Shown here piece after piece: positions 1 through 64,000 of a stretch of 64,000 nt of DNA (within the stretch, counting starts at the first letter, position 1; each line of letters begins with the position of its first letter). The notes under the pieces are model-generated. The model was not told the DNA's origin and searched no databases. It worked only from the letters and a program-made list of their open reading frames with translations. This DNA is from Thermomonas aquatica (GTDB lineage: Bacteria > Pseudomonadota > Gammaproteobacteria > Xanthomonadales > Xanthomonadaceae). Where the stretch lies: positions 1,951,001-2,015,000 of the forward strand of contig NZ_CP040871.1 in the NCBI RefSeq assembly GCF_006337105.1, read 5' to 3'. The position numbers and the translations under genes are program-made.

Positions 1-678
1 GCCCACCTGATGACGACCTCCAACCACCGCCCCTACACGTTCCCGGCGGGCCGCGGGCCATGGCCGCAGGGCGAGCGCGAAAGCGCGGTGGCGTACACCG
101 ACTGGGCGGTCGGCGATTTCCTGCGCCGCGCCAGCACGCACGCGTGGTTCAAGGACACCCTGTTCGTGATCACCGCCGACCATTGCGCGTCCAGCGGCGG
201 GATCGCCTCGCTGCCGGCGTTCCGCTACCGCATCCCGCTGTGGATCTACGCGCCGGGCGGGCAAGTGGCCGCGGGGCGGCATGACCGGATGACCAGCCAG
301 ATCGACATCGCGCCGACGATTCTCGGCCTGCTCGGCATGGACTACTACAGCCAGTTCTATGGCGTGGACGTGTTCCAGCAGGCGCCGGGCCAAGAGCGCG
401 CCTTCCTCGGCACCTACCAGCTGCTTGGATACCTGCGCAATGGGAAGCTGGTGCAGCTGGCGCCGCATCGCGAGGTGGAGACATTGCGCCCGGCTTACGG
501 CTGGGATGAGCCACAACCGCCGTTGCCGGAAGATCCTGCGTTGACCCTGCAGGCGATCAGCTACTACCAGACCGCTGCGGAGGAATTCGCGAACGGCAAG
601 ATGCGGATGCCGGAACGACTGCCGGAACCTCCGGCCGCGCGCAGCACGACCGTACCGATGCAGGCTGCCGGCAAGTGA
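1..678 (+). CDS. LTA-synthase/phosphoglycerol-transferase-type sulfatase, 3' fragment
   Basis: The frame is open from the first base of the window, so only the last 225 residues are present and the true start lies upstream. The fragment matches the C-terminal half of the catalytic domain of LtaS/MdoB-type membrane phosphoglycerol transferases (alkaline phosphatase superfamily): MTTSNHRPYTFPAG near the start and VITADHCASS with a metal-binding Asp60-His61 pair (fragment numbering). The family transfers glycerol phosphate or similar groups to envelope polymers from the outer face of the inner membrane. The substrate cannot be told from this part. The downstream membrane protein starts inside its stop codon (GTGA overlap), so the two are probably co-transcribed. 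Confidence 0.85.
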   Translation, partial: AHLMTTSNHRPYTFPAGRGPWPQGERESAVAYTDWAVGDFLRRASTHAWFKDTLFVITADHCASSGGIASLPAFRYRIPLWIYAPGGQVAAGRHDRMTSQIDIAPTILGLLGMDYYSQFYGVDVFQQAPGQERAFLGTYQLLGYLRNGKLVQLAPHREVETLRPAYGWDEPQPPLPEDPALTLQAISYYQTAAEEFANGKMRMPERLPEPPAARSTTVPMQAAGK

Positions 679-1460
679 GCGAAGTCCGGCGCGAATGGGC
701 AAGCAAGGTGCCGCAGGTCACCTTGCTGTTCTGGATCACCAAGATCGCCGCGACCACCCTGGGCGAAACCGGTGGCGACGCGGTCAGCATGTCCTGGCTG
801 GGCGAAACCACGCCGGGCGCGACCGGCCTGGGCTATCTGATCGGCACGGCGATCTTCGCCGTGGTGTTCGCCCTTGCCGTGTGGGCGCAGATCCGGGCGA
901 AGCGCTTCCACCCGTTCCTGTACTGGTTCGCGATCATCGCCAGCACCACGGTCGGCACCACCCTGGCCGATTACGTCACCCGCTCGCTCGGGATCGGCTA
1001 CACCGGCGGTTCCGGCCTGCTGCTGGCGATGGTGCTGGCTTCGCTGTGGCTGTGGCATCGCACGCTGGGCACGGTGTCGGTGGACAGCGTGGGCGATCCG
1101 AAATCCGAGGCCTTCTACTGGCTGACCATCATGTGTTCGCAGACGCTGGGCACCGCGCTGGGCGATTGGGTGGCCGATACCGCCGGGCTTGGCTATACCG
1201 GCGGCATGCTGATCTTCGGCGGATTGCTGGCCGTCGTCGCGGCGCTGTATTTCTGGACGAAGACCTCGCGCACGCCGTTGTTCTGGGCGGCATTCATCCT
1301 CACCCGCCCGCTGGGTGCGGTGCTCGGGGATTTCCTCGACAAGCCGGTGGCAAGGGGCGGGCTGGAACTGAGCCGCTACAGCGCATCGTTGGCGCTGCTT
1401 GCGTTCATCGCCGCCGGCATCCTGCTGTTCCCGCAACGCGCGGCGGCGCGGGCGCATTGA
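675..1460 (+). CDS. COG4705-type integral membrane protein
   Basis: This 261-residue, very hydrophobic protein has roughly eight predicted transmembrane segments. It contains an internally repeated motif of the form T-x-G-(D/E)-x-x-(A/D) followed by LGYTGG, seen near residues 28-35, 101-120 and 152-176, which suggests duplicated membrane hairpins. It resembles the COG4705 'membrane-anchored protein' family, whose function is unknown. The start is a GTG at 675 overlapping the TGA of the preceding sulfatase gene by 4 nt, indicating translational coupling. The shared transcription unit suggests an envelope-related role, but that is inference only. Confidence 0.75.
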   Translation: MSEVRREWASKVPQVTLLFWITKIAATTLGETGGDAVSMSWLGETTPGATGLGYLIGTAIFAVVFALAVWAQIRAKRFHPFLYWFAIIASTTVGTTLADYVTRSLGIGYTGGSGLLLAMVLASLWLWHRTLGTVSVDSVGDPKSEAFYWLTIMCSQTLGTALGDWVADTAGLGYTGGMLIFGGLLAVVAALYFWTKTSRTPLFWAAFILTRPLGAVLGDFLDKPVARGGLELSRYSASLALLAFIAAGILLFPQRAAARAH

Positions 1461-1474
1461 GCCCGCCGGCGCGC

Positions 1475-1954
1475 TCAGGCGCCGCCGGCGAAGCCCCGTT
1501 GCCGCCAGGCCTCGAACACCATCACGGCGACGGTATTGGAGAGGTTGAGGCTGCGGTTGTTCGGCTGCATCGGCAGGCGCAGGCGTTGCGCTTGCGGGAT
1601 CGCATCCAGCAGATCCTGCGGCAGGCCGGCGGTTTCGCTGCCGAACAGGAAGGCGTCGCCGGCGCGATAGTCGACCTGGTCGAAGCGGGTGGTGCCGCGC
1701 GTGGACAACGCGAACACGCGCGGCGATGAGCCATTGACCGCGGCGATCGCGGCAAGCGCGGCAGCGAGCTCGTCGTGCACCTGCATCGCCGCGTACTCGT
1801 GGTAGTCGAGGCCGGCGCGGCGCAGCTGCTTGTCGTCGAGGTCGAAGCCGAGCGGCTTCACCAGGTGGAGTTGCGCGCCGGTGTTGGCGCACAGGCGGAT
1901 CACGTTGCCGGTGTTGGGCGGGATCTCGGGGCGGTGCAGGATGACGTGGAACAT
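1475..1954 (-). CDS. trmL: tRNA (cytidine/uridine-2'-O-)-methyltransferase TrmL
   Basis: A 159-residue SPOUT (alpha/beta-knot) methyltransferase, the usual TrmL length. The SPOUT motifs are all present: PNTGNVIRLCANTG near the N-terminus, FLFGSETAGLP in the middle, and PNNRSLNLSNTVAV near the C-terminus, which forms the AdoMet-binding knot. TrmL methylates the ribose of the wobble base (C34/U34) of tRNA-Leu isoacceptors. The gene lies 10 nt downstream of the SDR gene on the same strand, so both are probably read from the promoter in front of that gene. Confidence 0.93.
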   Translation of the reverse strand: MFHVILHRPEIPPNTGNVIRLCANTGAQLHLVKPLGFDLDDKQLRRAGLDYHEYAAMQVHDELAAALAAIAAVNGSSPRVFALSTRGTTRFDQVDYRAGDAFLFGSETAGLPQDLLDAIPQAQRLRLPMQPNNRSLNLSNTVAVMVFEAWRQRGFAGGA

Positions 1955-1964
1955 CAGCGTGCGC

Positions 1965-2669
1965 TCACCACGGCAACGACTCGCCGCGCCAGTCGAGGAA
2001 GCGGCCCGACTGTCCGGGCGTGGCCGCGTCGATCACGCGCAGCAGGCCGGCGACGGCATCGGCCGGGGCAACCTGCGCGTTCGCGCCGCCCATCTCGGTC
2101 TGCACCCAGCCCGGATGCAGGGCCAGCACCACGATGCCGCGTTCCTCCAGCGCGCGCGCCAGCAACACGCTGGCCATGTTCTGCGCGGCCTTGCTGATGT
2201 CGTAGCTGGGCGTGCCGAAGCGGGCGGTGTTGCCGATCGAACCCAGTTGCGAGCTGATGTTGGCGATGCGGCCGCCATCGGCCAGCAGCGGCGCCAGCGC
2301 CTGCGCCAGCAGGAACGGGCCGACCGCATTGGTGCGCAGGCTGTCCTCGAGGGTCGCCTGTTCGACATGGCCGAAGCGCTCGCCGGAATGCAGCACGCCG
2401 GCGTTGTTGACCAGCAGGTCGATGCGGCCCGCGTCGCCCAGCACCAGCGGCAGGTCGTGCACCAGGCTGGCGCGCGATTTCGCCTCGGCCACGTCCAGCG
2501 GCAGCACATGCAGGCGGCCCGGGTATTCGCCGGCCAACGCATTCAGCGAGGTCGCCTTGCCCGGGTGCCGGCAGGCGCCGACCACATGCTCGCCGCGGGC
2601 CAGCAACTGGCGGACGAATTCCAGGCCGATCCCGCGGTTGGCGCCTGAAATCAAGACGTTACGAGGCAT
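1965..2669 (-). CDS. short-chain dehydrogenase/reductase
   Basis: A 234-residue classical SDR. It has the Rossmann cofactor motif SGANRGIG at residues 8-15, NNAG at 88-91, the catalytic Ser140 in NISSQ, and the Tyr156-x3-Lys160 pair in SYDISK. The frame is open further upstream, but the ATG at 2669 gives the normal SDR N-terminus (MPRNVLISGA). A TACACT -10-like box lies about 27 nt before it. The substrate is unknown; the overall look (LHPGWVQTEMGG) is that of the carbonyl-reductase-like SDRs common in Proteobacteria. It is divergent from the M16 peptidase gene and heads the SDR-trmL unit. Confidence 0.85.
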   Translation of the reverse strand: MPRNVLISGANRGIGLEFVRQLLARGEHVVGACRHPGKATSLNALAGEYPGRLHVLPLDVAEAKSRASLVHDLPLVLGDAGRIDLLVNNAGVLHSGERFGHVEQATLEDSLRTNAVGPFLLAQALAPLLADGGRIANISSQLGSIGNTARFGTPSYDISKAAQNMASVLLARALEERGIVVLALHPGWVQTEMGGANAQVAPADAVAGLLRVIDAATPGQSGRFLDWRGESLPW

Positions 2670-2696
2670 TGCCGGCTCCCGGATGGCTTCCGGCAC

Positions 2697-2726
2697 AGTG
2701 TATCGGCCCCGACGGACGGCTAACAT
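2697..2726. promoter_or_regulatory. divergent -10 elements for the SDR gene and first M16 gene
   Basis: The 88-bp gap between the SDR and the M16 peptidase holds TACACT on the minus strand (2697-2702) and TAACAT on the plus strand (2721-2726). Both resemble the -10 boxes seen elsewhere in this window. No convincing -35 hexamers are visible. A TGGAG Shine-Dalgarno-like string precedes the M16 start. Confidence 0.4.
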
Positions 2727-2757
2727 CGGAAGTCTTTGCCGTCCGCTGGAGTCCTGC

Positions 2758-5595
2758 ATGTCCGTGTTCCGTCCCGCCGCGCTCGCCCTTGCCCTCGCCA
2801 CCGCGCTGTCCGCCGGCGCCTATGCGCCCGTCGTGCAGGCGGCGAACGCGCCTGCGGTCGACATCGCCTACGACAGCTTCGTCCTGCCGAACGGGCTGCG
2901 GGTGATCGTGCACACCGACCGCAAGGCGCCGATCGTCGCGGTCAACCTCTGGTACCACGTCGGCAGCAAGGACGAGCCCAGCGGCCGCAGCGGCTTCGCC
3001 CACCTGTTCGAGCACCTGATGTTCAACGGTTCGGAGAACTATCCGGGCGAGTTCTTCACCCCGTTCAAGGCGGTCGGCGTCACCGACCAGAACGGCACCA
3101 CCAACACCGACCGCACCAACTACTTCGAGAACGTGCCGACCACCGCGCTCGACACCGCGCTGTGGATGGAATCCGACCGCATGGGCCACCTGCTCGGCGC
3201 GATCGACCAGGCCACGCTGGACGAGCAGCGCGGCGTGGTGCAGAACGAGAAGCGCCAGGGCATGAACCAGCCCTACGGCCAGCTGCGCGAGATCATCTCG
3301 CACACCATGTATCCGCAAGGCCATCCCTACCACCACACCACGATCGGTTCGTTGAACGACCTCAACGCGGCCAAGCTCGAGGACGTGAAGACCTGGTTCA
3401 AGACCTGGTACGGCCCGAACAACGCGGTGCTGGTGCTGGCCGGCGACATCGACGTCGCCACCGCCAGGGAAAAGGTGGCGAAGTACTTCGGCGACATCCC
3501 GGCCAGCCCGACCATGGCCCAGCCGAAGGTCGACGTGGCGGTGCTGAAGGCGAACGGCCGCACCGAGCTGGAGGACAAGGTCCCGCAGGTGATGGTGCGC
3601 CGCATGTGGAACGTGCCGCAGGTCGGCAGCCGCGACACCGACATGCTCGACCTGTTCTCCGACGTGCTCGGCGGCAGCGCCAGCTCGCGCCTGGACAAGC
3701 GCCTGGTGCACCAGGACAAGCTGGTCGACAGCGTCGGCACCGGCAACTGGGCCTCGCAGCTGGGCGGCAACTTCTTCGTCACCGCGATGGTCAAGCAGGG
3801 CGTGGACCCGGCCAGGGTCGAGGCGATCATCGACGAGGAGCTGAACAAGCTGATCGCCGAAGGCCCGACCGCCGAGGAGCTGGCGCGCGCCAAGACCAGC
3901 TACGAATCCAATTTCATCCGCGGCATCGAGCGCATTGGCGGTTTCGGCGGCAAGGCCGACGTGCTGGCCTCCTGCGCGATCTACGAGAACAACCCGGGTT
4001 GCTTCCGCGATTCGCTGAAGGCGGTCGCCAGCGCCACCCCGGCGCAGGTGCGCGCGGCGGCGTCGAAGTGGTTGAACAAGCCCAGCCATGTGTTCACCGT
4101 GAAGCCGGGTGCGCGCAAGGACCTGCCGGAAGACCCGGCGGGCACCCCGGCGCCGTTCGCGCTGCCCAAGCCGGATGCGAAGTACAAGACCACGGCCAGC
4201 GCGGTCGACCGCAAGGCCGGCGTGCCGATGCCGGCCAGCTTCCCCGACCTGAAGTTCCCCACCCAGCAGCGCGCCACCCTGTCCAACGGCACCACGGTGA
4301 TCCTGGCCGAGCGCCACGACATCCCGGTGGTGCAGATGGACTACCAGTTCGCCGGCGGCTATTCGGCGGATCCGGCCGGCAAGCCCGGCATCGCCAACTT
4401 CACCGCCGGCCTGCTCGATGAAGGCGCGGGCGACCTCGACGCGCTCGGCTTCGCCTCGCGCAAGGAAGAGCTCGGCGCGCAGATCGGCGCCGGCGCCAGC
4501 CTGGACAGCAACGGCGCCACCCTGTCGGCGCTGAAGAAGAACCTGGAGCCGTCGGTGGCGCTGCTGGCCGACATGCTGCGCAAGCCGCGCTTCGACCAAG
4601 CCGAGATCGACCGCGTGAAGGGCCAGTGGATCGCCGGCATCAGGCAGGAGAAGGCGCAGCCCAGCGGCGCGGCCATGCGCGTGCTGCCGTCGCTGATGTT
4701 CGGCGCCGGCCATCCGTACGGCAACCCGCTCAGCGGCACCGGCACCGAGGCGGCGATTTCCGCGCTGACCCGCGCCGACCTGGTCGCCTTCCACCAGCGG
4801 ATGATGCAGCCGAAGGGCGCGACCGTGATCGTGGTCGGCGACACCACCCTGAAGGAAATCGTGCCGGTGCTGGAGAAGCACTTCGGCGACTGGAAGGTCG
4901 ATGGCGCCGGCGGCGCCCCGGCCATCCCGGCGGTGGCCAACGTCAAGCAGCCGCGCGTGTTCCTGATCGACCAGCCGGGTGCGGTGCAGGCCAACATCTT
5001 CGCCGCCGAGCTGGTGCCGTCGAGCAAGGACCCCGGCGCGATCGCCTTCGACATGGCCAACATGGTGTTCGGCGGCGATTTCACCGCCCGCCTCAACATG
5101 AACCTGCGCGAGGACAAGCACTGGTCGTACGGCGCCAGCAGCCGCGCCGGCGGCGCGGTGGGCCAGCGCATGTGGCGTGCCTCGGCGCCGGTGCAGATCG
5201 ACAAGACCGCCGAATCGGTGGCCGAGATCAAGCGCGAGATGGCCGAGTTCTTCGGCGGTGCGCGCGGCACCACGGCCGAGGAACTGGCGCGCCAGCAGAA
5301 GGGCATGACCCTGAGCCTGCCGGGTGCGTACGAGACCGCCGGCGCGGTGATGAACACCATCGGCAGCAACGTGCTGTACGGCCGCCCGGACGACTACGTG
5401 TTCCAGCGCAAGGCCGCGATCGAGGCGATCACCCCGGCGCAGGTCGACGCCGCGGCGAAGACCCTCGATCCGAACGGCATCACCTGGGTCGTGGTCGGCG
5501 ACCTGAAGAAGACCGAGGCGCCGATCCGTGCGCTGAACCTCGGCGAGGTCACCATCCTCGACGCCGACGGCAAGCCGGTGCCCGCCGCGAAGTAA
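2758..5595 (+). CDS. M16 family zinc metallopeptidase, periplasmic (tandem copy 1)
   Basis: A 945-residue two-module M16 (pitrilysin/insulinase-like) peptidase. A signal peptide (residues 1-29, ending PVVQAANA) predicts export to the periplasm. The first module carries the inverted zinc motif H82-L-F-E85-H86 and a third zinc ligand Glu164 in VQNEK. The second module, from about residue 515, lacks the motif, as is normal for non-catalytic C-terminal M16 domains. The long upstream open frame overlaps the SDR gene; the ATG at 2758 is preferred because it opens the signal peptide and follows a Shine-Dalgarno-like TGGAG. The next gene is a close paralogue in the same orientation, separated by a stem-loop. 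Substrates are probably peptides taken into the periplasm, by family inference. Confidence 0.92.
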   Translation: MSVFRPAALALALATALSAGAYAPVVQAANAPAVDIAYDSFVLPNGLRVIVHTDRKAPIVAVNLWYHVGSKDEPSGRSGFAHLFEHLMFNGSENYPGEFFTPFKAVGVTDQNGTTNTDRTNYFENVPTTALDTALWMESDRMGHLLGAIDQATLDEQRGVVQNEKRQGMNQPYGQLREIISHTMYPQGHPYHHTTIGSLNDLNAAKLEDVKTWFKTWYGPNNAVLVLAGDIDVATAREKVAKYFGDIPASPTMAQPKVDVAVLKANGRTELEDKVPQVMVRRMWNVPQVGSRDTDMLDLFSDVLGGSASSRLDKRLVHQDKLVDSVGTGNWASQLGGNFFVTAMVKQGVDPARVEAIIDEELNKLIAEGPTAEELARAKTSYESNFIRGIERIGGFGGKADVLASCAIYENNPGCFRDSLKAVASATPAQVRAAASKWLNKPSHVFTVKPGARKDLPEDPAGTPAPFALPKPDAKYKTTASAVDRKAGVPMPASFPDLKFPTQQRATLSNGTTVILAERHDIPVVQMDYQFAGGYSADPAGKPGIANFTAGLLDEGAGDLDALGFASRKEELGAQIGAGASLDSNGATLSALKKNLEPSVALLADMLRKPRFDQAEIDRVKGQWIAGIRQEKAQPSGAAMRVLPSLMFGAGHPYGNPLSGTGTEAAISALTRADLVAFHQRMMQPKGATVIVVGDTTLKEIVPVLEKHFGDWKVDGAGGAPAIPAVANVKQPRVFLIDQPGAVQANIFAAELVPSSKDPGAIAFDMANMVFGGDFTARLNMNLREDKHWSYGASSRAGGAVGQRMWRASAPVQIDKTAESVAEIKREMAEFFGGARGTTAEELARQQKGMTLSLPGAYETAGAVMNTIGSNVLYGRPDDYVFQRKAAIEAITPAQVDAAAKTLDPNGITWVVVGDLKKTEAPIRALNLGEVTILDADGKPVPAAK

Positions 5596-5608
5596 TCGCC
5601 AGCAAGCC

Positions 5609-5641
5609 GCGCAGCCCGCCGCCACGGCGGGCTGCGCGTTT
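5609..5641 (+). terminator. stem-loop between tandem M16 genes
   Basis: A perfect 12-bp GC-rich stem (5609-5620 with 5626-5637) closes a GCCAC loop and is followed by GTTTCC. The short T-run suggests a partial or attenuating terminator between the two M16 genes. Confidence 0.6.
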
Positions 5642-5666
5642 CCATCGCAACCCATCCGAGAACGCC

Positions 5667-8501
5667 ATGCCCAAGACCGCCATCCTCAGCCTTGCCCTCG
5701 CCGCCGCGCTGTCCGGCGCCCTCTACGCGCCGCAGGTGCAGGCCGCGCAGCCCGCCGCCATCGACATCCCCTACGAGCAGTTCACCCTGCCGAACGGCCT
5801 GCGCGTGGTGGTGCACACCGACCGCAAGGCGCCGGTGGTCTCGGTGCATGTCTGGTACCACGTGGGCAGCAAGGACGAGCCGAAGGGCAAGACCGGCTTC
5901 GCCCACCTGTTCGAGCACCTGATGTTCAACGGCTCGGAGAACCACCCGGGCGAGTACTTCGACCCGTTCGAGAAGGCCGGCGTCTCCGACATCAACGGCA
6001 CCACCTGGTTCGACCGCACCAACTACTACGAGACCGTGCCGACCACCGCGCTGGACATGGCGCTGTGGATGGAATCCGACCGCATGGGCCACCTGCTCGG
6101 CGCGATCGACCAGAAGACCCTGGACGAGCAGCGCGGCGTGGTCCAGAACGAGAAGCGCCAGGGCGACAACGAGCCCTACGGCCGCAGCGAGTACTACATG
6201 CTGGCGGGCACGGTGCCGGCCAACCACCCGTACCACCACAGCACCATCGGTTCGATGGAAGACCTCAACGCGGCGTCGCTTGCGGACGTGAAGAGCTGGT
6301 TCCGCGATTACTACGGCGCGGCCAATACCGTGATCGTGCTGGCCGGCGACATCGACGTCGCCACCGCGAAGGAAAAGGTGGCGAAGTATTTCGGCGACAT
6401 CCCGGCCGGCAAACCGGTGCCGCAGCAGGCCAAGTGGACCGCGCCGCGCGAGGCCTCGACCCGCGCGCAGATCGAGGACCGCGTGGCCCAGGTACGCATC
6501 ACCCGCACCTGGAACATCCCTGGCCGCGGCGATCGCGACCTGGCCCTGCTCGACCTTGCTTCCGACGTGCTCGGCGGCGGCAAGAGCAGCCGCCTGTACC
6601 AGCGCCTGGTCTACCAGGACAAGCTGGTCGACAACGTGTCCGTCTCCGTCCAGCCGTTCGAGCTGGTCAGCAGCTTCAACTGGGAGGCCGACGTGAAGCA
6701 GGGCGTCGATCCCGCCAAGGTCGAGGCCGCGGTCAACGAGGAATTGGCGAAGTTCATCGCCACGGGCCCGACCGAGGAAGAACTGGCGCGTTACAAGGCG
6801 ACCAGCTACGCGGCCAACGTGCGCAGCCTGGAGCGCGTCGGCGGCAAGGCCAGCCGCTTGGCCGAATCGCTGATCTACCTCGGCAGCGCGGATGGCTGGA
6901 AGCGCGACTTCGACTGGTACCAGTCCGCCACCGCCGCCGACGTGCAGGCCGCGGCGAAGCGCTGGCTGAGCAAGGGCGACTTCACCCTGACCGTGGTGCC
7001 GGCCGCCGGCGAGCCGAAGGACGCGCCGATCGTCAGCCTGCCGGCAGGCAAGCGCCCGGCCGACATCCCCGGCGCGCCGACCGACAAGTTCACCACCACC
7101 GCCTCCGCCGTGGATCGCAGCAAGGGCGTGCCGGAGGTCTCCAGCTTCCCCGACCTGAGCTTCCCGGCCGTGCAGCGCGGCAAGCTGAAGAACGGCATCG
7201 AAGTGGTGCTGGCCGAACGCCACAGCGTGCCGGTGGTCAATGTGGCCCTGCAGTTCGATGCCGGCTACGCCAGCGATGCCGCCGGCAAGCTCGGCACCGC
7301 CAGTTTCGCCGCCAGCATGCTGGACGAAGGCACCGCGACGCTGGACTCGGTGCAGATCGCGCAGACCCGCGAGCGCCTGGGCCTGAACCTGTCCACCGGC
7401 TGCGGGCTGGACGCCTGCACCGCCAACGCCAACCTGCTCAAGGCCAACATGGCGCCGTCGCTGGCCCTGCTCGCCGACGTGGTGCGCAACCCGGCGTTCC
7501 GCGATGCCGACATCGAGCGCCAGCGCGCGCAATGGCTGGCCGGCATCGCCCAGGAGAAGACTCAGCCGGTCGGCCTGGCCCTGCGCGTGCTGCCGCCGCT
7601 GGTCTACGGCGCCGGCCATCCGTACGCGATCCCGTTCTCCGGCACCGGCAACGAGGCCTCGATCAAGGCGCTGGGCGCCGCCGACCTGCGCGCCTGGCAG
7701 TCGGCGTGGCTGCGTCCCGACAACGTGCGGATCATCGTCGCCGGCGATACCACCCTGCCGGAAATCACCAGGCAGCTGGATGTCGTGTTCGGCGATTGGC
7801 AGGCGCCCGCGGCGAGCAAGGGCGCGAAGTCGATCCCGCAGGTCGCCGCGCAGGCCAAGCCGCGCGTGTTCCTGATCGACAAGCCCGGCGCGCAGCAGTC
7901 GCTGATCCTGGCCGGCCTGCTGGCGCCGTCGACCACCGCGCCGAACAACCTCAACATCGAGACCATGAACGATGCGTTCGGCGGCCTGTTCTCCGCGCGC
8001 CTCAACATGAACCTGCGCGAGGACAAGCACTGGGCCTACGGCTCCTACAGCTTCATGAGCAATGCCAAGGGCCAGCGTCCGTACATGCTGTACGCGCCGG
8101 TGCAGACCGACAAGACCGCCGAATCCGCCGCCGAGCTGCTGAAGGAAGCGCGCGAGGTGATTTCGTCGCGTCCGCTGACCGCGGCCGAGATCGCCAAGGT
8201 CAAGGACAGCAGCGTGCGCAGCCTGCCCGGCGGTTACGAGACCATCGGTGCGGTCGCCGGCGCGCTGGCCGACAACGCCCTGTACGGCCGCCCGGACGAC
8301 TACGTGGCGACCCTCAAGCAGCGCATGGAAGCGCAGCGCGATGCCGACGTGCAGGCCGCGGCGAAGGACATCGTCAAGCCGGATGCGCTGACCTGGGTGA
8401 TCGTCGGCGACCTGTCCAAGATCGAGGCCGGCGTGCGCGCGCTGAACCTGGGCGAGGTGCAGGTGGTCGATGCCGACGGCAAGCCGGTGGCGAAGAAGTA
8501 A
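5667..8501 (+). CDS. M16 family zinc metallopeptidase, periplasmic (tandem copy 2)
   Basis: A 944-residue paralogue of the preceding peptidase with the same plan: signal peptide (1-27, ending PQVQAAQ), active N-terminal M16 module with H80-L-F-E83-H84 and Glu162 in VQNEKRQG, then an inactive C-terminal module. Long stretches around the active site are near-identical to copy 1, for example EHLMFNGSEN and ALWMESDRMGHLLGAID, pointing to tandem duplication. The substrate-facing regions differ more (after the zinc site copy 1 reads QNGTTNTDRT and copy 2 reads INGTTWFDRT). The start at 5667 is the first ATG after the intergenic hairpin. Both genes may digest imported peptides in the periplasm. Confidence 0.92.
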   Translation: MPKTAILSLALAAALSGALYAPQVQAAQPAAIDIPYEQFTLPNGLRVVVHTDRKAPVVSVHVWYHVGSKDEPKGKTGFAHLFEHLMFNGSENHPGEYFDPFEKAGVSDINGTTWFDRTNYYETVPTTALDMALWMESDRMGHLLGAIDQKTLDEQRGVVQNEKRQGDNEPYGRSEYYMLAGTVPANHPYHHSTIGSMEDLNAASLADVKSWFRDYYGAANTVIVLAGDIDVATAKEKVAKYFGDIPAGKPVPQQAKWTAPREASTRAQIEDRVAQVRITRTWNIPGRGDRDLALLDLASDVLGGGKSSRLYQRLVYQDKLVDNVSVSVQPFELVSSFNWEADVKQGVDPAKVEAAVNEELAKFIATGPTEEELARYKATSYAANVRSLERVGGKASRLAESLIYLGSADGWKRDFDWYQSATAADVQAAAKRWLSKGDFTLTVVPAAGEPKDAPIVSLPAGKRPADIPGAPTDKFTTTASAVDRSKGVPEVSSFPDLSFPAVQRGKLKNGIEVVLAERHSVPVVNVALQFDAGYASDAAGKLGTASFAASMLDEGTATLDSVQIAQTRERLGLNLSTGCGLDACTANANLLKANMAPSLALLADVVRNPAFRDADIERQRAQWLAGIAQEKTQPVGLALRVLPPLVYGAGHPYAIPFSGTGNEASIKALGAADLRAWQSAWLRPDNVRIIVAGDTTLPEITRQLDVVFGDWQAPAASKGAKSIPQVAAQAKPRVFLIDKPGAQQSLILAGLLAPSTTAPNNLNIETMNDAFGGLFSARLNMNLREDKHWAYGSYSFMSNAKGQRPYMLYAPVQTDKTAESAAELLKEAREVISSRPLTAAEIAKVKDSSVRSLPGGYETIGAVAGALADNALYGRPDDYVATLKQRMEAQRDADVQAAAKDIVKPDALTWVIVGDLSKIEAGVRALNLGEVQVVDADGKPVAKK

Positions 8502-8522
8502 GCGAACCGTTCAGCCATGAGC

Positions 8523-8557
8523 GCACGATGCCGGCGACACTGCCGGCATCGTGCTTT
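8523..8557 (+). terminator. Rho-independent-type terminator after the M16 pair
   Basis: A perfect 13-bp inverted repeat (8523-8535 with 8542-8554) around a GACACT loop, followed by TTT, lies 21 nt after the M16 stop codon. Confidence 0.75.
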
Positions 8558-8570
8558 CTGGAGAAGCGGA

Positions 8571-8876
8571 ATGCGTTCGATCCTGCTGCTGGCCGCGCTG
8601 CTGGCGACCTCGGGCTGTACCTTCGTGCACATGGCCCCCGGCGCGGCCGAGGTGAAGGTGCTGGCCGCCGCGCCGAGCTGCGAGAAGCGCGGCGAAGTCG
8701 AGGTCTCGGTCAAGGACCGGCTTGGGCCCTACGAGCGCAGCGAATCGCAGGTCCGCGACGAACTGGAGACCCTGGCCCGCAACGAGGCGCCCGGCGTCGG
8801 CGCCGACAGCATCAGCCCGATCACCCCGCCCAGGGACGGCGAGCAGCGCTGGGCGATGTGGCGCTGCGCCGGCTGA
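8571..8876 (+). CDS. DUF4156-type small lipoprotein
   Basis: A 101-residue protein. The start at 8571 follows a GGAGAAG Shine-Dalgarno and opens a hydrophobic leader (MRSILLLAALLATSGC), whose Cys16 is a plausible lipidation site although the -3 residue is Thr rather than the preferred Leu. The mature part reads TFVHMAPGAAEVKVL then EVEVSVKDRLG and LETLARNEAPGVGAD, the typical conserved blocks of DUF4156 proteins. These are small envelope lipoproteins of unknown function. The gene sits between a strong terminator and the oleA promoter region, so it is probably transcribed alone. Confidence 0.75.
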   Translation: MRSILLLAALLATSGCTFVHMAPGAAEVKVLAAAPSCEKRGEVEVSVKDRLGPYERSESQVRDELETLARNEAPGVGADSISPITPPRDGEQRWAMWRCAG

Positions 8877-8937
8877 ACCGGGCTTCGACCCCGGTCACGG
8901 TTTGCTCGATACGCCAGCGTACTGGGATGAAAACCGC

Positions 8938-8943
8938 TATCCT
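8938..8943 (+). promoter_or_regulatory. putative -10 box upstream of oleA
   Basis: TATCCT lies 44 nt before the oleA ATG, in the context GCTATCCTGCG. The same context occurs before the GGDEF gene at 34116. No clear -35 box is visible. Confidence 0.35.
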
Positions 8944-8987
8944 GCGCGGTTCCGGTGCGAGCCTCGCGCCTGCGTGAGTGTTCGCCC

Positions 8988-10004
8988 ATGCTGTTCCAAC
9001 ATGTTGCCATCGCCGGCCTGGCCCATATCGACGCGCCGCGCCGGCTGTCCTCGGAAGAGATCAATGCGCGGCTGAAGCCGACCATGGACCGCCTCGGCAT
9101 CAAGACCGACGTGCTGGGCGAGATCGCCGGCATCCATGCGCGCTACCTGTGGGAAGACAATGTGCAGGCCTCGGACGTGGCCACGCTTGCTGGCGTGAAG
9201 GCGCTGGGCGATGCCGGCATCGACCCGGACAAGGTCGGCCTGCTGGTCAATACCTCGGTCAGCCGCGACTACCTGGAGCCGTCCACCGCCTCCATCGTCA
9301 GCGGCAACCTGGGCCTGCCGGACACCTGCCAGAACTTCGACGTGGCCAATGCCTGCCTGGCCTTCATCAACGGCATGGACATCGCCAGCCGGATGATCGA
9401 GCGCGGCGAGATCGACTACGCGCTGATCGTTGATGGCGAAACCGCCAACCTCGCCTACGAGAAGACCCTCGAACGCCTGGGCCGCGAGGACGCGACCGAG
9501 GAGCAGTTCCGCAACGAGCTGGCCACCCTGACCCTGGGCTCGGGCGCCGCCGCGATGGTGCTGGCCCGCGCCGAACTGGCCCCGGGCGCGCCGCGCTACA
9601 AGGGCGGGGTGACCCGCGCCGCGACCGAGTGGAACAAGCTGTGCCGCGGCAACCTGGACGGCATGGTCACCGATACCCGCATGCTGCTGATCGAGGGCAT
9701 CAAGCTGGCGCAGAAGACCTTCGGCGCGGCCAAGCAGGCGCTGGGCTGGGTCTCCGACGAACTGGACCAGTTCGTGATCCACCAGGTCAGCAAGGTGCAC
9801 ACCGCCGCCTTCACCAAGGCGATCGGCATCGACCCGAAGAAGGTCATGACCATCTTCGGCGAGCACGGCAACATCGGCCCGGCCAGCGTGCCGATCGTGC
9901 TGTCCAAGCTGCGCGAACTCGGCCGCCTGAAGAAGGGCGACCGCGTGGCCCTGCTCGGCATCGGTTCGGGCCTGAACTGCTCGATGGCCGAAGTGGTCTG
10001 GTAA
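8988..10004 (+). CDS. oleA: OleA: head-to-head acyl-CoA condensing enzyme (3-oxoacyl synthase III-like)
   Basis: A 338-residue thiolase-superfamily enzyme that condenses two fatty acyl-CoAs to a 2-alkyl-3-ketoacid, the first step of long-chain olefin synthesis. The catalytic set known from Xanthomonas OleA is complete: nucleophile Cys123 in NACLAF, the OleA-specific general base Glu97 in DYLEPST, His265 in VIHQVSK and Asn295 in GEHGNIGP. The published numbering is shifted by 20 because of an N-terminal tag. The length equals that of the Xanthomonas protein. ATG 8988 was chosen over the upstream in-frame ATG because it starts at the conserved MLFQHVAIAG. A terminator-like hairpin separates it from oleB. 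Confidence 0.95.
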   Translation: MLFQHVAIAGLAHIDAPRRLSSEEINARLKPTMDRLGIKTDVLGEIAGIHARYLWEDNVQASDVATLAGVKALGDAGIDPDKVGLLVNTSVSRDYLEPSTASIVSGNLGLPDTCQNFDVANACLAFINGMDIASRMIERGEIDYALIVDGETANLAYEKTLERLGREDATEEQFRNELATLTLGSGAAAMVLARAELAPGAPRYKGGVTRAATEWNKLCRGNLDGMVTDTRMLLIEGIKLAQKTFGAAKQALGWVSDELDQFVIHQVSKVHTAAFTKAIGIDPKKVMTIFGEHGNIGPASVPIVLSKLRELGRLKKGDRVALLGIGSGLNCSMAEVVW

Positions 10005-10022
10005 GGCCGCGGTTTCGATTCC

Positions 10023-10046
10023 AGGGGCCGGTTCGCCGGCCCTTTT
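10023..10046 (+). terminator. intrinsic terminator-like hairpin between oleA and oleB
   Basis: A perfect 7-bp stem GGGCCGG/CCGGCCC (10025-10031 with 10036-10042), capped by a TTCG tetraloop and followed by TTTT, lies 20 nt after the oleA stop. It has all marks of a Rho-independent terminator inside the ole cluster. Confidence 0.7.
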
Positions 10047-10060
10047 CATTGCAGGATCCG

Positions 10061-10978
10061 ATGCGCGATTTCCCCGACTATCCGTTCCAGCCGCAGCGCT
10101 TCGACGTGCGTCCCGGCATCGCCATGTCCTTCCTCGACGAAGGCCCGCGCGACGGCGAAGTGATCGTGATGCTGCACGGCAATCCGTCGTGGAGCTTCTA
10201 CTGGCGGCACCTGGTCGCGGGTTTGCGCGACAAGTACCGCTGCATCGTGCCGGACCATGTCGGCATGGGCCTGTCGGATCGTCCCGATGACGCGGCTTCG
10301 GCGCAGCCGCGCTACGACTACACATTGCAGTCGCGCATCGACGACGTTGATGCCCTGCTCAAGCACCTCGGCATCGACGGCCCGGTGACGCTGGCGGTCC
10401 ACGACTGGGGCGGGATGATCGGTTTCGGCTGGGCGCTGCGCGATCCGGCGCGGATCAAGCGACTGGTCATCACCAATACCGCCAGCTTCCCGCTGCCGCA
10501 GGCCAAGCGCTTCCCGAAACGGTTGGCGATGGGGCGCGATTCGCGCCTGGGCGGCTGGCTGATCCGCAGGTTCAACCTGTTCGCACGCGGCGCGGCCTGG
10601 TTCGGCACCGAGCGTGCGCTGTCGAAACCGGTGCGCGAGGCCTACGCCGGCGTGTACGACGGCTGGGACAACGCGATCGGCACGCAGCGCTTCATGCAGG
10701 ACATTCCGTTGCATGCAGGCGACCGCGCATGGCCGCTGGTGCAGGCCGCCGCCGCCGCGCTGCCCGGCTATTCGGATCGGCCGGTGTTCATCGGCTGGGG
10801 CCTGCGCGACTTCGTGTTCGACGTGCACTTCCTCGACGGCTTCCGCAAGGCGCTGCCGCGGGCGATCGTGCGCGACTTCGACGATGCCGGCCATTACGTG
10901 CTGGAGGACAAGCACGAGGTGCTGGTGCCGGCGATCCGCCGCTTTCTCGACGCGAATCCGCTGGCTGCGGGCGCTTGA
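10061..10978 (+). CDS. oleB: OleB: beta-lactone decarboxylase (haloalkane dehalogenase-like alpha/beta hydrolase)
   Basis: A 305-residue alpha/beta hydrolase of the haloalkane-dehalogenase branch. OleB decarboxylates the cis-beta-lactone made by OleC to give the cis-olefin. Visible residues are the oxyanion motif HGNPSWS (39-45), the nucleophile Asp115 in VHDWGGM and the catalytic His278 in DDAGHYVLED. The start at 10061 follows a GCAGGA Shine-Dalgarno. The stop codon overlaps the start of the downstream PLD gene (TGATG). It is separate from OleC, not fused as in actinobacterial OleBC. Confidence 0.93.
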   Translation: MRDFPDYPFQPQRFDVRPGIAMSFLDEGPRDGEVIVMLHGNPSWSFYWRHLVAGLRDKYRCIVPDHVGMGLSDRPDDAASAQPRYDYTLQSRIDDVDALLKHLGIDGPVTLAVHDWGGMIGFGWALRDPARIKRLVITNTASFPLPQAKRFPKRLAMGRDSRLGGWLIRRFNLFARGAAWFGTERALSKPVREAYAGVYDGWDNAIGTQRFMQDIPLHAGDRAWPLVQAAAAALPGYSDRPVFIGWGLRDFVFDVHFLDGFRKALPRAIVRDFDDAGHYVLEDKHEVLVPAIRRFLDANPLAAGA

Positions 10979-11661
10979 TGGATTTCGCCGCGCTCGACCG
11001 CAGCTTGCGCGAGACCGCGCTGGACTTCGCGCTCGACGCCGGCGAGAAACAGCAGCTGCGCGAGCTCGGCCAGCAGCTCGATGCCGGGCGCATCCGTTTC
11101 CTGCGCAACCGCGCCTTCGACATCGCCCGCGAGGCGATGCTGGCCAAGCCCGGCGAAACCCTGGACGCGCTGCGCTGGCTGGAGCAGGTGGTGAAGACCC
11201 TGGACGTGGCGAACGAGACCGCGACGGTGGTGTCGAGCGCCTATTTCTCGCCCGGCGACACCTGCCTGCGCCGGCTGTCCGACCTGATGCGCGGCTGCCG
11301 CGGCACGCTCGACATCTGCGTGTTCACCATCGCCGACGACCGCCTGACCGACGCCATCCTCGACTGCCACGCGCGCGGCATCCGGGTGCGCGTGCTCAGC
11401 GACAACGACAAGCAGTACGACAGCGGCAGCGACATCGAACGCCTGCGCACGCATGGCATCGAGGTGCGGCTGGACGACAGCCCGGCGCACATGCACCACA
11501 AGTTCGCCGTGTTCGACGGCCGGGTGCTGGCCAACGGCAGCTTCAACTGGACCCGCAGCGCCACCCGCGACAACGACGAGAACCTGGTGGTCAGCGACGA
11601 CGCCAACCTGGTGCGGGTGTTCGGCCTGCAGTTCGAGAAGCTCTGGCAGCAGTTCGGCTGA
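10978..11661 (+). CDS. phospholipase D-like (single HKD) protein
   Basis: A 227-residue protein. The N-terminal ~80 residues are helical and charged. The C-terminal half is a PLD domain with one HKD signature, HHKFAVFD, followed by NGSFNWT, and an earlier [11 protein letters not shown] segment. One HKD per chain is typical of dimeric Nuc/MitoPLD-like phosphodiesterases that act on nucleic acids or phospholipids; this one has no signal peptide, so it is probably cytoplasmic. The ATG at 10978 overlaps the oleB stop by 1 nt (TGATG), so it is translated from the oleB message. Its presence inside an ole cluster is unusual and its role there is unknown. Confidence 0.8.
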
Positions 11662-11665
11662 GGCC

Positions 11666-12055
11666 TCAGGCCTCGGGCAGCGGGTTCTTCTCGGCCTCGT
11701 CCACGCCGATCCAGTCGTCGGGCGTCAGCGCCTGCAATCCGTGCGCGATCCGCGCCTTGTCGCATTGCGCGCTCGCGGCGCCGAATTCCCACGAGGCCGG
11801 CACCAGCGCGCACACCGATGGCCGCCGGTCGTGGATGGTGCAGCGCGAGTAACGGCCGATGTCCGCATCCAGCGCGATGCAGCGCGGCTGCGCCTGCGAG
11901 GTGCCGCGCATGACGCGTTCGTGGGTGCGCAGCGGTTCGGTGAGTTCGAACGGCACCACGCCGCCCAGTGCGGGGTCGGCCTCCGACCAGTGGAAGCTGA
12001 CCCGGAAGAAGGCGCAGCAGGCGCCGCAGGTGAGGCAGGGGTGTTCGACGGGCAT
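11666..12055 (-). CDS. YkgJ-family cysteine cluster (putative Fe/Zn-binding) protein
   Basis: A 129-residue protein of the YkgJ/zinc- or iron-chelating family. It has an N-terminal CLTCGACC cluster (residues 7-14) and a later C-x12-C-x9-C set ending in [11 protein letters not shown], the family pattern. The family is thought to bind an Fe-S cluster or metal; biochemical function is unknown. It runs opposite to the ole genes, its stop lying 4 nt from the PLD stop, and its start 28 nt from the oleC start. ATG 12055 (MPVEHP) is preferred to the upstream ATG at 12064. A palindrome containing -10-like boxes for both directions lies between the two starts. Confidence 0.8.
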
Positions 12056-12061
12056 GGCGCG

Positions 12062-12078
12062 CATTGTCGGCGACAATG
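12062..12078. promoter_or_regulatory. palindrome with oppositely directed GACAAT boxes (ykgJ-like/oleC)
   Basis: CATTGTCG-G-CGACAATG is a perfect 8-bp-arm palindrome. Its right arm contains GACAAT exactly 6 nt before the oleC ATG, predicting a leaderless oleC transcript. Its left arm is GACAAT on the minus strand. It could be a promoter, an operator, or both. Confidence 0.45.
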
Positions 12079-12083
12079 GCGGC

Positions 12084-13739
12084 ATGAGCGAACCCTGCAA
12101 CATCGCGGCCGCATTGCCCCGTCTTGCCCGCGAGCGTCCCGACCAGGTGGCGATGCGCTGCCCCGGCCGCAATGGCGCGTACGAGGTCGAATTGACGTAT
12201 GCGCAACTGGACGCGCGCAGCGACGCCATCGCCGCCGGCCTGGCCAGGCGCGGCATCGTCCGCGGCACCCGCGCGGTGGTGATGGTGCGGCCGACGCCCG
12301 AGTTTTTCCTGCTGATGTTTGCCCTGTTCAAGGCCGGCGCGGTGCCGGTGCTGGTCGATCCCGGCATCGACCGGCGCGCGCTGAAGCAATGCCTGGACGA
12401 AGCGCAACCGGAGGCGTTCATCGGCATCCCGTTGGCGCTGCTGGCGAAGGCGCTGCTGGGTTGGGCGAAGTCGGCGCGCGTGCGCATCACCACCGGCAGG
12501 CGTGCATGGCTGGCCGACGCGACGCTGGGCGATGTCGAGCGCGACGGCGCGGGCACGCTTTTCGAAGCGGGCGGCCCGCAGCTGGCCGACACCCGACCGG
12601 ACGATGTTGCGGCATTGCTGTTCACCAGCGGCAGCACCGGCGTGCCGAAGGGCGTGGTGTACCGGCATCGGCATTTCATCGCGCAGATCGCGATGCTGGG
12701 CGACGCGTTCGGGATCGAGGCCGGCGGCATCGACCTGCCGACCTTCCCGCCGTTCGCGCTGTTCGATCCCGCACTCGGCCTGACCTCGATCATCCCGGAC
12801 ATGGATCCCACGCGACCGGCCAAGGCGGATCCGCGCAAGCTGCATGCGGCGATCAAGCGTTTCGGCATCACCCAATTGTTCGGTTCGCCGGCATTGATGC
12901 GCGTGCTCGCGGAACATGGCGAACCGCTGCCCACGGTGAAGCGGGTGACCAGTGCCGGCGCGCCGGTGCCGCCCGAAGTCGTGTCGAAGATGCTCGAACT
13001 GCTGCCGCCCGATGCGCAGTTGTGGACGCCCTACGGCGCCACCGAATGCCTGCCGGTCGCCGTCATCGAAGGCCGCGAGCTGCTGACCCTGCGCGAACGC
13101 ACCGAAAGCGGCAGCGGCACCTGCATCGGCCGGCCGGTGCCGCCGAACGACGTGCGCATCATCGCCATCGACGACGAGCCGATCGCCGATTGGTGGCAGG
13201 CGACCCTGGTGCCCGATGGCGTGGTCGGGGAAATCACGGTGGCCGGGCCCAGCGCCACCGATGCCTACTTCAACCGCGATGCGCAGACGCGGCTGGCGAA
13301 GATCCGCGAAGGCGACCGCATCGTGCATCGCATGGGCGATCTCGGCTGGTTCGATGGCGAGGGCCGGTTGTGGTTCTGCGGGCGCAAGTCGCAGCGGGTG
13401 GTGGTCGACGCCGTCACCACGCTGTGCACGGAACAGGTCGAGCCGGTGTTCAACGCCCATCCCGACGTGGCGCGCAGCGCGCTGGTCGGGGTTGGGCCGA
13501 AGGGCGCGCAGCGGCCGGTGCTGTGCGTGGAACTGCGTCCCGGTGCGGGCAGGCGGGAATGGCCGCGCATCCAGCGGGAATTGCGGCGCATGGCCGATGG
13601 CCTGGTGCATACCGCCAAGGTCGACGCCTTCCTGCACTATCCGAAGCCATTTCCGGTCGATATCCGCCACAACGCCAAGATCGGCCGCGAGAAGCTCGCG
13701 GCATGGGCGGCCACCCAAGCCCTCGAGGACAGCGCATGA
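12084..13739 (+). CDS. oleC: OleC: beta-lactone synthetase (AMP-dependent ligase)
   Basis: A 551-residue member of the ANL (acyl-CoA synthetase/NRPS adenylation/luciferase) superfamily. OleC uses ATP to convert the 2-alkyl-3-hydroxyacid made by OleD into a beta-lactone. The P-loop-like AMP-binding motif [12 protein letters not shown] begins near residue 179 and YGATE near 317; the C-terminal lid with the GRKSQR hinge follows around residue 433. The start [16 protein letters not shown] matches the usual OleC N-terminus; an in-frame ATG at 12057 would lie upstream of the GACAAT box and is less likely. It overlaps oleD by 4 nt (ATGA). Confidence 0.93.
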
Positions 13740-14731
13740 AGATTCTGGTGACCGGCGGCGGCGGTTTCCTCGGGCAGGCCTTGTGCCGCGGGCTGGTCGC
13801 GCGCGGGCATGACGTCGCCAGTTTCAATCGCGGCCATTACCCGGCGCTCGATGCCATCAGCGTGAAGCAGATCGCGGGCGATCTTGCCGACCGCGACGCG
13901 GTGATGGCGGCATTCGCGGGCGGTTTCGACGCGGTGTTCCACAACGCCGCGAAAGCCGGCGCCTGGGGCAGCTACGACAGTTATCACCAGGCCAACGTGG
14001 TCGGCACGCAGAACGTGCTGGAGGCCTGCCGCGCACACGGCATCGGCAGGCTGGTCTACACCTCCACGCCCAGCGTCACCCATCGCGCGACCCATCCGGT
14101 CGAAGGCGGCACCGCCGAGACCGTGCCCTACGGCGAACACTTCCAGGCACCGTACGCGACCACCAAGGCCATCGCCGAGAAAGCGGTGCTGGCGGCCAAC
14201 GATGCCAGCCTCGCGACCGTCGCCTTGCGCCCGCGCCTGATCTGGGGCCCGGGCGACAACCAAATCCTGCCGCGTTTGGTCGAACGCGCGAAGGCCGGGC
14301 GCCTGCGCATCGTCGGCAGCGGCGGCAACAAGGTCGACACCACCTTCATCGACAATGCCGCGCAGGCGCATTTCGATGCCTTCGATCATCTCGCCCCGGG
14401 CGCGGCCTGCGCGGGCAAGGCCTACTTCATCAGCAACGGCGAGCCGTGGCCGATGCGCGACGTGCTCAACGGCCTGTTGCGCGCAGCGGGCGCCCCGGAA
14501 GTGCACAAGCACCTGCCGTTCCGCGTGGCCTACGCCGTCGGCGTGGTGTGCGAAGGCCTGTGGTCGGTGCTGCCGCTGCAGGGCGAGCCGCCGATGACGC
14601 GCTTCCTGGCCGAACAGCTCAGCACCAGCCATTGGTATTCGATGGCGCCGGCCACGCGCGATTTCGGGTACGTGCCGAAGGTGACGATGGCGGAAGGGTT
14701 GGAGCGCTTGCGGGCGTCGTTTCATCGCTGA
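13736..14731 (+). CDS. oleD: OleD: NADPH-dependent 2-alkyl-3-ketoacid reductase
   Basis: A 331-residue extended SDR (3-beta-HSD/epimerase type). OleD reduces the OleA product to the 2-alkyl-3-hydroxyacid used by OleC. It has the cofactor motif TGGGGFLG (6-13), the catalytic Tyr140-x3-Lys144 in [11 protein letters not shown], and the family block [14 protein letters not shown]. The start overlaps the oleC stop as ATGA, so translation is coupled. A long inverted repeat begins 5 nt after the stop codon and may end the ole transcript. Confidence 0.94.
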
Positions 14732-14735
14732 CGCA

Positions 14736-14844
14736 CCGTCTCGGTTGGCGGGCATGCGCAGCCGCTCCATCCAGTCATCCACGACTGAGTCGCGGGCGCG
14801 GGCCATCCATGGCCCGCTCTGCGCACGCCCGCCAACCGAGACGG
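14736..14844. repeat. long imperfect inverted repeat with internal hairpins (REP/MITE-like)
   Basis: Two 26-nt arms (14736-14761 and 14819-14844) are inverted copies with a single mismatch; the core is CGTCTCGGTTGGCGGGC. Between them lies a perfect 9-bp hairpin (14798-14806 with 14809-14817) and a smaller 5-bp hairpin (14772-14776 with 14783-14787). The whole ~109-nt segment can fold into one branched structure. It fills the oleD-ubiJ gap. It could be a terminator, a REP-type palindromic element, or a miniature mobile element. Confidence 0.7.
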
Positions 14845-14876
14845 CGCTCCCGATCACTGTCGCGAGACGAAGCCCA

Positions 14877-14882
14877 TACAAT
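14877..14882 (+). promoter_or_regulatory. -10 box of ubiJ (predicted leaderless)
   Basis: TACAAT lies 6 nt before the ubiJ ATG, which places the expected transcription start at the A of the start codon. No Shine-Dalgarno is present. Confidence 0.5.
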
Positions 14883-14888
14883 GCCCGC

Positions 14889-15527
14889 ATGACCGAAGCG
14901 CCCTTCAACTGGAAGCAACCCGCCGGCAAGGCGCTGGAAATCGCGCTCAACCGCGCGCTGGCGCTGGACGAGGAAACGCGCGCGGCATTGAAGGCGCTGG
15001 ATGGCCAATGCGTCGCGGTCACGCTCACCTCGCCGCCGCTGGCCGTGCAGGTGCGCGTCGAGGGCGATGCCCTGCGCGTCGGTCCGCTGGATGCCGAGCG
15101 CGAGCCCGACCTCGGCGTGCGCAGCACGCTGATGGGATTGCTGGGGCAGTTGCCGATGTTCCGCCGCGACGACGCGCCGCCGATCGGCAAGCTGCGCATC
15201 GAAGGCGATGCCGAACTCGCGCGCCGCCTGCAGCAATTGGCGAAGAATTTCGATCCCGACTGGCAACTGCCGTTCGTGCGCGTGTTCGGCGACATCGCCG
15301 GCGTGCAGATCGCCAAGGCGCTGGCCGCGGGGTTGAAGCAGGCGCAGGTCGCCGGCAGGAACCTCGCCGAAACCGCCGCCGAATACGTGACCGAGGAAAG
15401 CCGCGACGTGGTGCCGCGCGCCGAGCTCGATGCCTTCCACGACGACGTGGACGCATTGCGCGACGACGTCGAGCGCATCGCCGCGAAGATCGCGCGCCTG
15501 CAGCGTGCGCGCGGAGCGTCCGCATGA
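14889..15527 (+). CDS. ubiJ: ubiquinone biosynthesis accessory factor UbiJ (SCP2 domain)
   Basis: A 212-residue protein with an N-terminal SCP2-like lipid-binding domain (about residues 15-120) and a charged C-terminal helical tail. The pattern of a lipid-binding domain followed by a coiled-coil tail, located directly before ubiB, identifies UbiJ. In Escherichia coli UbiJ binds the hydrophobic quinone intermediates in the cytosolic Ubi complex together with UbiK; a ubiK gene also occurs at 41.2 kb. The stop overlaps the ubiB start (ATGA). Confidence 0.88.
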
Positions 15528-17176
15528 AGTCCGCCTTGCGCGCGATGCGGATCGGCCGGGTGCTGCTGCGCTATCGGCTCGACGACCTGCTCGACGGCAC
15601 GCCGGCCGAGCGCTGGCTGAAGCTGATGCGCCCGTTCGTGCCGAAGGCACCGGCGCAGATCGCGGCGCTGCCGCGTGGCGCGCGCCTGCGTTTGGCGTTG
15701 CAGGACCTCGGGCCGATCTTCGTCAAGTTCGGGCAGATCCTCTCCACCCGCCGCGACCTGGTACCGCCGGACATCGCCGAAGAGCTGACCCACCTGCAGG
15801 ATCGGGTCGCGCCGTTCGACGGCGAACAGGCGCGCGCGCTGGTGGAGCAGGCGCTGGGCCGCAGCGTGGGCGACGCCTACGAGAGCTTCGACACCACGCC
15901 ACTGGCCTCGGCCTCGATCGCGCAGGTGCATGCGGCCACCTTGCCGGGCGGACGCGAGGTGGTGGTCAAGGTGCTGCGTCCCGGCATCGACCAGCAGATC
16001 GCCGCCGACATCGCCCTGCTGAAGAGCGTGGCCGGCATCGTCGAGCGCACCCATCCCAGCGCCGACAAGATCCGCCCGCGCGAGATCGTGGCCGAGATCG
16101 AGAACACCCTGGCCGCCGAACTCGACCTGCAGCGCGAGGCCGGCAACGCCTCGCTGCTGCGCCGCAACTGGATCGATTCGCCGGACCTGTACGTGCCGGA
16201 AGTGATCTGGTCGCACACCGCCGAGCGCGCGATGACGCTGGAGCGCGTGCGCGGCATCCCGTCCGACGACATCGCCAAGCTGGACGAGGCCGGCATCGAC
16301 CGCAAGCGGCTGGCGGCCAAGGGCGTGCGCCTGTTCTACCAGCAGGTGTTCCGCGACAATTTCTTCCATGCCGATGCGCACGCCGGCAACATCTGGGTGG
16401 ACGCCACGCGCAAGGAAAACCCGCGCTTCATCGCGCTGGATTTCGGGATCATGGGCCAGCTGTCGAGCGAGGATCAGTACTACCTCGCCGAGAATTTCAT
16501 GGCGATCTTCAACCGCGATTACCGTCGCATCGCCGAACTGCACGTGCAGGCCGGCTGGATGCCGGCGCATATCCGCATCGACGAACTGGAAGCGGCGGCG
16601 CGCGCGGTCTGCGAGCCGTACTTCACCCGCCCGCTGAGCGAGATCTCGCTGGCCGAGGTGCTGGTCAAGCTGTTCCGCACCGCGCAGCGCTACGAGCTCA
16701 CGTTGCAACCGCAGCTGATCCTGCTGCAGAAGACCCTGCTCAACATCGAGGGCGTGGGCCGCCAGCTGGATCCGAAAATCGATATCTGGGCGGTGGCGAA
16801 ACCCGTCCTCGAAACGATCCTCATCGAGCGCTACAGCCCGCAACGACTGGCCGGCGAATTCCGCAAGCGGCTGCCGGAAATGGTGACGCGCGCGCCGGAA
16901 ATGCCGCGCCTGCTGCATGCCTGGCTGCAGCAGCAGGTCGAGGGCAAGCACGAGTTGCGCATGCGCTCGCAGGACATCCGCGAGTTGAACCAGACCCTGC
17001 ACGCGCTGCAGCGGCGCACGGTGTCGGCGATCCTCGGCACCGGCCTGCTGATCGTGGCGGCGCTGATGTATGCGCTGGATGCGGGTGGGCCGAAATTGCT
17101 GCAACTGCCGGTCTCGACCTGGATCGCCGGCCTCGGCGGCTTGTGGGCCTTGCTGGCGGCGTGGCCGCGGCGCTAG
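15524..17176 (+). CDS. ubiB: ubiquinone biosynthesis ATPase/kinase-like protein UbiB
   Basis: A 550-residue ADCK/UbiB-family protein (E. coli UbiB is 546). The family-defining KxGQ motif is Lys68-Phe-Gly-Gln71 in [12 protein letters not shown]. The Ala-rich loop ([12 protein letters not shown]), the kinase-like HADAHAGN and the metal-binding LDFGIMG follow. Two hydrophobic helices near the C-terminus anchor it in the inner membrane. UbiB supports ubiquinone synthesis, probably by ATP-driven extraction of membrane intermediates. The ATG at 15524 overlaps ubiJ by 4 nt; the open frame upstream is a shadow of ubiJ. Confidence 0.95.
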
Positions 17177-17235
17177 CGAGTTCTGCCGCGCTGCGGGCAG
17201 GCGTATCCTCCGGGCTCCCTTCGCGAGGATCCTCC

Positions 17236-18282
17236 ATGACCACCAAGGCCTACGGCGCGCACGCCGCCGACCAACCCGTCGTCGCCCTCGACATCGAGCG
17301 CCGCGCGCCCGGGCCGCGCGACGTGCAGATCGACATCGCCTATTGCGGCATCTGCCATTCCGACCTGCACACGGTGCGCTCGGAATGGCCGGGCACGCTG
17401 TACCCCTGCGTGCCCGGCCACGAGATCGTCGGCCACGTGAGCGCGGTCGGCGGCGAGGTGCACGGCTTCAAGGTCGGCGACACCGTCGGCGTCGGCTGCC
17501 TGGTCGGCAGTTGCAAGCACTGCGCGTCCTGCGACGAGGGCCTGGAGCAGTACTGCACGAATGGTTTCGTCGGCACCTACAACGGGCCGACCGCGGACGC
17601 GCCCGGGCACACGCTGGGCGGCTATTCGCAACAGATCGTGGTCGACCAGGACTTCGTCCTGCACATCCGCCATCCGCAGGAACAACTGGCGGCGGTCGCG
17701 CCGCTGCTGTGCGCCGGCATCACCACCTATTCGCCGCTGCGGCACTGGAACGCCGGGCCGGGCAAGAAGGTCGGCATCGTCGGCATCGGCGGGCTGGGCC
17801 ACATGGGCATCAAGATCGCGCATGCGATGGGTGCGCACGTGGTGGCGTTCACCACCAGCGAATCCAAGCGCGCCGAAGCGCACAAGCTCGGTGCCGACGA
17901 GGTGGTGATCTCGAAGGATCCTGCGCAGATGCAGGCGCATGCCGGCAGCTTCGACTTCATCCTCAACACGGTGGCCGCGCCGCACGTGCTGGATGCGTTC
18001 ACCGCGTTGCTCAAGCGCGACGGCACCCTGTGCCTGGTCGGCGCGCCGGCATCGCCGCACCCGAGCCCGAGCGTGATGGGGCTGATCTTCGGCCGCAAGG
18101 CGATCGCGGGCTCCTTGATCGGCGGCATCGCCGAGACCCAGGAGATGCTGGATTTCTGCGCCGAGCACGGCATCGTGTCCGACATCGAGATGATCGATGC
18201 GCAAGAGATCGAAACCGCCTACGAACGCATGCTCAGGAGCGACGTGAAGTACCGCTTCGTGATCGATACCGCGTCGATGTGA
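17236..18282 (+). CDS. zinc-dependent NAD(P) alcohol dehydrogenase (YahK/CAD-like)
   Basis: A 348-residue medium-chain dehydrogenase. Catalytic zinc residues Cys37, Cys40-His41 and His62-Glu63 are visible in CGICHSD and PGHEIVGH. The four structural-zinc cysteines are Cys93, Cys96, Cys99 and Cys107. The cofactor motif GIGGLGHMGIK follows. The arrangement fits the cinnamyl-alcohol-dehydrogenase-like aldehyde reductases such as E. coli YahK, usually NADPH-dependent with broad aldehyde substrates. A GGATCC Shine-Dalgarno-like string precedes the ATG. The gene ends in a palindromic terminator shared with the convergent M16 gene. Confidence 0.88.
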   Translation: MTTKAYGAHAADQPVVALDIERRAPGPRDVQIDIAYCGICHSDLHTVRSEWPGTLYPCVPGHEIVGHVSAVGGEVHGFKVGDTVGVGCLVGSCKHCASCDEGLEQYCTNGFVGTYNGPTADAPGHTLGGYSQQIVVDQDFVLHIRHPQEQLAAVAPLLCAGITTYSPLRHWNAGPGKKVGIVGIGGLGHMGIKIAHAMGAHVVAFTTSESKRAEAHKLGADEVVISKDPAQMQAHAGSFDFILNTVAAPHVLDAFTALLKRDGTLCLVGAPASPHPSPSVMGLIFGRKAIAGSLIGGIAETQEMLDFCAEHGIVSDIEMIDAQEIETAYERMLRSDVKYRFVIDTASM

Positions 18283-18292
18283 GCAGCAGCAA

Positions 18293-18316
18293 GAAGCCCG
18301 GGAATTCCCGGGCTTC
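18293..18316. terminator. bidirectional palindromic terminator
   Basis: GAAGCCCGGGAA and its exact inverse form a perfect 24-nt palindrome between the convergent alcohol dehydrogenase and M16 peptidase genes. T-runs are short, so it is scored as a stem-loop terminator of modest strength. Confidence 0.6.
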
Positions 18317-18341
18317 CTGATGGCAGCAGACGGATCCGGGG

Positions 18342-21122
<2,781 letters not shown>

Positions 21123-21181
21123 GGATTCCGTTCCGGTGCGGGACAATGGCGCGAATTCTAGCGAAGCGCCCCGATCCGCCG

Positions 21182-21883
21182 ATGTCCGATTCGTCATCCC
21201 TGCCGGTGCTGTACCACGACGACGCGCTTGCGGTGGTCGACAAGCCCGCCGGCCTGATGGTCCACGACAGCGCGCTGGCGCGTGGCGAAACCGATTTCGC
21301 CGCGGACCGGCTGCGCGAGCAGTTCGGCAAGCCGATCTTCCTCGTGCATCGACTCGATCGCGCCACCAGCGGCTGCCTGCTGCTGGCCTTCGACCGCGAG
21401 ACCGCGTCCGCGCTGGGCAAGGTGCTGATGTCGCGCGAAGTCGAGAAAGACTATTGGGCGGTCTGTCGCGGCTGGCCGGCGGAGCGCGAGTTCCTGGTCG
21501 ACCATCCGCTCGACGGCGGCCCCGGCAAGCCGGCGAAGAAGCCGGCGCAGACCGCGTTCGAAGTGCTGGCCACCTGCGAATTGCCGCTGCCGTCGTCCAG
21601 TTTCGAGACGTCGCGCTATGCGCTGCTGCGCGCATCGCCGCTGACCGGCCGGTTCCGCCAGATCCGCCGCCACCTCAAGCACGGCTTCCATCACCTGGTC
21701 GGCGACAGCAGCCATGGCGACGGCCGCCACAACCGCAATTTCCGCATGCTCGGCATCCATCGCATGCTGCTGCACGCGCGCCGGCTGGCGTTCGTGCACC
21801 CGCATTCGGGCGAGCGGGTCGAAGCCATGGCGTCGCCGGATGCGGAGTTCGCCAAGGCGCTGGCCCTGTTCGAGTCGAAGTAA
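21182..21883 (+). CDS. RluA-family tRNA pseudouridine synthase, TruC-like
   Basis: A 233-residue pseudouridine synthase of the RluA family without an S4 domain. The catalytic Asp59 sits in the family signature VHRLDRATSG. The N-terminal DALAVVDKPAGLMVHDS and the C-terminal LHARRLAFVHPHSGE are standard RluA-family blocks. The short length and the opening YHDDALAVVDKPAGLMVH resemble TruC, which makes pseudouridine 65 in tRNA; rRNA targets cannot be excluded. MSDSSS at 21182 is preferred to the ATG at 21146. The next gene begins 9 nt after its stop. Confidence 0.85.
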   Translation: MSDSSSLPVLYHDDALAVVDKPAGLMVHDSALARGETDFAADRLREQFGKPIFLVHRLDRATSGCLLLAFDRETASALGKVLMSREVEKDYWAVCRGWPAEREFLVDHPLDGGPGKPAKKPAQTAFEVLATCELPLPSSSFETSRYALLRASPLTGRFRQIRRHLKHGFHHLVGDSSHGDGRHNRNFRMLGIHRMLLHARRLAFVHPHSGERVEAMASPDAEFAKALALFESK

Positions 21884-21886
21884 CAT
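21881..21886 (+). promoter_or_regulatory. -10 box of arfB overlapping the upstream stop codon
   Basis: TAACAT begins with the TAA stop of the pseudouridine synthase gene and ends 6 nt before the arfB ATG, the same spacing as in ubiJ, oleC and pyrE. Confidence 0.4.
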
Positions 21887-21892
21887 CGCCGC

Positions 21893-22309
21893 ATGCTGCA
21901 GGTCGGAACCATCGCCATCGACGACGACGAACTGGTCGAGCGCTTCGTGCGCGCGTCCGGGCCGGGCGGGCAGAACGTCAACAAGGTCGCCACCGCGGTC
22001 GAGTTGCGCTTCGACGTGGCCGGCTCGCCCTCGCTGCCGGAGCCGGTGCGTGCGCGGTTGCTGGCCAGGCGCGACCGGCGCATGACCGCCGATGGCGTGC
22101 TGGTGCTCAATGCGCAGCGCTTCCGCACCCAGGAGCGCAACCGCCAGGACGCGCGCGAGCGGCTGGCGCACTTCATCGAGACCGGCCTGCATGCGCCGAA
22201 GCCGCGGATCGCCACCAAGCCCTCGCGCGGGGCCAGGGAGCGCCGCTTGGGCGAGAAACGCGGACGTGCGACGATCAAGCAGGGGCGCTCGGGGAAGGGC
22301 TGGGATTGA
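21893..22309 (+). CDS. arfB: alternative ribosome-rescue factor ArfB (GGQ peptidyl-tRNA hydrolase)
   Basis: A 138-residue protein with the release-factor GGQ motif at residues 25-27 in SGPGGQNVNKVATAVELRF and a strongly basic tail (after residue ~105; RGARERRLGEKRGR). This is the layout of ArfB/YaeJ (140 residues in E. coli), which enters stalled non-stop ribosomes, places its tail in the empty mRNA channel and hydrolyses the peptidyl-tRNA. It probably shares a transcript with the upstream pseudouridine synthase but may also have its own start (see -10 box). Its TGA overlaps a TTG start of the next gene. Confidence 0.93.
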   Translation: MLQVGTIAIDDDELVERFVRASGPGGQNVNKVATAVELRFDVAGSPSLPEPVRARLLARRDRRMTADGVLVLNAQRFRTQERNRQDARERLAHFIETGLHAPKPRIATKPSRGARERRLGEKRGRATIKQGRSGKGWD

Positions 22310-22929
22310 ACGACGCAGGTCACGACGACGTGGTGCTGGCGCTGCCGCCGAACGCGCCGCGGATGCCGCGCAACCGCTTCATCGAATGGCTGGGCCGTTC
22401 GATCCTGCGCATGTTCGGCTGGCGCATGGTCGGCGCGTTCCCGGACATCCCCAAGGCGGTCGTCATCGCCGCGCCGCATTCGTCGAACTGGGACGGCTTG
22501 CTCGGCTTCGGCGCCAAGTTCGGCATGGGCGTGAAGTTGTCGATCCTCGGCAAGGATGCGTTGATCAGGATCCCGTTGCTCGGCCGGATCCTGCGCTGGC
22601 AGGGGGTGATCCCGGTCGATCGCAGCGCGCCGCATGGCGTGGTCGGGCAGGCCGCGCAGGCGATCCGCGACGCCGACCGCATGTGGTACGCGATCGCCCC
22701 GGAAGGCACCCGCAAGTGGGTGGAACGCTGGAAGCCGGGCTTCTGGCACATCGCCCGCAATGCCGCGGTGCCGGTGATCCCGGCGTACTTCGACTACGCC
22801 AACAAGGTGATCGGGATCGGCCCGCCGTTCGCGCTGAGCGACGACATGCACGCCGACATCGCCCGCATCCAGCGCTGGTACAAGCCGTTCAAGGGCCGCA
22901 ACCACGACGTGATCCAGCCGAAGGATTGA
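22306..22929 (+). CDS. 1-acyl-sn-glycerol-3-phosphate acyltransferase-like (PlsC family)
   Basis: A ~207-residue PlsC-domain protein. It has the acyltransferase catalytic motif His58-x4-Asp63 in APHSSNWDGLL, a substrate-binding IPVDRSAP and an APEGTRK block. No ATG lies at the expected site: a TTG at 22306 overlaps the arfB stop (TTGA) and is taken as the start. An ATG at 22363 (MPRNRFIEW), just before the first hydrophobic helix, is the main alternative and would give 188 residues. It probably acylates a lysophospholipid or other glycerol lipid at the inner membrane. It ends at a terminator region facing the TonB receptor gene. Confidence 0.8.
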   Translation: MNDAGHDDVVLALPPNAPRMPRNRFIEWLGRSILRMFGWRMVGAFPDIPKAVVIAAPHSSNWDGLLGFGAKFGMGVKLSILGKDALIRIPLLGRILRWQGVIPVDRSAPHGVVGQAAQAIRDADRMWYAIAPEGTRKWVERWKPGFWHIARNAAVPVIPAYFDYANKVIGIGPPFALSDDMHADIARIQRWYKPFKGRNHDVIQPKD

Positions 22930-22964
22930 CCCGGCGAGCGGCGGCAGGCGCTGTCCGGCGATGC

Positions 22965-22992
22965 AAGAAAAAGCCCCGGCATGCCGGGGCTT
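22965..22992 (-). terminator. Rho-independent terminator of the TonB receptor gene
   Basis: A perfect 10-bp stem (22971-22980 with 22983-22992; AAGCCCCGGC arm) is followed on the minus strand by a T-rich tail (TTTTTCTTG). It lies 28 nt after the receptor stop codon and also faces the acyltransferase end. Confidence 0.8.
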
Positions 22993-23019
22993 CGCGCTTC
23001 CGTGTGCGGGGTGCTGCGT

Positions 23020-26000
23020 TTACAGCGGCTTGCCGCCGAACTTGTAGGTGAGCTGCACGTAATAGCTGCGGCCCATGCTGTCGAACCAGGCGGTGTCGTA
23101 GTACGGGTAGCTTTCCCAGGTCGCGTCCTTCGGCGGCATCTTGTCGAGCAGGTTGTTGACGGTCAGCGACACCCGGAAGTGGTCGTTGATGTCGTAGCGC
23201 GCGCTGCCGTTGAAGCGCCAGCTGGCCGGCGTCCACGCATCGTTGGCCCAGTTGGGCACGCGGCCGACGTAGTTGCCGAACAGGCTGGCGGCCCATGCCT
23301 CCTTCTCCCAGCTCGCGCCCAGGTTGCCCTTGACGCGCGGGATGGTGGCATCGGCGAAGCCGACGTCCAGCATGTCTTCGCTCGGGTCGCCCTGGCGCAG
23401 TTGCCGGTCGTGCCTGCGCACCCAGGTGTAGCTGCCGCTGAAGCGGAAATCGCCGGCGGCGGCGGTTTGCAGGCGGTAGTTGGCGGTGACGTCGACGCCC
23501 GAGGTCTTTTCGCTGGCGATGTTCATCGGCCCGAACAGCACGCTGGTGATGTCGCCATCGGCATCGCGGATCACCCGCGCCTTCATTTCGACGCACGTGG
23601 GCGAATTGCCATCGACCGTTTTTCCGTCGTCGGTCACGCCCAGGCGGCAATCGGCTTCGGTGGCGCGGATCCATTCGCGGTCCAGCACCTGCACCTGGTT
23701 CTTCACCTCGATCGCGTAGTAGTCCACCGCCAGGTCGAAGTTCGCGCTGGGCGACCACACGAAGCCGCCGGTGAACGACTTGCTGGTCTCCACGTCCAGC
23801 GCCATGTTGCCGGTGTAGACGTCGCGGGTGTTGATGTCCCAGGTGCCGTCGTTGTAGCAATCGTCGTCGCTGAAGCCCGCCGCGTCGGGGTCGGTGCGGC
23901 ACTGGTAGTAGTCGGTGGAGATCTTGCGGTAGTAGTCGGTGCCGGCGAACAGGTAGTGCATGTCCGGCGCGCGGAAGCCGGTGCCGTAGGAGCTGCGCAC
24001 CAGCAGGGTGTCAAGCGGACGCCATTCCAGGCCCAGGCTGTAGGTGAACTTGCCCGGGTTGCTGCTGCCGTAGCTGTAGCGGTCGTAACGGCCGGCCAGG
24101 CTCGCCTGCAGGCTGGACAGCAGCGGCATGCGCAACTCGCCGGCCGCGCTCCAGTGGTCGCGGTCGCCGCGGCCGTCGCCGTAGCGCGGGCCGAAGTAGG
24201 CGCTGTCGGTCAGCGCCAGCGGATCGGGATTGATGCGGTAGGACTGCCGGCCGTATTCGATCGCGCCGGCGAAGCCGACATCGCCCGCCGGCAGGGTGAA
24301 CAGCGAGGTGGTGTCGGCGGTGAAGCTGAGGTTGTCGTTCTCGGCCTTGGGATGCCAGACCGACATCGTCGAGATCGACGCGAACTGCTCGGGCGTCAGC
24401 GGGGTGAACAGGCGCGCGTAATTCGGGTTGTAGATCGCGTAGCCGTCCTCGTCGTAGCCCAGGCGCGGGCCGAGGAAGAACGCGTTGGCGGCCGCGGCCA
24501 GGATGCGCGGCATCTTCACCTCGGCCTTGTACTGCGAATGGTTGTAGGCCGCTTCCCAGTTCCAGTCCTCGCCGAAGCCGCCCTTGAAGCCGGTGGTCAG
24601 CGCGAAGGTCTTCTCGGTGGTGGTGTTCATGCGGTTCTTCAGGCCGCCCACTTCCTCCGGGGTGAACTGCCGCTGCCACAGTTCGTAACGGCCGATGCCC
24701 TCGTTGTAGAAGATGCTGTCATCGACGTCGGTCGAGTTCGGGTCGTAGAACGCCCAGCCCATGTGGTCGCTGGCGATGTTGCCCCAGCTCGAGGTCAGGA
24801 TGTTGCCGTTGGTGCCGGTCAGCAGCTCCACTTTCTGGTGGCCGATCTGGGTATCGGCGAACCACGACAGGTCGTCGTTGATGCGGAACTCGAACGAGCC
24901 GTAGGCGGTGGCGCCCTTGCGGCCGTTGGTGATGGTGCGATAGGCGATCGCGCGGTCGCTGCCGCAATAGGCGCGGCCGCGGGTGTCCGTGGCCAGCACC
25001 GTGGTGCCTTCGTTGAGGCCGGCCATCGCCGCGCAGCCGTCGGTCGGCGCGGTGCGGTTGCTCTGCGCGATCATGCGCGGCAACCGGCGGCGCGCGGTGG
25101 GTGCGTCGAGGGTCGAATCCTGGATCTCGCGGTCGGTGCCCCACAGCGGATCCTTGTCGATCAGCTCCAGGCCGACGATGCCGCTGAAATCGCCGCGTTC
25201 GAAGCCGCCGGTCAGGTTCAGGTTGTGGGAGGCGCCGCCGCCGCGCTCGGTATCGCCGTAGCGATAGTCGATGGTGATGCCGTCCGTGGATTTCTTCAGG
25301 ATGAAGTTGATCACGCCGGCCATCGCGTCCGATCCGTACACCGCCGAGGCGCTGCCGGTGAGGATTTCCACGCGGTCGATCATCCCCAGCGGGATGTTGC
25401 CGATGTCGGTGAAGTTGCTGCGGCTGTTGAGCGGCAGCGGGAAGTCGGCGACGCGGCGGCCGTTGACCAGCACCAGGGTGTGGTTGGGCCCGAGGCCGCG
25501 CAGGTCGACCGCCTGCGCGCCCGGGGTGGACTGCGCGTTGGTGGTGTTCTGCTGGCCGTAGGTGTAGCCGTTGTTCTGGCTGAGCGACTTCAGCACGTCG
25601 GGCACGCTGGTGAGGCCGGCGGCCTTGATGTTCTCGGCGGTGACGATGGTGATCGGCGCCGGGCCTTCCACCTGCGCGCGCGGGATGCGCGAGCCGGTGA
25701 CCTGCACGGTTTCGATGTCGGTGATTGGTGCGTCGGTCGCGGCCTGCGGCGTGGACTGCTGCGCGGCGCGCGGCCGGGCCGGCGCGGGCCTGGCCGGGGC
25801 CTGGGCCGCCTGCGGCACCACCAGCACCGCGCCGGAGTCGTCCCGCTGCGCATGGAAACCGCTGCCCTTGAGCAGCGCGTCGAGCGCCTGCGGCGATGCG
25901 GTCTGCCCCTGCACGCCGGCGCTGCGCGCGCCCTTCAACTGGTCGGCGCGATACACCAGCTGGGTGCCGGACTGGCGGGCATAGGTCTCCAGCGCGGTGG

Positions 26001-26109
26001 CGAGGTCGCCGGCGGGAACGTCGACGCGGCCGCCCTGCGCCTGCGCGGCGAGTGCGGCGGAACAGGCCAGGGACAGCAACAGGACGCGCAGCGGACGGGA
26101 CGGCTTCAT
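23020..26109 (-). CDS. TonB-dependent outer-membrane receptor/transducer with STN domain
   Basis: A 1029-residue receptor. Signal peptide residues 1-24; an STN (secretin/TonB short N-terminus) signalling domain at about 27-100 (VPAGDLATALETYARQSG); a low-complexity Ala/Pro/Arg linker at ~108-130; the plug domain from about 145 (QVTGSRIPRA, then VDLRGLGPNHTLVLVNGRRV and VEILTGSASAVYGSDAMAGV); then the 22-strand barrel. The STN domain marks it as a transducer that signals to a FecR-type anti-sigma factor, and fecR/fecI-type genes lie directly upstream on the same strand. The plug resembles large xanthomonad receptors for oligosaccharides or peptides rather than classical siderophore receptors, so the ligand is uncertain. 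Confidence 0.92.
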   Translation of the reverse strand: MKPSRPLRVLLLSLACSAALAAQAQGGRVDVPAGDLATALETYARQSGTQLVYRADQLKGARSAGVQGQTASPQALDALLKGSGFHAQRDDSGAVLVVPQAAQAPARPAPARPRAAQQSTPQAATDAPITDIETVQVTGSRIPRAQVEGPAPITIVTAENIKAAGLTSVPDVLKSLSQNNGYTYGQQNTTNAQSTPGAQAVDLRGLGPNHTLVLVNGRRVADFPLPLNSRSNFTDIGNIPLGMIDRVEILTGSASAVYGSDAMAGVINFILKKSTDGITIDYRYGDTERGGGASHNLNLTGGFERGDFSGIVGLELIDKDPLWGTDREIQDSTLDAPTARRRLPRMIAQSNRTAPTDGCAAMAGLNEGTTVLATDTRGRAYCGSDRAIAYRTITNGRKGATAYGSFEFRINDDLSWFADTQIGHQKVELLTGTNGNILTSSWGNIASDHMGWAFYDPNSTDVDDSIFYNEGIGRYELWQRQFTPEEVGGLKNRMNTTTEKTFALTTGFKGGFGEDWNWEAAYNHSQYKAEVKMPRILAAAANAFFLGPRLGYDEDGYAIYNPNYARLFTPLTPEQFASISTMSVWHPKAENDNLSFTADTTSLFTLPAGDVGFAGAIEYGRQSYRINPDPLALTDSAYFGPRYGDGRGDRDHWSAAGELRMPLLSSLQASLAGRYDRYSYGSSNPGKFTYSLGLEWRPLDTLLVRSSYGTGFRAPDMHYLFAGTDYYRKISTDYYQCRTDPDAAGFSDDDCYNDGTWDINTRDVYTGNMALDVETSKSFTGGFVWSPSANFDLAVDYYAIEVKNQVQVLDREWIRATEADCRLGVTDDGKTVDGNSPTCVEMKARVIRDADGDITSVLFGPMNIASEKTSGVDVTANYRLQTAAAGDFRFSGSYTWVRRHDRQLRQGDPSEDMLDVGFADATIPRVKGNLGASWEKEAWAASLFGNYVGRVPNWANDAWTPASWRFNGSARYDINDHFRVSLTVNNLLDKMPPKDATWESYPYYDTAWFDSMGRSYYVQLTYKFGGKPL

Positions 26110-26194
26110 GCAAATTCCCCCAAGGCGCTCGATGCGGCGCCGTTACAGCTTCATGACGAACGAACCCGGCAAATCCCCCGCTGCCGCGGACGCC

Positions 26195-27259
26195 CTACCG
26201 CGAATGCAGGACGATGCGCGAGGCGTCGTACTCGGCGCGCAGCGGGAAGCCGCGCTCGAGCAGGCGGGCGAAGCCCTCGGCATTGTCCCAGCGGAAGCTG
26301 CCGCCGACCCGCAGCGCGCCGGCCGCGGGGTCGGCGACCACCAGCTTGCGCGCGTTGAAGCGGTTGAACTCGACCACCGCCTCGGCCAGCGTGGTATCGC
26401 GGAACGCCAGCGTGCCGTCGCGCCAATCCAGCATGCCCTCGGCATCGGCGATCGGCAGGCTGCGCACCAGCACGTCGCCGCCGCGCGCCAGCGCGATGCT
26501 GCCGGCGGGCAGCAGCGCCATCGGTTGCGGGCCTCGCCCGGTGCGCGTCGTCTCCAGCCGCACCGTGCCTTCGGTCACCACCACGCGCAGGTCGTTGCCG
26601 TCGCGGCGCACCGAGAAACGCGTGCCGACCGCGATCACCTGGCGATTGCCGGTGTCGACCACGAACGGACGCGTCGCGTCCTTCGCCACCTCGAAGATCG
26701 CCTCGCCGCGGCGCAGTTCGACCAGCCGCCGGTGGCGCGACAGTTGCACGTCGATGCGGCTGTCGCTGGACAGCACCGCGCGCGAGCCGTCCGCCAGCGG
26801 TGCGGCCTGCACCTGGCCCAGCGCGGCCTGGTAGCTGGCGGTGTCGACATGGGTATAGGTGCGCCAGCCCCAGCCGGCGAACAAGGCGCAGGCGGCGATC
26901 GACAGCACCGCGAACGCGGTCGCCGCCAGCGAACGCCCCACCGGGGGGCGCGGTGCGAGCTTCAGGTCGCGCAGGTCCGGTGCCAGCGCGATCGATGCGG
27001 CGCCCTGGGCTTGCGCGGGTTGCGCCCAATGCCCGCGCGGCGGCGGCCCCGGCTGTTTCCAGCCCGCGCCCAAGGCCTGCAAGCGTCCGCTTTCGTCCCA
27101 GGCCGCCTGCAGGCGCAGGAATGCGATGCGATGCGCGGTGTCCGCGTCCAGCCAGTCCGCGAGCGCGGCGTGATCGGCCTGCGACCACGCGCTGCCGTCG
27201 CGGCGTGCCAGCCAGTCGGCCGCGGTGTGCTCGATTTCAGTCCGCGTGCTGGCGTTCAT
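26195..27259 (-). CDS. FecR-family anti-sigma factor / sigma regulator
   Basis: A 354-residue inner-membrane protein. The N-terminal cytoplasmic part (1-~110) contains the FecR-N block AADWLARRDGSAWSQADHAALADWL; one transmembrane helix lies near 113-135; the periplasmic FecR domain (RAVLSSDSRIDVQLSRHRR, then RGEAIFEVAKD and VIAVGTRFSVR) and a C-terminal STN-like segment (LAEAVVEFNRFNARK) follow. It should relay the ligand-bound state of the TonB receptor to the ECF sigma factor. The ATG at 27259 overlaps the sigma gene by 23 nt, so expression is coupled. Confidence 0.9.
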   Translation of the reverse strand: MNASTRTEIEHTAADWLARRDGSAWSQADHAALADWLDADTAHRIAFLRLQAAWDESGRLQALGAGWKQPGPPPRGHWAQPAQAQGAASIALAPDLRDLKLAPRPPVGRSLAATAFAVLSIAACALFAGWGWRTYTHVDTASYQAALGQVQAAPLADGSRAVLSSDSRIDVQLSRHRRLVELRRGEAIFEVAKDATRPFVVDTGNRQVIAVGTRFSVRRDGNDLRVVVTEGTVRLETTRTGRGPQPMALLPAGSIALARGGDVLVRSLPIADAEGMLDWRDGTLAFRDTTLAEAVVEFNRFNARKLVVADPAAGALRVGGSFRWDNAEGFARLLERGFPLRAEYDASRIVLHSR

Positions 27260-27812
27260 CGTCGTCTTTCGCGGGCACGGAGTGGGCATCGCGGGCCATG
27301 CCATCGCCGCCATAGAGGCGGTCGGCGAGCAGGCGCATGCCCTTGGCGAGGTGCTTTTCCACGGTTTTTTCGCTGATGCCCATGCGCATGGCCACGTCCT
27401 TTTGCGACAGTTCCTCGACGCGGCGCAGCCATACCGCCTCGCGGCAGCGATCCGGCAGGCCATCGAAGGCGTCGGCCAGCCGGTGCAGCAATTGCCGCCC
27501 GCCGCACCAGCGTTCCGGCGACACGTCATCCACCAAGACGTGCGAAGGCTCGAAATCACCCATCGGCTCGATCGAGACCACCCGTGCGCGGCGCGCGCGA
27601 TCGGCCATCAGGTTGCGCGCGGCGGCGAACAGGAACGCCTTCGGCTGCGCGGGGAATCCCTTCGCCGCGGCTTCGTAGACCCGCGCATAGATGTCCTGGC
27701 GCAGGTCCTGCGCTTCCTCGCGGTGCGGCCAGCTGCGCAGCAGGTAGCGCAGCAGGGCTTCCTCGTGGACGAGGATTTCCTCGGCGAACCACCTGTCCAG
27801 CGGCGAATGCAT
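27237..27812 (-). CDS. FecI-like ECF RNA polymerase sigma factor
   Basis: A 191-residue ECF sigma factor. Region 2 covers about residues 15-80 (EALLRYLLRSWPHREEAQDLRQDIYARV) and region 4 about 120-175 with the HTH LSQKDVAMRMGISEKTVEKHLAKG. It belongs to the iron-starvation/FecI subgroup that pairs with FecR and STN-containing TonB receptors, exactly the neighbours found here. ATG 27812 gives the standard N-terminus (MHSPLDRWF). It is divergent from the cyanophycinase/isoaspartyl-peptidase gene, whose start is 110 bp away, so both might share a control region. Confidence 0.9.
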   Translation of the reverse strand: MHSPLDRWFAEEILVHEEALLRYLLRSWPHREEAQDLRQDIYARVYEAAAKGFPAQPKAFLFAAARNLMADRARRARVVSIEPMGDFEPSHVLVDDVSPERWCGGRQLLHRLADAFDGLPDRCREAVWLRRVEELSQKDVAMRMGISEKTVEKHLAKGMRLLADRLYGGDGMARDAHSVPAKDDDERQHAD

Positions 27813-27922
27813 CGGGCGAAGATAGCCGAAAGCGGAGGCGATCCGGCAACCCGGCGGGGGAAATGCCTTCGCCATTCGTCATATCGAGTGGAATGCCGAT
27901 GGCCGATCGAACGAGGATGACG

Positions 27923-29860
27923 ATGAAGCGACGCGCGTACTGGTCGATGCTGCTGGTGGCCGCGATGGGGATTGCATCCACGGCTGCGATGGCGGCCGAT
28001 ACCGGCCATTACCTGCTGGGCGACACCGCGGCGAAGACCCCGGGCAAGCCCGCGCCGGGCCTGCTGCTGATGGGCGGCGGCGACCGCAACTTCGATGCGC
28101 TGCGCTGGTTCATGAAGAAGGCCGGCAACGGCCACATCGTGGTGCTGCGCGCCTCGCAGGCGGGCGAGATCGGCGAGGAGTTCTTCAACGAAGTCGGCGG
28201 CATCCAGTCGGTCGAGACCTTCGTGTTCAACGACCGCGAAGCCGCCAGCGACCCGAAGGTCCTGGCCGCGCTCAAGCGCGCCGACGGCATCTTCATCGCC
28301 GGCGGCGACCAGTCGCGCTACGTGCGCTACTGGCGCGGCACGCCGGTGGCCGCGGCGCTGGACGCGCACGTGCGCGCCGGCAAGCCGCTCGGCGGTACCA
28401 GCGCCGGCCTGGCCATGCTCGGCGACTACCTGTACGGGGCGATGGACGGCGGCAGCCAGATCAGCCCGCGCGCGCTGGCCGATCCGCTGGGCGCGGAGAA
28501 CACCATCGAAACCGATTTCCTGCACCTCGCCCTGCTCAAGGGCGTGGTCACCGATACCCATTTCAGCGAGCGCAACCGGTTGGGCCGGTTGATCGCCTTC
28601 GTCGCCAAGGCCGAATCGATGGCGGGCAAGCCGCTGATCGGTTTGGGCGTCGACGAAGACGCCGCGGTCGCGGTGGAAGGCGACGGCACGGCGCGCGTGT
28701 ACGCGACCTCGCCGATGGCGGGCGCGACGGTGGTGCGCGGCGGTTTCGCAAAGCAGGTCGAAGACGAGGCCATGCAACTCGACCGAGTGGACACCGTTGG
28801 TGCCGGCCCGGATTCCGTCCTGCATCTGCCGGATGGACGCGTCGAGCGGCCGGTGTTCCAGCGCCACTATGCGGTGCGCGATGGCGTGCTGACCGCGCTG
28901 GACGCGCCACTGCTGGTGATCCATGGCGGTGCCGGCGTGGAGCCGGGCGACTTGAGCAAGGACGAGGAAGCCGCGGCGCGCGCTGCGCTGGAAGCCGCCT
29001 TGCGCGCCGGCCATGCGAAGCTGCAATCGGGCGGCTCGTCGGTGGATGCGGTGGCAGCCACGATCACCGTGCTGGAGGACGCGCCGCAGTTCAACGCCGG
29101 CCGTGGCGCGGTGTTCACCCACGACGGCCGCAACGAGCTCGACACCTCGCTCATGGACGGCGCCACCGGCAAGGCCGGCGCGGCGGCGGGCCTGTATCGG
29201 GTCAAGAACCCGATCACCCTGGCGCGGGCGATCATGGACAAGTCCAAGCACGTGATGATGGTCGGCGACGGCGCGGAGATGTTCGCCAAAGAACAGGGCA
29301 TCGCGCTGGTCGATCCCGCGTACTTCCGCACCGAGAAGCGCTGGCGGCAGTTGCAGAAGGCGCTGGCGGAAGAGAAGAACGCGCAGGCAGCGAACACGCC
29401 GCTGGTGCTGCCGGGCAAGGCCTACTTCGGCACCGTCGGCGCGTTGGCGCTGGATGCGCAGGGACGCCTGGCCGCGGGCACCTCCACCGGCGGCATGACC
29501 AACAAGCGCTACGGCCGCGTCGGCGATTCGCCGATCATCGGCGCCGGCACCTGGGCCGATCAGCGTTGCGCGGTGTCCGGCACCGGCTGGGGCGAGTTCT
29601 ACATCCGCGATGCCGCCGCGCACGAGATCTGCGCGCGGGTACGTCTGGCCGGGCAGAGCATCGACCGCGCCTCCGATGGCGTGATCAACCGCGACATCCC
29701 CAAGGCCGGCGGCGACGGCGGCGCGATCGCGCTGGATGCGCAGGGCGTGGCCGCGTTCCCGTTCAACACCGGCGGCATGTATCGCGGCTGGATCGGCGCC
29801 GACGGCGTGCCGCACGTGGCGATCTACAAGACCGATACGTTGCCGCTGCCGGCGTACTGA
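27923..29860 (+). CDS. exported cyanophycinase-like (S51) / isoaspartyl peptidase (T2) fusion
   Basis: A 645-residue two-enzyme protein. A signal peptide (1-25, ending TAAMAAD) predicts export. Residues ~40-300 form a peptidase S51/cyanophycinase-like domain with GGGD (51-54), IAGGDQSRY and the nucleophile Ser160 in GGTSAGLAML. Residues ~329-645 form a plant-type asparaginase/isoaspartyl peptidase (Ntn hydrolase): IHGGAGV from His334, the autoprocessing/nucleophilic Thr504 in FGTVGALALD, then STGGMTNKRYGRVGDSP. Cyanophycinase releases beta-Asp-Arg dipeptides from cyanophycin and isoaspartyl peptidases split such dipeptides, so the fusion could do both steps in the periplasm or outside. Autocleavage before Thr504 is expected. 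The start at 27923 follows a GAGG Shine-Dalgarno. Confidence 0.88.
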   Translation: MKRRAYWSMLLVAAMGIASTAAMAADTGHYLLGDTAAKTPGKPAPGLLLMGGGDRNFDALRWFMKKAGNGHIVVLRASQAGEIGEEFFNEVGGIQSVETFVFNDREAASDPKVLAALKRADGIFIAGGDQSRYVRYWRGTPVAAALDAHVRAGKPLGGTSAGLAMLGDYLYGAMDGGSQISPRALADPLGAENTIETDFLHLALLKGVVTDTHFSERNRLGRLIAFVAKAESMAGKPLIGLGVDEDAAVAVEGDGTARVYATSPMAGATVVRGGFAKQVEDEAMQLDRVDTVGAGPDSVLHLPDGRVERPVFQRHYAVRDGVLTALDAPLLVIHGGAGVEPGDLSKDEEAAARAALEAALRAGHAKLQSGGSSVDAVAATITVLEDAPQFNAGRGAVFTHDGRNELDTSLMDGATGKAGAAAGLYRVKNPITLARAIMDKSKHVMMVGDGAEMFAKEQGIALVDPAYFRTEKRWRQLQKALAEEKNAQAANTPLVLPGKAYFGTVGALALDAQGRLAAGTSTGGMTNKRYGRVGDSPIIGAGTWADQRCAVSGTGWGEFYIRDAAAHEICARVRLAGQSIDRASDGVINRDIPKAGGDGGAIALDAQGVAAFPFNTGGMYRGWIGADGVPHVAIYKTDTLPLPAY

Positions 29861-29876
29861 GCACGTACTCGGCGGG

Positions 29877-29950
29877 AAAGGCGGGTCAGAGTCGAGTTTC
29901 GTTTACGAAACTCGACTCTGACCCGCCTTTTTCTGACCCGCCTTTTTCTT
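29877..29950. repeat. REP-like perfect hairpin with an extra half-copy; bidirectional terminator
   Basis: A perfect 25-bp inverted repeat (29877-29901 with 29906-29930; core GGCGGGTCAGAGTCGAGTTTC) closes a TTTA loop. A further direct copy of the arm end (CTGACCCGCCTTTTTCT) follows at 29933-29949. It lies between two convergent genes and has T-rich tails in both directions. The GGGTCAGAGTCGA core resembles palindromes found next to REP-associated tyrosine transposase (RAYT) genes in gammaproteobacteria; no such transposase lies in this window. Confidence 0.7.
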
Positions 29951-30918
29951 CAGCGCTCGGAATGCCCGCTCTGGTCGTACTCGCGCGCGGCCAGCACTTC
30001 CGGCTTGATCAGCTCGACGAAGGCGCGTGCCTGCGCCGACAGGAACTTGCCCTTGCGCATCACGATCCCGTAGCTGCGCGATGGGAACCAGCGCGCCAAT
30101 GAGCGCGCGGCGAGCCGCTGGCGGTCGGCCTCGGTCAGGCAGATCGCGGTGACGATGCTGATCCCCAGGCCCATCGCCACGTACTGCTTGATCACTTCCC
30201 AGCCGCCGACCTCCAGCGCCACCGTGTACGGCACCCGGTTCTGCTGGAACACCAGGTCGACCAGCCGGTAGGTGGTCAGGCGCTTCGGCGGCAGGATCAG
30301 GCCGTACGGCGACAGGTCCTCCAGCTTGAGCTCGCGCTTGTCCGCCAGCGGGTGGTCGGGCGGCATGATCAGCATCGGCTCGAAACGGTAGACCGGCGCG
30401 TAGCTGAGGTCGGCCGGGACATCCAGCATCGAGCCCACCGCCAGGTCGACCGCATCGTTGCGCAGCAGGTCCAGGCCGCTGGCGCCGGTCACGTTGTGCA
30501 GGCTCAGGCGCACGTCGGCATGGCGCTGGCGGAAGGCATCCACGATCCCGGGCAGCAGGTACAGGATGGTCGAGCTGCCGGCCGCCACGTTCAGTTCGCC
30601 CGCATCCAGCCCGCGCACCTGCTCGCGGAAGCTGGCCGCCAGTCCGTCCAGGCCTTCCACCAGCGGCCGCGCCATCTCGTACAGCAGCTCGCCTTCGCGG
30701 GTGGGGGTCAGGCGGCGACCGCTGCGTTCCAGCAGGCGCACGCCCAGTTCGCGTTCCAGCGCCTGCAGCTGCAGGGTCACCGCCGGCTGGCTGAGGTACA
30801 GCGCTTCCGCCGCCCGCGAGACGGAGCCCAGTCGTGCGACCTGGCAAAACGCCCGTAGGGGCTTCAGTCGCGAGCCCTTGTAGGCGAAGCGCAGGGCGCT
30901 GGGACCGCTTTCGGCCAT
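29950..30918 (-). CDS. LysR-family transcriptional regulator (probable glyoxylate-shunt regulator)
   Basis: A 322-residue LysR-type regulator. The N-terminal winged HTH is at about residues 17-76 (FCQVARLGSVSRAAEALYLSQPAVTLQLQALE). The co-inducer domain (~107-300) follows, with an NVTGASGLDLLRNDAVDLAVG block. It is transcribed away from aceB with a 114-bp AT-rich gap that holds a T-N11-A palindrome. LysR regulators usually control the divergent neighbour, so control of aceB-aceA is likely. The gene converges on the preceding fusion peptidase gene across the REP-like hairpin. Confidence 0.9.
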   Translation of the reverse strand: MAESGPSALRFAYKGSRLKPLRAFCQVARLGSVSRAAEALYLSQPAVTLQLQALERELGVRLLERSGRRLTPTREGELLYEMARPLVEGLDGLAASFREQVRGLDAGELNVAAGSSTILYLLPGIVDAFRQRHADVRLSLHNVTGASGLDLLRNDAVDLAVGSMLDVPADLSYAPVYRFEPMLIMPPDHPLADKRELKLEDLSPYGLILPPKRLTTYRLVDLVFQQNRVPYTVALEVGGWEVIKQYVAMGLGISIVTAICLTEADRQRLAARSLARWFPSRSYGIVMRKGKFLSAQARAFVELIKPEVLAAREYDQSGHSER

Positions 30919-30932
30919 TGATCCGATTACAG

Positions 30933-30949
30933 TATTTGGTAATCAAATA
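30933..30949. promoter_or_regulatory. putative LysR binding site upstream of aceB
   Basis: TATTTG-N5-CAAATA is a perfect 6-bp-arm palindrome that contains the LysR-type T-N11-A signature. It sits 15 nt from the LysR start and about 84 nt upstream of aceB, the usual place for a LysR recognition site. A second half-like string (TTTGTCAAATAC) lies at 30970-30981. Confidence 0.5.
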
Positions 30950-31032
30950 ATACGCATTGATAAAACTGCTTTGTCAAATACCAGACGCTGGCGGATGGTT
31001 CGTTTCCCCACGGTGTTGTTCTGGAGTTGGCG

Positions 31033-32667
<1,635 letters not shown>

Positions 32668-32729
32668 GCGCGGCATCGAGCCGATTGCTTCCCGTTTCCA
32701 CCGCACCGCCAACCCCACGAGAGAGCCCC

Positions 32730-34046
32730 ATGAAGAACCACCTGCCGAGCGCCGAACAACTGAAGCTGGACTGGGCCAACAATCCGCGTTGGGCCGGAAT
32801 CACCCGCCCGTATTCCGCGGAAGACGTGGTGCGCCTGCGCGGCACCGTGCACATCGAGCACTCCATCGCCCGCCTCGGCGCGGAGAAGCTGTGGAAGTCG
32901 CTGCACAGCGAGCCGTTCGTCAACGCGCTGGGCGCGATGACCGGCAACCAGGCCATGCAGCAGGTCAAGGCCGGCCTGAAGGCCATCTACCTGTCCGGCT
33001 GGCAGGTCGCCGCCGACGCCAACCTGGCCGGCGAGATGTATCCCGACCAGTCGCTGTACCCGGCCAACTCGGTGCCGCAGGTGGTCAAGCGCATCAACAA
33101 CACCCTGCTGCGCGCCGACCAGGTGCAGCAAGCAGAGCGCAACGAACACAACCTGCACGAGAACACCATCGATTTCCTGCAGCCGATCGTGGCCGATGCC
33201 GAAGCCGGTTTCGGCGGCGTGCTCAACGCCTATGAACTGATGAAGGCGATGATCGAGGCCGGCGCCGCCGGCGTGCACTTCGAGGATCAGCTGGCCTCGG
33301 TGAAGAAGTGCGGCCACATGGGCGGCAAGGTGCTGGTGCCCACCCGCGAGGCGATCGAGAAGCTGACCGCCGCGCGCCTGGCCGCCGACGTGATGGGCGT
33401 GCCCACGCTGATCGTCGCCCGCACCGACGCCGAAGCCGCCGACCTGCTGACCTCCGACGTCGATGCCAACGACCGGCCGTTCGCCACCGGCGAGCGCACC
33501 GTCGAGGGCTTCTACAAGACCCGCAACGGCCTGGACCAGGCGATCAGCCGCGGCCTGGCCTATGCGCCCTACGCCGACCTGGTGTGGTGCGAGACCGGCA
33601 AGCCGGACCTGGAGTTCGCCCGCAAGTTCGCCGAGGCGATCCACGCCAAGTTCCCGGGCAAGCTGCTGGCCTACAACTGCTCGCCGAGCTTCAACTGGAA
33701 GAAGAACCTGGACGACGCCACCATCGCCAAGTTCCAGAAGGAGATCGCCAGCTACGGCTACAAGTTCCAGTTCATCACCCTGGCCGGTTTCCATGCGCTG
33801 AACTACGGCATGTTCGACCTGGCCCACGGCTATGCGCGCCGGCAGATGAGCGCCTTCGTCGAGCTGCAGGAGAAGGAGTTCGCCGCCGCCGAACGCGGCT
33901 TCACCGCGGTCAAGCACCAGCGCGAGGTCGGCACCGGCTACTTCGATGCGATCACCCAGACCATCCAGGGCGGGCAGAGCTCGACGGTGGCGCTGAAGGG
34001 TTCCACCGAGGAAGAGCAGTTCCACGGCGAACGCGCCGCAGCGTAA
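32730..34046 (+). CDS. aceA: isocitrate lyase
   Basis: A 438-residue isocitrate lyase, the usual length for the proteobacterial short form. It cleaves isocitrate to glyoxylate and succinate. The catalytic KKCGH motif is at about residues 192-196 (Cys194) in [16 protein letters not shown]; metal-site residues lie in [17 protein letters not shown] and ADAEAGFGG. It follows aceB closely and probably shares its transcript. A stem-loop follows the gene. Confidence 0.97.
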
Positions 34047-34060
34047 GGTTTTCACACCCG

Positions 34061-34090
34061 ACGCAGGCCGGTTCCAGCGCCGGCCTGCGT
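34061..34090 (+). terminator. stem-loop after aceA
   Basis: A perfect 11-bp stem (34061-34071 with 34080-34090; ACGCAGGCCGG arm) with an 8-nt loop. No T-run follows, so it may act as a weak terminator or an RNA-stabilising end. Confidence 0.5.
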
Positions 34091-34116
34091 TGACCTCCGT
34101 GGATCGGAGCCGATGC

Positions 34117-34122
34117 TATCCT
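34117..34122 (+). promoter_or_regulatory. putative extended -10 of the cNMP/GGDEF gene
   Basis: TGCTATCCT (extended -10 TGC-TATCCT) lies 29 nt before the GTG at 34152. If it is used, transcription starts downstream of the in-frame ATG at 34113, which supports the GTG start. A TTGACC is present at 34090 but with a 21-nt spacer, too long for a standard -35. Confidence 0.35.
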
Positions 34123-34151
34123 GCGGATCTAATCGTCTCGGGGGGCGCGGG

Positions 34152-35168
34152 GTGGGAGAGGGCGTGGCCGCAATCGCACAGGACGTCGCCGGCACCCGCG
34201 ATCCGGGCGATCCGCATTCGCCCGCCCTGACCGACGCCGAATACGCGCTGTTCGCGCAGGTCGCGCGGACCCGGCGGGTCGAAGCCGGCCAGTACCTGTT
34301 CCGTCGCGGCGACCTCGGCACCGCGATGTTCGTGATCGCCAGCGGCGCGGTCGACCTCGACTTCGGCGACGACCTGGTCGGCAAGCGCCTTGCCGCGCGC
34401 GAATTCCTGGGCGAACTCGGCCTGCTGATCGGCGACCATGCCCGCAGCGCCGATGCCACCGTGGCCGAATCCGGCGTGTTGCTGGAACTGGGCCGCGTGG
34501 AATTCGATGCGTTGGCTGCGCGCGACCCGCAACTGCTCACCCAGTTCCTGCGTCGCGCGATCATGCGCGTGGTGTTCAACGAACAGGCGCTGATCGCCCG
34601 CCTGCGCCGCCGCAACCAGGAATTGCAGTCCACCCTGGACACCTTGCGCGCCACCGCGCACCGGCTCAACCAGACCGAGGCGCTGACCCGCACCGACGAG
34701 CTCACCGGCCTGGCCAACCGCCGCGGCTTCGGCACCCACATCGAACAGCGCCGCCGCAACAGCACGCTGGCCGGGCTGAGCCTGATCCTGATCGACTGCG
34801 ACCGCTTCAAGCACGTCAACGACACCCATGGCCACCTGGCCGGGGATCGCGTGCTGCAGAGCGTGGCCAACCTGCTGCGCGCCGTCGCCGGTCCGGAAGA
34901 CATCGCCTGCCGGCTCGGCGGCGACGAATTCTGCCTGCTGGTGCATGGCGATCGCCGCGAAGACCTGGAACGCATGGCCGATTACATCCTGGCCAGCGCG
35001 CGCGCCCTGATGCGCATGCACAGCAACCCGCCGCAGATGACCACGCTCAGCCTGGGCGCATGCAGCCTGGGCCCGGGCCAGAACTGGGAACACTGGTACA
35101 CCCAGGCGGACACCGCCCTGTACCGCGCCAAGCGGCTGGGCGGCGATCGCGTGGAGTGGCAGGACTGA
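34152..35168 (+). CDS. diguanylate cyclase with N-terminal cyclic-nucleotide-binding domain
   Basis: About 338 residues. The N-terminal domain (~20-140) is a CRP-type cNMP-binding fold: VEAGQYLFRRGDLGTAMFVIASGAVDL, then FLGELGLLIGDHARSADA, which keeps the Gly-Glu and Arg-Ser-Ala positions of the phosphate-binding cassette. A short coiled coil (RRRNQELQSTLDTLRA) leads to a GGDEF domain with intact LGGDEF at 256-260, predicting c-di-GMP synthesis. The inhibitory I-site RxxD is not conserved (GPED). The start is uncertain: GTG 34152 is chosen because a -10-like box overlaps the ATG at 34113. It lies 10 bp before a nucleotide cyclase gene, so cAMP or cGMP made by that enzyme could be its signal. 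Confidence 0.85.
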   Translation: MGEGVAAIAQDVAGTRDPGDPHSPALTDAEYALFAQVARTRRVEAGQYLFRRGDLGTAMFVIASGAVDLDFGDDLVGKRLAAREFLGELGLLIGDHARSADATVAESGVLLELGRVEFDALAARDPQLLTQFLRRAIMRVVFNEQALIARLRRRNQELQSTLDTLRATAHRLNQTEALTRTDELTGLANRRGFGTHIEQRRRNSTLAGLSLILIDCDRFKHVNDTHGHLAGDRVLQSVANLLRAVAGPEDIACRLGGDEFCLLVHGDRREDLERMADYILASARALMRMHSNPPQMTTLSLGACSLGPGQNWEHWYTQADTALYRAKRLGGDRVEWQD

Positions 35169-35178
35169 GCCCGGGTCG

Positions 35179-37668
35179 ATGAGCGCGATCACCGACATCC
35201 CGCAGGTCCGCACCCTGCTGCTCACCGACCTGGTCGACTCCACCGCCCTGGTCGAGCGCCTGGGCGACACCGTGGCGGCGACGCTGTTCCGCGCCCACGA
35301 CCGCATCGTGCTGGAGCTGCAGCAACGCTGGCGCGGTCGCCTGATCGACCGCAGCGACGGCCTGTTGCTGATCTTCGAGCGCCCGATCGACGGCCTCGGC
35401 TTCGCCCTCGACTACGTGCGCGGCCTGCGCGACCTCGGACGCGAGCACAAGCAGACCCTGCAGGCGCGCGCCGGCCTGCACGTGGGCGAAGTGCTGGTGT
35501 GGGAGAACAGCGTCGATGCGGTGCGCCTGGGCGCCAAGTCGCTGGAAGTGGAGGGCCTGGCCAAGCCATTGGCCGGCCGCCTGATGGCGCTGGCGCGGCC
35601 CGGGCAGATCCTGCTGTCCGCCACCGCCGAGCCGCTGGCGCACCGCGCCGCCCGCGAACTGGGCGAACGCGGCGAGTTGCTGGTGTGGAAAAGCTACGGC
35701 CGCTGGCGTTTCAAGGGCGTGCCGGAAGCGCAGGAAATCTTCGAGGTCGGCGAACCGGGCCTGGCACCGCTGCGCATGCCCTCGCACACGCCCAAGGCCT
35801 GGCGCGACCTGCCGCTGTGGCGGCGGCCGGTGGCGTTGGCGGCGGAGACATTGCTGCTGGCCGGCCTTGCGCTCAGCGGCTGGTTCCTGACCCGGCCGCA
35901 ACCGGCGATCGCCTTCACCGAGCGCGATTGGGTGGTGGTCGGCGACCTGCGCAACCTCACCGGCGACCCGCGCCTGGACGATTCGCTGGAGCAGGCCTTC
36001 CGGATCAGCCTGGAGCAGTCGCGCTACGTCAACGTGCTCAGCGACCTCAAGGTGCGCGAGACGCTGCAGCGCATGCAGAAGAAGGCCGACGCGCAGGTCG
36101 ACCGTGCGGCGGGCTCGGAGATCGCCCTGCGCGATGGCGCGCGCGCGTTGCTGCTGCCCACCGTGGCCGAAGTAGGGGGCCGCCTGCGGGTCAGCGCGGA
36201 AGTCATCGACCCGCGCACCCAGACCACGGTATACGCGGTGACCGCGGACGGCAAGGGCATCGAATCCGCGCTGGGCTCGATCGACGACGTCACCGACCAG
36301 CTGCGCGAGAAGCTGGGCGAGGCGATGCAGAACGTGCAGAAGACCTCGGTGCCGCTGCCGAACGTGGCCACGCCGAGCCTGGATGCGCTGAAGGCGTTCG
36401 CGGTGGCGCGCAACATGGCCAGCACCACAGGCGACCGCGAACAGACGTTGGGCCTCTATCGCCGTGCGCTGCAACTGGATCCGCAGTTCGCGCTGGCGCA
36501 TGCGGACATAGCGCGTTTCTACGCCTCAAATGGCGAAGTGGCTCGCTCGCTCGAGGAGTGGCGCAAGGCACTCGCGATCCCGCAGCGGCTGTCGCCGCAG
36601 GAGAAGCTCGGGATCGAATTGATGGTGATGCAGCACGACGGGCCCGATCAGTATTTCCGCAAGGCGGACCAGTACCTAGCGCTGTATCCCGACGATTACC
36701 GCACCATCGGCCGGCTAGCGACGAACACATGGCACCAGCGGAATGACTTCCGTGCCGCGGAAGCATTGGTGCGCCGCACGCTGGTGCCGCAATACGAGCG
36801 TGTCGCCCTCTCCCACGACACGGTGGGCACCTACCTGCTTGCGCAGGAGAAATACGATGCGGCGCTGATCGAGTACCGCAAGGCCAGGGACCTTGGGCTC
36901 TCGGCCTATGCGGAGTACTACGCGCGTGCTTTCGATGTGCGCGGCCAGCATGCCGAGGCGGACAAGGTGTACATGGCCAGCACCAGCGGCCGCGATGGTT
37001 GGAAGGGCGAGGCCGCGGTCGTCACCTGGCTCGACCGGGGCCAGCCGGCGGATGCCGCAAAGGCCGCACAGGCTTGGGCGTCGAAGGCGGATGCGGACGG
37101 CGATGCACTGGAATCGTTGCGTGCCCGTGCCGCGATTGCGAGCTTGGCCGTGCTGTCAGGCGAGGGCGATGCGTCGGCGGCAGTGCGCGACCTTCTTGCG
37201 GCGCTCGATGCGAAGGGCGCAGAAGCAGAGGCAATCTATCCGCCGGTCGCGGTCGAGTTGCGCTTGTACGCCGGCCTGCTGGCGGGGTCTCGCGACGATC
37301 GTGCTGGCGTGGACGCCGCCCTGCGTCGCACGCAGGACAGCGCGGTGGTCCGCGACTACCCGACGGTCGGGCAACTGCAGCAGGTGGTGCTGGCGGAGCA
37401 GGAGCGCCTCGCTGGCAAGCCGCAGGCCGCCATTGCCCGACTGTCGCCGCTGGCGAAGCGGGATACCGCCCTGGTGGCCGTGCATTGGGCGCTGATGCGC
37501 GCTGCGCAAGCCTCCGGCGACAAGCTCGCGGCCAAGGCGCAGGCCGAGTGGCTGGCCACCCATCGCGGCCGCGTGTTCGTCGAGGCGACGACGGCGGAAG
37601 TCCTGCGCTTCTTCAACATCGCGGTGTCCGGCGAAGCCATCAGGAACCGCGCGCGCACCGGCGGCTGA
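35179..37668 (+). CDS. class III nucleotide cyclase/TPR membrane protein of a putative peptide modification (RiPP) system
   Basis: An 829-residue protein. Residues ~10-190 form a class III adenylate/guanylate cyclase domain: metal Asp17 in LLLTDLVDST, second Asp60 in DRSDGLLLIF, and RAGLHVGEV. The usual Asn of the transition-state pair is not obvious (LEVEGLAKPLAGRLM). One transmembrane helix lies at ~217-237. A beta-rich segment resembling the FlgO-like/TolB-N part of TPR cyclases follows (240-390), then TPR-like helices to the end. The layout and neighbours match the family annotated 'putative peptide modification system cyclase'. 'Cyclase' here means nucleotide cyclase, not peptide cyclodehydratase. 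From about base 36,480 the codon use is visibly less GC-biased (ATA, CTA, TCA, AAT occur). The product and role are unknown. Confidence 0.82.
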   Translation: MSAITDIPQVRTLLLTDLVDSTALVERLGDTVAATLFRAHDRIVLELQQRWRGRLIDRSDGLLLIFERPIDGLGFALDYVRGLRDLGREHKQTLQARAGLHVGEVLVWENSVDAVRLGAKSLEVEGLAKPLAGRLMALARPGQILLSATAEPLAHRAARELGERGELLVWKSYGRWRFKGVPEAQEIFEVGEPGLAPLRMPSHTPKAWRDLPLWRRPVALAAETLLLAGLALSGWFLTRPQPAIAFTERDWVVVGDLRNLTGDPRLDDSLEQAFRISLEQSRYVNVLSDLKVRETLQRMQKKADAQVDRAAGSEIALRDGARALLLPTVAEVGGRLRVSAEVIDPRTQTTVYAVTADGKGIESALGSIDDVTDQLREKLGEAMQNVQKTSVPLPNVATPSLDALKAFAVARNMASTTGDREQTLGLYRRALQLDPQFALAHADIARFYASNGEVARSLEEWRKALAIPQRLSPQEKLGIELMVMQHDGPDQYFRKADQYLALYPDDYRTIGRLATNTWHQRNDFRAAEALVRRTLVPQYERVALSHDTVGTYLLAQEKYDAALIEYRKARDLGLSAYAEYYARAFDVRGQHAEADKVYMASTSGRDGWKGEAAVVTWLDRGQPADAAKAAQAWASKADADGDALESLRARAAIASLAVLSGEGDASAAVRDLLAALDAKGAEAEAIYPPVAVELRLYAGLLAGSRDDRAGVDAALRRTQDSAVVRDYPTVGQLQQVVLAEQERLAGKPQAAIARLSPLAKRDTALVAVHWALMRAAQASGDKLAAKAQAEWLATHRGRVFVEATTAEVLRFFNIAVSGEAIRNRARTGG

Positions 37669-37682
37669 GCCGTCAAAACACG

Positions 37683-37713
37683 AACGCCCCGGCGATGCGC
37701 TGCCGGGGCGTTT
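37683..37713. terminator. bidirectional terminator between cyclase and precursor peptide genes
   Basis: A perfect 11-bp stem (37683-37693 with 37702-37712; AACGCCCCGGC arm) with an 8-nt loop. TTT follows on the plus strand and GTGTTTT follows on the minus strand a few bases beyond the stem. It separates two convergent genes. Confidence 0.75.
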
Positions 37714-37736
37714 GCCTGTGATGCCTGTGCTTGGGG

Positions 37737-38021
37737 TTAGAACCCTTCTTGCGCCGACAGTGCGCAGTCGTAGCCTTGGATCCCCACCATCAAGGCTTCG
37801 ATCTTGCTTCGTTGCGCCTTGATCTGGGCCGGCGAAGCCAGCGTGGTGCCGGGCTTCAATGCGACGCAGGGCGCGGCGTCCGCATGGCCGAGCAGGCGCA
37901 AGGCATCCGCTGGCGCCTTCGCGAACAGGCTGCGGAAAGTCTCGTCGCTTTCCAGCTTGTCCAGCAGCAGCTTGGCGATACGCGGCGGCAATCCAGCCGG
38001 TGCTTCCTGATCCTGTGCCAT
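37737..38021 (-). CDS. NHLP-related RiPP precursor peptide
   Basis: A 94-residue small protein. Residues ~10-46 form an amphipathic helical leader (LPPRIAKLLLDKLESDETFR, then SLFAKAPADALRLLG) of the nitrile-hydratase/Nif11-like leader type used by many RiPP precursors. A middle part with Cys52 (APCVALKPG) and a second helix lead to the C-terminal GIQGYDCALSAQEGF with Cys86, the probable core. It matches the 'NHLP-related RiPP peptide/putative modified peptide' family that occurs with this cyclase and the SagB-like dehydrogenase. The ATG at 38021 follows a strong AGGGGGA Shine-Dalgarno on the minus strand; the open frame upstream is a shadow. No leader-peptidase cleavage motif such as GG is evident at a fixed place. 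Confidence 0.78.
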   Translation of the reverse strand: MAQDQEAPAGLPPRIAKLLLDKLESDETFRSLFAKAPADALRLLGHADAAPCVALKPGTTLASPAQIKAQRSKIEALMVGIQGYDCALSAQEGF

Positions 38022-38054
38022 GGTGTTCCCCCTGTTGATTGGAACGCGGACAAT

Positions 38055-38081
38055 ACCACCGTATCGGGACATTGCGGTGGT
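38055..38081. promoter_or_regulatory. inverted repeat in the divergent RiPP promoter region
   Basis: ACCACCG (38055-38061) and CGGTGGT (38075-38081) are perfect inverted arms 13 nt apart, in the 67-bp gap between the precursor and dehydrogenase starts. The spacing (centre to centre two helical turns) suits a dimeric repressor or activator. A GACAAT box overlaps the left arm. Confidence 0.4.
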
Positions 38082-38088
38082 GCGACAC

Positions 38089-39324
38089 ATGTTGATCAGG
38101 CGCTGCGCCGTGGTGTGGCTGGAGCCACGCGAGATAGCGAACTTCCAGTTCGATGACCTGCTTGCGGGCGGAACCGGCATCGTCAGCCGGCTGGCGTGGT
38201 TCGCGCACGCACCGTACCTGTCGATGGCAGTGGAGGTCGATGCCGAGCACGTGCCGCTGCTGGGCGCGCTAGGACCGGTGGATTGGGTCGAGCGGGACAT
38301 GCTGGATGCGCGCATCGGGCCCGATGCGGTGGACGGATTGCTCGAAGCGGGATTGCTGTTGGCGAAGCCGACCGGTGACGACGCGCCTGCCGACGAGGGC
38401 TTCCGCGCGATCGGCTGGCATGCGCCGGCCGCCGTGGCGCACATGGCCGCGCGCTGGGAAGGCATCGACGGTCCGCAAGGCATGGCCGAACAGGACGTGG
38501 ATACGAACGAAGGATTGCTGCGCAATCACGGCGCGCCGCCGCCGCATGTGATCCCATCGCTGCAGCCCGATGCGGAGATCGGCTTGCCGCGCATCGAACG
38601 CGACGCGTTCGACGCCTTGCTCGACACCCGCGCGACCTGCCGCAACTTCGATACCGATGCGGTTGTTCCGCTGGCGACGTTTTCGCAACTGATGGCGCGC
38701 GTGTTCGGCGCGCGCGGCATCGGCCGCCCAGCGCCCGGCTTCGACGTGTACAAGCGCACCAGCCCGTCGGGCGGCTCGCTGCACCCGACCGACTGCTACC
38801 TGATCGTGCAGCGGGTGGAGGGCATCGCGCCAGGCCTGTACCGCTACCGCATCGATACACATGCGCTGGAACCGGTGACGCCACGCATCGAGGCACCGCA
38901 ATCCGGCGATGTCGGTACGCGCGCGCTGGACGGCGCGCCTGCACGCGCATGGCGCAAGGAGGAGCTGCGCGCCTTCGCCAGAATCGCCGTAGCCGGGCAG
39001 GACTTCTTCGCCGATGCGCCGGTGTTGTGCGTGCTGGCGCCGCGCTTCCATCGCAATTTCTGGAAGTACCGCAACCATGCCAAGGCCTACCGCGTCTGCG
39101 TGCTCGACGTCGGCCACCTTTCGCAAACGCTGCAGCTGTGCGCGACGCAGGCCGGGCTTGGGCCGTTCGTGACCGGCGCGATCAACGAGGTCGACCTCGA
39201 GCGCGCGTTCGGCATGACCCCATATACGCAGAGTCCGTTGGCCGTCTGCGGCTTCGGCCAGCGCGCGGCGACGTTGGTGAAATCCGAATTCGATCCCAAT
39301 CGACTGGTCTGGCCGCGCGACTGA
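38089..39324 (+). CDS. SagB-like FMN dehydrogenase, putative peptide maturation enzyme
   Basis: A 411-residue protein. The N-terminal ~165 residues have no recognised fold; they open with MLIRRCAVVWLEPRE. From ~170 on it is a nitroreductase/SagB-type flavin dehydrogenase: LLDTRATCRNFDTD (FMN phosphate-binding Arg), KRTSPSGGSLHPTDCYLIV, GLYRYRIDTHALE, and a C-terminal AGLGPFVTGAINE. SagB enzymes oxidise azolines to azoles in thiazole/oxazole peptides, together with a YcaO cyclodehydratase; no YcaO gene is in this window. Neighbourhood and domain plan match the 'putative peptide maturation dehydrogenase' family. ATG 38089 is chosen; GTGs at 38077 and 38080 are alternatives. Confidence 0.8.
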   Translation: MLIRRCAVVWLEPREIANFQFDDLLAGGTGIVSRLAWFAHAPYLSMAVEVDAEHVPLLGALGPVDWVERDMLDARIGPDAVDGLLEAGLLLAKPTGDDAPADEGFRAIGWHAPAAVAHMAARWEGIDGPQGMAEQDVDTNEGLLRNHGAPPPHVIPSLQPDAEIGLPRIERDAFDALLDTRATCRNFDTDAVVPLATFSQLMARVFGARGIGRPAPGFDVYKRTSPSGGSLHPTDCYLIVQRVEGIAPGLYRYRIDTHALEPVTPRIEAPQSGDVGTRALDGAPARAWRKEELRAFARIAVAGQDFFADAPVLCVLAPRFHRNFWKYRNHAKAYRVCVLDVGHLSQTLQLCATQAGLGPFVTGAINEVDLERAFGMTPYTQSPLAVCGFGQRAATLVKSEFDPNRLVWPRD

Positions 39325-39682
39325 GCGTGCGGCCAGGCCAGTCGACTCAGTTCCTGACCGCCGCCGTGTGCGTCTTCAACGCCTCGACCAGCCCGGGCAC
39401 GCTGTCTGCGCCCGCGGGCGCGCCACGCTGGAGCCGGCAAAGCCGTGGCTTTTATCCGGGAACAGCGCATCGCACGGAATGAGTTCGACGTCGGCGATGC
39501 AGGCCGGTGCCGTTGCGGGTGCTCGGGCGTTCGCCGTGGCGTTGCCGGCGCCGCGGTCGCGGGGCGGCATGCATGCAGGCGGCGATGGAAGCGGCGATGG
39601 GCGTGCGGCGCAGCGCCATGGCGTCTCTCCATGGCGCCTCGACCGGAAAACGGGGAAACACGGAAGGACGGACAATCCCCGA
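39325..39682. other. 358-bp gap without an intact gene
   Basis: The region between the SagB-like gene and comM has no convincing complete ORF, no tRNA and no strong hairpin. It contains a possible decayed minus-strand ORF (separate entry). Confidence 0.5.
39347..39619 (-). pseudogene. possible frameshifted small secreted-protein gene
   Basis: An ATG at 39619 follows a GGAGAG Shine-Dalgarno at good spacing and opens MALRRTPIAASIAACM. A GCAT tandem duplication at 39567-39574 then shifts the frame. Removing one GCAT joins the start to a protein-like frame that reads CIADVELIPCDALFPDKSHG. A second shift near 39410-39450 would return to the starting frame, which ends PGLVEALKTHTAAVRN at a TGA (39347-39349). 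Restored, it would be about 90 residues. No family is recognised. The case rests on frame continuity and the Shine-Dalgarno only. Confidence 0.3.
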
Positions 39683-42024
<2,342 letters not shown>

Positions 42025-42029
42025 GCCGG

Positions 42030-43943
42030 CTAGCTCTCGACCCGATCGCGCCCTTGCTGCTTGGCGCGATACAGCGCGGCATCGGCGCGGTCGATCAATG
42101 CGTCGCAGCTGTCGCCGGACTTGCGCGCCTGCGCGGCGCCGATGCTGACGCTGACGGCGAGCGTCGGGTCGATGTCGTCGAAGCGCAGGCCGTGCGCGGC
42201 CTCGCGCAGGCGTCCCGCCACCAGCAACGCCTGTTCGAGGGTGGTGTCCGGGCAGACCACCACGAATTCCTCGCCGCCGATCCGCCCCAGGGGGTCGCGT
42301 CCGCGCAGTTGCGCCTGCCAGACCGCGGCGGTGGCGCGCAGCACCTTGTCGCCGGCGGCATGGCCATAGCGGTCGTTGATCGACTTGAAGTGGTCGAGGT
42401 CGAGCATCAACAGCGACAACGGCGTGCCGTTGCGGGCGGACGCGTCGAGCGCGCGCGCGGCCTCGCGTTCGATCCCGGGCCGGTTGGCGATGCCGGTGAG
42501 CGGGTCGAGCAGGGTCAGGTCGCGCAGGTGGCGCGACTTGCGCCATTGCCGCCATGCCAGCGAGGACAGCAGCGCGACGAACAGCGCCGCGAGGACGATG
42601 GCGAGCGATTGCCAGCGCCGCACCGCCTCGAGGGTGGCGACTTCCTGCTGCTTGCTGTCCGCTTCCGCGCGCAGTTGCCGGTTCTCGAAATCGCGGCGGC
42701 GGATCTCGTATTCGTATTCGAGCATGCGGCCCTGTTCCAGCCGCATCTTGCCTTGCAGTTTCAGTTGCAGGTCGGCATAGCGCTTGTAGTCGGACAAGGC
42801 GCTCGCGGTCCAGCCGAGCGCTTCCTGGCTGGCGGCCTGCGCCTTGTAGAGCATGGCCAGGTAGCGGTCGTTGCCGTTGCGCTCGATCAGCGGCAGCGCC
42901 TGCCGATACCGCTCCATCGCCGCGGTGTGCTGCCCCTGCCGTGCCAGCGCCTGGCCGGTCAGCATCAGCAGCATGTCGTCGTTCGAGGTGTCCCGGTCGG
43001 CGGCGAAACCCGCGCGCGCCTGCGCCAGCATCGCCAGCGCGCCGTCCGGATCGCCCAGGGCGATCTGCGCCTCCGCAAGGCCGAGCATCGCGGCGTTGCG
43101 GTTGTAGGCGTCGCCATGTTGGCGCGCCACGCGCTCCGCTTCGCGGAAGGTCGCGAACGCCTTGTCCTGCGAACCGGATTCGCCCTGCAGGAAGCCCAGC
43201 TGGATCAGGTAGGTCGCCACGCCTTCCCAGTCGTTCCTGTCCTGCATGCGCTGCAACGCGGCGCGGATCAGGCGCTCGGCCTGCTCGCTGTCGCCCATGC
43301 GCCGGTAGGCGACCGCCATGCTCAGCATCAGCGGCTCGACTTCGCGATCGATCCCGGCCTGCCGGTAGGCGGCGCGCGCGCGCTGGAAATCCAGCATCGC
43401 CTTGGCCTGTTCGCCCAGCAGCGAGAGCAGGTCGCCGCGCATCTCCAGCGCTTCGGCGAGCAGCTGCGGTTCCTGTCCTTCCTGCAGCAACGCGATCGCC
43501 TTCTCCACTTCGGGCAGGCCGCGCTGGGTGCCGCTGGTCAGCTGGATGTAGTTGGTGCGGCAGAGGATCGCCCGCGCCTCCGACGCCGGGTCGCGGGCGT
43601 CGCGGGCCAGCTTCAACGCCGTGTCCGAATACTCCAGGCCGCGTTCGATGTCCTTCCACTTGCTGCTGCCGCAGTAGACCGAGCGGAAGCGCACGTCGCG
43701 CGCCGGATCGTCCGCAGGCAGCAGCGCGCGCAAGCGTTCGAGGTCGGCGTCGTAGGCGTCGCTGCTGCTGTCCAGCGATTCCGGGCCGGTCACCTTGCGC
43801 AAGGTCGCGTCGAAGGCGGCGGCGCGGGTGCTGGTCGGCTCATCCGTGCCCGGATGCGGCGCCGCGAAGGCGCAGGCCAGCGCTGGCCATGCCAGCAGCA
43901 TGGCCAACAGGCTTGCCTTCGATGAATGCGGTTGCGTGCGCAC
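42030..43943 (-). CDS. TPR-containing membrane diguanylate cyclase
   Basis: A 637-residue protein. Signal peptide 1-28 (LAWPALACAFAA); a periplasmic region of TPR-like helical repeats (~60-410); a coiled-coil stalk (MRLEQGRMLEYEYEIRRRD); a transmembrane helix at ~445-463; and a cytoplasmic GGDEF domain with GGEEF at 556-560. The I-site RGRD lies in front of it, so product inhibition by c-di-GMP is expected. It should sense a periplasmic signal or partner and make c-di-GMP. Convergent to glnB with a 5-bp gap between stops. Confidence 0.9.
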   Translation of the reverse strand: MRTQPHSSKASLLAMLLAWPALACAFAAPHPGTDEPTSTRAAAFDATLRKVTGPESLDSSSDAYDADLERLRALLPADDPARDVRFRSVYCGSSKWKDIERGLEYSDTALKLARDARDPASEARAILCRTNYIQLTSGTQRGLPEVEKAIALLQEGQEPQLLAEALEMRGDLLSLLGEQAKAMLDFQRARAAYRQAGIDREVEPLMLSMAVAYRRMGDSEQAERLIRAALQRMQDRNDWEGVATYLIQLGFLQGESGSQDKAFATFREAERVARQHGDAYNRNAAMLGLAEAQIALGDPDGALAMLAQARAGFAADRDTSNDDMLLMLTGQALARQGQHTAAMERYRQALPLIERNGNDRYLAMLYKAQAASQEALGWTASALSDYKRYADLQLKLQGKMRLEQGRMLEYEYEIRRRDFENRQLRAEADSKQQEVATLEAVRRWQSLAIVLAALFVALLSSLAWRQWRKSRHLRDLTLLDPLTGIANRPGIEREAARALDASARNGTPLSLLMLDLDHFKSINDRYGHAAGDKVLRATAAVWQAQLRGRDPLGRIGGEEFVVVCPDTTLEQALLVAGRLREAAHGLRFDDIDPTLAVSVSIGAAQARKSGDSCDALIDRADAALYRAKQQGRDRVES

Positions 43944-44036
43944 GTCCGTCCCGGTGCCGGATCAACCCGACACCCTATCCCCGCAACAGTACGCCTGCCG
44001 TGCGCGGTTTCTCAGTTCCCGCGGCAGGAAACGTTC

Positions 44037-44891
44037 TCAGCCCGCCAGCGCCGCCGCAACGAACGGCGGCAGCGCCTGCACGCCCTTGTGCAGGTCGGCG
44101 CTGTAGTAGGCGGTGGCGAAGCCCTTGCCGCGGACATCGGCCTCGCGGAAGCCGAAATCGGCGTTCGCGGCCTTCTTCGCCATCGTGCAGCTCCACCAGC
44201 CGGTCGGGTAGCAGGGCTGCGGGAACGGCAGGGTCTGGAAGCTGGCGAAGCCGGCCTTGCCCATCTCCGCGCGCATTTCCTTGATCAGGTCCAGCAGCAC
44301 CAGCGGCGATTCGCTCTGCTGCACCAGGATGCCGTCGTCCTTCAGCGCGCGGTGGCAGTCCGCGAAGAACGCCTTGTTGAACAGGCCTTCGGCCGGGCCG
44401 ACAGGATCGGTGGAATCGACGATCACGATGTCCACGCTGCCCGGTTCGCAGTTCGCCATGTAGGCCAGGCCGTCGTCGAACAGCAGCTCGGCGCGCGGGT
44501 CGTGGTTGGATTCGCACAGTTCGGGGAAATACTTCTCCGCCATGCGGGTGACCTGCTCGTCGATGTCGCACTGGGTGGCTTTCACGACGCCCGGGTGGCG
44601 CAACACTTCGCGCAGGGTGCCGCAGTCGCCGCCGCCGATGATCACCACGCGCTTCGGGTCGGCGTGGGTGAACAGCGCCGGGTGCGACATCATCTCGTGG
44701 TAGAGGAAGTTGTCGCGGGTGGTCAGCATCATCGCGCCGTCGATCAGCATGACGTTGCCCCAGTCGGTCGATTCGTAGATCTCGATGTGCTGGAACGGCG
44801 ACTGCACCTCGTCCAGCTTGCGGGTCACGCGGAAGCCGATCGACGAACCGGCCTTGTCGAAGTTCTCGTGCAACCAGGTGGTCTCGGTCAT
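44037..44891 (-). CDS. speE: spermidine synthase
   Basis: A 284-residue polyamine aminopropyltransferase. The decarboxylated-AdoMet motif is IIGGGDCGTLREVLRH at ~85-99 (GGGDGG in many homologues; here Cys). The catalytic region VDSTDPVGPAEGLF and the C-terminal FPQPCYPTGWWSCTMAKK are typical. It transfers aminopropyl from decarboxylated AdoMet to putrescine. It is divergent from speA (arginine decarboxylase), so both polyamine genes share a 146-bp control region. Confidence 0.95.
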   Translation of the reverse strand: MTETTWLHENFDKAGSSIGFRVTRKLDEVQSPFQHIEIYESTDWGNVMLIDGAMMLTTRDNFLYHEMMSHPALFTHADPKRVVIIGGGDCGTLREVLRHPGVVKATQCDIDEQVTRMAEKYFPELCESNHDPRAELLFDDGLAYMANCEPGSVDIVIVDSTDPVGPAEGLFNKAFFADCHRALKDDGILVQQSESPLVLLDLIKEMRAEMGKAGFASFQTLPFPQPCYPTGWWSCTMAKKAANADFGFREADVRGKGFATAYYSADLHKGVQALPPFVAAALAG

Positions 44892-44925
44892 CGCGGCGGT
44901 TCCGTGCAAGCGTGGTGGGGCGCGG

Positions 44926-44931
44926 ATTGTA
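44926..44931 (-). promoter_or_regulatory. -10 box of speE
   Basis: TACAAT on the minus strand (context GCTACAATCC), about 34 nt before the speE start. Confidence 0.5.
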
Positions 44932-44997
44932 GCGGAGCGGGGGTTACCGCCGTGACCGCGGGCTGAAGCGCCTGCGGCCCCCGCCGGCCGCAAGCCC

Positions 44998-45003
44998 TAC
45001 AAT
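44998..45003 (+). promoter_or_regulatory. -10 box of speA
   Basis: TACAAT in context CCCTACAATGCG, 34 nt before the speA ATG at 45038. It overlaps the in-frame ATG at 45002, which argues against that ATG as the start. Confidence 0.5.
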
Positions 45004-45037
45004 GCGCGTCCTCCCTGGTTCCGCCGGTGCCGCGCAG

Positions 45038-46927
45038 ATGTCCGATTGGTCGCTCGATCTTGCCCGCAAGACCTATTCGATCCCGCACTGGTCGGAAGGC
45101 TATTACGAGGTCGATGGCGGCGGACGCATCGCGGTGCGTCCCAAGGGCGCCGCCGGTCCCGCCGTGGCGCTGCCGGACGTGGTCGATACGGCCATGGCGC
45201 AGGGCGCCAAGCTGCCGATGCTGGTGCGTTTCCCGGACGTGTTGGGCGACCGCCTGGGCAAGCTGCAGGCCGCGTTCGCGCAGGCGCAGAAGGACTGGGA
45301 CTACCCGGGCGGCTACACCGCGGTCTATCCGATCAAGGTCAACCAGCACCAGGGCGTGGCCGGTACCCTGGCATCGCACCATGGCGAGGGCTTTGGCCTG
45401 GAAGCCGGCAGCAAGCCGGAGCTGATGGCGGTGCTGGCGCTGAGCCGGCCCGGCGGCCTGATCGTCTGCAACGGCTACAAGGACCGCGAATACATCCGCC
45501 TGGCGCTGATCGGCCGCAAGCTGGGCCTGCAGACCTTCATCGTGATCGAGAAGCCCTCCGAGCTGAAGCTGGTGCTGGAGGAAGCGCAGGCCCTCGGCGT
45601 GCAGCCGGGCCTGGGCGTGCGCATGCGCCTGGCCAGCCTCGGCGCCGGCAAGTGGCAGAACAGCGGCGGCGACAAGGCCAAGTTCGGCCTCAACCCGCGC
45701 CAGCTGCTGGACCTGTGGAAGCGCCTGCGCGACGCCGGCATGGGCGACTGCCTGCAACTGCTGCATTTCCACATGGGCAGCCAGATTTCCAATGTGCGCG
45801 ACATTGCCAACGGCATGCGCGAGGCCACCCGCTACTTCGTCGAGCTCAGCAAGCTTGGCGCGAAGATCACCCATGTGGATGTGGGCGGCGGCCTCGGCAT
45901 CGATTACGAAGGCACGCGTTCGCGCAGTTACAACTCGGTCAACTACGGCATCCACCATTACGCGTCGAGCATCGTGCAACCGCTGGCGGAAGCCTGCGCG
46001 CGCGAGGAACTGACGCCGCCGCGCATCGTCACCGAATGCGGCCGCGCGATGACCGCGCACCATGCGGTGCTGGTCACCAACGTGTCGGAAGTGGAGAAGG
46101 CACCGGAAGGCCGCGTGCCCGACGTGCACGAGGACGAATCGCATCCGGTGCGGCAGTTGCGCGAACTGCACGACGAGATGGGCCAGCGCCCGGCGGTGGA
46201 AGTCTTCCACGAGGCCGCCTCCGCCCACGCCGAGGGCCTGTCGCTGTACGCGCTCGGCCAGATCGACCTCACCCAGCGCGCGCGCATCGACGACCTGTTC
46301 TACGCCATCGCCCACGCGGTGAAGGCGCGCCTGACCTACGACGAGAAGAGCCACCGCGACCTGCTCGACGAACTCAACGAGCGCCTGGTCGACAAGTACT
46401 TCGTCAACTTCAGCGTGTTCGAGTCGATGCCGGATGTGTGGGCGATCGACCAGGTGTTCCCGATCGTGCCGATCGAGCGCCTCGGCGAGCAGCCGACCCG
46501 CCGCGGCATCATCGCCGACCTGACCTGCGACTCCGACGGCAAGATCGACACCTACGTCGAGAACGAAGACCTCGACAGCTCGCTGCCGCTGCACGAGCTG
46601 CGCCCGGGCGAGCGTTACCGGCTCGGCTTCTTCCTGGTCGGCGCCTACCAGGAGATCCTCGGCGACATCCACAACCTGTTCGGCGACACCGACGCGATCG
46701 AGGTGAAGCTCAACGGCGACGGCTACGCGATCACCCAGCAGCGCCGCGGCGACACCACCGACGTGATGCTGGATTACGTGGGCTACAAGCTCGACGACCT
46801 GCGCCGCCGCTACAAGGCGCTGGTCGGCGCCGCCGACCTCGGCAAGGGCGAGGCCGAACGCCTCAACGAAGCGCTGGAACGCGGCCTGACCGCCTACACC
46901 TACCTCAGCGACGAACCGTTGGAGTGA
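45038..46927 (+). CDS. speA: biosynthetic arginine decarboxylase
   Basis: A 629-residue SpeA-type PLP enzyme (fold III, alanine-racemase-like barrel). The PLP-binding Lys100 lies in YPIKVNQ. HFHMGSQI, VDVGGGLGIDYEG and the catalytic Cys in LTCDSDGK of the second active-site half follow. It converts arginine to agmatine, feeding putrescine and then SpeE. The start is set by the downstream ATG since a -10 box covers the upstream one. The 3' end overlaps the convergent YdcZ gene by 28 bp. Confidence 0.95.
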   Translation: MSDWSLDLARKTYSIPHWSEGYYEVDGGGRIAVRPKGAAGPAVALPDVVDTAMAQGAKLPMLVRFPDVLGDRLGKLQAAFAQAQKDWDYPGGYTAVYPIKVNQHQGVAGTLASHHGEGFGLEAGSKPELMAVLALSRPGGLIVCNGYKDREYIRLALIGRKLGLQTFIVIEKPSELKLVLEEAQALGVQPGLGVRMRLASLGAGKWQNSGGDKAKFGLNPRQLLDLWKRLRDAGMGDCLQLLHFHMGSQISNVRDIANGMREATRYFVELSKLGAKITHVDVGGGLGIDYEGTRSRSYNSVNYGIHHYASSIVQPLAEACAREELTPPRIVTECGRAMTAHHAVLVTNVSEVEKAPEGRVPDVHEDESHPVRQLRELHDEMGQRPAVEVFHEAASAHAEGLSLYALGQIDLTQRARIDDLFYAIAHAVKARLTYDEKSHRDLLDELNERLVDKYFVNFSVFESMPDVWAIDQVFPIVPIERLGEQPTRRGIIADLTCDSDGKIDTYVENEDLDSSLPLHELRPGERYRLGFFLVGAYQEILGDIHNLFGDTDAIEVKLNGDGYAITQQRRGDTTDVMLDYVGYKLDDLRRRYKALVGAADLGKGEAERLNEALERGLTAYTYLSDEPLE

Positions 46928-47394
46928 GCGCTGGCGGGTTTCGCCGGCGTGCGCCACGGCGCCACCACTAGCAGCACGCCGACCAGGACTAGCAGGGCGC
47001 CAAGCAGGCGCATCCAGTCCACCGGCTTGGGCGCCTGCAACACGCCGAACTGGTCGAGCAGCAGCGAGGCGGTGACCTGGCCGAGCACCGCCAGGCAGAT
47101 CATCCCGGCCGCGCCGATGCGCGGGACCAGCAGGGTGAAGCAGGCCACGTAGATCGCGCCGAACACGCCGCCGGCCCAGATCCATGCGGGCAATTTCAGG
47201 CTGCCCTGCAGTGCGATCGGGGTGCGGGTGGCGAGCAGGTACAGGCCCAGCATCAGCGTGCCGACCAGGAACGAGACGAAGGCCGCGACCACCGGCCCGC
47301 CGACATGCATGCCGAGCCGCGCGTTGACCAGGCCCTGCAGCGGCAGGATCGCGCCGATCAGCACCGCCACCAGCAACGCGCCGAAGATGTTCAT
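46900..47394 (-). CDS. DMT-superfamily (DUF606/YdcZ) membrane transporter
   Basis: A 164-residue protein with five predicted transmembrane helices and the YdcZ/DUF606 opening FGALLVAVLIGAILPLQGLVN. Such half-size DMT proteins are putative small-molecule exporters that probably dimerise; the substrate is unknown. It ends inside speA on the opposite strand and lies 13 bp downstream of the YdfG-type gene on the same strand. Confidence 0.85.
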   Translation of the reverse strand: MNIFGALLVAVLIGAILPLQGLVNARLGMHVGGPVVAAFVSFLVGTLMLGLYLLATRTPIALQGSLKLPAWIWAGGVFGAIYVACFTLLVPRIGAAGMICLAVLGQVTASLLLDQFGVLQAPKPVDWMRLLGALLVLVGVLLVVAPWRTPAKPASAHSNGSSLR

Positions 47395-47407
47395 GCGCCG
47401 AGGCCGT

Positions 47408-48157
47408 TCATGTGCCGCGGTACACCTGGAAGCCGGCGAACGATTGCCGGGTCGGCATCATCTCGAGGCGGTTGATGTTGAGATGCGGCGGAAGGGTGGC
47501 AATCCAGAAGATCGTGTCGGCGATGTCGCCGGCGGTCATCGGCTCGGCGCCCTTGTACAACGTGTCGGACGCGGCCTGGTCGCCGTGGGTGCGCACCAGG
47601 GTGAATTCGGTTTCGGCCATGCCCGGTTCCAGCGCGGTCACGCGCACGCCGGTGCCGTGCAGGTCGGCGCGCAGGCCCAGCGAGAACTGGCTGACGAAGG
47701 CCTTGCTGCCGCCGTAGGCATTGCCGCCGGCGTACGGATAGGTGGCCGCGGTGGAGCTGACGTTGACGATCGCGCCCTTGCGTTCGATCAACGTCGGCAG
47801 CAAGGCATGCGTGAGCGTCACCAGCGCGGTGACGTTGGTGTCGATCATGGTCTTCCAGTCAGACAGCAGCGCGTCCTGCGCGGGCTTCGTCCCCTGCGCC
47901 AGGCCGGCGTTGTTGACCAGCAGGTCGATGCCGCGGAAGCGTTCCGGCAAGGCATCCAGCGCGGCGCGCATCGCGGCTTCATCGCGGATGTCGAAGACGG
48001 CCGGATGCAGCGCATCGCCGAGTGCGTCGCGCAGGGCCTGCAGGCGCTCCGCGCGGCGGCCGGTGGCGATCACCTGCCAGCCGGCGTCGATGAATTTTTT
48101 CGCGGCGGCGCGGCCGAAGCCGGAGCTGGCGCCGGTGATGAGGGCGGTCTTGGTCAT
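47408..48157 (-). CDS. YdfG-like NADP-dependent 3-hydroxy acid / malonic semialdehyde dehydrogenase (SDR)
   Basis: A 249-residue classical SDR: TGASSGFG cofactor motif (8-15), VNNAGLAQG, catalytic Ser in NVSSTAATYPYAGGN and Tyr-x3-Lys in AYGGSKAF. The whole layout, including WKTMIDTNVTALVTLTHALLP and the C-terminal NINRLEMMPTRQSFAGFQV, closely follows E. coli YdfG, which reduces malonic semialdehyde and oxidises serine/3-hydroxy acids. ATG 48157 was preferred over the ATG at 48178 because MTKTALITG is the normal SDR start. Confidence 0.88.
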   Translation of the reverse strand: MTKTALITGASSGFGRAAAKKFIDAGWQVIATGRRAERLQALRDALGDALHPAVFDIRDEAAMRAALDALPERFRGIDLLVNNAGLAQGTKPAQDALLSDWKTMIDTNVTALVTLTHALLPTLIERKGAIVNVSSTAATYPYAGGNAYGGSKAFVSQFSLGLRADLHGTGVRVTALEPGMAETEFTLVRTHGDQAASDTLYKGAEPMTAGDIADTIFWIATLPPHLNINRLEMMPTRQSFAGFQVYRGT

Positions 48158-48208
48158 GCCGCCGATTGTAAGCGGCACTTTGTAAGCGGCACTGCGTCGC
48201 GCGCTGGC

Positions 48209-48580
48209 TCAGGGCTTCTTCGCCGGCTTGCGCGGCGCGGCGGGCGCTTTCTTCACGGCCGGCTTGTCGTCCGGCTTGGCTGCCGCCGGCTTGCGCTTGC
48301 GTCCGGTCGCGGCCTTGCCGCTGGTCTTCGCCTTGGTCGCGCGATGCTTCTCCAGCATGTCTTCGGCCAGCACCACGTCCTCGGACAGGATGCCGGCGGC
48401 CTTGGCGATGGCGATGCGGGCTTCGGCCTTGTTTTCGTCGGGATTGGCCAGCAGCAGTTCGCGGATGGCCTCGCGCAATGCGGCTTCGGCGTTGCGCTTG
48501 AGGTTGGCCTTCTCGCCGCGGCTGAGCAGGGCCATCAGCGCGTCGACGACGGGTTTGATCAGTGCGCTTTCGATCGCCAT
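48209..48580 (-). CDS. small protein with histone H1-like Lys/Ala/Pro tail
   Basis: A 123-residue protein. Residues 1-~80 are helical and acidic/mixed (LREAIRELLLANPDENKAEA). Residues ~82-123 are almost entirely Lys, Ala and Pro with some Arg, resembling AlgP or eukaryotic H1 tails. No catalytic motif is visible. The tail suggests nucleic-acid or nucleoid binding. It lies between the YdfG-type and SPOR genes on the same strand. Confidence 0.65.
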   Translation of the reverse strand: MAIESALIKPVVDALMALLSRGEKANLKRNAEAALREAIRELLLANPDENKAEARIAIAKAAGILSEDVVLAEDMLEKHRATKAKTSGKAATGRKRKPAAAKPDDKPAVKKAPAAPRKPAKKP

Positions 48581-48642
48581 GCCGGTTTCCTCTGCAGGAA
48601 GCCAGTATGCCGCGCTGCCATCTCAGGCGCCGCGACGGGCGC

Positions 48643-49407
48643 TCAGTTGGTCTTGACCGCCATCGCCGGCAGGCCGCCGCCGGCCAGCTTGGACTTGGCC
48701 TCGGCCAGCTCGCTGGCGCTGCCGTACGGCCCCATGCGCACGCGGTATACGGTCTTGCCGCCGATCTGCGCCGATTCGACGCGCGCGTTCAAGCCCAGCA
48801 TGGCGATTTTCGCCTTCACCGTTTCCGCGTCGCCGGAGGCGCCGAACGCGCCGGCCTGCAGGATGTAGCGCGCGTCGTTCGCGACCGTGGTGGCTGGCGC
48901 GGACGTCGTGGTTGCGGTCTCGGCCGGCTTGGTAGCGGCGGTGGTGCTGTTGTCGGCGACTGGCGCTTCCATGATCGGCTTCGGCAATGCAGCCGCGTCG
49001 TCGGTGCCGGTCGACGGCTTCGCCGCTTGCGCGGCACGCGCCTGCGCATCGGCTTCGGCCTTCGCGCTGGCGGCCAGTTCGGCATCGCTGACCGCGACTT
49101 CCTCGCCCGGCAGCAGGGTGTAGAAGTCGTACTGGGTGGCCTTCGGCTTGGCGGCGTCGGCCGGCGCATTGGTGGCGACGTCCGGCGCGATCGCGTCGGC
49201 GTTCTCGTCGACCGCCGCGGGCAGCGCATCCGGGTTCGGCTTGGGGCCGATGCGCAGGAAGCCGTCGCCATCGCCACTCTTCAGGAAGCGCGGCGCGATG
49301 AGCACCGCCAGCAGCGCGATGAGGATGCCGATCACCAGCCAGGCCCAGCCGGGCAGGCCGTTGGAACCGTTGCGTCGTGCCTGGGTCTTGCCGCGTCGTG
49401 CCGCCAT
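48643..49407 (-). CDS. SPOR-domain inner-membrane protein
   Basis: A 254-residue protein. A basic cytoplasmic N-terminus precedes one transmembrane helix (~21-42, WAWLVIGILIALLAVLIA). A long Ala/Pro-rich periplasmic linker leads to the C-terminal SPOR domain (~180-254; ARYILQAGAFGASGDAETVK and VYRVRMGPYGS). SPOR domains bind denuded septal glycans, so it probably localises to the division site, like FtsN/DedD-type proteins. The ATG overlaps the argS stop (ATGA); a GTG one codon earlier is possible. argS-SPOR order is common in gammaproteobacteria. Confidence 0.88.
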   Translation of the reverse strand: MAARRGKTQARRNGSNGLPGWAWLVIGILIALLAVLIAPRFLKSGDGDGFLRIGPKPNPDALPAAVDENADAIAPDVATNAPADAAKPKATQYDFYTLLPGEEVAVSDAELAASAKAEADAQARAAQAAKPSTGTDDAAALPKPIMEAPVADNSTTAATKPAETATTTSAPATTVANDARYILQAGAFGASGDAETVKAKIAMLGLNARVESAQIGGKTVYRVRMGPYGSASELAEAKSKLAGGGLPAMAVKTN

Positions 49408-51095
49408 CACATCTTCTCCGGGGCGCTGACGCCCAGCAAATCCAGTCCGTTGGCCAGCACCTGCCGCGTGGCCAGCGCCAAGGCGAGGCGTGCATCGCGC
49501 AGGCCGGCGTCGTCCACCAGCACCGGGCTGGCGTGGTACCAGCCGTGGAAGGCATTGGCCAGTTCGCGCAGGTATTGCGCGACCAGGTGTGGTTCCAGCG
49601 TGGTACCTGCGGCTTCGACGACTTCGGCGTAGCGCGACAACTCGCGCATCAGCTCCTGCGCCGGCGCGTCATCCAGCAGCTGCAGCGAGACATCGCCGTT
49701 CGCTGCATCGTGCGCGTAACCCTTTTCGCCGGCCTGGCGCAGCAGGCTGCAGACGCGGGCATGCGCGTATTGCACGTAGTAGACCGGGTTGTCGTTTGAT
49801 TGCGAACGCGCCAGGTCGATGTCGAAAGTGAGCTGCGAATCCGGCTTGCGCGCGACCAGGAACCAGCGCACCGCGTCGGCGCTGGTTTCCTCGATCAGGT
49901 CGCGCAGGGTCAGGTAGGAACCGGCGCGCTTGGACAGTTTCACTTCCTCGCCGCCGCGCATCACCGTGACCATCTGGTGCAGCACGTAATCCGGGTAACC
50001 GGCGGGAATGCCGGCATCCAGCGCCTGCAGGCCGGCCTTCACCCGCTGCAGCGAGCCATGGTGGTCGGCGCCGAGCTCGGTCACCGCGCGCTGGTAGCCG
50101 CGCTGCCATTTGCTCAGGTGGTAGGCGACGTCCGGCACGAAGTAGGTGTACGTGCCGTCGGACTTGCGCATCACGCGGTCCTTGTCGTCGCCGAAGTCGG
50201 TGGTGCGCAGCCACAGCGCGCCGCCTTCCTCGTAGGTGTGGCCGTGGGCCACCAGCTCGCGCACGGTCTCTTCCACCTTGCCGTCGGCGTACAGCGACGA
50301 TTCGAGGAAATAGCGGTCGAACGACACCCCGAACGCGGCGAGGTCGGCGTTCTGCTCGCGGCGCAAATACGCGACGGCGAACTTGCGGATGGCGTCGAGG
50401 TCGCCGGCATCGTCCTTGCCGGTGACCACATGGCCTTCGACTTCGATGCTGTCGCCGCGCAGGTAGCTGGCGGCGACATCGCCGATGTAGTCGCCGTTGT
50501 AGGCGTCGGCCGGCCAGGCGTCGTCGCCGGGCTTCAGGCCCTGCGCGCGCGCCTGCGTCGAACGCGCGAGGTTCTCGATCTGCACGCCGGCATCGTTGTA
50601 GTAGAACTCGCGCTTCACGTTCCAGCCGTTGGCGGCCATGACCCGGGCGATGCAGTCGCCGATCACCCCGGCGCGGCCATGGCCGACATGCAACGGGCCG
50701 GTCGGGTTCGCGGAGACGTATTCCACGCCGACGGTCTTGCCGGCGCCATTGCCGTTGCGGCCGAACGCGGCGCCGGCGGCATGGATGTCGCGCACCTGCT
50801 GCTGCCACGCGGCTGGGGCCAGGTGGAAATTGATGAAGCCGGGGCCGGCGATCTCGACCCTGGCGACCGCATCCGTGGCCGGCAGCGCGTCCAGCAACTG
50901 CTGCGCCAGCGCGCGCGGGTTGGACCTGGCCGCCTTGGCCAGCAGCATCGCCGCATTGGTGGAGAAATCGCCGTGCGCGCGTTCCTTCGGTCGCTCGATC
51001 ACGAACTCGGGCGAGGGGAGGTCGGCGGGCAGGGTGCCGGCGGCACGCAGGGCGGTCAGGCCCTGTTCGATCAGGGCGCGGAGCTGGGTTTTCAC
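49407..51095 (-). CDS. argS: arginyl-tRNA synthetase
   Basis: A 562-residue class I synthetase. The N-terminal Add-1 domain ([21 protein letters not shown]) recognises the tRNA D-loop. The HIGH motif is HVGHGR in [15 protein letters not shown], the KMSKS region is KLSKRAG, and the anticodon-binding domain follows. A TACAAT -10 box lies upstream. Essential gene. Confidence 0.97.
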
Positions 51096-51127
51096 GAAGG
51101 ATCGGGCAGGCGGTTCAACGGTTGCGC

Positions 51128-51133
51128 ATTGTA
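51128..51133 (-). promoter_or_regulatory. -10 box of argS
   Basis: TACAAT on the minus strand (context GTACAATGCG), 32 nt before the argS ATG. Confidence 0.5.
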
Positions 51134-51167
51134 CGCGAGGCGGCCTCCCGGCTTGCTGAAGCAGGCC

Positions 51168-51842
51168 TCACACCAGCCCGCGCGCTGCCATCGACACCGG
51201 CGCGCCGTCGCCGATCACGAAATGGTCGAGCAGGCGCACGTCGACCAGCGCCAGCGCCTGCTTCAGGCGCACGGTCACCGCGCGGTCGGCGGTGCTGGGT
51301 TCCGGATTGCCGCTGGGATGGTTGTGGCCGACGATCACCGCCGAGGCGCCCTGCGCCAGCGCGCGTTCGACCAGCACCCGCGGGTGCACCTCGGCGCCGT
51401 CGATGCTGCCCTGGAACAATTCCTCGAAACCGAGCGCGCGATGGCGCACGTCCAGGTACAGCGCGGCGAACACCTCGCGCGGCCGGCCGCGCAGGCGCTG
51501 GGCGAAGTAGCGGCCGGCCGCGGCCGGATCGGCCAGCGCGTCGCCGCGCTGCAGTTGCGAGGCCAGGTGGCGTTGCCCGAGTTCCAGCGCGGCGGCCAGT
51601 GCGCAGGCGCGCGCGTTGCCGATGCCCTTCAGCCTGGTCATCGCCTTCGCATCGCGGTCGAGCAGGGCGCGCAGCGGCCCGTGCCCGGCCAACAGGTCGC
51701 GTGCGGTCGCCACCGCGTCGCGGCCGGCGGTGCCGGAACCGAGGAAGATCGCCAGCAGTTCGGCGTCGGAGAGGCTGCCGGCGCCGCGCGCCAGCAGCTT
51801 CTCGCGGGGACGTTCCTGTTCGGGCCAGTCGCGGATGTGCAT
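51168..51842 (-). CDS. radC: RadC/JAMM-domain protein
   Basis: A 224-residue RadC-family (YsxA/MPN+) protein. The N-terminal helix-hairpin-helix region (LKGIGNARACALAAALELG) precedes the MPN domain with the JAMM zinc site HNHPSGNPEPSTAD and upstream acidic residue in EELFQGSIDGAEVHPR. The function is not settled despite the old name 'DNA repair protein'. It is divergent from coaC across 99 bp, a common gene pair in gammaproteobacteria. Confidence 0.92.
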   Translation of the reverse strand: MHIRDWPEQERPREKLLARGAGSLSDAELLAIFLGSGTAGRDAVATARDLLAGHGPLRALLDRDAKAMTRLKGIGNARACALAAALELGQRHLASQLQRGDALADPAAAGRYFAQRLRGRPREVFAALYLDVRHRALGFEELFQGSIDGAEVHPRVLVERALAQGASAVIVGHNHPSGNPEPSTADRAVTVRLKQALALVDVRLLDHFVIGDGAPVSMAARGLV

Positions 51843-51941
51843 GCCTGCAGGATGCTTGCGCGCAGTGACCTCCGGCATCGGCCAAATGCGTGCCTTCGGG
51901 TAAGCTGACGGCCGCCAGAGCGAGTCAGGAAACTCCGCCGC

Positions 51942-52499
51942 ATGCAGGCTTCCATCCATCGTCCGGATTCGACCCGCGTCCTGCTCTGCGTGTGCGGCGG
52001 CATCGCCGCCTACAAGAGCGCCGAGCTGGTGCGCCGCCTGCGCGACGCCGGCTGCGAGGTGCAGGTGGCGATGACCGGCAACGCGCAGCGCTTCGTCGGC
52101 GCGCAGACCTTCCAGGCCTTGTCGCACCGGCCGGTGCGGATCTCGTTGTGGGACGAGCATGCCGAGGCGGCGATGGGCCACCTGGAGCTGGCGCGCTGGG
52201 CGCAGCAGGTAGTGATCGCGCCGGCCACGGCGAACACCATCGCCAAGCTCGCGCACGGCTTCGCGGACGACCTGGTCTCGACGTTGTGCCTGGCGACCGA
52301 AGCGCCCATCGCCATCGCCCCGGCGATGAACCATGTGATGTGGAAGCACGCGGCGACGCAGGCCAACATCACTACGCTGCAGTCGCGCGGCGTGCAGGTG
52401 ATCGGCCCGAACGACGGCCCATTGGCCGAAGGCGAATCCGGGCCGGGGCGGATGGCCGAACCGGCCGAGATCGTGGCCGCGCTGCGGGGCGGCGCATGA
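51942..52499 (+). CDS. coaC: phosphopantothenoylcysteine decarboxylase (CoaC), separate gene
   Basis: A 185-residue flavoprotein that decarboxylates 4'-phosphopantothenoyl-cysteine in CoA synthesis. It contains GGIAAYKS at the N-terminus, the catalytic His in [21 protein letters not shown] and the PAMN motif APAMNHVMW. The substrate-clamp Cys of E. coli CoaC (Cys158, ACGDIGPGRM) is replaced: [11 protein letters not shown] has Glu at that place. Normally CoaC is the N-terminal half of a bifunctional CoaBC; here it ends in TGA after ALRGGA and the CoaB half begins in a different frame with an ATGA overlap. Confidence 0.88.
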
Positions 52500-53170
52500 G
52501 CGCGCCGCTCGCCGGCAAGCGCCTGCTGGTCAGCGCCGGCCCGACCTACGAGGACATCGACCCGGTGCGTTTCCTCGGCAACCGCAGCAGCGGCAAGATG
52601 GGCTTCGCGATCGCCGCGGCGGCGGCCGCGCGCGGGGCGGACGTCGCCCTGGTCGCCGGCCCGGTGCATTTGCCGACGCCTGCCGGCGTGCGCCGCATCG
52701 ACGTGCGCAGCGCCGCGCAGATGTTCGATGCAGTGATGGGGCAACTCCCTTGCGATGCCTACATCGGCGCTGCGGCGGTGGCCGACTTCACCCCGCGCGC
52801 GTTCGCAGGCAACAAGCTGAAGAAGGTCCCGGGGCAGGACACGCTGTCGCTGGAGCTGGTGAAGACCCGCGACATCCTCGCCGAGGTCGCCGTGCATGCG
52901 CAGCGGCCGGGCCTGGTGGTCGGCTTCGCCGCGGAAACCAACGACGTCGCGGCCTACGCGCGCGGCAAACTCGAACGCAAGCGGCTCGACCTGATCTGCG
53001 CGAACCGGGTCGGGGTCGGCGCCACCGGCTTCGAAAGCGACGACAACGCCCTGCTGGTGCTCGGCCACGACGGCTTCGAGCGCGCGCTGGGCCCGGCATC
53101 GAAGACCGAACTGGCGGCATCCTTGCTGGACCTGGTCGCGGGCCGCCTGGCCTCGGAGGGCATGGCCTGA
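52496..53170 (+). CDS. coaB: phosphopantothenate-cysteine ligase (CoaB), separate gene
   Basis: A 224-residue protein equal to the C-terminal half of CoaBC. It joins cysteine to CTP-activated 4'-phosphopantothenate. Visible blocks: [28 protein letters not shown], the AAAVADFTP active-site segment, and the flexible-flap AGNKLKK. ATG 52496 overlaps the coaC TGA (ATGA), so translation is coupled and the two proteins should be made in step. dut begins in its stop codon (TGATG). Confidence 0.88.
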
Positions 53171-53628
53171 TGCACCACGTCCTGCAGTTGAAAGTGCTGG
53201 ATGCGCGCTTCGGCGCGCAATGGGAGTTGCCGGCCTACGCCACCGAACACAGCGCCGGGCTGGACCTGCGCGCCGCGCTTGAGGCGCCGTTGAGCCTGCA
53301 GCCGGGCGATGCCGCGCTGGTGCCGTCGGGACTGTCGATCCACATCGCCGATCCGGGCTTGTGCGCGGTGATCCTGCCGCGTTCGGGCCTGGGCCACAAA
53401 CACGGCATCGTGCTCGGCAACGGCACCGGCCTGATCGACGCCGACTACCAGGGCCCGCTGATGATCAGCGCCTGGAACCGCGGCGCCGCGGCCTACACCA
53501 TCGAACCCGGCGACCGCATCGCCCAGCTGGTGTTGCTGCCGATCGTGCGCGCCACGCTGCAAGTGGTGGATACTTTCGACCAGAGCGCGCGCGGTGCGGG
53601 CGGCTTCGGCCACACCGGCGTGCGCTGA
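53170..53628 (+). CDS. dut: dUTP diphosphatase
   Basis: A 152-residue trimeric dUTPase (E. coli 151-152). All five motifs are present: HSAGLDLRA (1), PRSGLG (2), [15 protein letters not shown] (3, catalytic Asp), [10 protein letters not shown] (4) and the Gly-rich [10 protein letters not shown] (5). It hydrolyses dUTP to dUMP and keeps uracil out of DNA. It starts within the coaB stop codon; coa-dut-algC form one operon. Confidence 0.96.
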
Positions 53629-53642
53629 CAGGGGACGACACG

Positions 53643-55961
53643 ATGAGCGATGGCGACAAGCGCAAGCTGAAACTGAGCCGCGAGGACTCGCTTCGGGCAT
53701 TGCCGGTATTGGCGATCCTGCTGCTGTTGCTGGGCGGATGGCTGCTGTACGCCGGCATCCAGCGGATGCGCCAGGATTCGCAATTGGTCGCGTTGCAGCA
53801 CGCGCGCGACGATGCCGCCAGCGCGATCAACCGGCTGCTGAAGGAAGAACAGCGCAGGATGGGGGCGCGGCTGGCGACGCCGGCGGTGCGCACCGCGCTC
53901 GCGGCCGGCGACCTGGCGGGCGCCGGGCGTGCCGTGGCCGCCGGCTGGGGCGACCTGCGCCGCAGCGAAGTGTGGCCGGCCGATCTCCAGGCCCAGTACG
54001 GCGGCTTGCCGGCGGCCGGTTTCGGCGCGCTCGCGGTCGCCGAGGCGGCACTGGCCGGCGGCAAGCCGGCGGCACGGGTGATCAAGGCCAAGGGCGAACA
54101 ACGCCTGGCGCTGGCCGCGCCGACGACCGCCAAGCAAGGGCAGGTGGTCGTCTACGTGGAAATGTCGGCGACGCGCTTGCTTGCCAACATCGGCACGGTG
54201 TCGATCCCGGGCGATGCCTACCTCGCCCTGCGCCAAGGTGCCGGCAGCCTGCAGGAACGCGGCGATGCCAGCCTGTCCGGCACGGCCGAAGCGCTGGGCG
54301 CCAAGGTCGCCGACAGCGACCTGCGCATCGCCGCCGCATTGCCCGATCCGGTCGAGGTCCCGCTCGGACTGCCCGCGTTGCCGGGGCTGGCGCTGGGGGC
54401 ATTGCTCCTGCTCGGCGCCGGCGGCCTCTGGTTCGTGGTGCGGCCGCGCTTGCTCGGAATCGCCGGGCCGGTGGAAGACGCGGGCGAGACCCTGGGCCAG
54501 ATGCAGATCACCCCGCCCGCGGCGGAAATCGCGGACGTGGCGGTGCGCGAGGTGGTCGACACCCAGGCCGCGCCCGCGCCGGTGGCGATCGACCGCGGCA
54601 TTTTCCGCGCCTACGACATCCGCGGCGTGGTCGGCGAAAGCCTGGACGCCGGGGTGGCCGAACTGATCGGCCAGGCCATCGGCTCGCTGATGGAAGGCAA
54701 GGGCCTGGACGATATCGTGATCGGCCGCGATGGCCGCCTGTCCGGGCCGGAGCTCTCCGCCGGGCTGATCGCCGGCCTGCGCAAGGCCGGCCGCAACGTC
54801 ATCGACATCGGCATGGCGCCGACGCCGGTGGTCTACTTCGGCAGCTACCACCTGCGCACCGGTTGCTGCGTGGCGATCACCGGCAGCCACAACCCGCCGG
54901 ACTACAACGGCTTCAAGATCGTGGTCGGCGCCGAGACCCTGGCCGGCCCCGCGCTCGCAGACCTGTATGCGCGGATCGCCGAGGACCGCCTGCACACCGC
55001 CAAGCAGCTCGGCGGATTGAGCGAGCGCGACATCGGCGAGGACTACGTCGAGCGCATCGCCGGCGACATCCAGATCGGCAAGCGCCTGAAGGTGGTGGTG
55101 GATGCCGGCAATGGCGTTGCCGGCGTGATCGGCCCGCGCGTGCTGGAGGCGGTCGGCGCCGACGTCACCCCGCTGTTCTGCGACATCGACGGCACCTTCC
55201 CCAACCACCATCCCGACCCCAGCGATCCGCACAACCTGGAAGCGCTGGCGCAGATGGTCAAGCGCCTCGACGCCGACCTCGGCATCGCCTTCGACGGCGA
55301 TGGCGACCGCCTGGGCGTGATCACCCGCGAAGGCAAGAACATCTTCCCGGACCGCCTGCTGATGCTGTTCGCCGCCGACGTGCTGGAACGCAACCCGGGC
55401 GCGGTGATCGTGTACGACGTGAAGTGCACCGGCCGCCTGCCGGCGCAGATCCTGCGGCATGGCGGCAGCCCGCTGATGTGGAAGACCGGGCATTCGCTGA
55501 TCAAGGCCAAGATGCGCGAAACCGGCGCCGAGCTGGCCGGCGAGATGAGCGGCCATTTCTTCTTCGCCGAACGCTGGTACGGCTTCGACGACGGCATCTA
55601 CGCCGCCGCGCGCCTGCTGGAAATCCTCGACACCACCGAGCACGCGCCGGACGCGGTGTTCGACGCCTTGCCCGATGGCGTGTCGACCCCGGAGATCAAG
55701 GTCGCGGCGCCCGACGACGATCCGCACGCGTTCGTCGAGCGTTTCCGCGCCGCCGCCGCGTTCGAGGGCGCGCGCCTGTCGACCATCGATGGCCTGCGCG
55801 TGGACTGGCCGGACGGCTGGGGACTGGTGCGCGCATCGAATACCACGCCGGTGCTGGTGATGCGCTTCGACGCCGATACCAATGCGGCGATGGTGCGCAT
55901 CCAGCAGGCGTTCCGCACGCAGCTGCAGGCGGTGCAGCCGGATCTGGCGCTGCCGTTCTGA
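53643..55961 (+). CDS. algC: phosphomannomutase/phosphoglucomutase with N-terminal membrane/periplasmic module (AlgC-type)
   Basis: A 772-residue protein. Residues 1-~280 form an extra module: a transmembrane helix at ~20-41, a ~200-residue periplasmic region (RLLKEEQRRMGARLATPAVR), and a second helix at ~244-265. Residues ~318-772 are a complete AlgC-type mutase: phosphoserine Ser415 in ITGSHNP, metal loop DGDGDR near 552-557, GEMSGHFFF sugar loop and the phosphate-binding RASNTTPVL. The enzyme interconverts mannose/glucose 1- and 6-phosphates for exopolysaccharide and LPS. Pseudomonas AlgC is 463 residues and lacks the N-terminal module. It has an AGGGGA Shine-Dalgarno. Confidence 0.92.
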   Translation: MSDGDKRKLKLSREDSLRALPVLAILLLLLGGWLLYAGIQRMRQDSQLVALQHARDDAASAINRLLKEEQRRMGARLATPAVRTALAAGDLAGAGRAVAAGWGDLRRSEVWPADLQAQYGGLPAAGFGALAVAEAALAGGKPAARVIKAKGEQRLALAAPTTAKQGQVVVYVEMSATRLLANIGTVSIPGDAYLALRQGAGSLQERGDASLSGTAEALGAKVADSDLRIAAALPDPVEVPLGLPALPGLALGALLLLGAGGLWFVVRPRLLGIAGPVEDAGETLGQMQITPPAAEIADVAVREVVDTQAAPAPVAIDRGIFRAYDIRGVVGESLDAGVAELIGQAIGSLMEGKGLDDIVIGRDGRLSGPELSAGLIAGLRKAGRNVIDIGMAPTPVVYFGSYHLRTGCCVAITGSHNPPDYNGFKIVVGAETLAGPALADLYARIAEDRLHTAKQLGGLSERDIGEDYVERIAGDIQIGKRLKVVVDAGNGVAGVIGPRVLEAVGADVTPLFCDIDGTFPNHHPDPSDPHNLEALAQMVKRLDADLGIAFDGDGDRLGVITREGKNIFPDRLLMLFAADVLERNPGAVIVYDVKCTGRLPAQILRHGGSPLMWKTGHSLIKAKMRETGAELAGEMSGHFFFAERWYGFDDGIYAAARLLEILDTTEHAPDAVFDALPDGVSTPEIKVAAPDDDPHAFVERFRAAAAFEGARLSTIDGLRVDWPDGWGLVRASNTTPVLVMRFDADTNAAMVRIQQAFRTQLQAVQPDLALPF

Positions 55962-55994
55962 CCGGTCCCGTCATCCCGCGACGGGGATGGCGGC

Positions 55995-56702
55995 TCAACC
56001 CGCCGGCGGCGCTGGCGGGGTTTCCGGGCCCGGGTTGGGCGCGGCGGCGCCCGGCGGCGCCTTCAGCGCGCGATAGCGCGCAAGCGCATCCTGCAGTTCC
56101 GCGTCCAGCGCGGCGCGATCCAGCAGCTGCGAGGCGCGGATCTGCTGCTGGCGCAGCAACTCGGCGTGCTGGTCGCGGATCGAGTTGGTCAGCGGCCGCG
56201 GCACGATCTCGCCGGCCAGTTCCTTGTCGCTGGCCTGGCGCAGCAGGGTGAGCAGGCTCAGGCGGAGGTTGGTCACCCCCAGCGTGCTGGCCTTTAGCGT
56301 TTCGTCCAGCAATTCGGTGCGTTCGCCGTAGGCGCGGCGCAGGTCGGTCTCGGTGCCGTAGGACTCGACCATCGCCAGGTCGCGACGCTGCCGCATGGCT
56401 TCGGCCTCGGCGGCGAGCCGCGCCTGCTCCTGCGCCAGCGCCGCCTGGCTGCGTTCCGCGTCGGTCAGGGCGCGCGACACCTGGCCGGTGCGCAGTCCGC
56501 TGCGTGCGCTGATCTCGGTGCGCGCGCTGTTGGCGGCATCGGCGGGCAGGGCGTCGCCGCAGACCTTGCGGCCGCCCTCGTTCCAGCAATAGATCTTCTT
56601 TTCGGCGCCGGCCTTGGCCTGCGCGCGCAAGCCGCCGCTGCCGGCGAGCGCGGCGATGCCGATGGCGATGGCGGCGACCAGGATGCGATTGGTGTGCGGC
56701 AT
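55995..56702 (-). CDS. periplasmic coiled-coil protein, DUF4124-like start
   Basis: A 235-residue exported protein. Signal peptide 1-~28 (LVAAIAIGIAALAGSGGLRAQ) followed by EKKIYCWNEGGRKVCGDALP, a two-Cys segment typical of DUF4124-like domains, then a long charged coiled coil (~80-215) and a Pro-rich tail. No enzyme motif is seen. The ATG at 56702 has an AGGGGG Shine-Dalgarno. It is convergent with algC and downstream of pyrE on the same strand. Confidence 0.7.
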   Translation of the reverse strand: MPHTNRILVAAIAIGIAALAGSGGLRAQAKAGAEKKIYCWNEGGRKVCGDALPADAANSARTEISARSGLRTGQVSRALTDAERSQAALAQEQARLAAEAEAMRQRRDLAMVESYGTETDLRRAYGERTELLDETLKASTLGVTNLRLSLLTLLRQASDKELAGEIVPRPLTNSIRDQHAELLRQQQIRASQLLDRAALDAELQDALARYRALKAPPGAAAPNPGPETPPAPPAG

Positions 56703-56747
56703 GACAGCCCCCTGTGGCAGTCGATGACGGTGCGTCGATGACATCGT

Positions 56748-57410
56748 TCAGGCGATGCCGTAGCGCGCGCGGTAGGCGAGCAGGGCATCGCGTTGGCCGA
56801 CAAATTCCGCCCTTTCGCCGGTGAACGCAAGCAGGTCGTCCAGCCCGGCCACCGCGACCACGGCGATGCCCTGTTCGGCGGCCACGGCCTGGGCGGCCGA
56901 TTGCGCGGCGCCTTCGCGCACGCGCTCCTGCCGGTCGAGCGCGATGACGATGCCGGCGGGCGTGCCGCCGGCGTCGGCGATGATCGCCAGCGCCTCGCGG
57001 ATCGCGGTGCCGGCGGTGATCACGTCGTCCACGATGAGCACGCGCTTGCCGGCCAGCGCCGCGCCGATCAGGCTGCCGCCCTCGCCGTGCGCCTTGGCTT
57101 CCTTGCGGTTGAACGCCAGCGGCAGGTCGCGGCCGCGGCGCGCGTATTCGCAGGCCAGCGCGGTGGCCAGCGGGATGCCCTTGTAGGCCGGCCCGAACAA
57201 CAGGTCGAATTCGATCCCCGAGGCGTCCACCGCATCGACGTAGCACGCCGCCAGTCCTGCCAGCGCGGCGCCGGAATCGAAGCGGCCGGCGTTGAAGAAA
57301 TACGGGCTGAGCCGGCCGGACTTGAGGGTGAACTCGCCGAAGCGCAGCGCCTCGACGCGCAGGGCCAGCTGCAGGAAACGGGTGCGGTAGTCGTCGGTGG
57401 TCGCATTCAT
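56748..57410 (-). CDS. pyrE: orotate phosphoribosyltransferase
   Basis: A 220-residue OPRTase (E. coli 213). The PRPP motif is VLIVDDVITAGTA and the orotate-binding FTLKSGRLSPYFFNAG and FGPAYKGIPLA blocks are present. It converts orotate plus PRPP to OMP. The ATG at 57410 lies 6 nt after a GACAAT box, so a leaderless mRNA is expected; the open frame continues upstream but lacks family similarity. It is divergent from xth. Confidence 0.95.
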   Translation of the reverse strand: MNATTDDYRTRFLQLALRVEALRFGEFTLKSGRLSPYFFNAGRFDSGAALAGLAACYVDAVDASGIEFDLLFGPAYKGIPLATALACEYARRGRDLPLAFNRKEAKAHGEGGSLIGAALAGKRVLIVDDVITAGTAIREALAIIADAGGTPAGIVIALDRQERVREGAAQSAAQAVAAEQGIAVVAVAGLDDLLAFTGERAEFVGQRDALLAYRARYGIA

Positions 57411-57416
57411 GCGGGG

Positions 57417-57422
57417 ATTGTC
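57417..57422 (-). promoter_or_regulatory. -10 box of pyrE (predicted leaderless)
   Basis: GACAAT on the minus strand, separated from the pyrE ATG by exactly 6 nt (CCCCGC). Confidence 0.5.
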
Positions 57423-57502
57423 CCATGCGGCGTCGGCGAAAGGAGTGTCGCGAGGAGCGGCGCATCGGCTACGCTCCGCCATCGCCAGCATTCCGGTTCC
57501 GC

Positions 57503-58306
57503 ATGCGCATCCTCAGCTTCAACGCCAATGGCCTGCGCTCGGCGGCCAGCAAGGGCTTCTTCGACTGGTTCGCCGCGCAGGACATCGACGTGATGTGCCT
57601 GCAGGAAACCAAGGCGCAGGAACACCAGTTGTCCGATGCCGTGTTCCGCCCGCCCGGCTACAAGGCCTGGTTCAAGGACGCCAGCACCAAGAAGGGCTAC
57701 AGCGGCGTGGCGATCTACAGCCGGCGCGAGCCGGACGAGGTGCGCACCGCGCTCGGCTGGGCGCCGTTCGACGACGAAGGCCGCTACATCGAGGCGCGCT
57801 TCGGCAACCTCAGCGTGGTGAGTTTCTACATCCCCTCCGGCAGCTCCGGCGAACTGCGCCAGGGCTTCAAGGAAGAGGTGATGGCCTGGCTCAGGCCGAT
57901 CCTCGACGGTTGGCTGGCCAGCGGCCGCGAGTACGTCCTGTGCGGCGACTGGAACATCGTCCGCGCCCGCAACGACATCAGGAACTGGACCGGCAACCAG
58001 AAGAATTCCGGCTGCCTGCCGCACGAGCGCGCGTGGCTGAACGGGATGATCGCCGATGCCTGCGGCGACGGCCTCACGGCCGCGCCCGCAACGGGCTGGC
58101 GCGACGCCTTCCGCGTCGCCAAGCCGGACGCGGTCGAGTATTCGTGGTGGTCGCAGCGCGGCGGCGCGCGCGCCAACAACGTGGGTTGGCGGATCGACTA
58201 CCAGTTCGCCACGCCCGGCATCGCCGCGCGCGTGGCCGAGGCGACGATCTTCCCCGAGCCGAAATTCTCCGACCATGCGCCCTGCCTCGTGGAGTACGCC
58301 GAATGA
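57503..58306 (+). CDS. xth: exodeoxyribonuclease III / AP endonuclease
   Basis: A 267-residue ExoIII-family nuclease (EEP fold). Catalytic Glu35 in CLQETKAQ, GDWNIVRARNDIRN with the Asp/Asn pair, and the C-terminal FSDHAPCLVEY with catalytic His are all present. It incises abasic sites and removes 3' blocks in base-excision repair. It overlaps the downstream ampG start by 4 nt (ATGA). Confidence 0.95.
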   Translation: MRILSFNANGLRSAASKGFFDWFAAQDIDVMCLQETKAQEHQLSDAVFRPPGYKAWFKDASTKKGYSGVAIYSRREPDEVRTALGWAPFDDEGRYIEARFGNLSVVSFYIPSGSSGELRQGFKEEVMAWLRPILDGWLASGREYVLCGDWNIVRARNDIRNWTGNQKNSGCLPHERAWLNGMIADACGDGLTAAPATGWRDAFRVAKPDAVEYSWWSQRGGARANNVGWRIDYQFATPGIAARVAEATIFPEPKFSDHAPCLVEYAE

Positions 58307-59592
58307 GTGACGACAAGCCCGCGAAGCCCTCCGCCTGGCGATCGTTCGGCCAGCCCGCCGCCGGCACGATGTTCTTCTTCGGCTTCTCCTCGGGCCTGCC
58401 GTTCCTGCTGGTGGCCGGGACGCTGGCGTTCTGGCTGAAGGACCACGGCATCGTGCTGAAGGAGATCACCATGATCGCCAGCGCGGGCATGCTGTATGCG
58501 CTCAAGTTCCTGTGGGCGCCGTTGCTGGATCATTCGGAGTTGCCGGGGTTTCGCCGCCTGGGCCGTCGTCGGGGCTGGTTGCTGGCCGCGCAGCTGGGCG
58601 TGATCTCTAGCCTGTTGCTGATGGCGTTGATCACGCCGTCGCAGCTGGGGGCCTTCATCGCGGCGACGCTGGCGGTCGCCTTCTTCGGCGCCACCCAGGA
58701 CATCGCGGTGGATGCCTATCGCATCGAGATCGCGCCGGTGGACGCGCAGGGCGCGCTGGTGGCGACCTATTCGCTCGGCTACCGGATCGGGTTGATTCTG
58801 GCCGGCGCGTTCGCCGCGATCATGGCCGACCACATCGCCTGGCCGCTGGTCTACGCATTGATGGCGGCGGCGATGTTGATCCCGGTTGTCGCCAACTTGC
58901 TGGCACGCGAACCCGCCGTGCACCGCGCTTTGCCGGCGAACTGGGGCGAGGCGATGACGCATGCGGTGGTCGATCCGTTCGCGGATTTCTTCCGTCGCTA
59001 CGGCGTGCCGCTGGCGCTGACCATCCTGGCCTACATCCTGCTGTTCAAGGTGCCGGAACAGGCCACGATCGGCGGCATCATGAGCCCGTTCTACCTGGAC
59101 CAGGGGTTCAGCAAGACCGAGATCGGCTCCATCACCAAGCTGTGGGGCGTGTGGGTGGGCATCCTCGGCGTGTTCTGCGGCGGTGCGCTGGTCTCGCGCT
59201 GGGGTGCGTGGAAGTCGCTCGGGCTGATGATGCTGGTCTGCGGCAGCTGCAACTTGCTATACCTGCTGCTGATGGTGCACAAGGGCGATCTGCTGGTGCT
59301 GACCGCGGTGATTTCCGCCGAGAACTTCACGCTTGGCATGCTTGGCCCGCCGACGGTGGCGTTCCTGTCGGCATTGGTGAACCGCGAACACACCGCCACC
59401 CAGTACGCACTGCTCAGTTCGCTGGTGAACATGCCGGGCAAGATCCTGGGGTTCTTCGCGGGCGGCATCGCGACGGCAACCGGCTACGGCATGTATTTCG
59501 TGATCACGGTGCTCGCGCTGATCCCCGCGGCGCTGCTGTTCGTCTACCTGACGCCGAAATTGCGCGAGCGGGTGTTCGTCGACAGCCCCTGA
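58303..59592 (+). CDS. ampG: AmpG-family muropeptide permease (MFS)
   Basis: A 429-residue MFS transporter with about 12 transmembrane helices. Features of AmpG include FFFGFSSGLPFLLVAGTLAFWL in helix 1, KFLWAPLLD, GATQDIAVDAYRIE and GGIMSPFYLDQGFSKTEIG. AmpG imports GlcNAc-anhydroMurNAc peptides for peptidoglycan recycling and is linked to AmpC-type beta-lactamase induction. The nearby anmK gene acts on anhydroMurNAc from this pathway. It is coupled to xth by ATGA overlap. Confidence 0.9.
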   Translation: MSDDKPAKPSAWRSFGQPAAGTMFFFGFSSGLPFLLVAGTLAFWLKDHGIVLKEITMIASAGMLYALKFLWAPLLDHSELPGFRRLGRRRGWLLAAQLGVISSLLLMALITPSQLGAFIAATLAVAFFGATQDIAVDAYRIEIAPVDAQGALVATYSLGYRIGLILAGAFAAIMADHIAWPLVYALMAAAMLIPVVANLLAREPAVHRALPANWGEAMTHAVVDPFADFFRRYGVPLALTILAYILLFKVPEQATIGGIMSPFYLDQGFSKTEIGSITKLWGVWVGILGVFCGGALVSRWGAWKSLGLMMLVCGSCNLLYLLLMVHKGDLLVLTAVISAENFTLGMLGPPTVAFLSALVNREHTATQYALLSSLVNMPGKILGFFAGGIATATGYGMYFVITVLALIPAALLFVYLTPKLRERVFVDSP

Positions 59593-59662
59593 ACTTGCCC
59601 GCCGGCGCCGGTGTGGGGTAGATAGGCGTTGCGTTCCCCCGCGCAGCAAGGAAATCCCTGTC

Positions 59663-59920
59663 ATGACCGACCTCACCATCCACAACATCCGTCCCAAGCT
59701 CGACGAACGCCTGCGGCGCCTTGCCGACCTTCAGGGCTTCACCGTCGATGAAGTGGCGATCGAAGCCCTCTCGATCGGCGTCGATGCCATCGAGGACCGG
59801 GTGCGCAAGCACCTGCTCAACACCCGCGAGCAGGTCGCGTTGAAGGAAGCGATCGACCAGATCCAGAAAGTGCCGGATGCCGCCTTCGGCATGATCGGCA
59901 AGCTGCCGCCGCGCGGCTGA
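59663..59920 (+). CDS. small ribbon-helix-helix-like protein, orphan
   Basis: An 85-residue protein opening with LTIHNIRPKLDERLRRLADL and GFTVDEVAIEALSIGV, the beta-strand/two-helix pattern of FitA/Arc-type ribbon-helix-helix DNA-binding proteins often found as antitoxins. No PIN-domain or other toxin gene lies beside it: xth-ampG is upstream and anmK is convergent downstream. It could be a stand-alone regulator. A GGAAAT string is the only Shine-Dalgarno candidate. Confidence 0.65.
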   Translation: MTDLTIHNIRPKLDERLRRLADLQGFTVDEVAIEALSIGVDAIEDRVRKHLLNTREQVALKEAIDQIQKVPDAAFGMIGKLPPRG

Positions 59921-59923
59921 CCC

Positions 59924-59957
59924 GGCCGGCGAGATCAGGCCGGCGAGATCAGGCCGG
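59924..59957. repeat. 14-bp tandem repeat (2.4 copies) over the anmK stop
   Basis: GGCCGGCGAGATCA occurs at 59924-59937 and 59938-59951 and again as a partial GGCCGG at 59952-59957. The anmK stop codon (59949-59951) is inside the second copy. Confidence 0.7.
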
Positions 59958-61076
59958 ATAGACCGCGCCGAGCGCCCGCGGACCGGCGGCGCCGGTGACC
60001 GCAGGCAGGTTGCCGGGCCGTCCCGCCAGCGTTTCCCGCGCCAGCCAGGCGAACGCCATCGCCTCGGCGAAATCCGGATCCAGCCCGTGCGCGGCGCTGG
60101 ATTCCACGGCGACGCCGGGCAGCGCATCCGCCAGGACCGCCATCAGCACCGCGTTGTGCACGCCGCCTCCGCAGGCGATCACCCGCTGCGTCCGCGGTTG
60201 TGCCGCGCGCAACGCATCGGCGATCGTGCGCACGCTCAGCGCCAGCAGGGTGGCCTGCACATCGGCGGGGGATTCGTCGCCTCGCAGTTTCGATTCCACC
60301 CAGCCGAGGTGGAACTGGTCGCGGCCGGTGGATTTCGGGGGCGGCAGCGCGAACCATGGCTCGTCCATCAGGCGGACCAGCAATGCATCGTCGACCCGCC
60401 CCTGCGCCGCGAACGCCCCGCCCGCGTCGTAGGGCGTGCCGGCATGGCGCAGGCACCACGCGTCCATCAATCCGTTGGCGGGACCGGTATCGAACCCGCG
60501 CACCGCGCCATTCGCGGGCAGCAGGGTGAAATTGGCGATGCCGCCGAGGTTCAGCACTGCGCGGTCTTCATCGGGCGAATGCAGGGTCGCGGCATGGAAC
60601 GCCGGCACCAATGGCGCGCCATGGCCGCCGGCGGCGACATCGCGACGGCGGAAATCGGCGACCACGCGCACGCCGCAGCGTTCGGCGATGGTCGAGGGAT
60701 CGCCGAGCTGCAGGGTGAAGGGCAGCTCGCCGTGCGCGCGATGGCGCAGGGTCTGGCCGTGCGAGCCGATCGCTTCGATGCCGCCGGATGCCACCCCGCT
60801 TGCCTCGATCGCCGACTGCGCGGCCTGGGCGAATGCGCGGCCGATGCGCACGTCGAGTTCGCCGACTTCGTCGAGGGTGAGCATCGCCGCGCGCTGGCCG
60901 AGCTCGACCAGCCGCGTGCGCAGCGCGGGATCCCAGGGATAGGTGCGGCCGAAGGCCAGCGCGGGGCGCGCGTGCGGCGCGTCGCCGGCGAAGCGCACCA
61001 GCGCGGCATCGATGCCGTCGGCGCTGGTGCCGGAAATCAGGCCGAGGAAATACCGGTCGGGAACGGGGTTCGACAT
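59949..61076 (-). CDS. anmK: anhydro-N-acetylmuramic acid kinase
   Basis: A 375-residue kinase (E. coli AnmK is 369) that phosphorylates and opens 1,6-anhydroMurNAc to MurNAc-6-phosphate during murein recycling. Visible blocks are the ATP loop [16 protein letters not shown] near the start, the catalytic Asp region [25 protein letters not shown] and the C-terminal [15 protein letters not shown] 61076 is the family start. A GATACT box lies 7 nt upstream. It is near ampG and an M23 peptidase gene. Confidence 0.95.
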
Positions 61077-61083
61077 GCGATGC

Positions 61084-61089
61084 AGTATC
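61084..61089 (-). promoter_or_regulatory. putative -10 box of anmK
   Basis: GATACT on the minus strand lies 7 nt before the anmK ATG, in a small inverted repeat (GATGC-N6-GCATC). Confidence 0.35.
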
Positions 61090-61116
61090 GCATCGGGTCG
61101 GCGCCGCAAGGCCGGG

Positions 61117-62586
61117 TCAGCCCTTCTTGTTGCGCTTCGGCCCGTTCTTCGCCGCGTTGTCGATGGTGGCGACGCGCGAACCGTCGTCGAGCTGGAACAC
61201 CACGTCCTCGACCTCGCGGATCTTGTCCAGCGCTCGCCGGGTTTCGTTCTTGAACGCCACCAGCGCCGCGCCGTTCAGCGGTTCCGGCGGCGGCAGGGTC
61301 ATCTTCAGCGGGTTCATGTGCACGCCGTTGACGCGGAATTCGTAGTGCAGGTGCGGACCGGTGGCGAGGCCGGTGGCGCCCACGTAGCCGATGATCGTGC
61401 CCTGCGCCACGCGCTGGCCGATCCGGATCCCGGCGAAGCGCGACATGTGCCCGTACAGGGTGGTGCGCCCGCCGCCGTGGTTGAGGATCACCGCGTTGCC
61501 GTAGCCGCCCTTGCGGCCGACGAATTCGACGCGGGCATCGCCGGCGGCCTGGATCGGGGTGCCGGTGCCGGCGGCGTAGTCCACGCCCTGGTGCATGCGG
61601 AAGCGGCCGAGGACCGGGTGCCGGCGCCCGCCGAAGCCGGAGGTCAGCCGCGCATAGGGAATCGGCATGCGGATGAAGGGGCGCTTCAGCGAGCGGCCGT
61701 CCGGGGTGAAGTACTCCGGCTTGCCGTTGCGCAGGTAGCGGAACGCGCTCTTGAGCTGGCCGTCGACGGTGAAGGTCGCCGCCAGCACCGGCCCGGTGCT
61801 GGCCAGCTGCCCGTTCTTCCAGGTCTGGTCGACCACCACGCTGAAACGGTCGTTCGGGTCCAGGTCCGAATCGAAATCGATGTCGTACTTGAACATCTCG
61901 TCGGTCAGCTGGTCCAGCTGCGAGCTGCCCAGGCCCAGCGCGCGCGCCGAGGCGAACAGCGACTTGCCGACTTCGCCGCTCAGCACCACGGTGCGGGTGG
62001 TGATTTCCTGCGGCACCGCGCGCTCGCGCAGCGCATTGCCGTCGAACTCCAGTTCCACCGGTTCGTCGCCGATGCCGGGTGCGGCCTCGATCCGCATCGC
62101 CCGCACGCTGCCGTCGGCGGGCAGGTTGAAACTCAGCGAGGTGCCGGGACGCAATTTGCGCAGCGCCGGCTTGATCTTCGGGTGCTGCATCACCGTCGCG
62201 AGCTGGTCGTACGGGATGCCGAGTTCGTCGAACACCCCGCTCAGTGTCTGCCCCGGCTTCAGCGTCACCGATTGCCAGCGGTCGGCGTTGTCCTTGTGCA
62301 GGCGCAGCTGCGGCAGCGCCAGCGAGAGCGTGGTGCGTTGCGTGTTCGGCGCGACGTGCATGGCCGTGGAGAAGCCGGGCACGATCGCGGCGAGCAGCGC
62401 CCCCATGGTCGCGAACAGGCTTGCATGCGCCCAGTGGCGGCGGGTCCAGCGGCCATTGAATGCCTGCGAGAGACGGGGAGCGGCCGCATCGTGCGCGGCG
62501 GAGGCCTGGGCCCGTTCGAGGTTTTCGCGCAACACGGCATCATGGGTGGCGCTTGCCGTCGAAAGGCCGGCCGTCGGATCCGTCAT
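61117..62586 (-). CDS. M23 family murein endopeptidase (OapA/LysM-like N-terminus)
   Basis: A 489-residue membrane-anchored peptidase. A cytoplasmic N-terminus precedes one membrane segment (~52-75, [19 protein letters not shown]). A LysM-like/OapA region at ~105-155 ([19 protein letters not shown]) and a Csd3-like N2 domain follow, then the M23 (LytM) domain from ~325: zinc ligands in MHQGVDYA (His, Asp) and HLHYEF (His). It resembles MepM/Csd3-type DD-endopeptidases that cut cross-links during wall growth. The anmK-M23-tyrS order is widespread in gammaproteobacteria. Confidence 0.9.
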
Positions 62587-62624
62587 GTGCTTGTTCCCCG
62601 CTGTGACGAACGCGTCAAGGCGGT

Positions 62625-62653
62625 ACCATAATCATGCGAAAAACATGCGTCAA
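62625..62653 (-). promoter_or_regulatory. sigma70-type promoter of the M23 gene
   Basis: On the minus strand TTGACG (62653-62648) and TATGGT (62630-62625) are separated by exactly 17 bp, 38 nt before the M23 start. This is the clearest -35/-10 pair in the window. The surrounding 62600-62720 stretch is unusually AT-rich for this genome and should also hold the tyrS promoter, which I cannot place with confidence. Confidence 0.65.
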
Positions 62654-62752
62654 CTCATTGAATAGCCGAATGTTTTTGGATTTCACAATTTAACGCTACT
62701 TTAACGATCCTTTACCGAATGCGGTCACAGTCCGGCCGCCAGCGAGACTTAC

Positions 62753-63967
62753 GTGACCGATTTGCAACACGCCATCGACCTGATCGCCCGCGGCAGCGAC
62801 GAAATCCTCAAGCGCGAGGAGCTGGAAGCGCGGCTCAAGCTGGGCCGCCCGCTGCGGATCAAGGCCGGCTTCGACCCCACCGCGCCCGACCTGCACCTCG
62901 GCCATACCGTGCTGCTCAACAAGATGCGGCAGTTCCAGGACCTCGGCCACCAGGTGATTTTCCTGATCGGCGACTTCACCGGGATGATCGGCGACCCCAC
63001 CGGCAAGAACGTCACCCGCAAGCCGCTGACCCGCGAGGACGTGCTGGCGAACGCGAAGACCTACGCCGACCAGGTGTTCAAGGTGCTGGACCGCGACAAG
63101 ACCGAGGTGCGCTTCAACAGCGAGTGGTTCGGCGCGATGACCGCCGCCGACATGATCAAGCTGGCCGCGCAGCACACCGTGGCGCGCATGCTGGAGCGCG
63201 ACGATTTCGCCAAGCGCTACGCCGCGCAGCAATCCATCGCCATCCACGAATTCCTGTATCCGCTGGTGCAGGGCTACGATTCGGTGGCGTTGAAGGCGGA
63301 CGTCGAACTCGGCGGCACCGACCAGAAATTCAACCTGCTGATGGGCCGCGGCCTGCAGGAACACCACGGCCAGCCGGCGCAGATCGTGTTGACCATGCCG
63401 TTGCTGGAAGGCCTGGACGGCGTCAACAAGATGAGCAAGTCGCTGCACAACTACATCGGCATCGACGAGCCGGCGATCGACATCGTCACCAAGACGATGA
63501 AGATCGGCGACGCGCTGATGTGGAAGTGGATCGACCTGCTCAGCTTCGAGATCGGCGTCGACGAAGCCAAGGCGCTTGAGCGCGATATCGAAGGCGGCGG
63601 CCTGAATCCGCGCGACGTGAAGCTGCGCCTGGCGCGCGAGCTCGCCGCGCGTTTTCACGGCGATGCCGAGGCGGAAAAGGCGGTCGCCGGCTGGCATGCG
63701 GCGGTGCGCGGCGAAGGCGATGTGTCGAACCTGCCGTTGCAGGAAATCGGCGTGCCGGCCGAGGGTCTGCGCATCGCCGCATTGCTGGTTGCCGCGGGCC
63801 TGATGCCCAGCAATTCCGAAGCCAACCGCAAGCTCAAGGAGCGCGCGGTGCGCGTGGATGGCGAGGTATTCGAGGACGCGGCGCGGGTGTTTTCGCCGGG
63901 TTTCGAGGGCGTGATCGCCGTCGGCAAGCGCAATTTCGCCCGGGTGCGCCTGCGCTCGGATGGCTGA
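62753..63967 (+). CDS. tyrS: tyrosyl-tRNA synthetase
   Basis: A 404-residue class I TyrRS of the TyrZ type (shorter HIGH-KMSKS spacing). HIGH-like HLGH in [30 protein letters not shown], and KMSKS in [10 protein letters not shown] are present; an S4 RNA-binding domain closes the protein ([20 protein letters not shown]). The start is GTG 62753, the only one at the family N-terminus ([10 protein letters not shown]). No terminator is seen before the window end. Confidence 0.95.
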
Positions 63968-64000
63968 AGTCGCACGTTTGCGCATTCAGCCTCTTGCGGC

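Follow-up and report, generated by a model that had tools for sequence, protein, structure and literature searches.

A four-gene locus of Thermomonas aquatica with a candidate peptide receptor in a predicted guanylyl cyclase

Genes of the locus and their families

The locus lies in a 64,000-nucleotide stretch of Thermomonas aquatica DNA (contig NZ_CP040871.1, positions 1,951,001 to 2,015,000), which is the window throughout. A preliminary description had placed three genes side by side in the order plus, minus, plus, and this layout was found as described. It had missed a fourth member, a gene for a protein with cNMP-binding and GGDEF domains, which ends 10 bp upstream of the cyclase gene. The features are as follows, in window coordinates.

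34113..35168, plus: cNMP-binding and GGDEF protein, 351 aa (Pfam PF00027, PF00990), putative counterpart of XC_0249 and predicted output
35179..37668, plus: TIGR04510 membrane cyclase, 829 aa (941 bits, NCBIfam curated cut-off 400), putative counterpart of XC_0250
35200..35778, plus: catalytic half of the cyclase, aa 8-200, predicted cytoplasmic, varying together with the GGDEF gene
35830..35886, plus: single predicted transmembrane segment of the cyclase, aa 218-236, from hydropathy
35899..37665, plus: TPR-repeat half of the cyclase, aa 241-829, predicted periplasmic, from sub-threshold Pfam TPR matches, TPR proteins in PDB and co-variation
37737..38021, minus: NHLP-type precursor, 94 aa, with Cys52 and Cys86 (TIGR04509, 55 bits, NCBIfam curated cut-off 34)
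37740..37781, minus: precursor C-terminus, aa 81-94, a tail predicted to be disordered and to be the core peptide, from pLDDT below 50 and tail comparison
38022..38088, no strand: divergent spacer of 67 bp between the precursor and dehydrogenase starts, with promoters expected (predicted)
38089..39324, plus: SagB-like FMN dehydrogenase, 411 aa, W-K-Y-R motif conserved, predicted precursor modifier (TIGR04511, 464 bits, NCBIfam curated cut-off 240)

The precursor gene is contained in a mechanical open reading frame of 262 aa (37737-38525, minus strand). Many close dehydrogenase homologues are 409-413 aa long, which makes the start at 38089 more likely, and with this start the dehydrogenase gene is divergent from that of the precursor. 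The cyclase and precursor genes are convergent; the sensor-encoding end of the former adjoins the tail-encoding end of the latter, the precursor end nearest the cyclase.

The family names proposed for the three proteins were confirmed by HMM search, every curated cut-off being exceeded. The families occur together in 149 of 247 Xanthomonadaceae genomes, as had been expected, and all four genes, GGDEF included, in 142, while 85 have none of the four (presence meaning TIGR04510 over its cut-off, E no higher than 0.001 for TIGR04509 and TIGR04511, and no higher than 1e-60 for GGDEF). Four-gene co-occurrence across the family genomes is near all-or-none, and the cyclase, earlier called an obligatory neighbour, is near-obligatory. 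There is usually one copy of the locus per genome, beside glyoxylate genes; in 107 of 121 loci the stretch fetched includes isocitrate lyase. The window proteins, adjacent and over all three cut-offs, match the putative peptide modification system of NCBIfam, which is annotation only judging by its model names and leaves the GGDEF gene outside the three. In CC-licensed PMC literature no described product was found for the TIGR04509-04511 locus, in agreement with the preliminary description.

The structural model of the precursor is weak (pLDDT 64), with helices within residues 13-79 and pLDDT below 50 for residues 81-94. Its Foldseek list is headed by SonA, NHase alpha, DprE2 and Os1348, every PDB match having E above 1. 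The Os1348 locus of Pseudomonas sp. Os17 encodes an antibiotic-related small protein annotated as a nitrile-hydratase alpha chain; like the window it has a SagB-type dehydrogenase gene, for which its authors found no sagC or sagD homologue, but it also has an acetyltransferase and a HEXXH-type protein, and no cyclase is given in the cluster (PMC7726476). The window precursor is not of the Os1348 family (NF038399), scoring 14.7 bits against a 40-bit cut-off.

The model of the dehydrogenase (pLDDT 85) lies nearest ThcOx, McbC and BmdC, with the nitroreductase fold and K-Y motif of the SagB/McbC/ThcOx type. Its residues 1-95 form strands then helices in the model of the full protein, an order compared with the topology of the RRE (PqqD-like) domain, and ThcOx and BmdC are aligned from residue 1. 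Fold and conserved K-Y pair are shared with TOMM/LAP dehydrogenases and ThcOx, in which the pair has a role. Unlike TOMM/LAP systems, the window genome (3.0 Mb, one contig, 100% complete) has no YcaO match (PF02624, E up to 1), which upholds the earlier remark on a SagB-like enzyme without this partner, and 9 of 107 precursor tails lack Cys, Ser and Thr beyond their first five residues. Azoles are therefore unlikely as the product chemistry.

The earlier statement that no exporter or protease is visible stands for the C39 exporter-protease, the only type searched genome-wide, with no PF03412 match at E up to 0.01 in the whole genome; in this the locus differs from exported NHLP/proteusin RiPPs. 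None of 107 precursors has a signal-like hydrophobic segment, and that of the window has no GG. From these three negative results it may be argued that no peptide is secreted and that the small protein acts within the cell, directly regulating cyclase or dehydrogenase as their modified partner, but the cyclase half with which it co-varies has a predicted place outside the membrane, and we consider such a role very improbable.

The cyclase and GGDEF pair and the Xanthomonas cGMP pathway

The claim that the locus has no characterised member fails for the cyclase. XC_0249 and XC_0250 of Xanthomonas campestris constitute a published cGMP-to-c-di-GMP pathway, in which XC_0250 is reported as a guanylate cyclase and XC_0249 as its partner, which on binding cGMP raises c-di-GMP and acts on biofilm and gene expression (PMC3770947). 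The same two genes are adjacent in the window, with catalytic and cGMP-contact residues kept. By residue numbering the window proteins match XC_0250 and XC_0249 as their putative counterparts, although GTP-to-cGMP conversion and cGMP-stimulated c-di-GMP synthesis are reported for Xcc and are predicted here. The assignment of cyclase activity draws on one paper about another genus.

The residues named for XC_0250 in PMC3770947 (D41, D71, L73, A150, L157, A161) are all six kept in the window cyclase, as D30, D60, L62, A139, L146 and A150. The identity of XC_0250 rests on this numbering in other Xanthomonas species, scored in 11 named contigs. Read from one Met, six of six are found in X. euvesicatoria (L169) and X. 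phaseoli (L172) and five of six in X. nasturtii, X. prunicola and X. bromi; L171 has all six, but only read from a Leu, and the remaining five contigs have best scores of 2 to 4. The seven XC_0249 contacts (F73, E90, L91, H98, V142, N145, E146) correspond to F84, E101, L102, H109, V153, N156 and E157 of the window GGDEF protein, whose GGDEF motif is at 269 and whose best PDB match is a cNMP domain, 5h5o. Five of the 11 contigs (L164, L166, L168, L169, L172) have all seven in their upstream gene, one has six, and the other five, in which N-terminal lengths differ, have two. In an alignment of 107 loci, F73, E90, L91, H98, E146 and the GGDEF motif are invariant, and N145 and V142 are each found in 89. 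The motif is altered in three of seven orthologues read without the cassette, compared with none of 107 with it. The window protein is predicted to be a cGMP-stimulated diguanylate cyclase.

The cyclase domain alone restored biofilm in Xcc (PMC3770947), so that the TPR half is not essential for biofilm output. The available text of that paper names no ligand of the TPR domain, and its main part is without the words "peptide", "operon" and "XC_0251"; a 2019 review still calls the domain uncharacterized. According to a 2013 review, single loss of XC_0249 had no effect on motility and double loss of XC_0249 and XC_0420 none on biofilm, both unlike the EMBO J paper. The pair also resembles Pycsar anti-phage defence in that a class III cyclase lies beside a cNMP-domain effector, and the window cNMP domain matches PADLOC Pycsar effectors (best E 1e-10); however, the window effector is a predicted diguanylate cyclase, and no PADLOC model matched the window cyclase at E 0.001.

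Split ancestry of the cyclase gene

Hydropathy finds one transmembrane-like segment in 106 of 107 cyclases, and in all 107 the part preceding the segment is more positively charged than the part following; the TPR half is predicted to be periplasmic. Residues 401-829 are hypervariable and are the predicted sensor; the mean distance is 0.70 for the TPR region versus 0.28 for the catalytic half of the same protein. When trees of the 107 loci are compared over 104 splits, the catalytic half shares 45 with GGDEF, and the TPR half shares 38 with the dehydrogenase and 37 with the precursor (dehydrogenase and precursor, 34). Only 13 are shared by the catalytic and TPR halves, 12 by catalytic half and precursor, and 13 by GGDEF and precursor, and shuffling the precursor labels 20 times left at most one split in common with the TPR tree. 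Seven loci in which the dehydrogenase is reversed, drawn from six genera, cluster together in the trees of TPR half (support 0.70), dehydrogenase (1.0) and precursor (0.975), and are scattered in those of catalytic half and GGDEF. By these comparisons the cyclase gene is chimeric in ancestry, split between the two sides of its membrane segment, an observation that is new here.

Close relatives display the same division. Loci L152 and L190, of one genus, have identical catalytic halves, and only 22-32% identity in TPR half, precursor and dehydrogenase. They are 97.3% identical in DNA up to cyclase residue 260, have no blastn match of at least 100 bp from there until 369 bp past the dehydrogenase, and are then 98.7% identical. 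Among 367 within-genus pairs, 141 combine catalytic halves at least 85% identical with TPR regions of no more than 50% identity. Each of these 141 has precursors that differ by 28% or more, and a left break within the cyclase gene beyond the membrane segment, at residue 257 or later (median 410).

Within genera, distances of precursor and TPR region correlate in seven of eight genera tested (r 0.50-0.88), although in g43 the contrast is small (0.50 versus 0.40 for precursor and catalytic half). In the window's own genus there is no coupling (r 0.06, 36 pairs), with precursor and dehydrogenase at 0.75; for dehydrogenase and TPR region, r reaches only 0.38 in g16 and only 0.32 in g30. Over 21 pairs with dehydrogenases more than 85% identical, precursor-TPR r is 0.91. 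Of the 32 within-genus pairs whose precursors share 75% identity or more, 4 show a difference of 40% or more in their TPR regions. Once the seven reversed loci are removed from all pairs, the contrast shrinks to 0.52 (precursor-TPR) versus 0.43 (precursor-catalytic), and dehydrogenase-catalytic (0.74) exceeds dehydrogenase-TPR (0.69). The bootstrapped difference between TPR and catalytic half for the dehydrogenase includes zero (8% of 300 at or below), and controlling for the dehydrogenase as well lowers the partial precursor-TPR r from 0.46 to 0.20.

Since TPR half, precursor and dehydrogenase are adjacent, block transfer alone makes them co-vary. The whole pattern may then reflect a block swapped between species, with the conserved flanks present on both sides (GGDEF and catalytic half; downstream sequence) serving as recombination arms, and TPR half and peptide need not interact, as their independent variation in the window's genus would suggest. 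What tells to some degree against linkage is the position of the left break in every swap-like pair, the far higher variability of the TPR region, and the fact that of 254 within-genus pairs whose precursors differ by 50% or more, none has TPR regions within 25% of each other. We regard linkage as a sole cause as rather unlikely.

A candidate peptide ligand

A TPR half that is predicted to be periplasmic and appears to be inherited with precursor and dehydrogenase fits a peptide receptor, and the peptide is a likely signal for the switch protein because the predicted outer half varies with the peptide gene in seven of eight genera. We propose, at a confidence evenly balanced between right and wrong, that the four genes form a unit for peptide signalling: a predicted receptor guanylyl cyclase would have the modified peptide as its ligand, and cGMP would act on a predicted diguanylate cyclase. 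The NHLP-type precursor would be made and its tail modified by the SagB-like dehydrogenase; the peptide would reach the periplasm or medium and, as shared ancestry in relatives suggests, bind the hypervariable TPR half; the cytoplasmic half would make cGMP, as reported for XC_0250 in Xanthomonas and predicted in the window protein; and cGMP would bind the cNMP-GGDEF protein and raise c-di-GMP, with effects on biofilm and gene expression, as reported for XC_0249 and again predicted here. In favour are the match to the Xanthomonas pathway, the near all-or-none co-occurrence, the chimeric ancestry and block swaps, the predicted topology, the within-genus correlations in relatives and the altered GGDEF motif of some orthologues without the cassette. 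Against a ligand stand the lack of a C39 exporter-protease, neighbour co-transfer, which could explain part of the signal, and the uncoupled genus of the window itself. The weaker contrasts given above, the precursors' lack of a signal-like segment, biofilm restored by the cyclase domain alone, the 2013 review, cyclase activity drawn from one paper and the weak precursor model also count against it.

In the ComQXPA system of Bacillus, the sensor half of the receptor varies with modifying enzyme and precursor while the output is conserved. The window likewise has a modifying enzyme and a precursor encoded next to a membrane receptor and an output, and across its relatives the sensor half is co-inherited with precursor and modifying enzyme and the output half conserved, as in a pherotype, although not in its own genus. 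The window proteins are not homologues of ComQ, ComX, ComP or ComA and belong to other families: an FMN dehydrogenase replaces the isoprenyl transferase, a guanylyl cyclase the histidine kinase and GGDEF the response regulator, with an NHLP precursor and in a Gram-negative host. Natriuretic-peptide receptors of animals are analogous to the proposed peptide-liganded cyclase.

The preliminary description had offered two roles for the cyclase, a cyclic nucleotide switching peptide production and a TPR maturation scaffold. The scaffold is weaker than the receptor reading by topology and shared inheritance with precursor and dehydrogenase, and on the same features the switch is weaker than its reverse. 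In its fuller form, the cyclase senses something else and cGMP, via c-di-GMP, switches production of the modified peptide as an ordinary secreted product. Xanthomonas Clp is a CRP-type regulator responding to c-di-GMP. Tight linkage and co-occurrence of the four genes agree with such a switch, as do CRP-like sites (at most two mismatches) in the 200 bp before the aligned precursor start (11% of 107, 5% in shuffles) and before the GGDEF start (18% versus 5%), but these sites are only slightly in excess, shuffling of mononucleotides is a lenient control, and coding sequence may fall within the stretches. Why the periplasmic half shares ancestry with precursor and dehydrogenase and not with its own catalytic half is left unexplained, and we hold this direction of control to be unlikely.

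Toxin-immunity pairs have similar mosaic variation, and the peptide might be a bacteriocin, with the TPR half as immunity or export partner and the cyclase reporting exposure. The distantly similar Os1348 small protein, antibiotic-related and with a SagB-type neighbour (PMC7726476), points the same way. A usually single copy in a set place beside glyoxylate genes, a TPR half physically fused to the cyclase and the lack of a C39 exporter make this quite improbable.

The proposed peptide ligand joins two literatures, an annotated RiPP-type locus without a function and a Xanthomonas cGMP pathway without a known input, whose link was not found in CC-licensed PMC literature. If true, it would give the XC_0250 pathway its missing input and TIGR04509-04511 their first function; bacteria would have peptide-activated receptor guanylyl cyclases, and an environmental and plant-associated family would have peptide communication groups setting c-di-GMP. 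More tentatively still, somewhat short of an evenly balanced case, the peptide may be a bacterial hormone: a dehydrogenase-modified NHLP peptide as cognate ligand of a receptor guanylyl cyclase that sets c-di-GMP via a cGMP-gated diguanylate cyclase, with types of peptide and receptor that are specific to lineages and are swapped as blocks, the break lying within the receptor gene. The convergent layout would let a matching sensor-peptide pair move as one block. Even without a function, split ancestry of one receptor gene across its membrane segment is a clear evolutionary observation. In loci L219 and L220 of genus g46, dehydrogenase (98%), GGDEF (95%) and catalytic half (100%) are kept while the TPR region is 43% identical, and the peptide tail has changed along with it, the leader less.

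Conservation of the four-gene locus

The locus of Thermomonas aquatica comprises a GGDEF gene, whose stop lies 10 bp before the cyclase start, and a precursor and a dehydrogenase that diverge from starts 67 bp apart.

34113-35168, plus strand: cNMP-binding GGDEF protein
35179-37668, plus strand: membrane cyclase, score above the TIGR04510 cut-off
37737-38021, minus strand: 94-residue precursor, score above the TIGR04509 cut-off
38089-39324, plus strand: SagB-like dehydrogenase, score above the TIGR04511 cut-off

The preliminary description had placed cyclase, precursor and dehydrogenase (together, the cassette) in these three families, and their scores bear this out. The locus is flanked by genes for malate synthase, isocitrate lyase, a LysR regulator and a Mg-chelatase-like AAA protein, and the genes named here are conserved neighbours. 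A second TPR-GGDEF protein (Pfam GGDEF and TPR) is encoded close by (42030-43943, minus strand). For control of the precursor by CRP/Clp, CRP-like sites are in weak excess only.

The same description noted that families of these kinds co-occur in relatives, as they do. Among 247 family genomes, evenly sampled from a larger group and scored for presence rather than adjacency, TIGR04511 exceeds its cut-off in 149, TIGR04510 in 151 and TIGR04509 in 152, and a GGDEF orthologue (E up to 1e-60) occurs in 151. All four genes are found in 142 genomes and none in 85; the precursor accompanies the dehydrogenase in all 149 genomes where the latter exceeds its cut-off. In a class-wide draw, TIGR04511 was present in three of 274 genomes, all of the same family and one of them the window genome itself.

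Adjacency was assessed in 121 fetched loci, picked from genomes with already known matches. One cyclase and one dehydrogenase are present in 110 of them, and 87 of these 110 have the exact order GGDEF, cyclase, reversed precursor, dehydrogenase; of the remaining 23, 18 deviate solely in having additional precursors, a precursor in the opposite orientation or a dehydrogenase that is turned around. The reversed dehydrogenase marks a second cassette type, seen in six genera (L103, L109, L112, L121, L152, L176 and L177), whose short tails include GIIVFKA and GWVVFCR. One locus (L129:7723-9794) has five similar precursor genes in tandem with one dehydrogenase and one cyclase, the cyclase last. L115 and L151 are arrays of several dehydrogenases and many precursors per genome, with the GGDEF orthologue elsewhere; the L151 array holds two cyclases. 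The Xanthomonas phaseoli locus (L172:5989-13991), in which the matches to cyclase and dehydrogenase are broken into pieces and a precursor was not found, looks decayed.

Divided ancestry of the cyclase and exchange of blocks

Comparisons between loci used 107 of the 121, namely those in which a single cyclase and a single dehydrogenase are accompanied by one or more precursors and by a GGDEF gene; the 14 left out were arrays or fragments, or had no GGDEF gene within the stretch. The main table is restricted to the 99 that also carry isocitrate lyase. Where several precursors were present, the one closest to the cyclase was used. Genus labels covered 11 genera for swap-pair counts and eight for within-genus correlations and the comparison of tails (the C-terminal end of the precursor, its predicted core peptide).

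A single membrane segment is predicted in 106 of the 107 cyclases, and positive charge is higher before than after it in all 107; the TPR half is therefore predicted to be periplasmic. Loci differ on average at 70% of positions in the TPR region (residues 401-829) and at 28% in the catalytic half. The split ancestry of the cyclase emerges most plainly from the trees: of 104 splits, 45 are common to the catalytic half and the GGDEF gene and 13 to the catalytic half and the TPR region, while the TPR region has 37 in common with the precursor and 38 with the dehydrogenase. Rank correlations of distances over the 99 loci agree, the GGDEF protein following the catalytic half (0.79 vs 0.46 for the TPR region) and the precursor the TPR region (0.55 vs 0.31 for the catalytic half). 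An earlier mirror-tree analysis of 41 loci had given a larger contrast for the precursor (0.83 with the whole periplasmic half, 0.33 with the catalytic half), and the 99-locus repeat is preferred as the larger set. When the 107 loci were resampled 300 times, the difference between the two parts of the cyclase was 0.34 (0.23 to 0.44) in favour of the catalytic half for the GGDEF gene, and 0.20 (0.06 to 0.34) in favour of the TPR region for the precursor; the dehydrogenase gave 0.12 (-0.05 to 0.30). In the 190 pairs whose catalytic halves exceed 90% identity, the correlation was 0.77 for precursor and TPR region, 0.84 for catalytic half and GGDEF protein, and -0.11 for TPR region and GGDEF protein.

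Relatives have exchanged this part of the locus as a block. Two loci of one genus, L152 and L190, are 97.3% identical in DNA over the glyoxylate genes, the GGDEF gene and the cyclase up to residue 260; over the remaining cyclase, the precursor and the dehydrogenase there is no blastn match of at least 100 bp, the dehydrogenase orientation is also reversed, and identity resumes at 98.7% from 369 bp beyond the dehydrogenase. Their protein identities are 99% (GGDEF), 100% (catalytic half), 22% (TPR region), 25% (precursor) and 32% (dehydrogenase), and the nearest relatives of the L152 TPR region, dehydrogenase and precursor are in L176 and L177, of a different genus. In the 11 genera, swap-like pairs make up 141 of the 367 pairs compared within a genus, the pairs being non-independent. 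Their left break falls at cyclase residue 257 or later, with a median of 410; a right break was located in 117 of the 141, at a median of 261 bp beyond the dehydrogenase.

We infer, with about even odds, that a modified form of the peptide is exported and recognised by the TPR half of the cyclase. The locus would then work like ComQXPA, yet it is not a member of that system. In genus g46, the link between receptor and tail can be told apart from the dehydrogenase: loci L219 and L220 have kept the same dehydrogenase, catalytic half and GGDEF protein, while the TPR region and the tail differ, the leader less so; but several precursors are present there, and the tail-encoding end lies nearest the cyclase. 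In the window's own genus, the precursor is coupled to the dehydrogenase (0.75) but not to the TPR region (0.06), so that either the peptide-receptor types are compatible there or the coupling elsewhere reflects linkage. Without the seven reversed-dehydrogenase loci, the contrast over all pairs is small for the precursor (0.52 with the TPR region vs 0.43 with the catalytic half), and the dehydrogenase tracks the catalytic half slightly better than the TPR region (0.74 vs 0.69). The case for coupling is carried by the within-genus contrast in other genera; in genus g43 this contrast is small (0.50 vs 0.40). As for an exporter or protease partner, a C39 profile search of the whole genome found no C39 exporter-protease.

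Chemistry of the dehydrogenase and precursor

The dehydrogenase model (pLDDT 85) resembles ThcOx, BmdC and McbC, and less so the cyclodipeptide oxidase AlbAB; its W-K-Y-R motif is conserved, and residues 1-95 may form a leader-binding RRE. For the precursor, whose closest named homologues come from Thermomonas, in keeping with an origin in Lysobacteraceae, confidence in the model is low (pLDDT 64); it has helices within residues 13-79 and a disordered tail at 81-94. RiPP precursors and nitrile hydratase alpha chains top the list in a fold search of the precursor against the PDB, with no significant match. That the SagB-like dehydrogenase lacks a YcaO partner had been pointed out before, and a search of the genome found no YcaO; an azole peptide made through a distant one was rejected on this ground. 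Nine of the 107 tails contain no Cys, Ser or Thr past the first five residues, and an azole chemistry common to these precursors therefore seems unlikely. Calpha-Cbeta dehydrogenation, by analogy with cyclodipeptide oxidases, would be our guess.

Counterparts of the Xanthomonas cGMP pathway

Class III cyclases usually carry a substrate Lys/Asp and a transition-state Asn. In the trimmed family alignment of 62 proteins these positions are altered (I53, L124, P127); against the Ma1120 and Rv1900c structures, the window cyclase has an Asp near the purine-specifying position, although gap placement there is ambiguous. A dead cyclase was nevertheless set aside because its counterpart XC_0250 of Xanthomonas campestris is reported to be active. 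In PMC3770947 (2013), XC_0250 is reported to be a guanylate cyclase whose TPR domain is of uncharacterised function; its linked partner XC_0249, on binding cGMP at the cNMP domain, makes more c-di-GMP, with effects on biofilm and virulence. According to a 2013 review, the DSF regulator RpfG is a further interaction partner of XC_0249.

The residue numbers given for XC_0250 and XC_0249, checked on 11 named contigs that include other Xanthomonas species, match the cyclase and the upstream GGDEF protein to these two as counterparts. Read from one Met, the six XC_0250 residues match completely in two Xanthomonas species and at five of six in three more, and in the same five loci the gene upstream carries all seven XC_0249 contacts. 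The other six contigs do not fit from a Met: five reach at best 2 to 4 of 6 and the L171 cyclase has 6/6 from a Leu, and their GGDEF protein has 2/7 contacts, except 6/7 in L173; these poorly fitting contigs show what level of matching would be expected by chance. By alignment, the XC_0250 and XC_0249 residues are conserved in the window proteins, and production and sensing of cGMP are predicted in Thermomonas aquatica. Pycsar was considered and rejected, the resemblance being confined to the cNMP domain.

Over the 107 loci, the GGDEF motif and five of the seven contacts are invariant; N145 and V142 are each conserved in 89. Eight genomes have the GGDEF orthologue without an over-cut-off cyclase; seven were read, the eighth having a fragmented cyclase (L108). 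The motif is changed in three of these seven, a small and non-independent sample. The altered motifs, in the cassette-free L237, L238 and L239, are GDDEF, DDDEF and GGDTF; all seven cGMP contacts are retained in L237 and L238, and three in L239.
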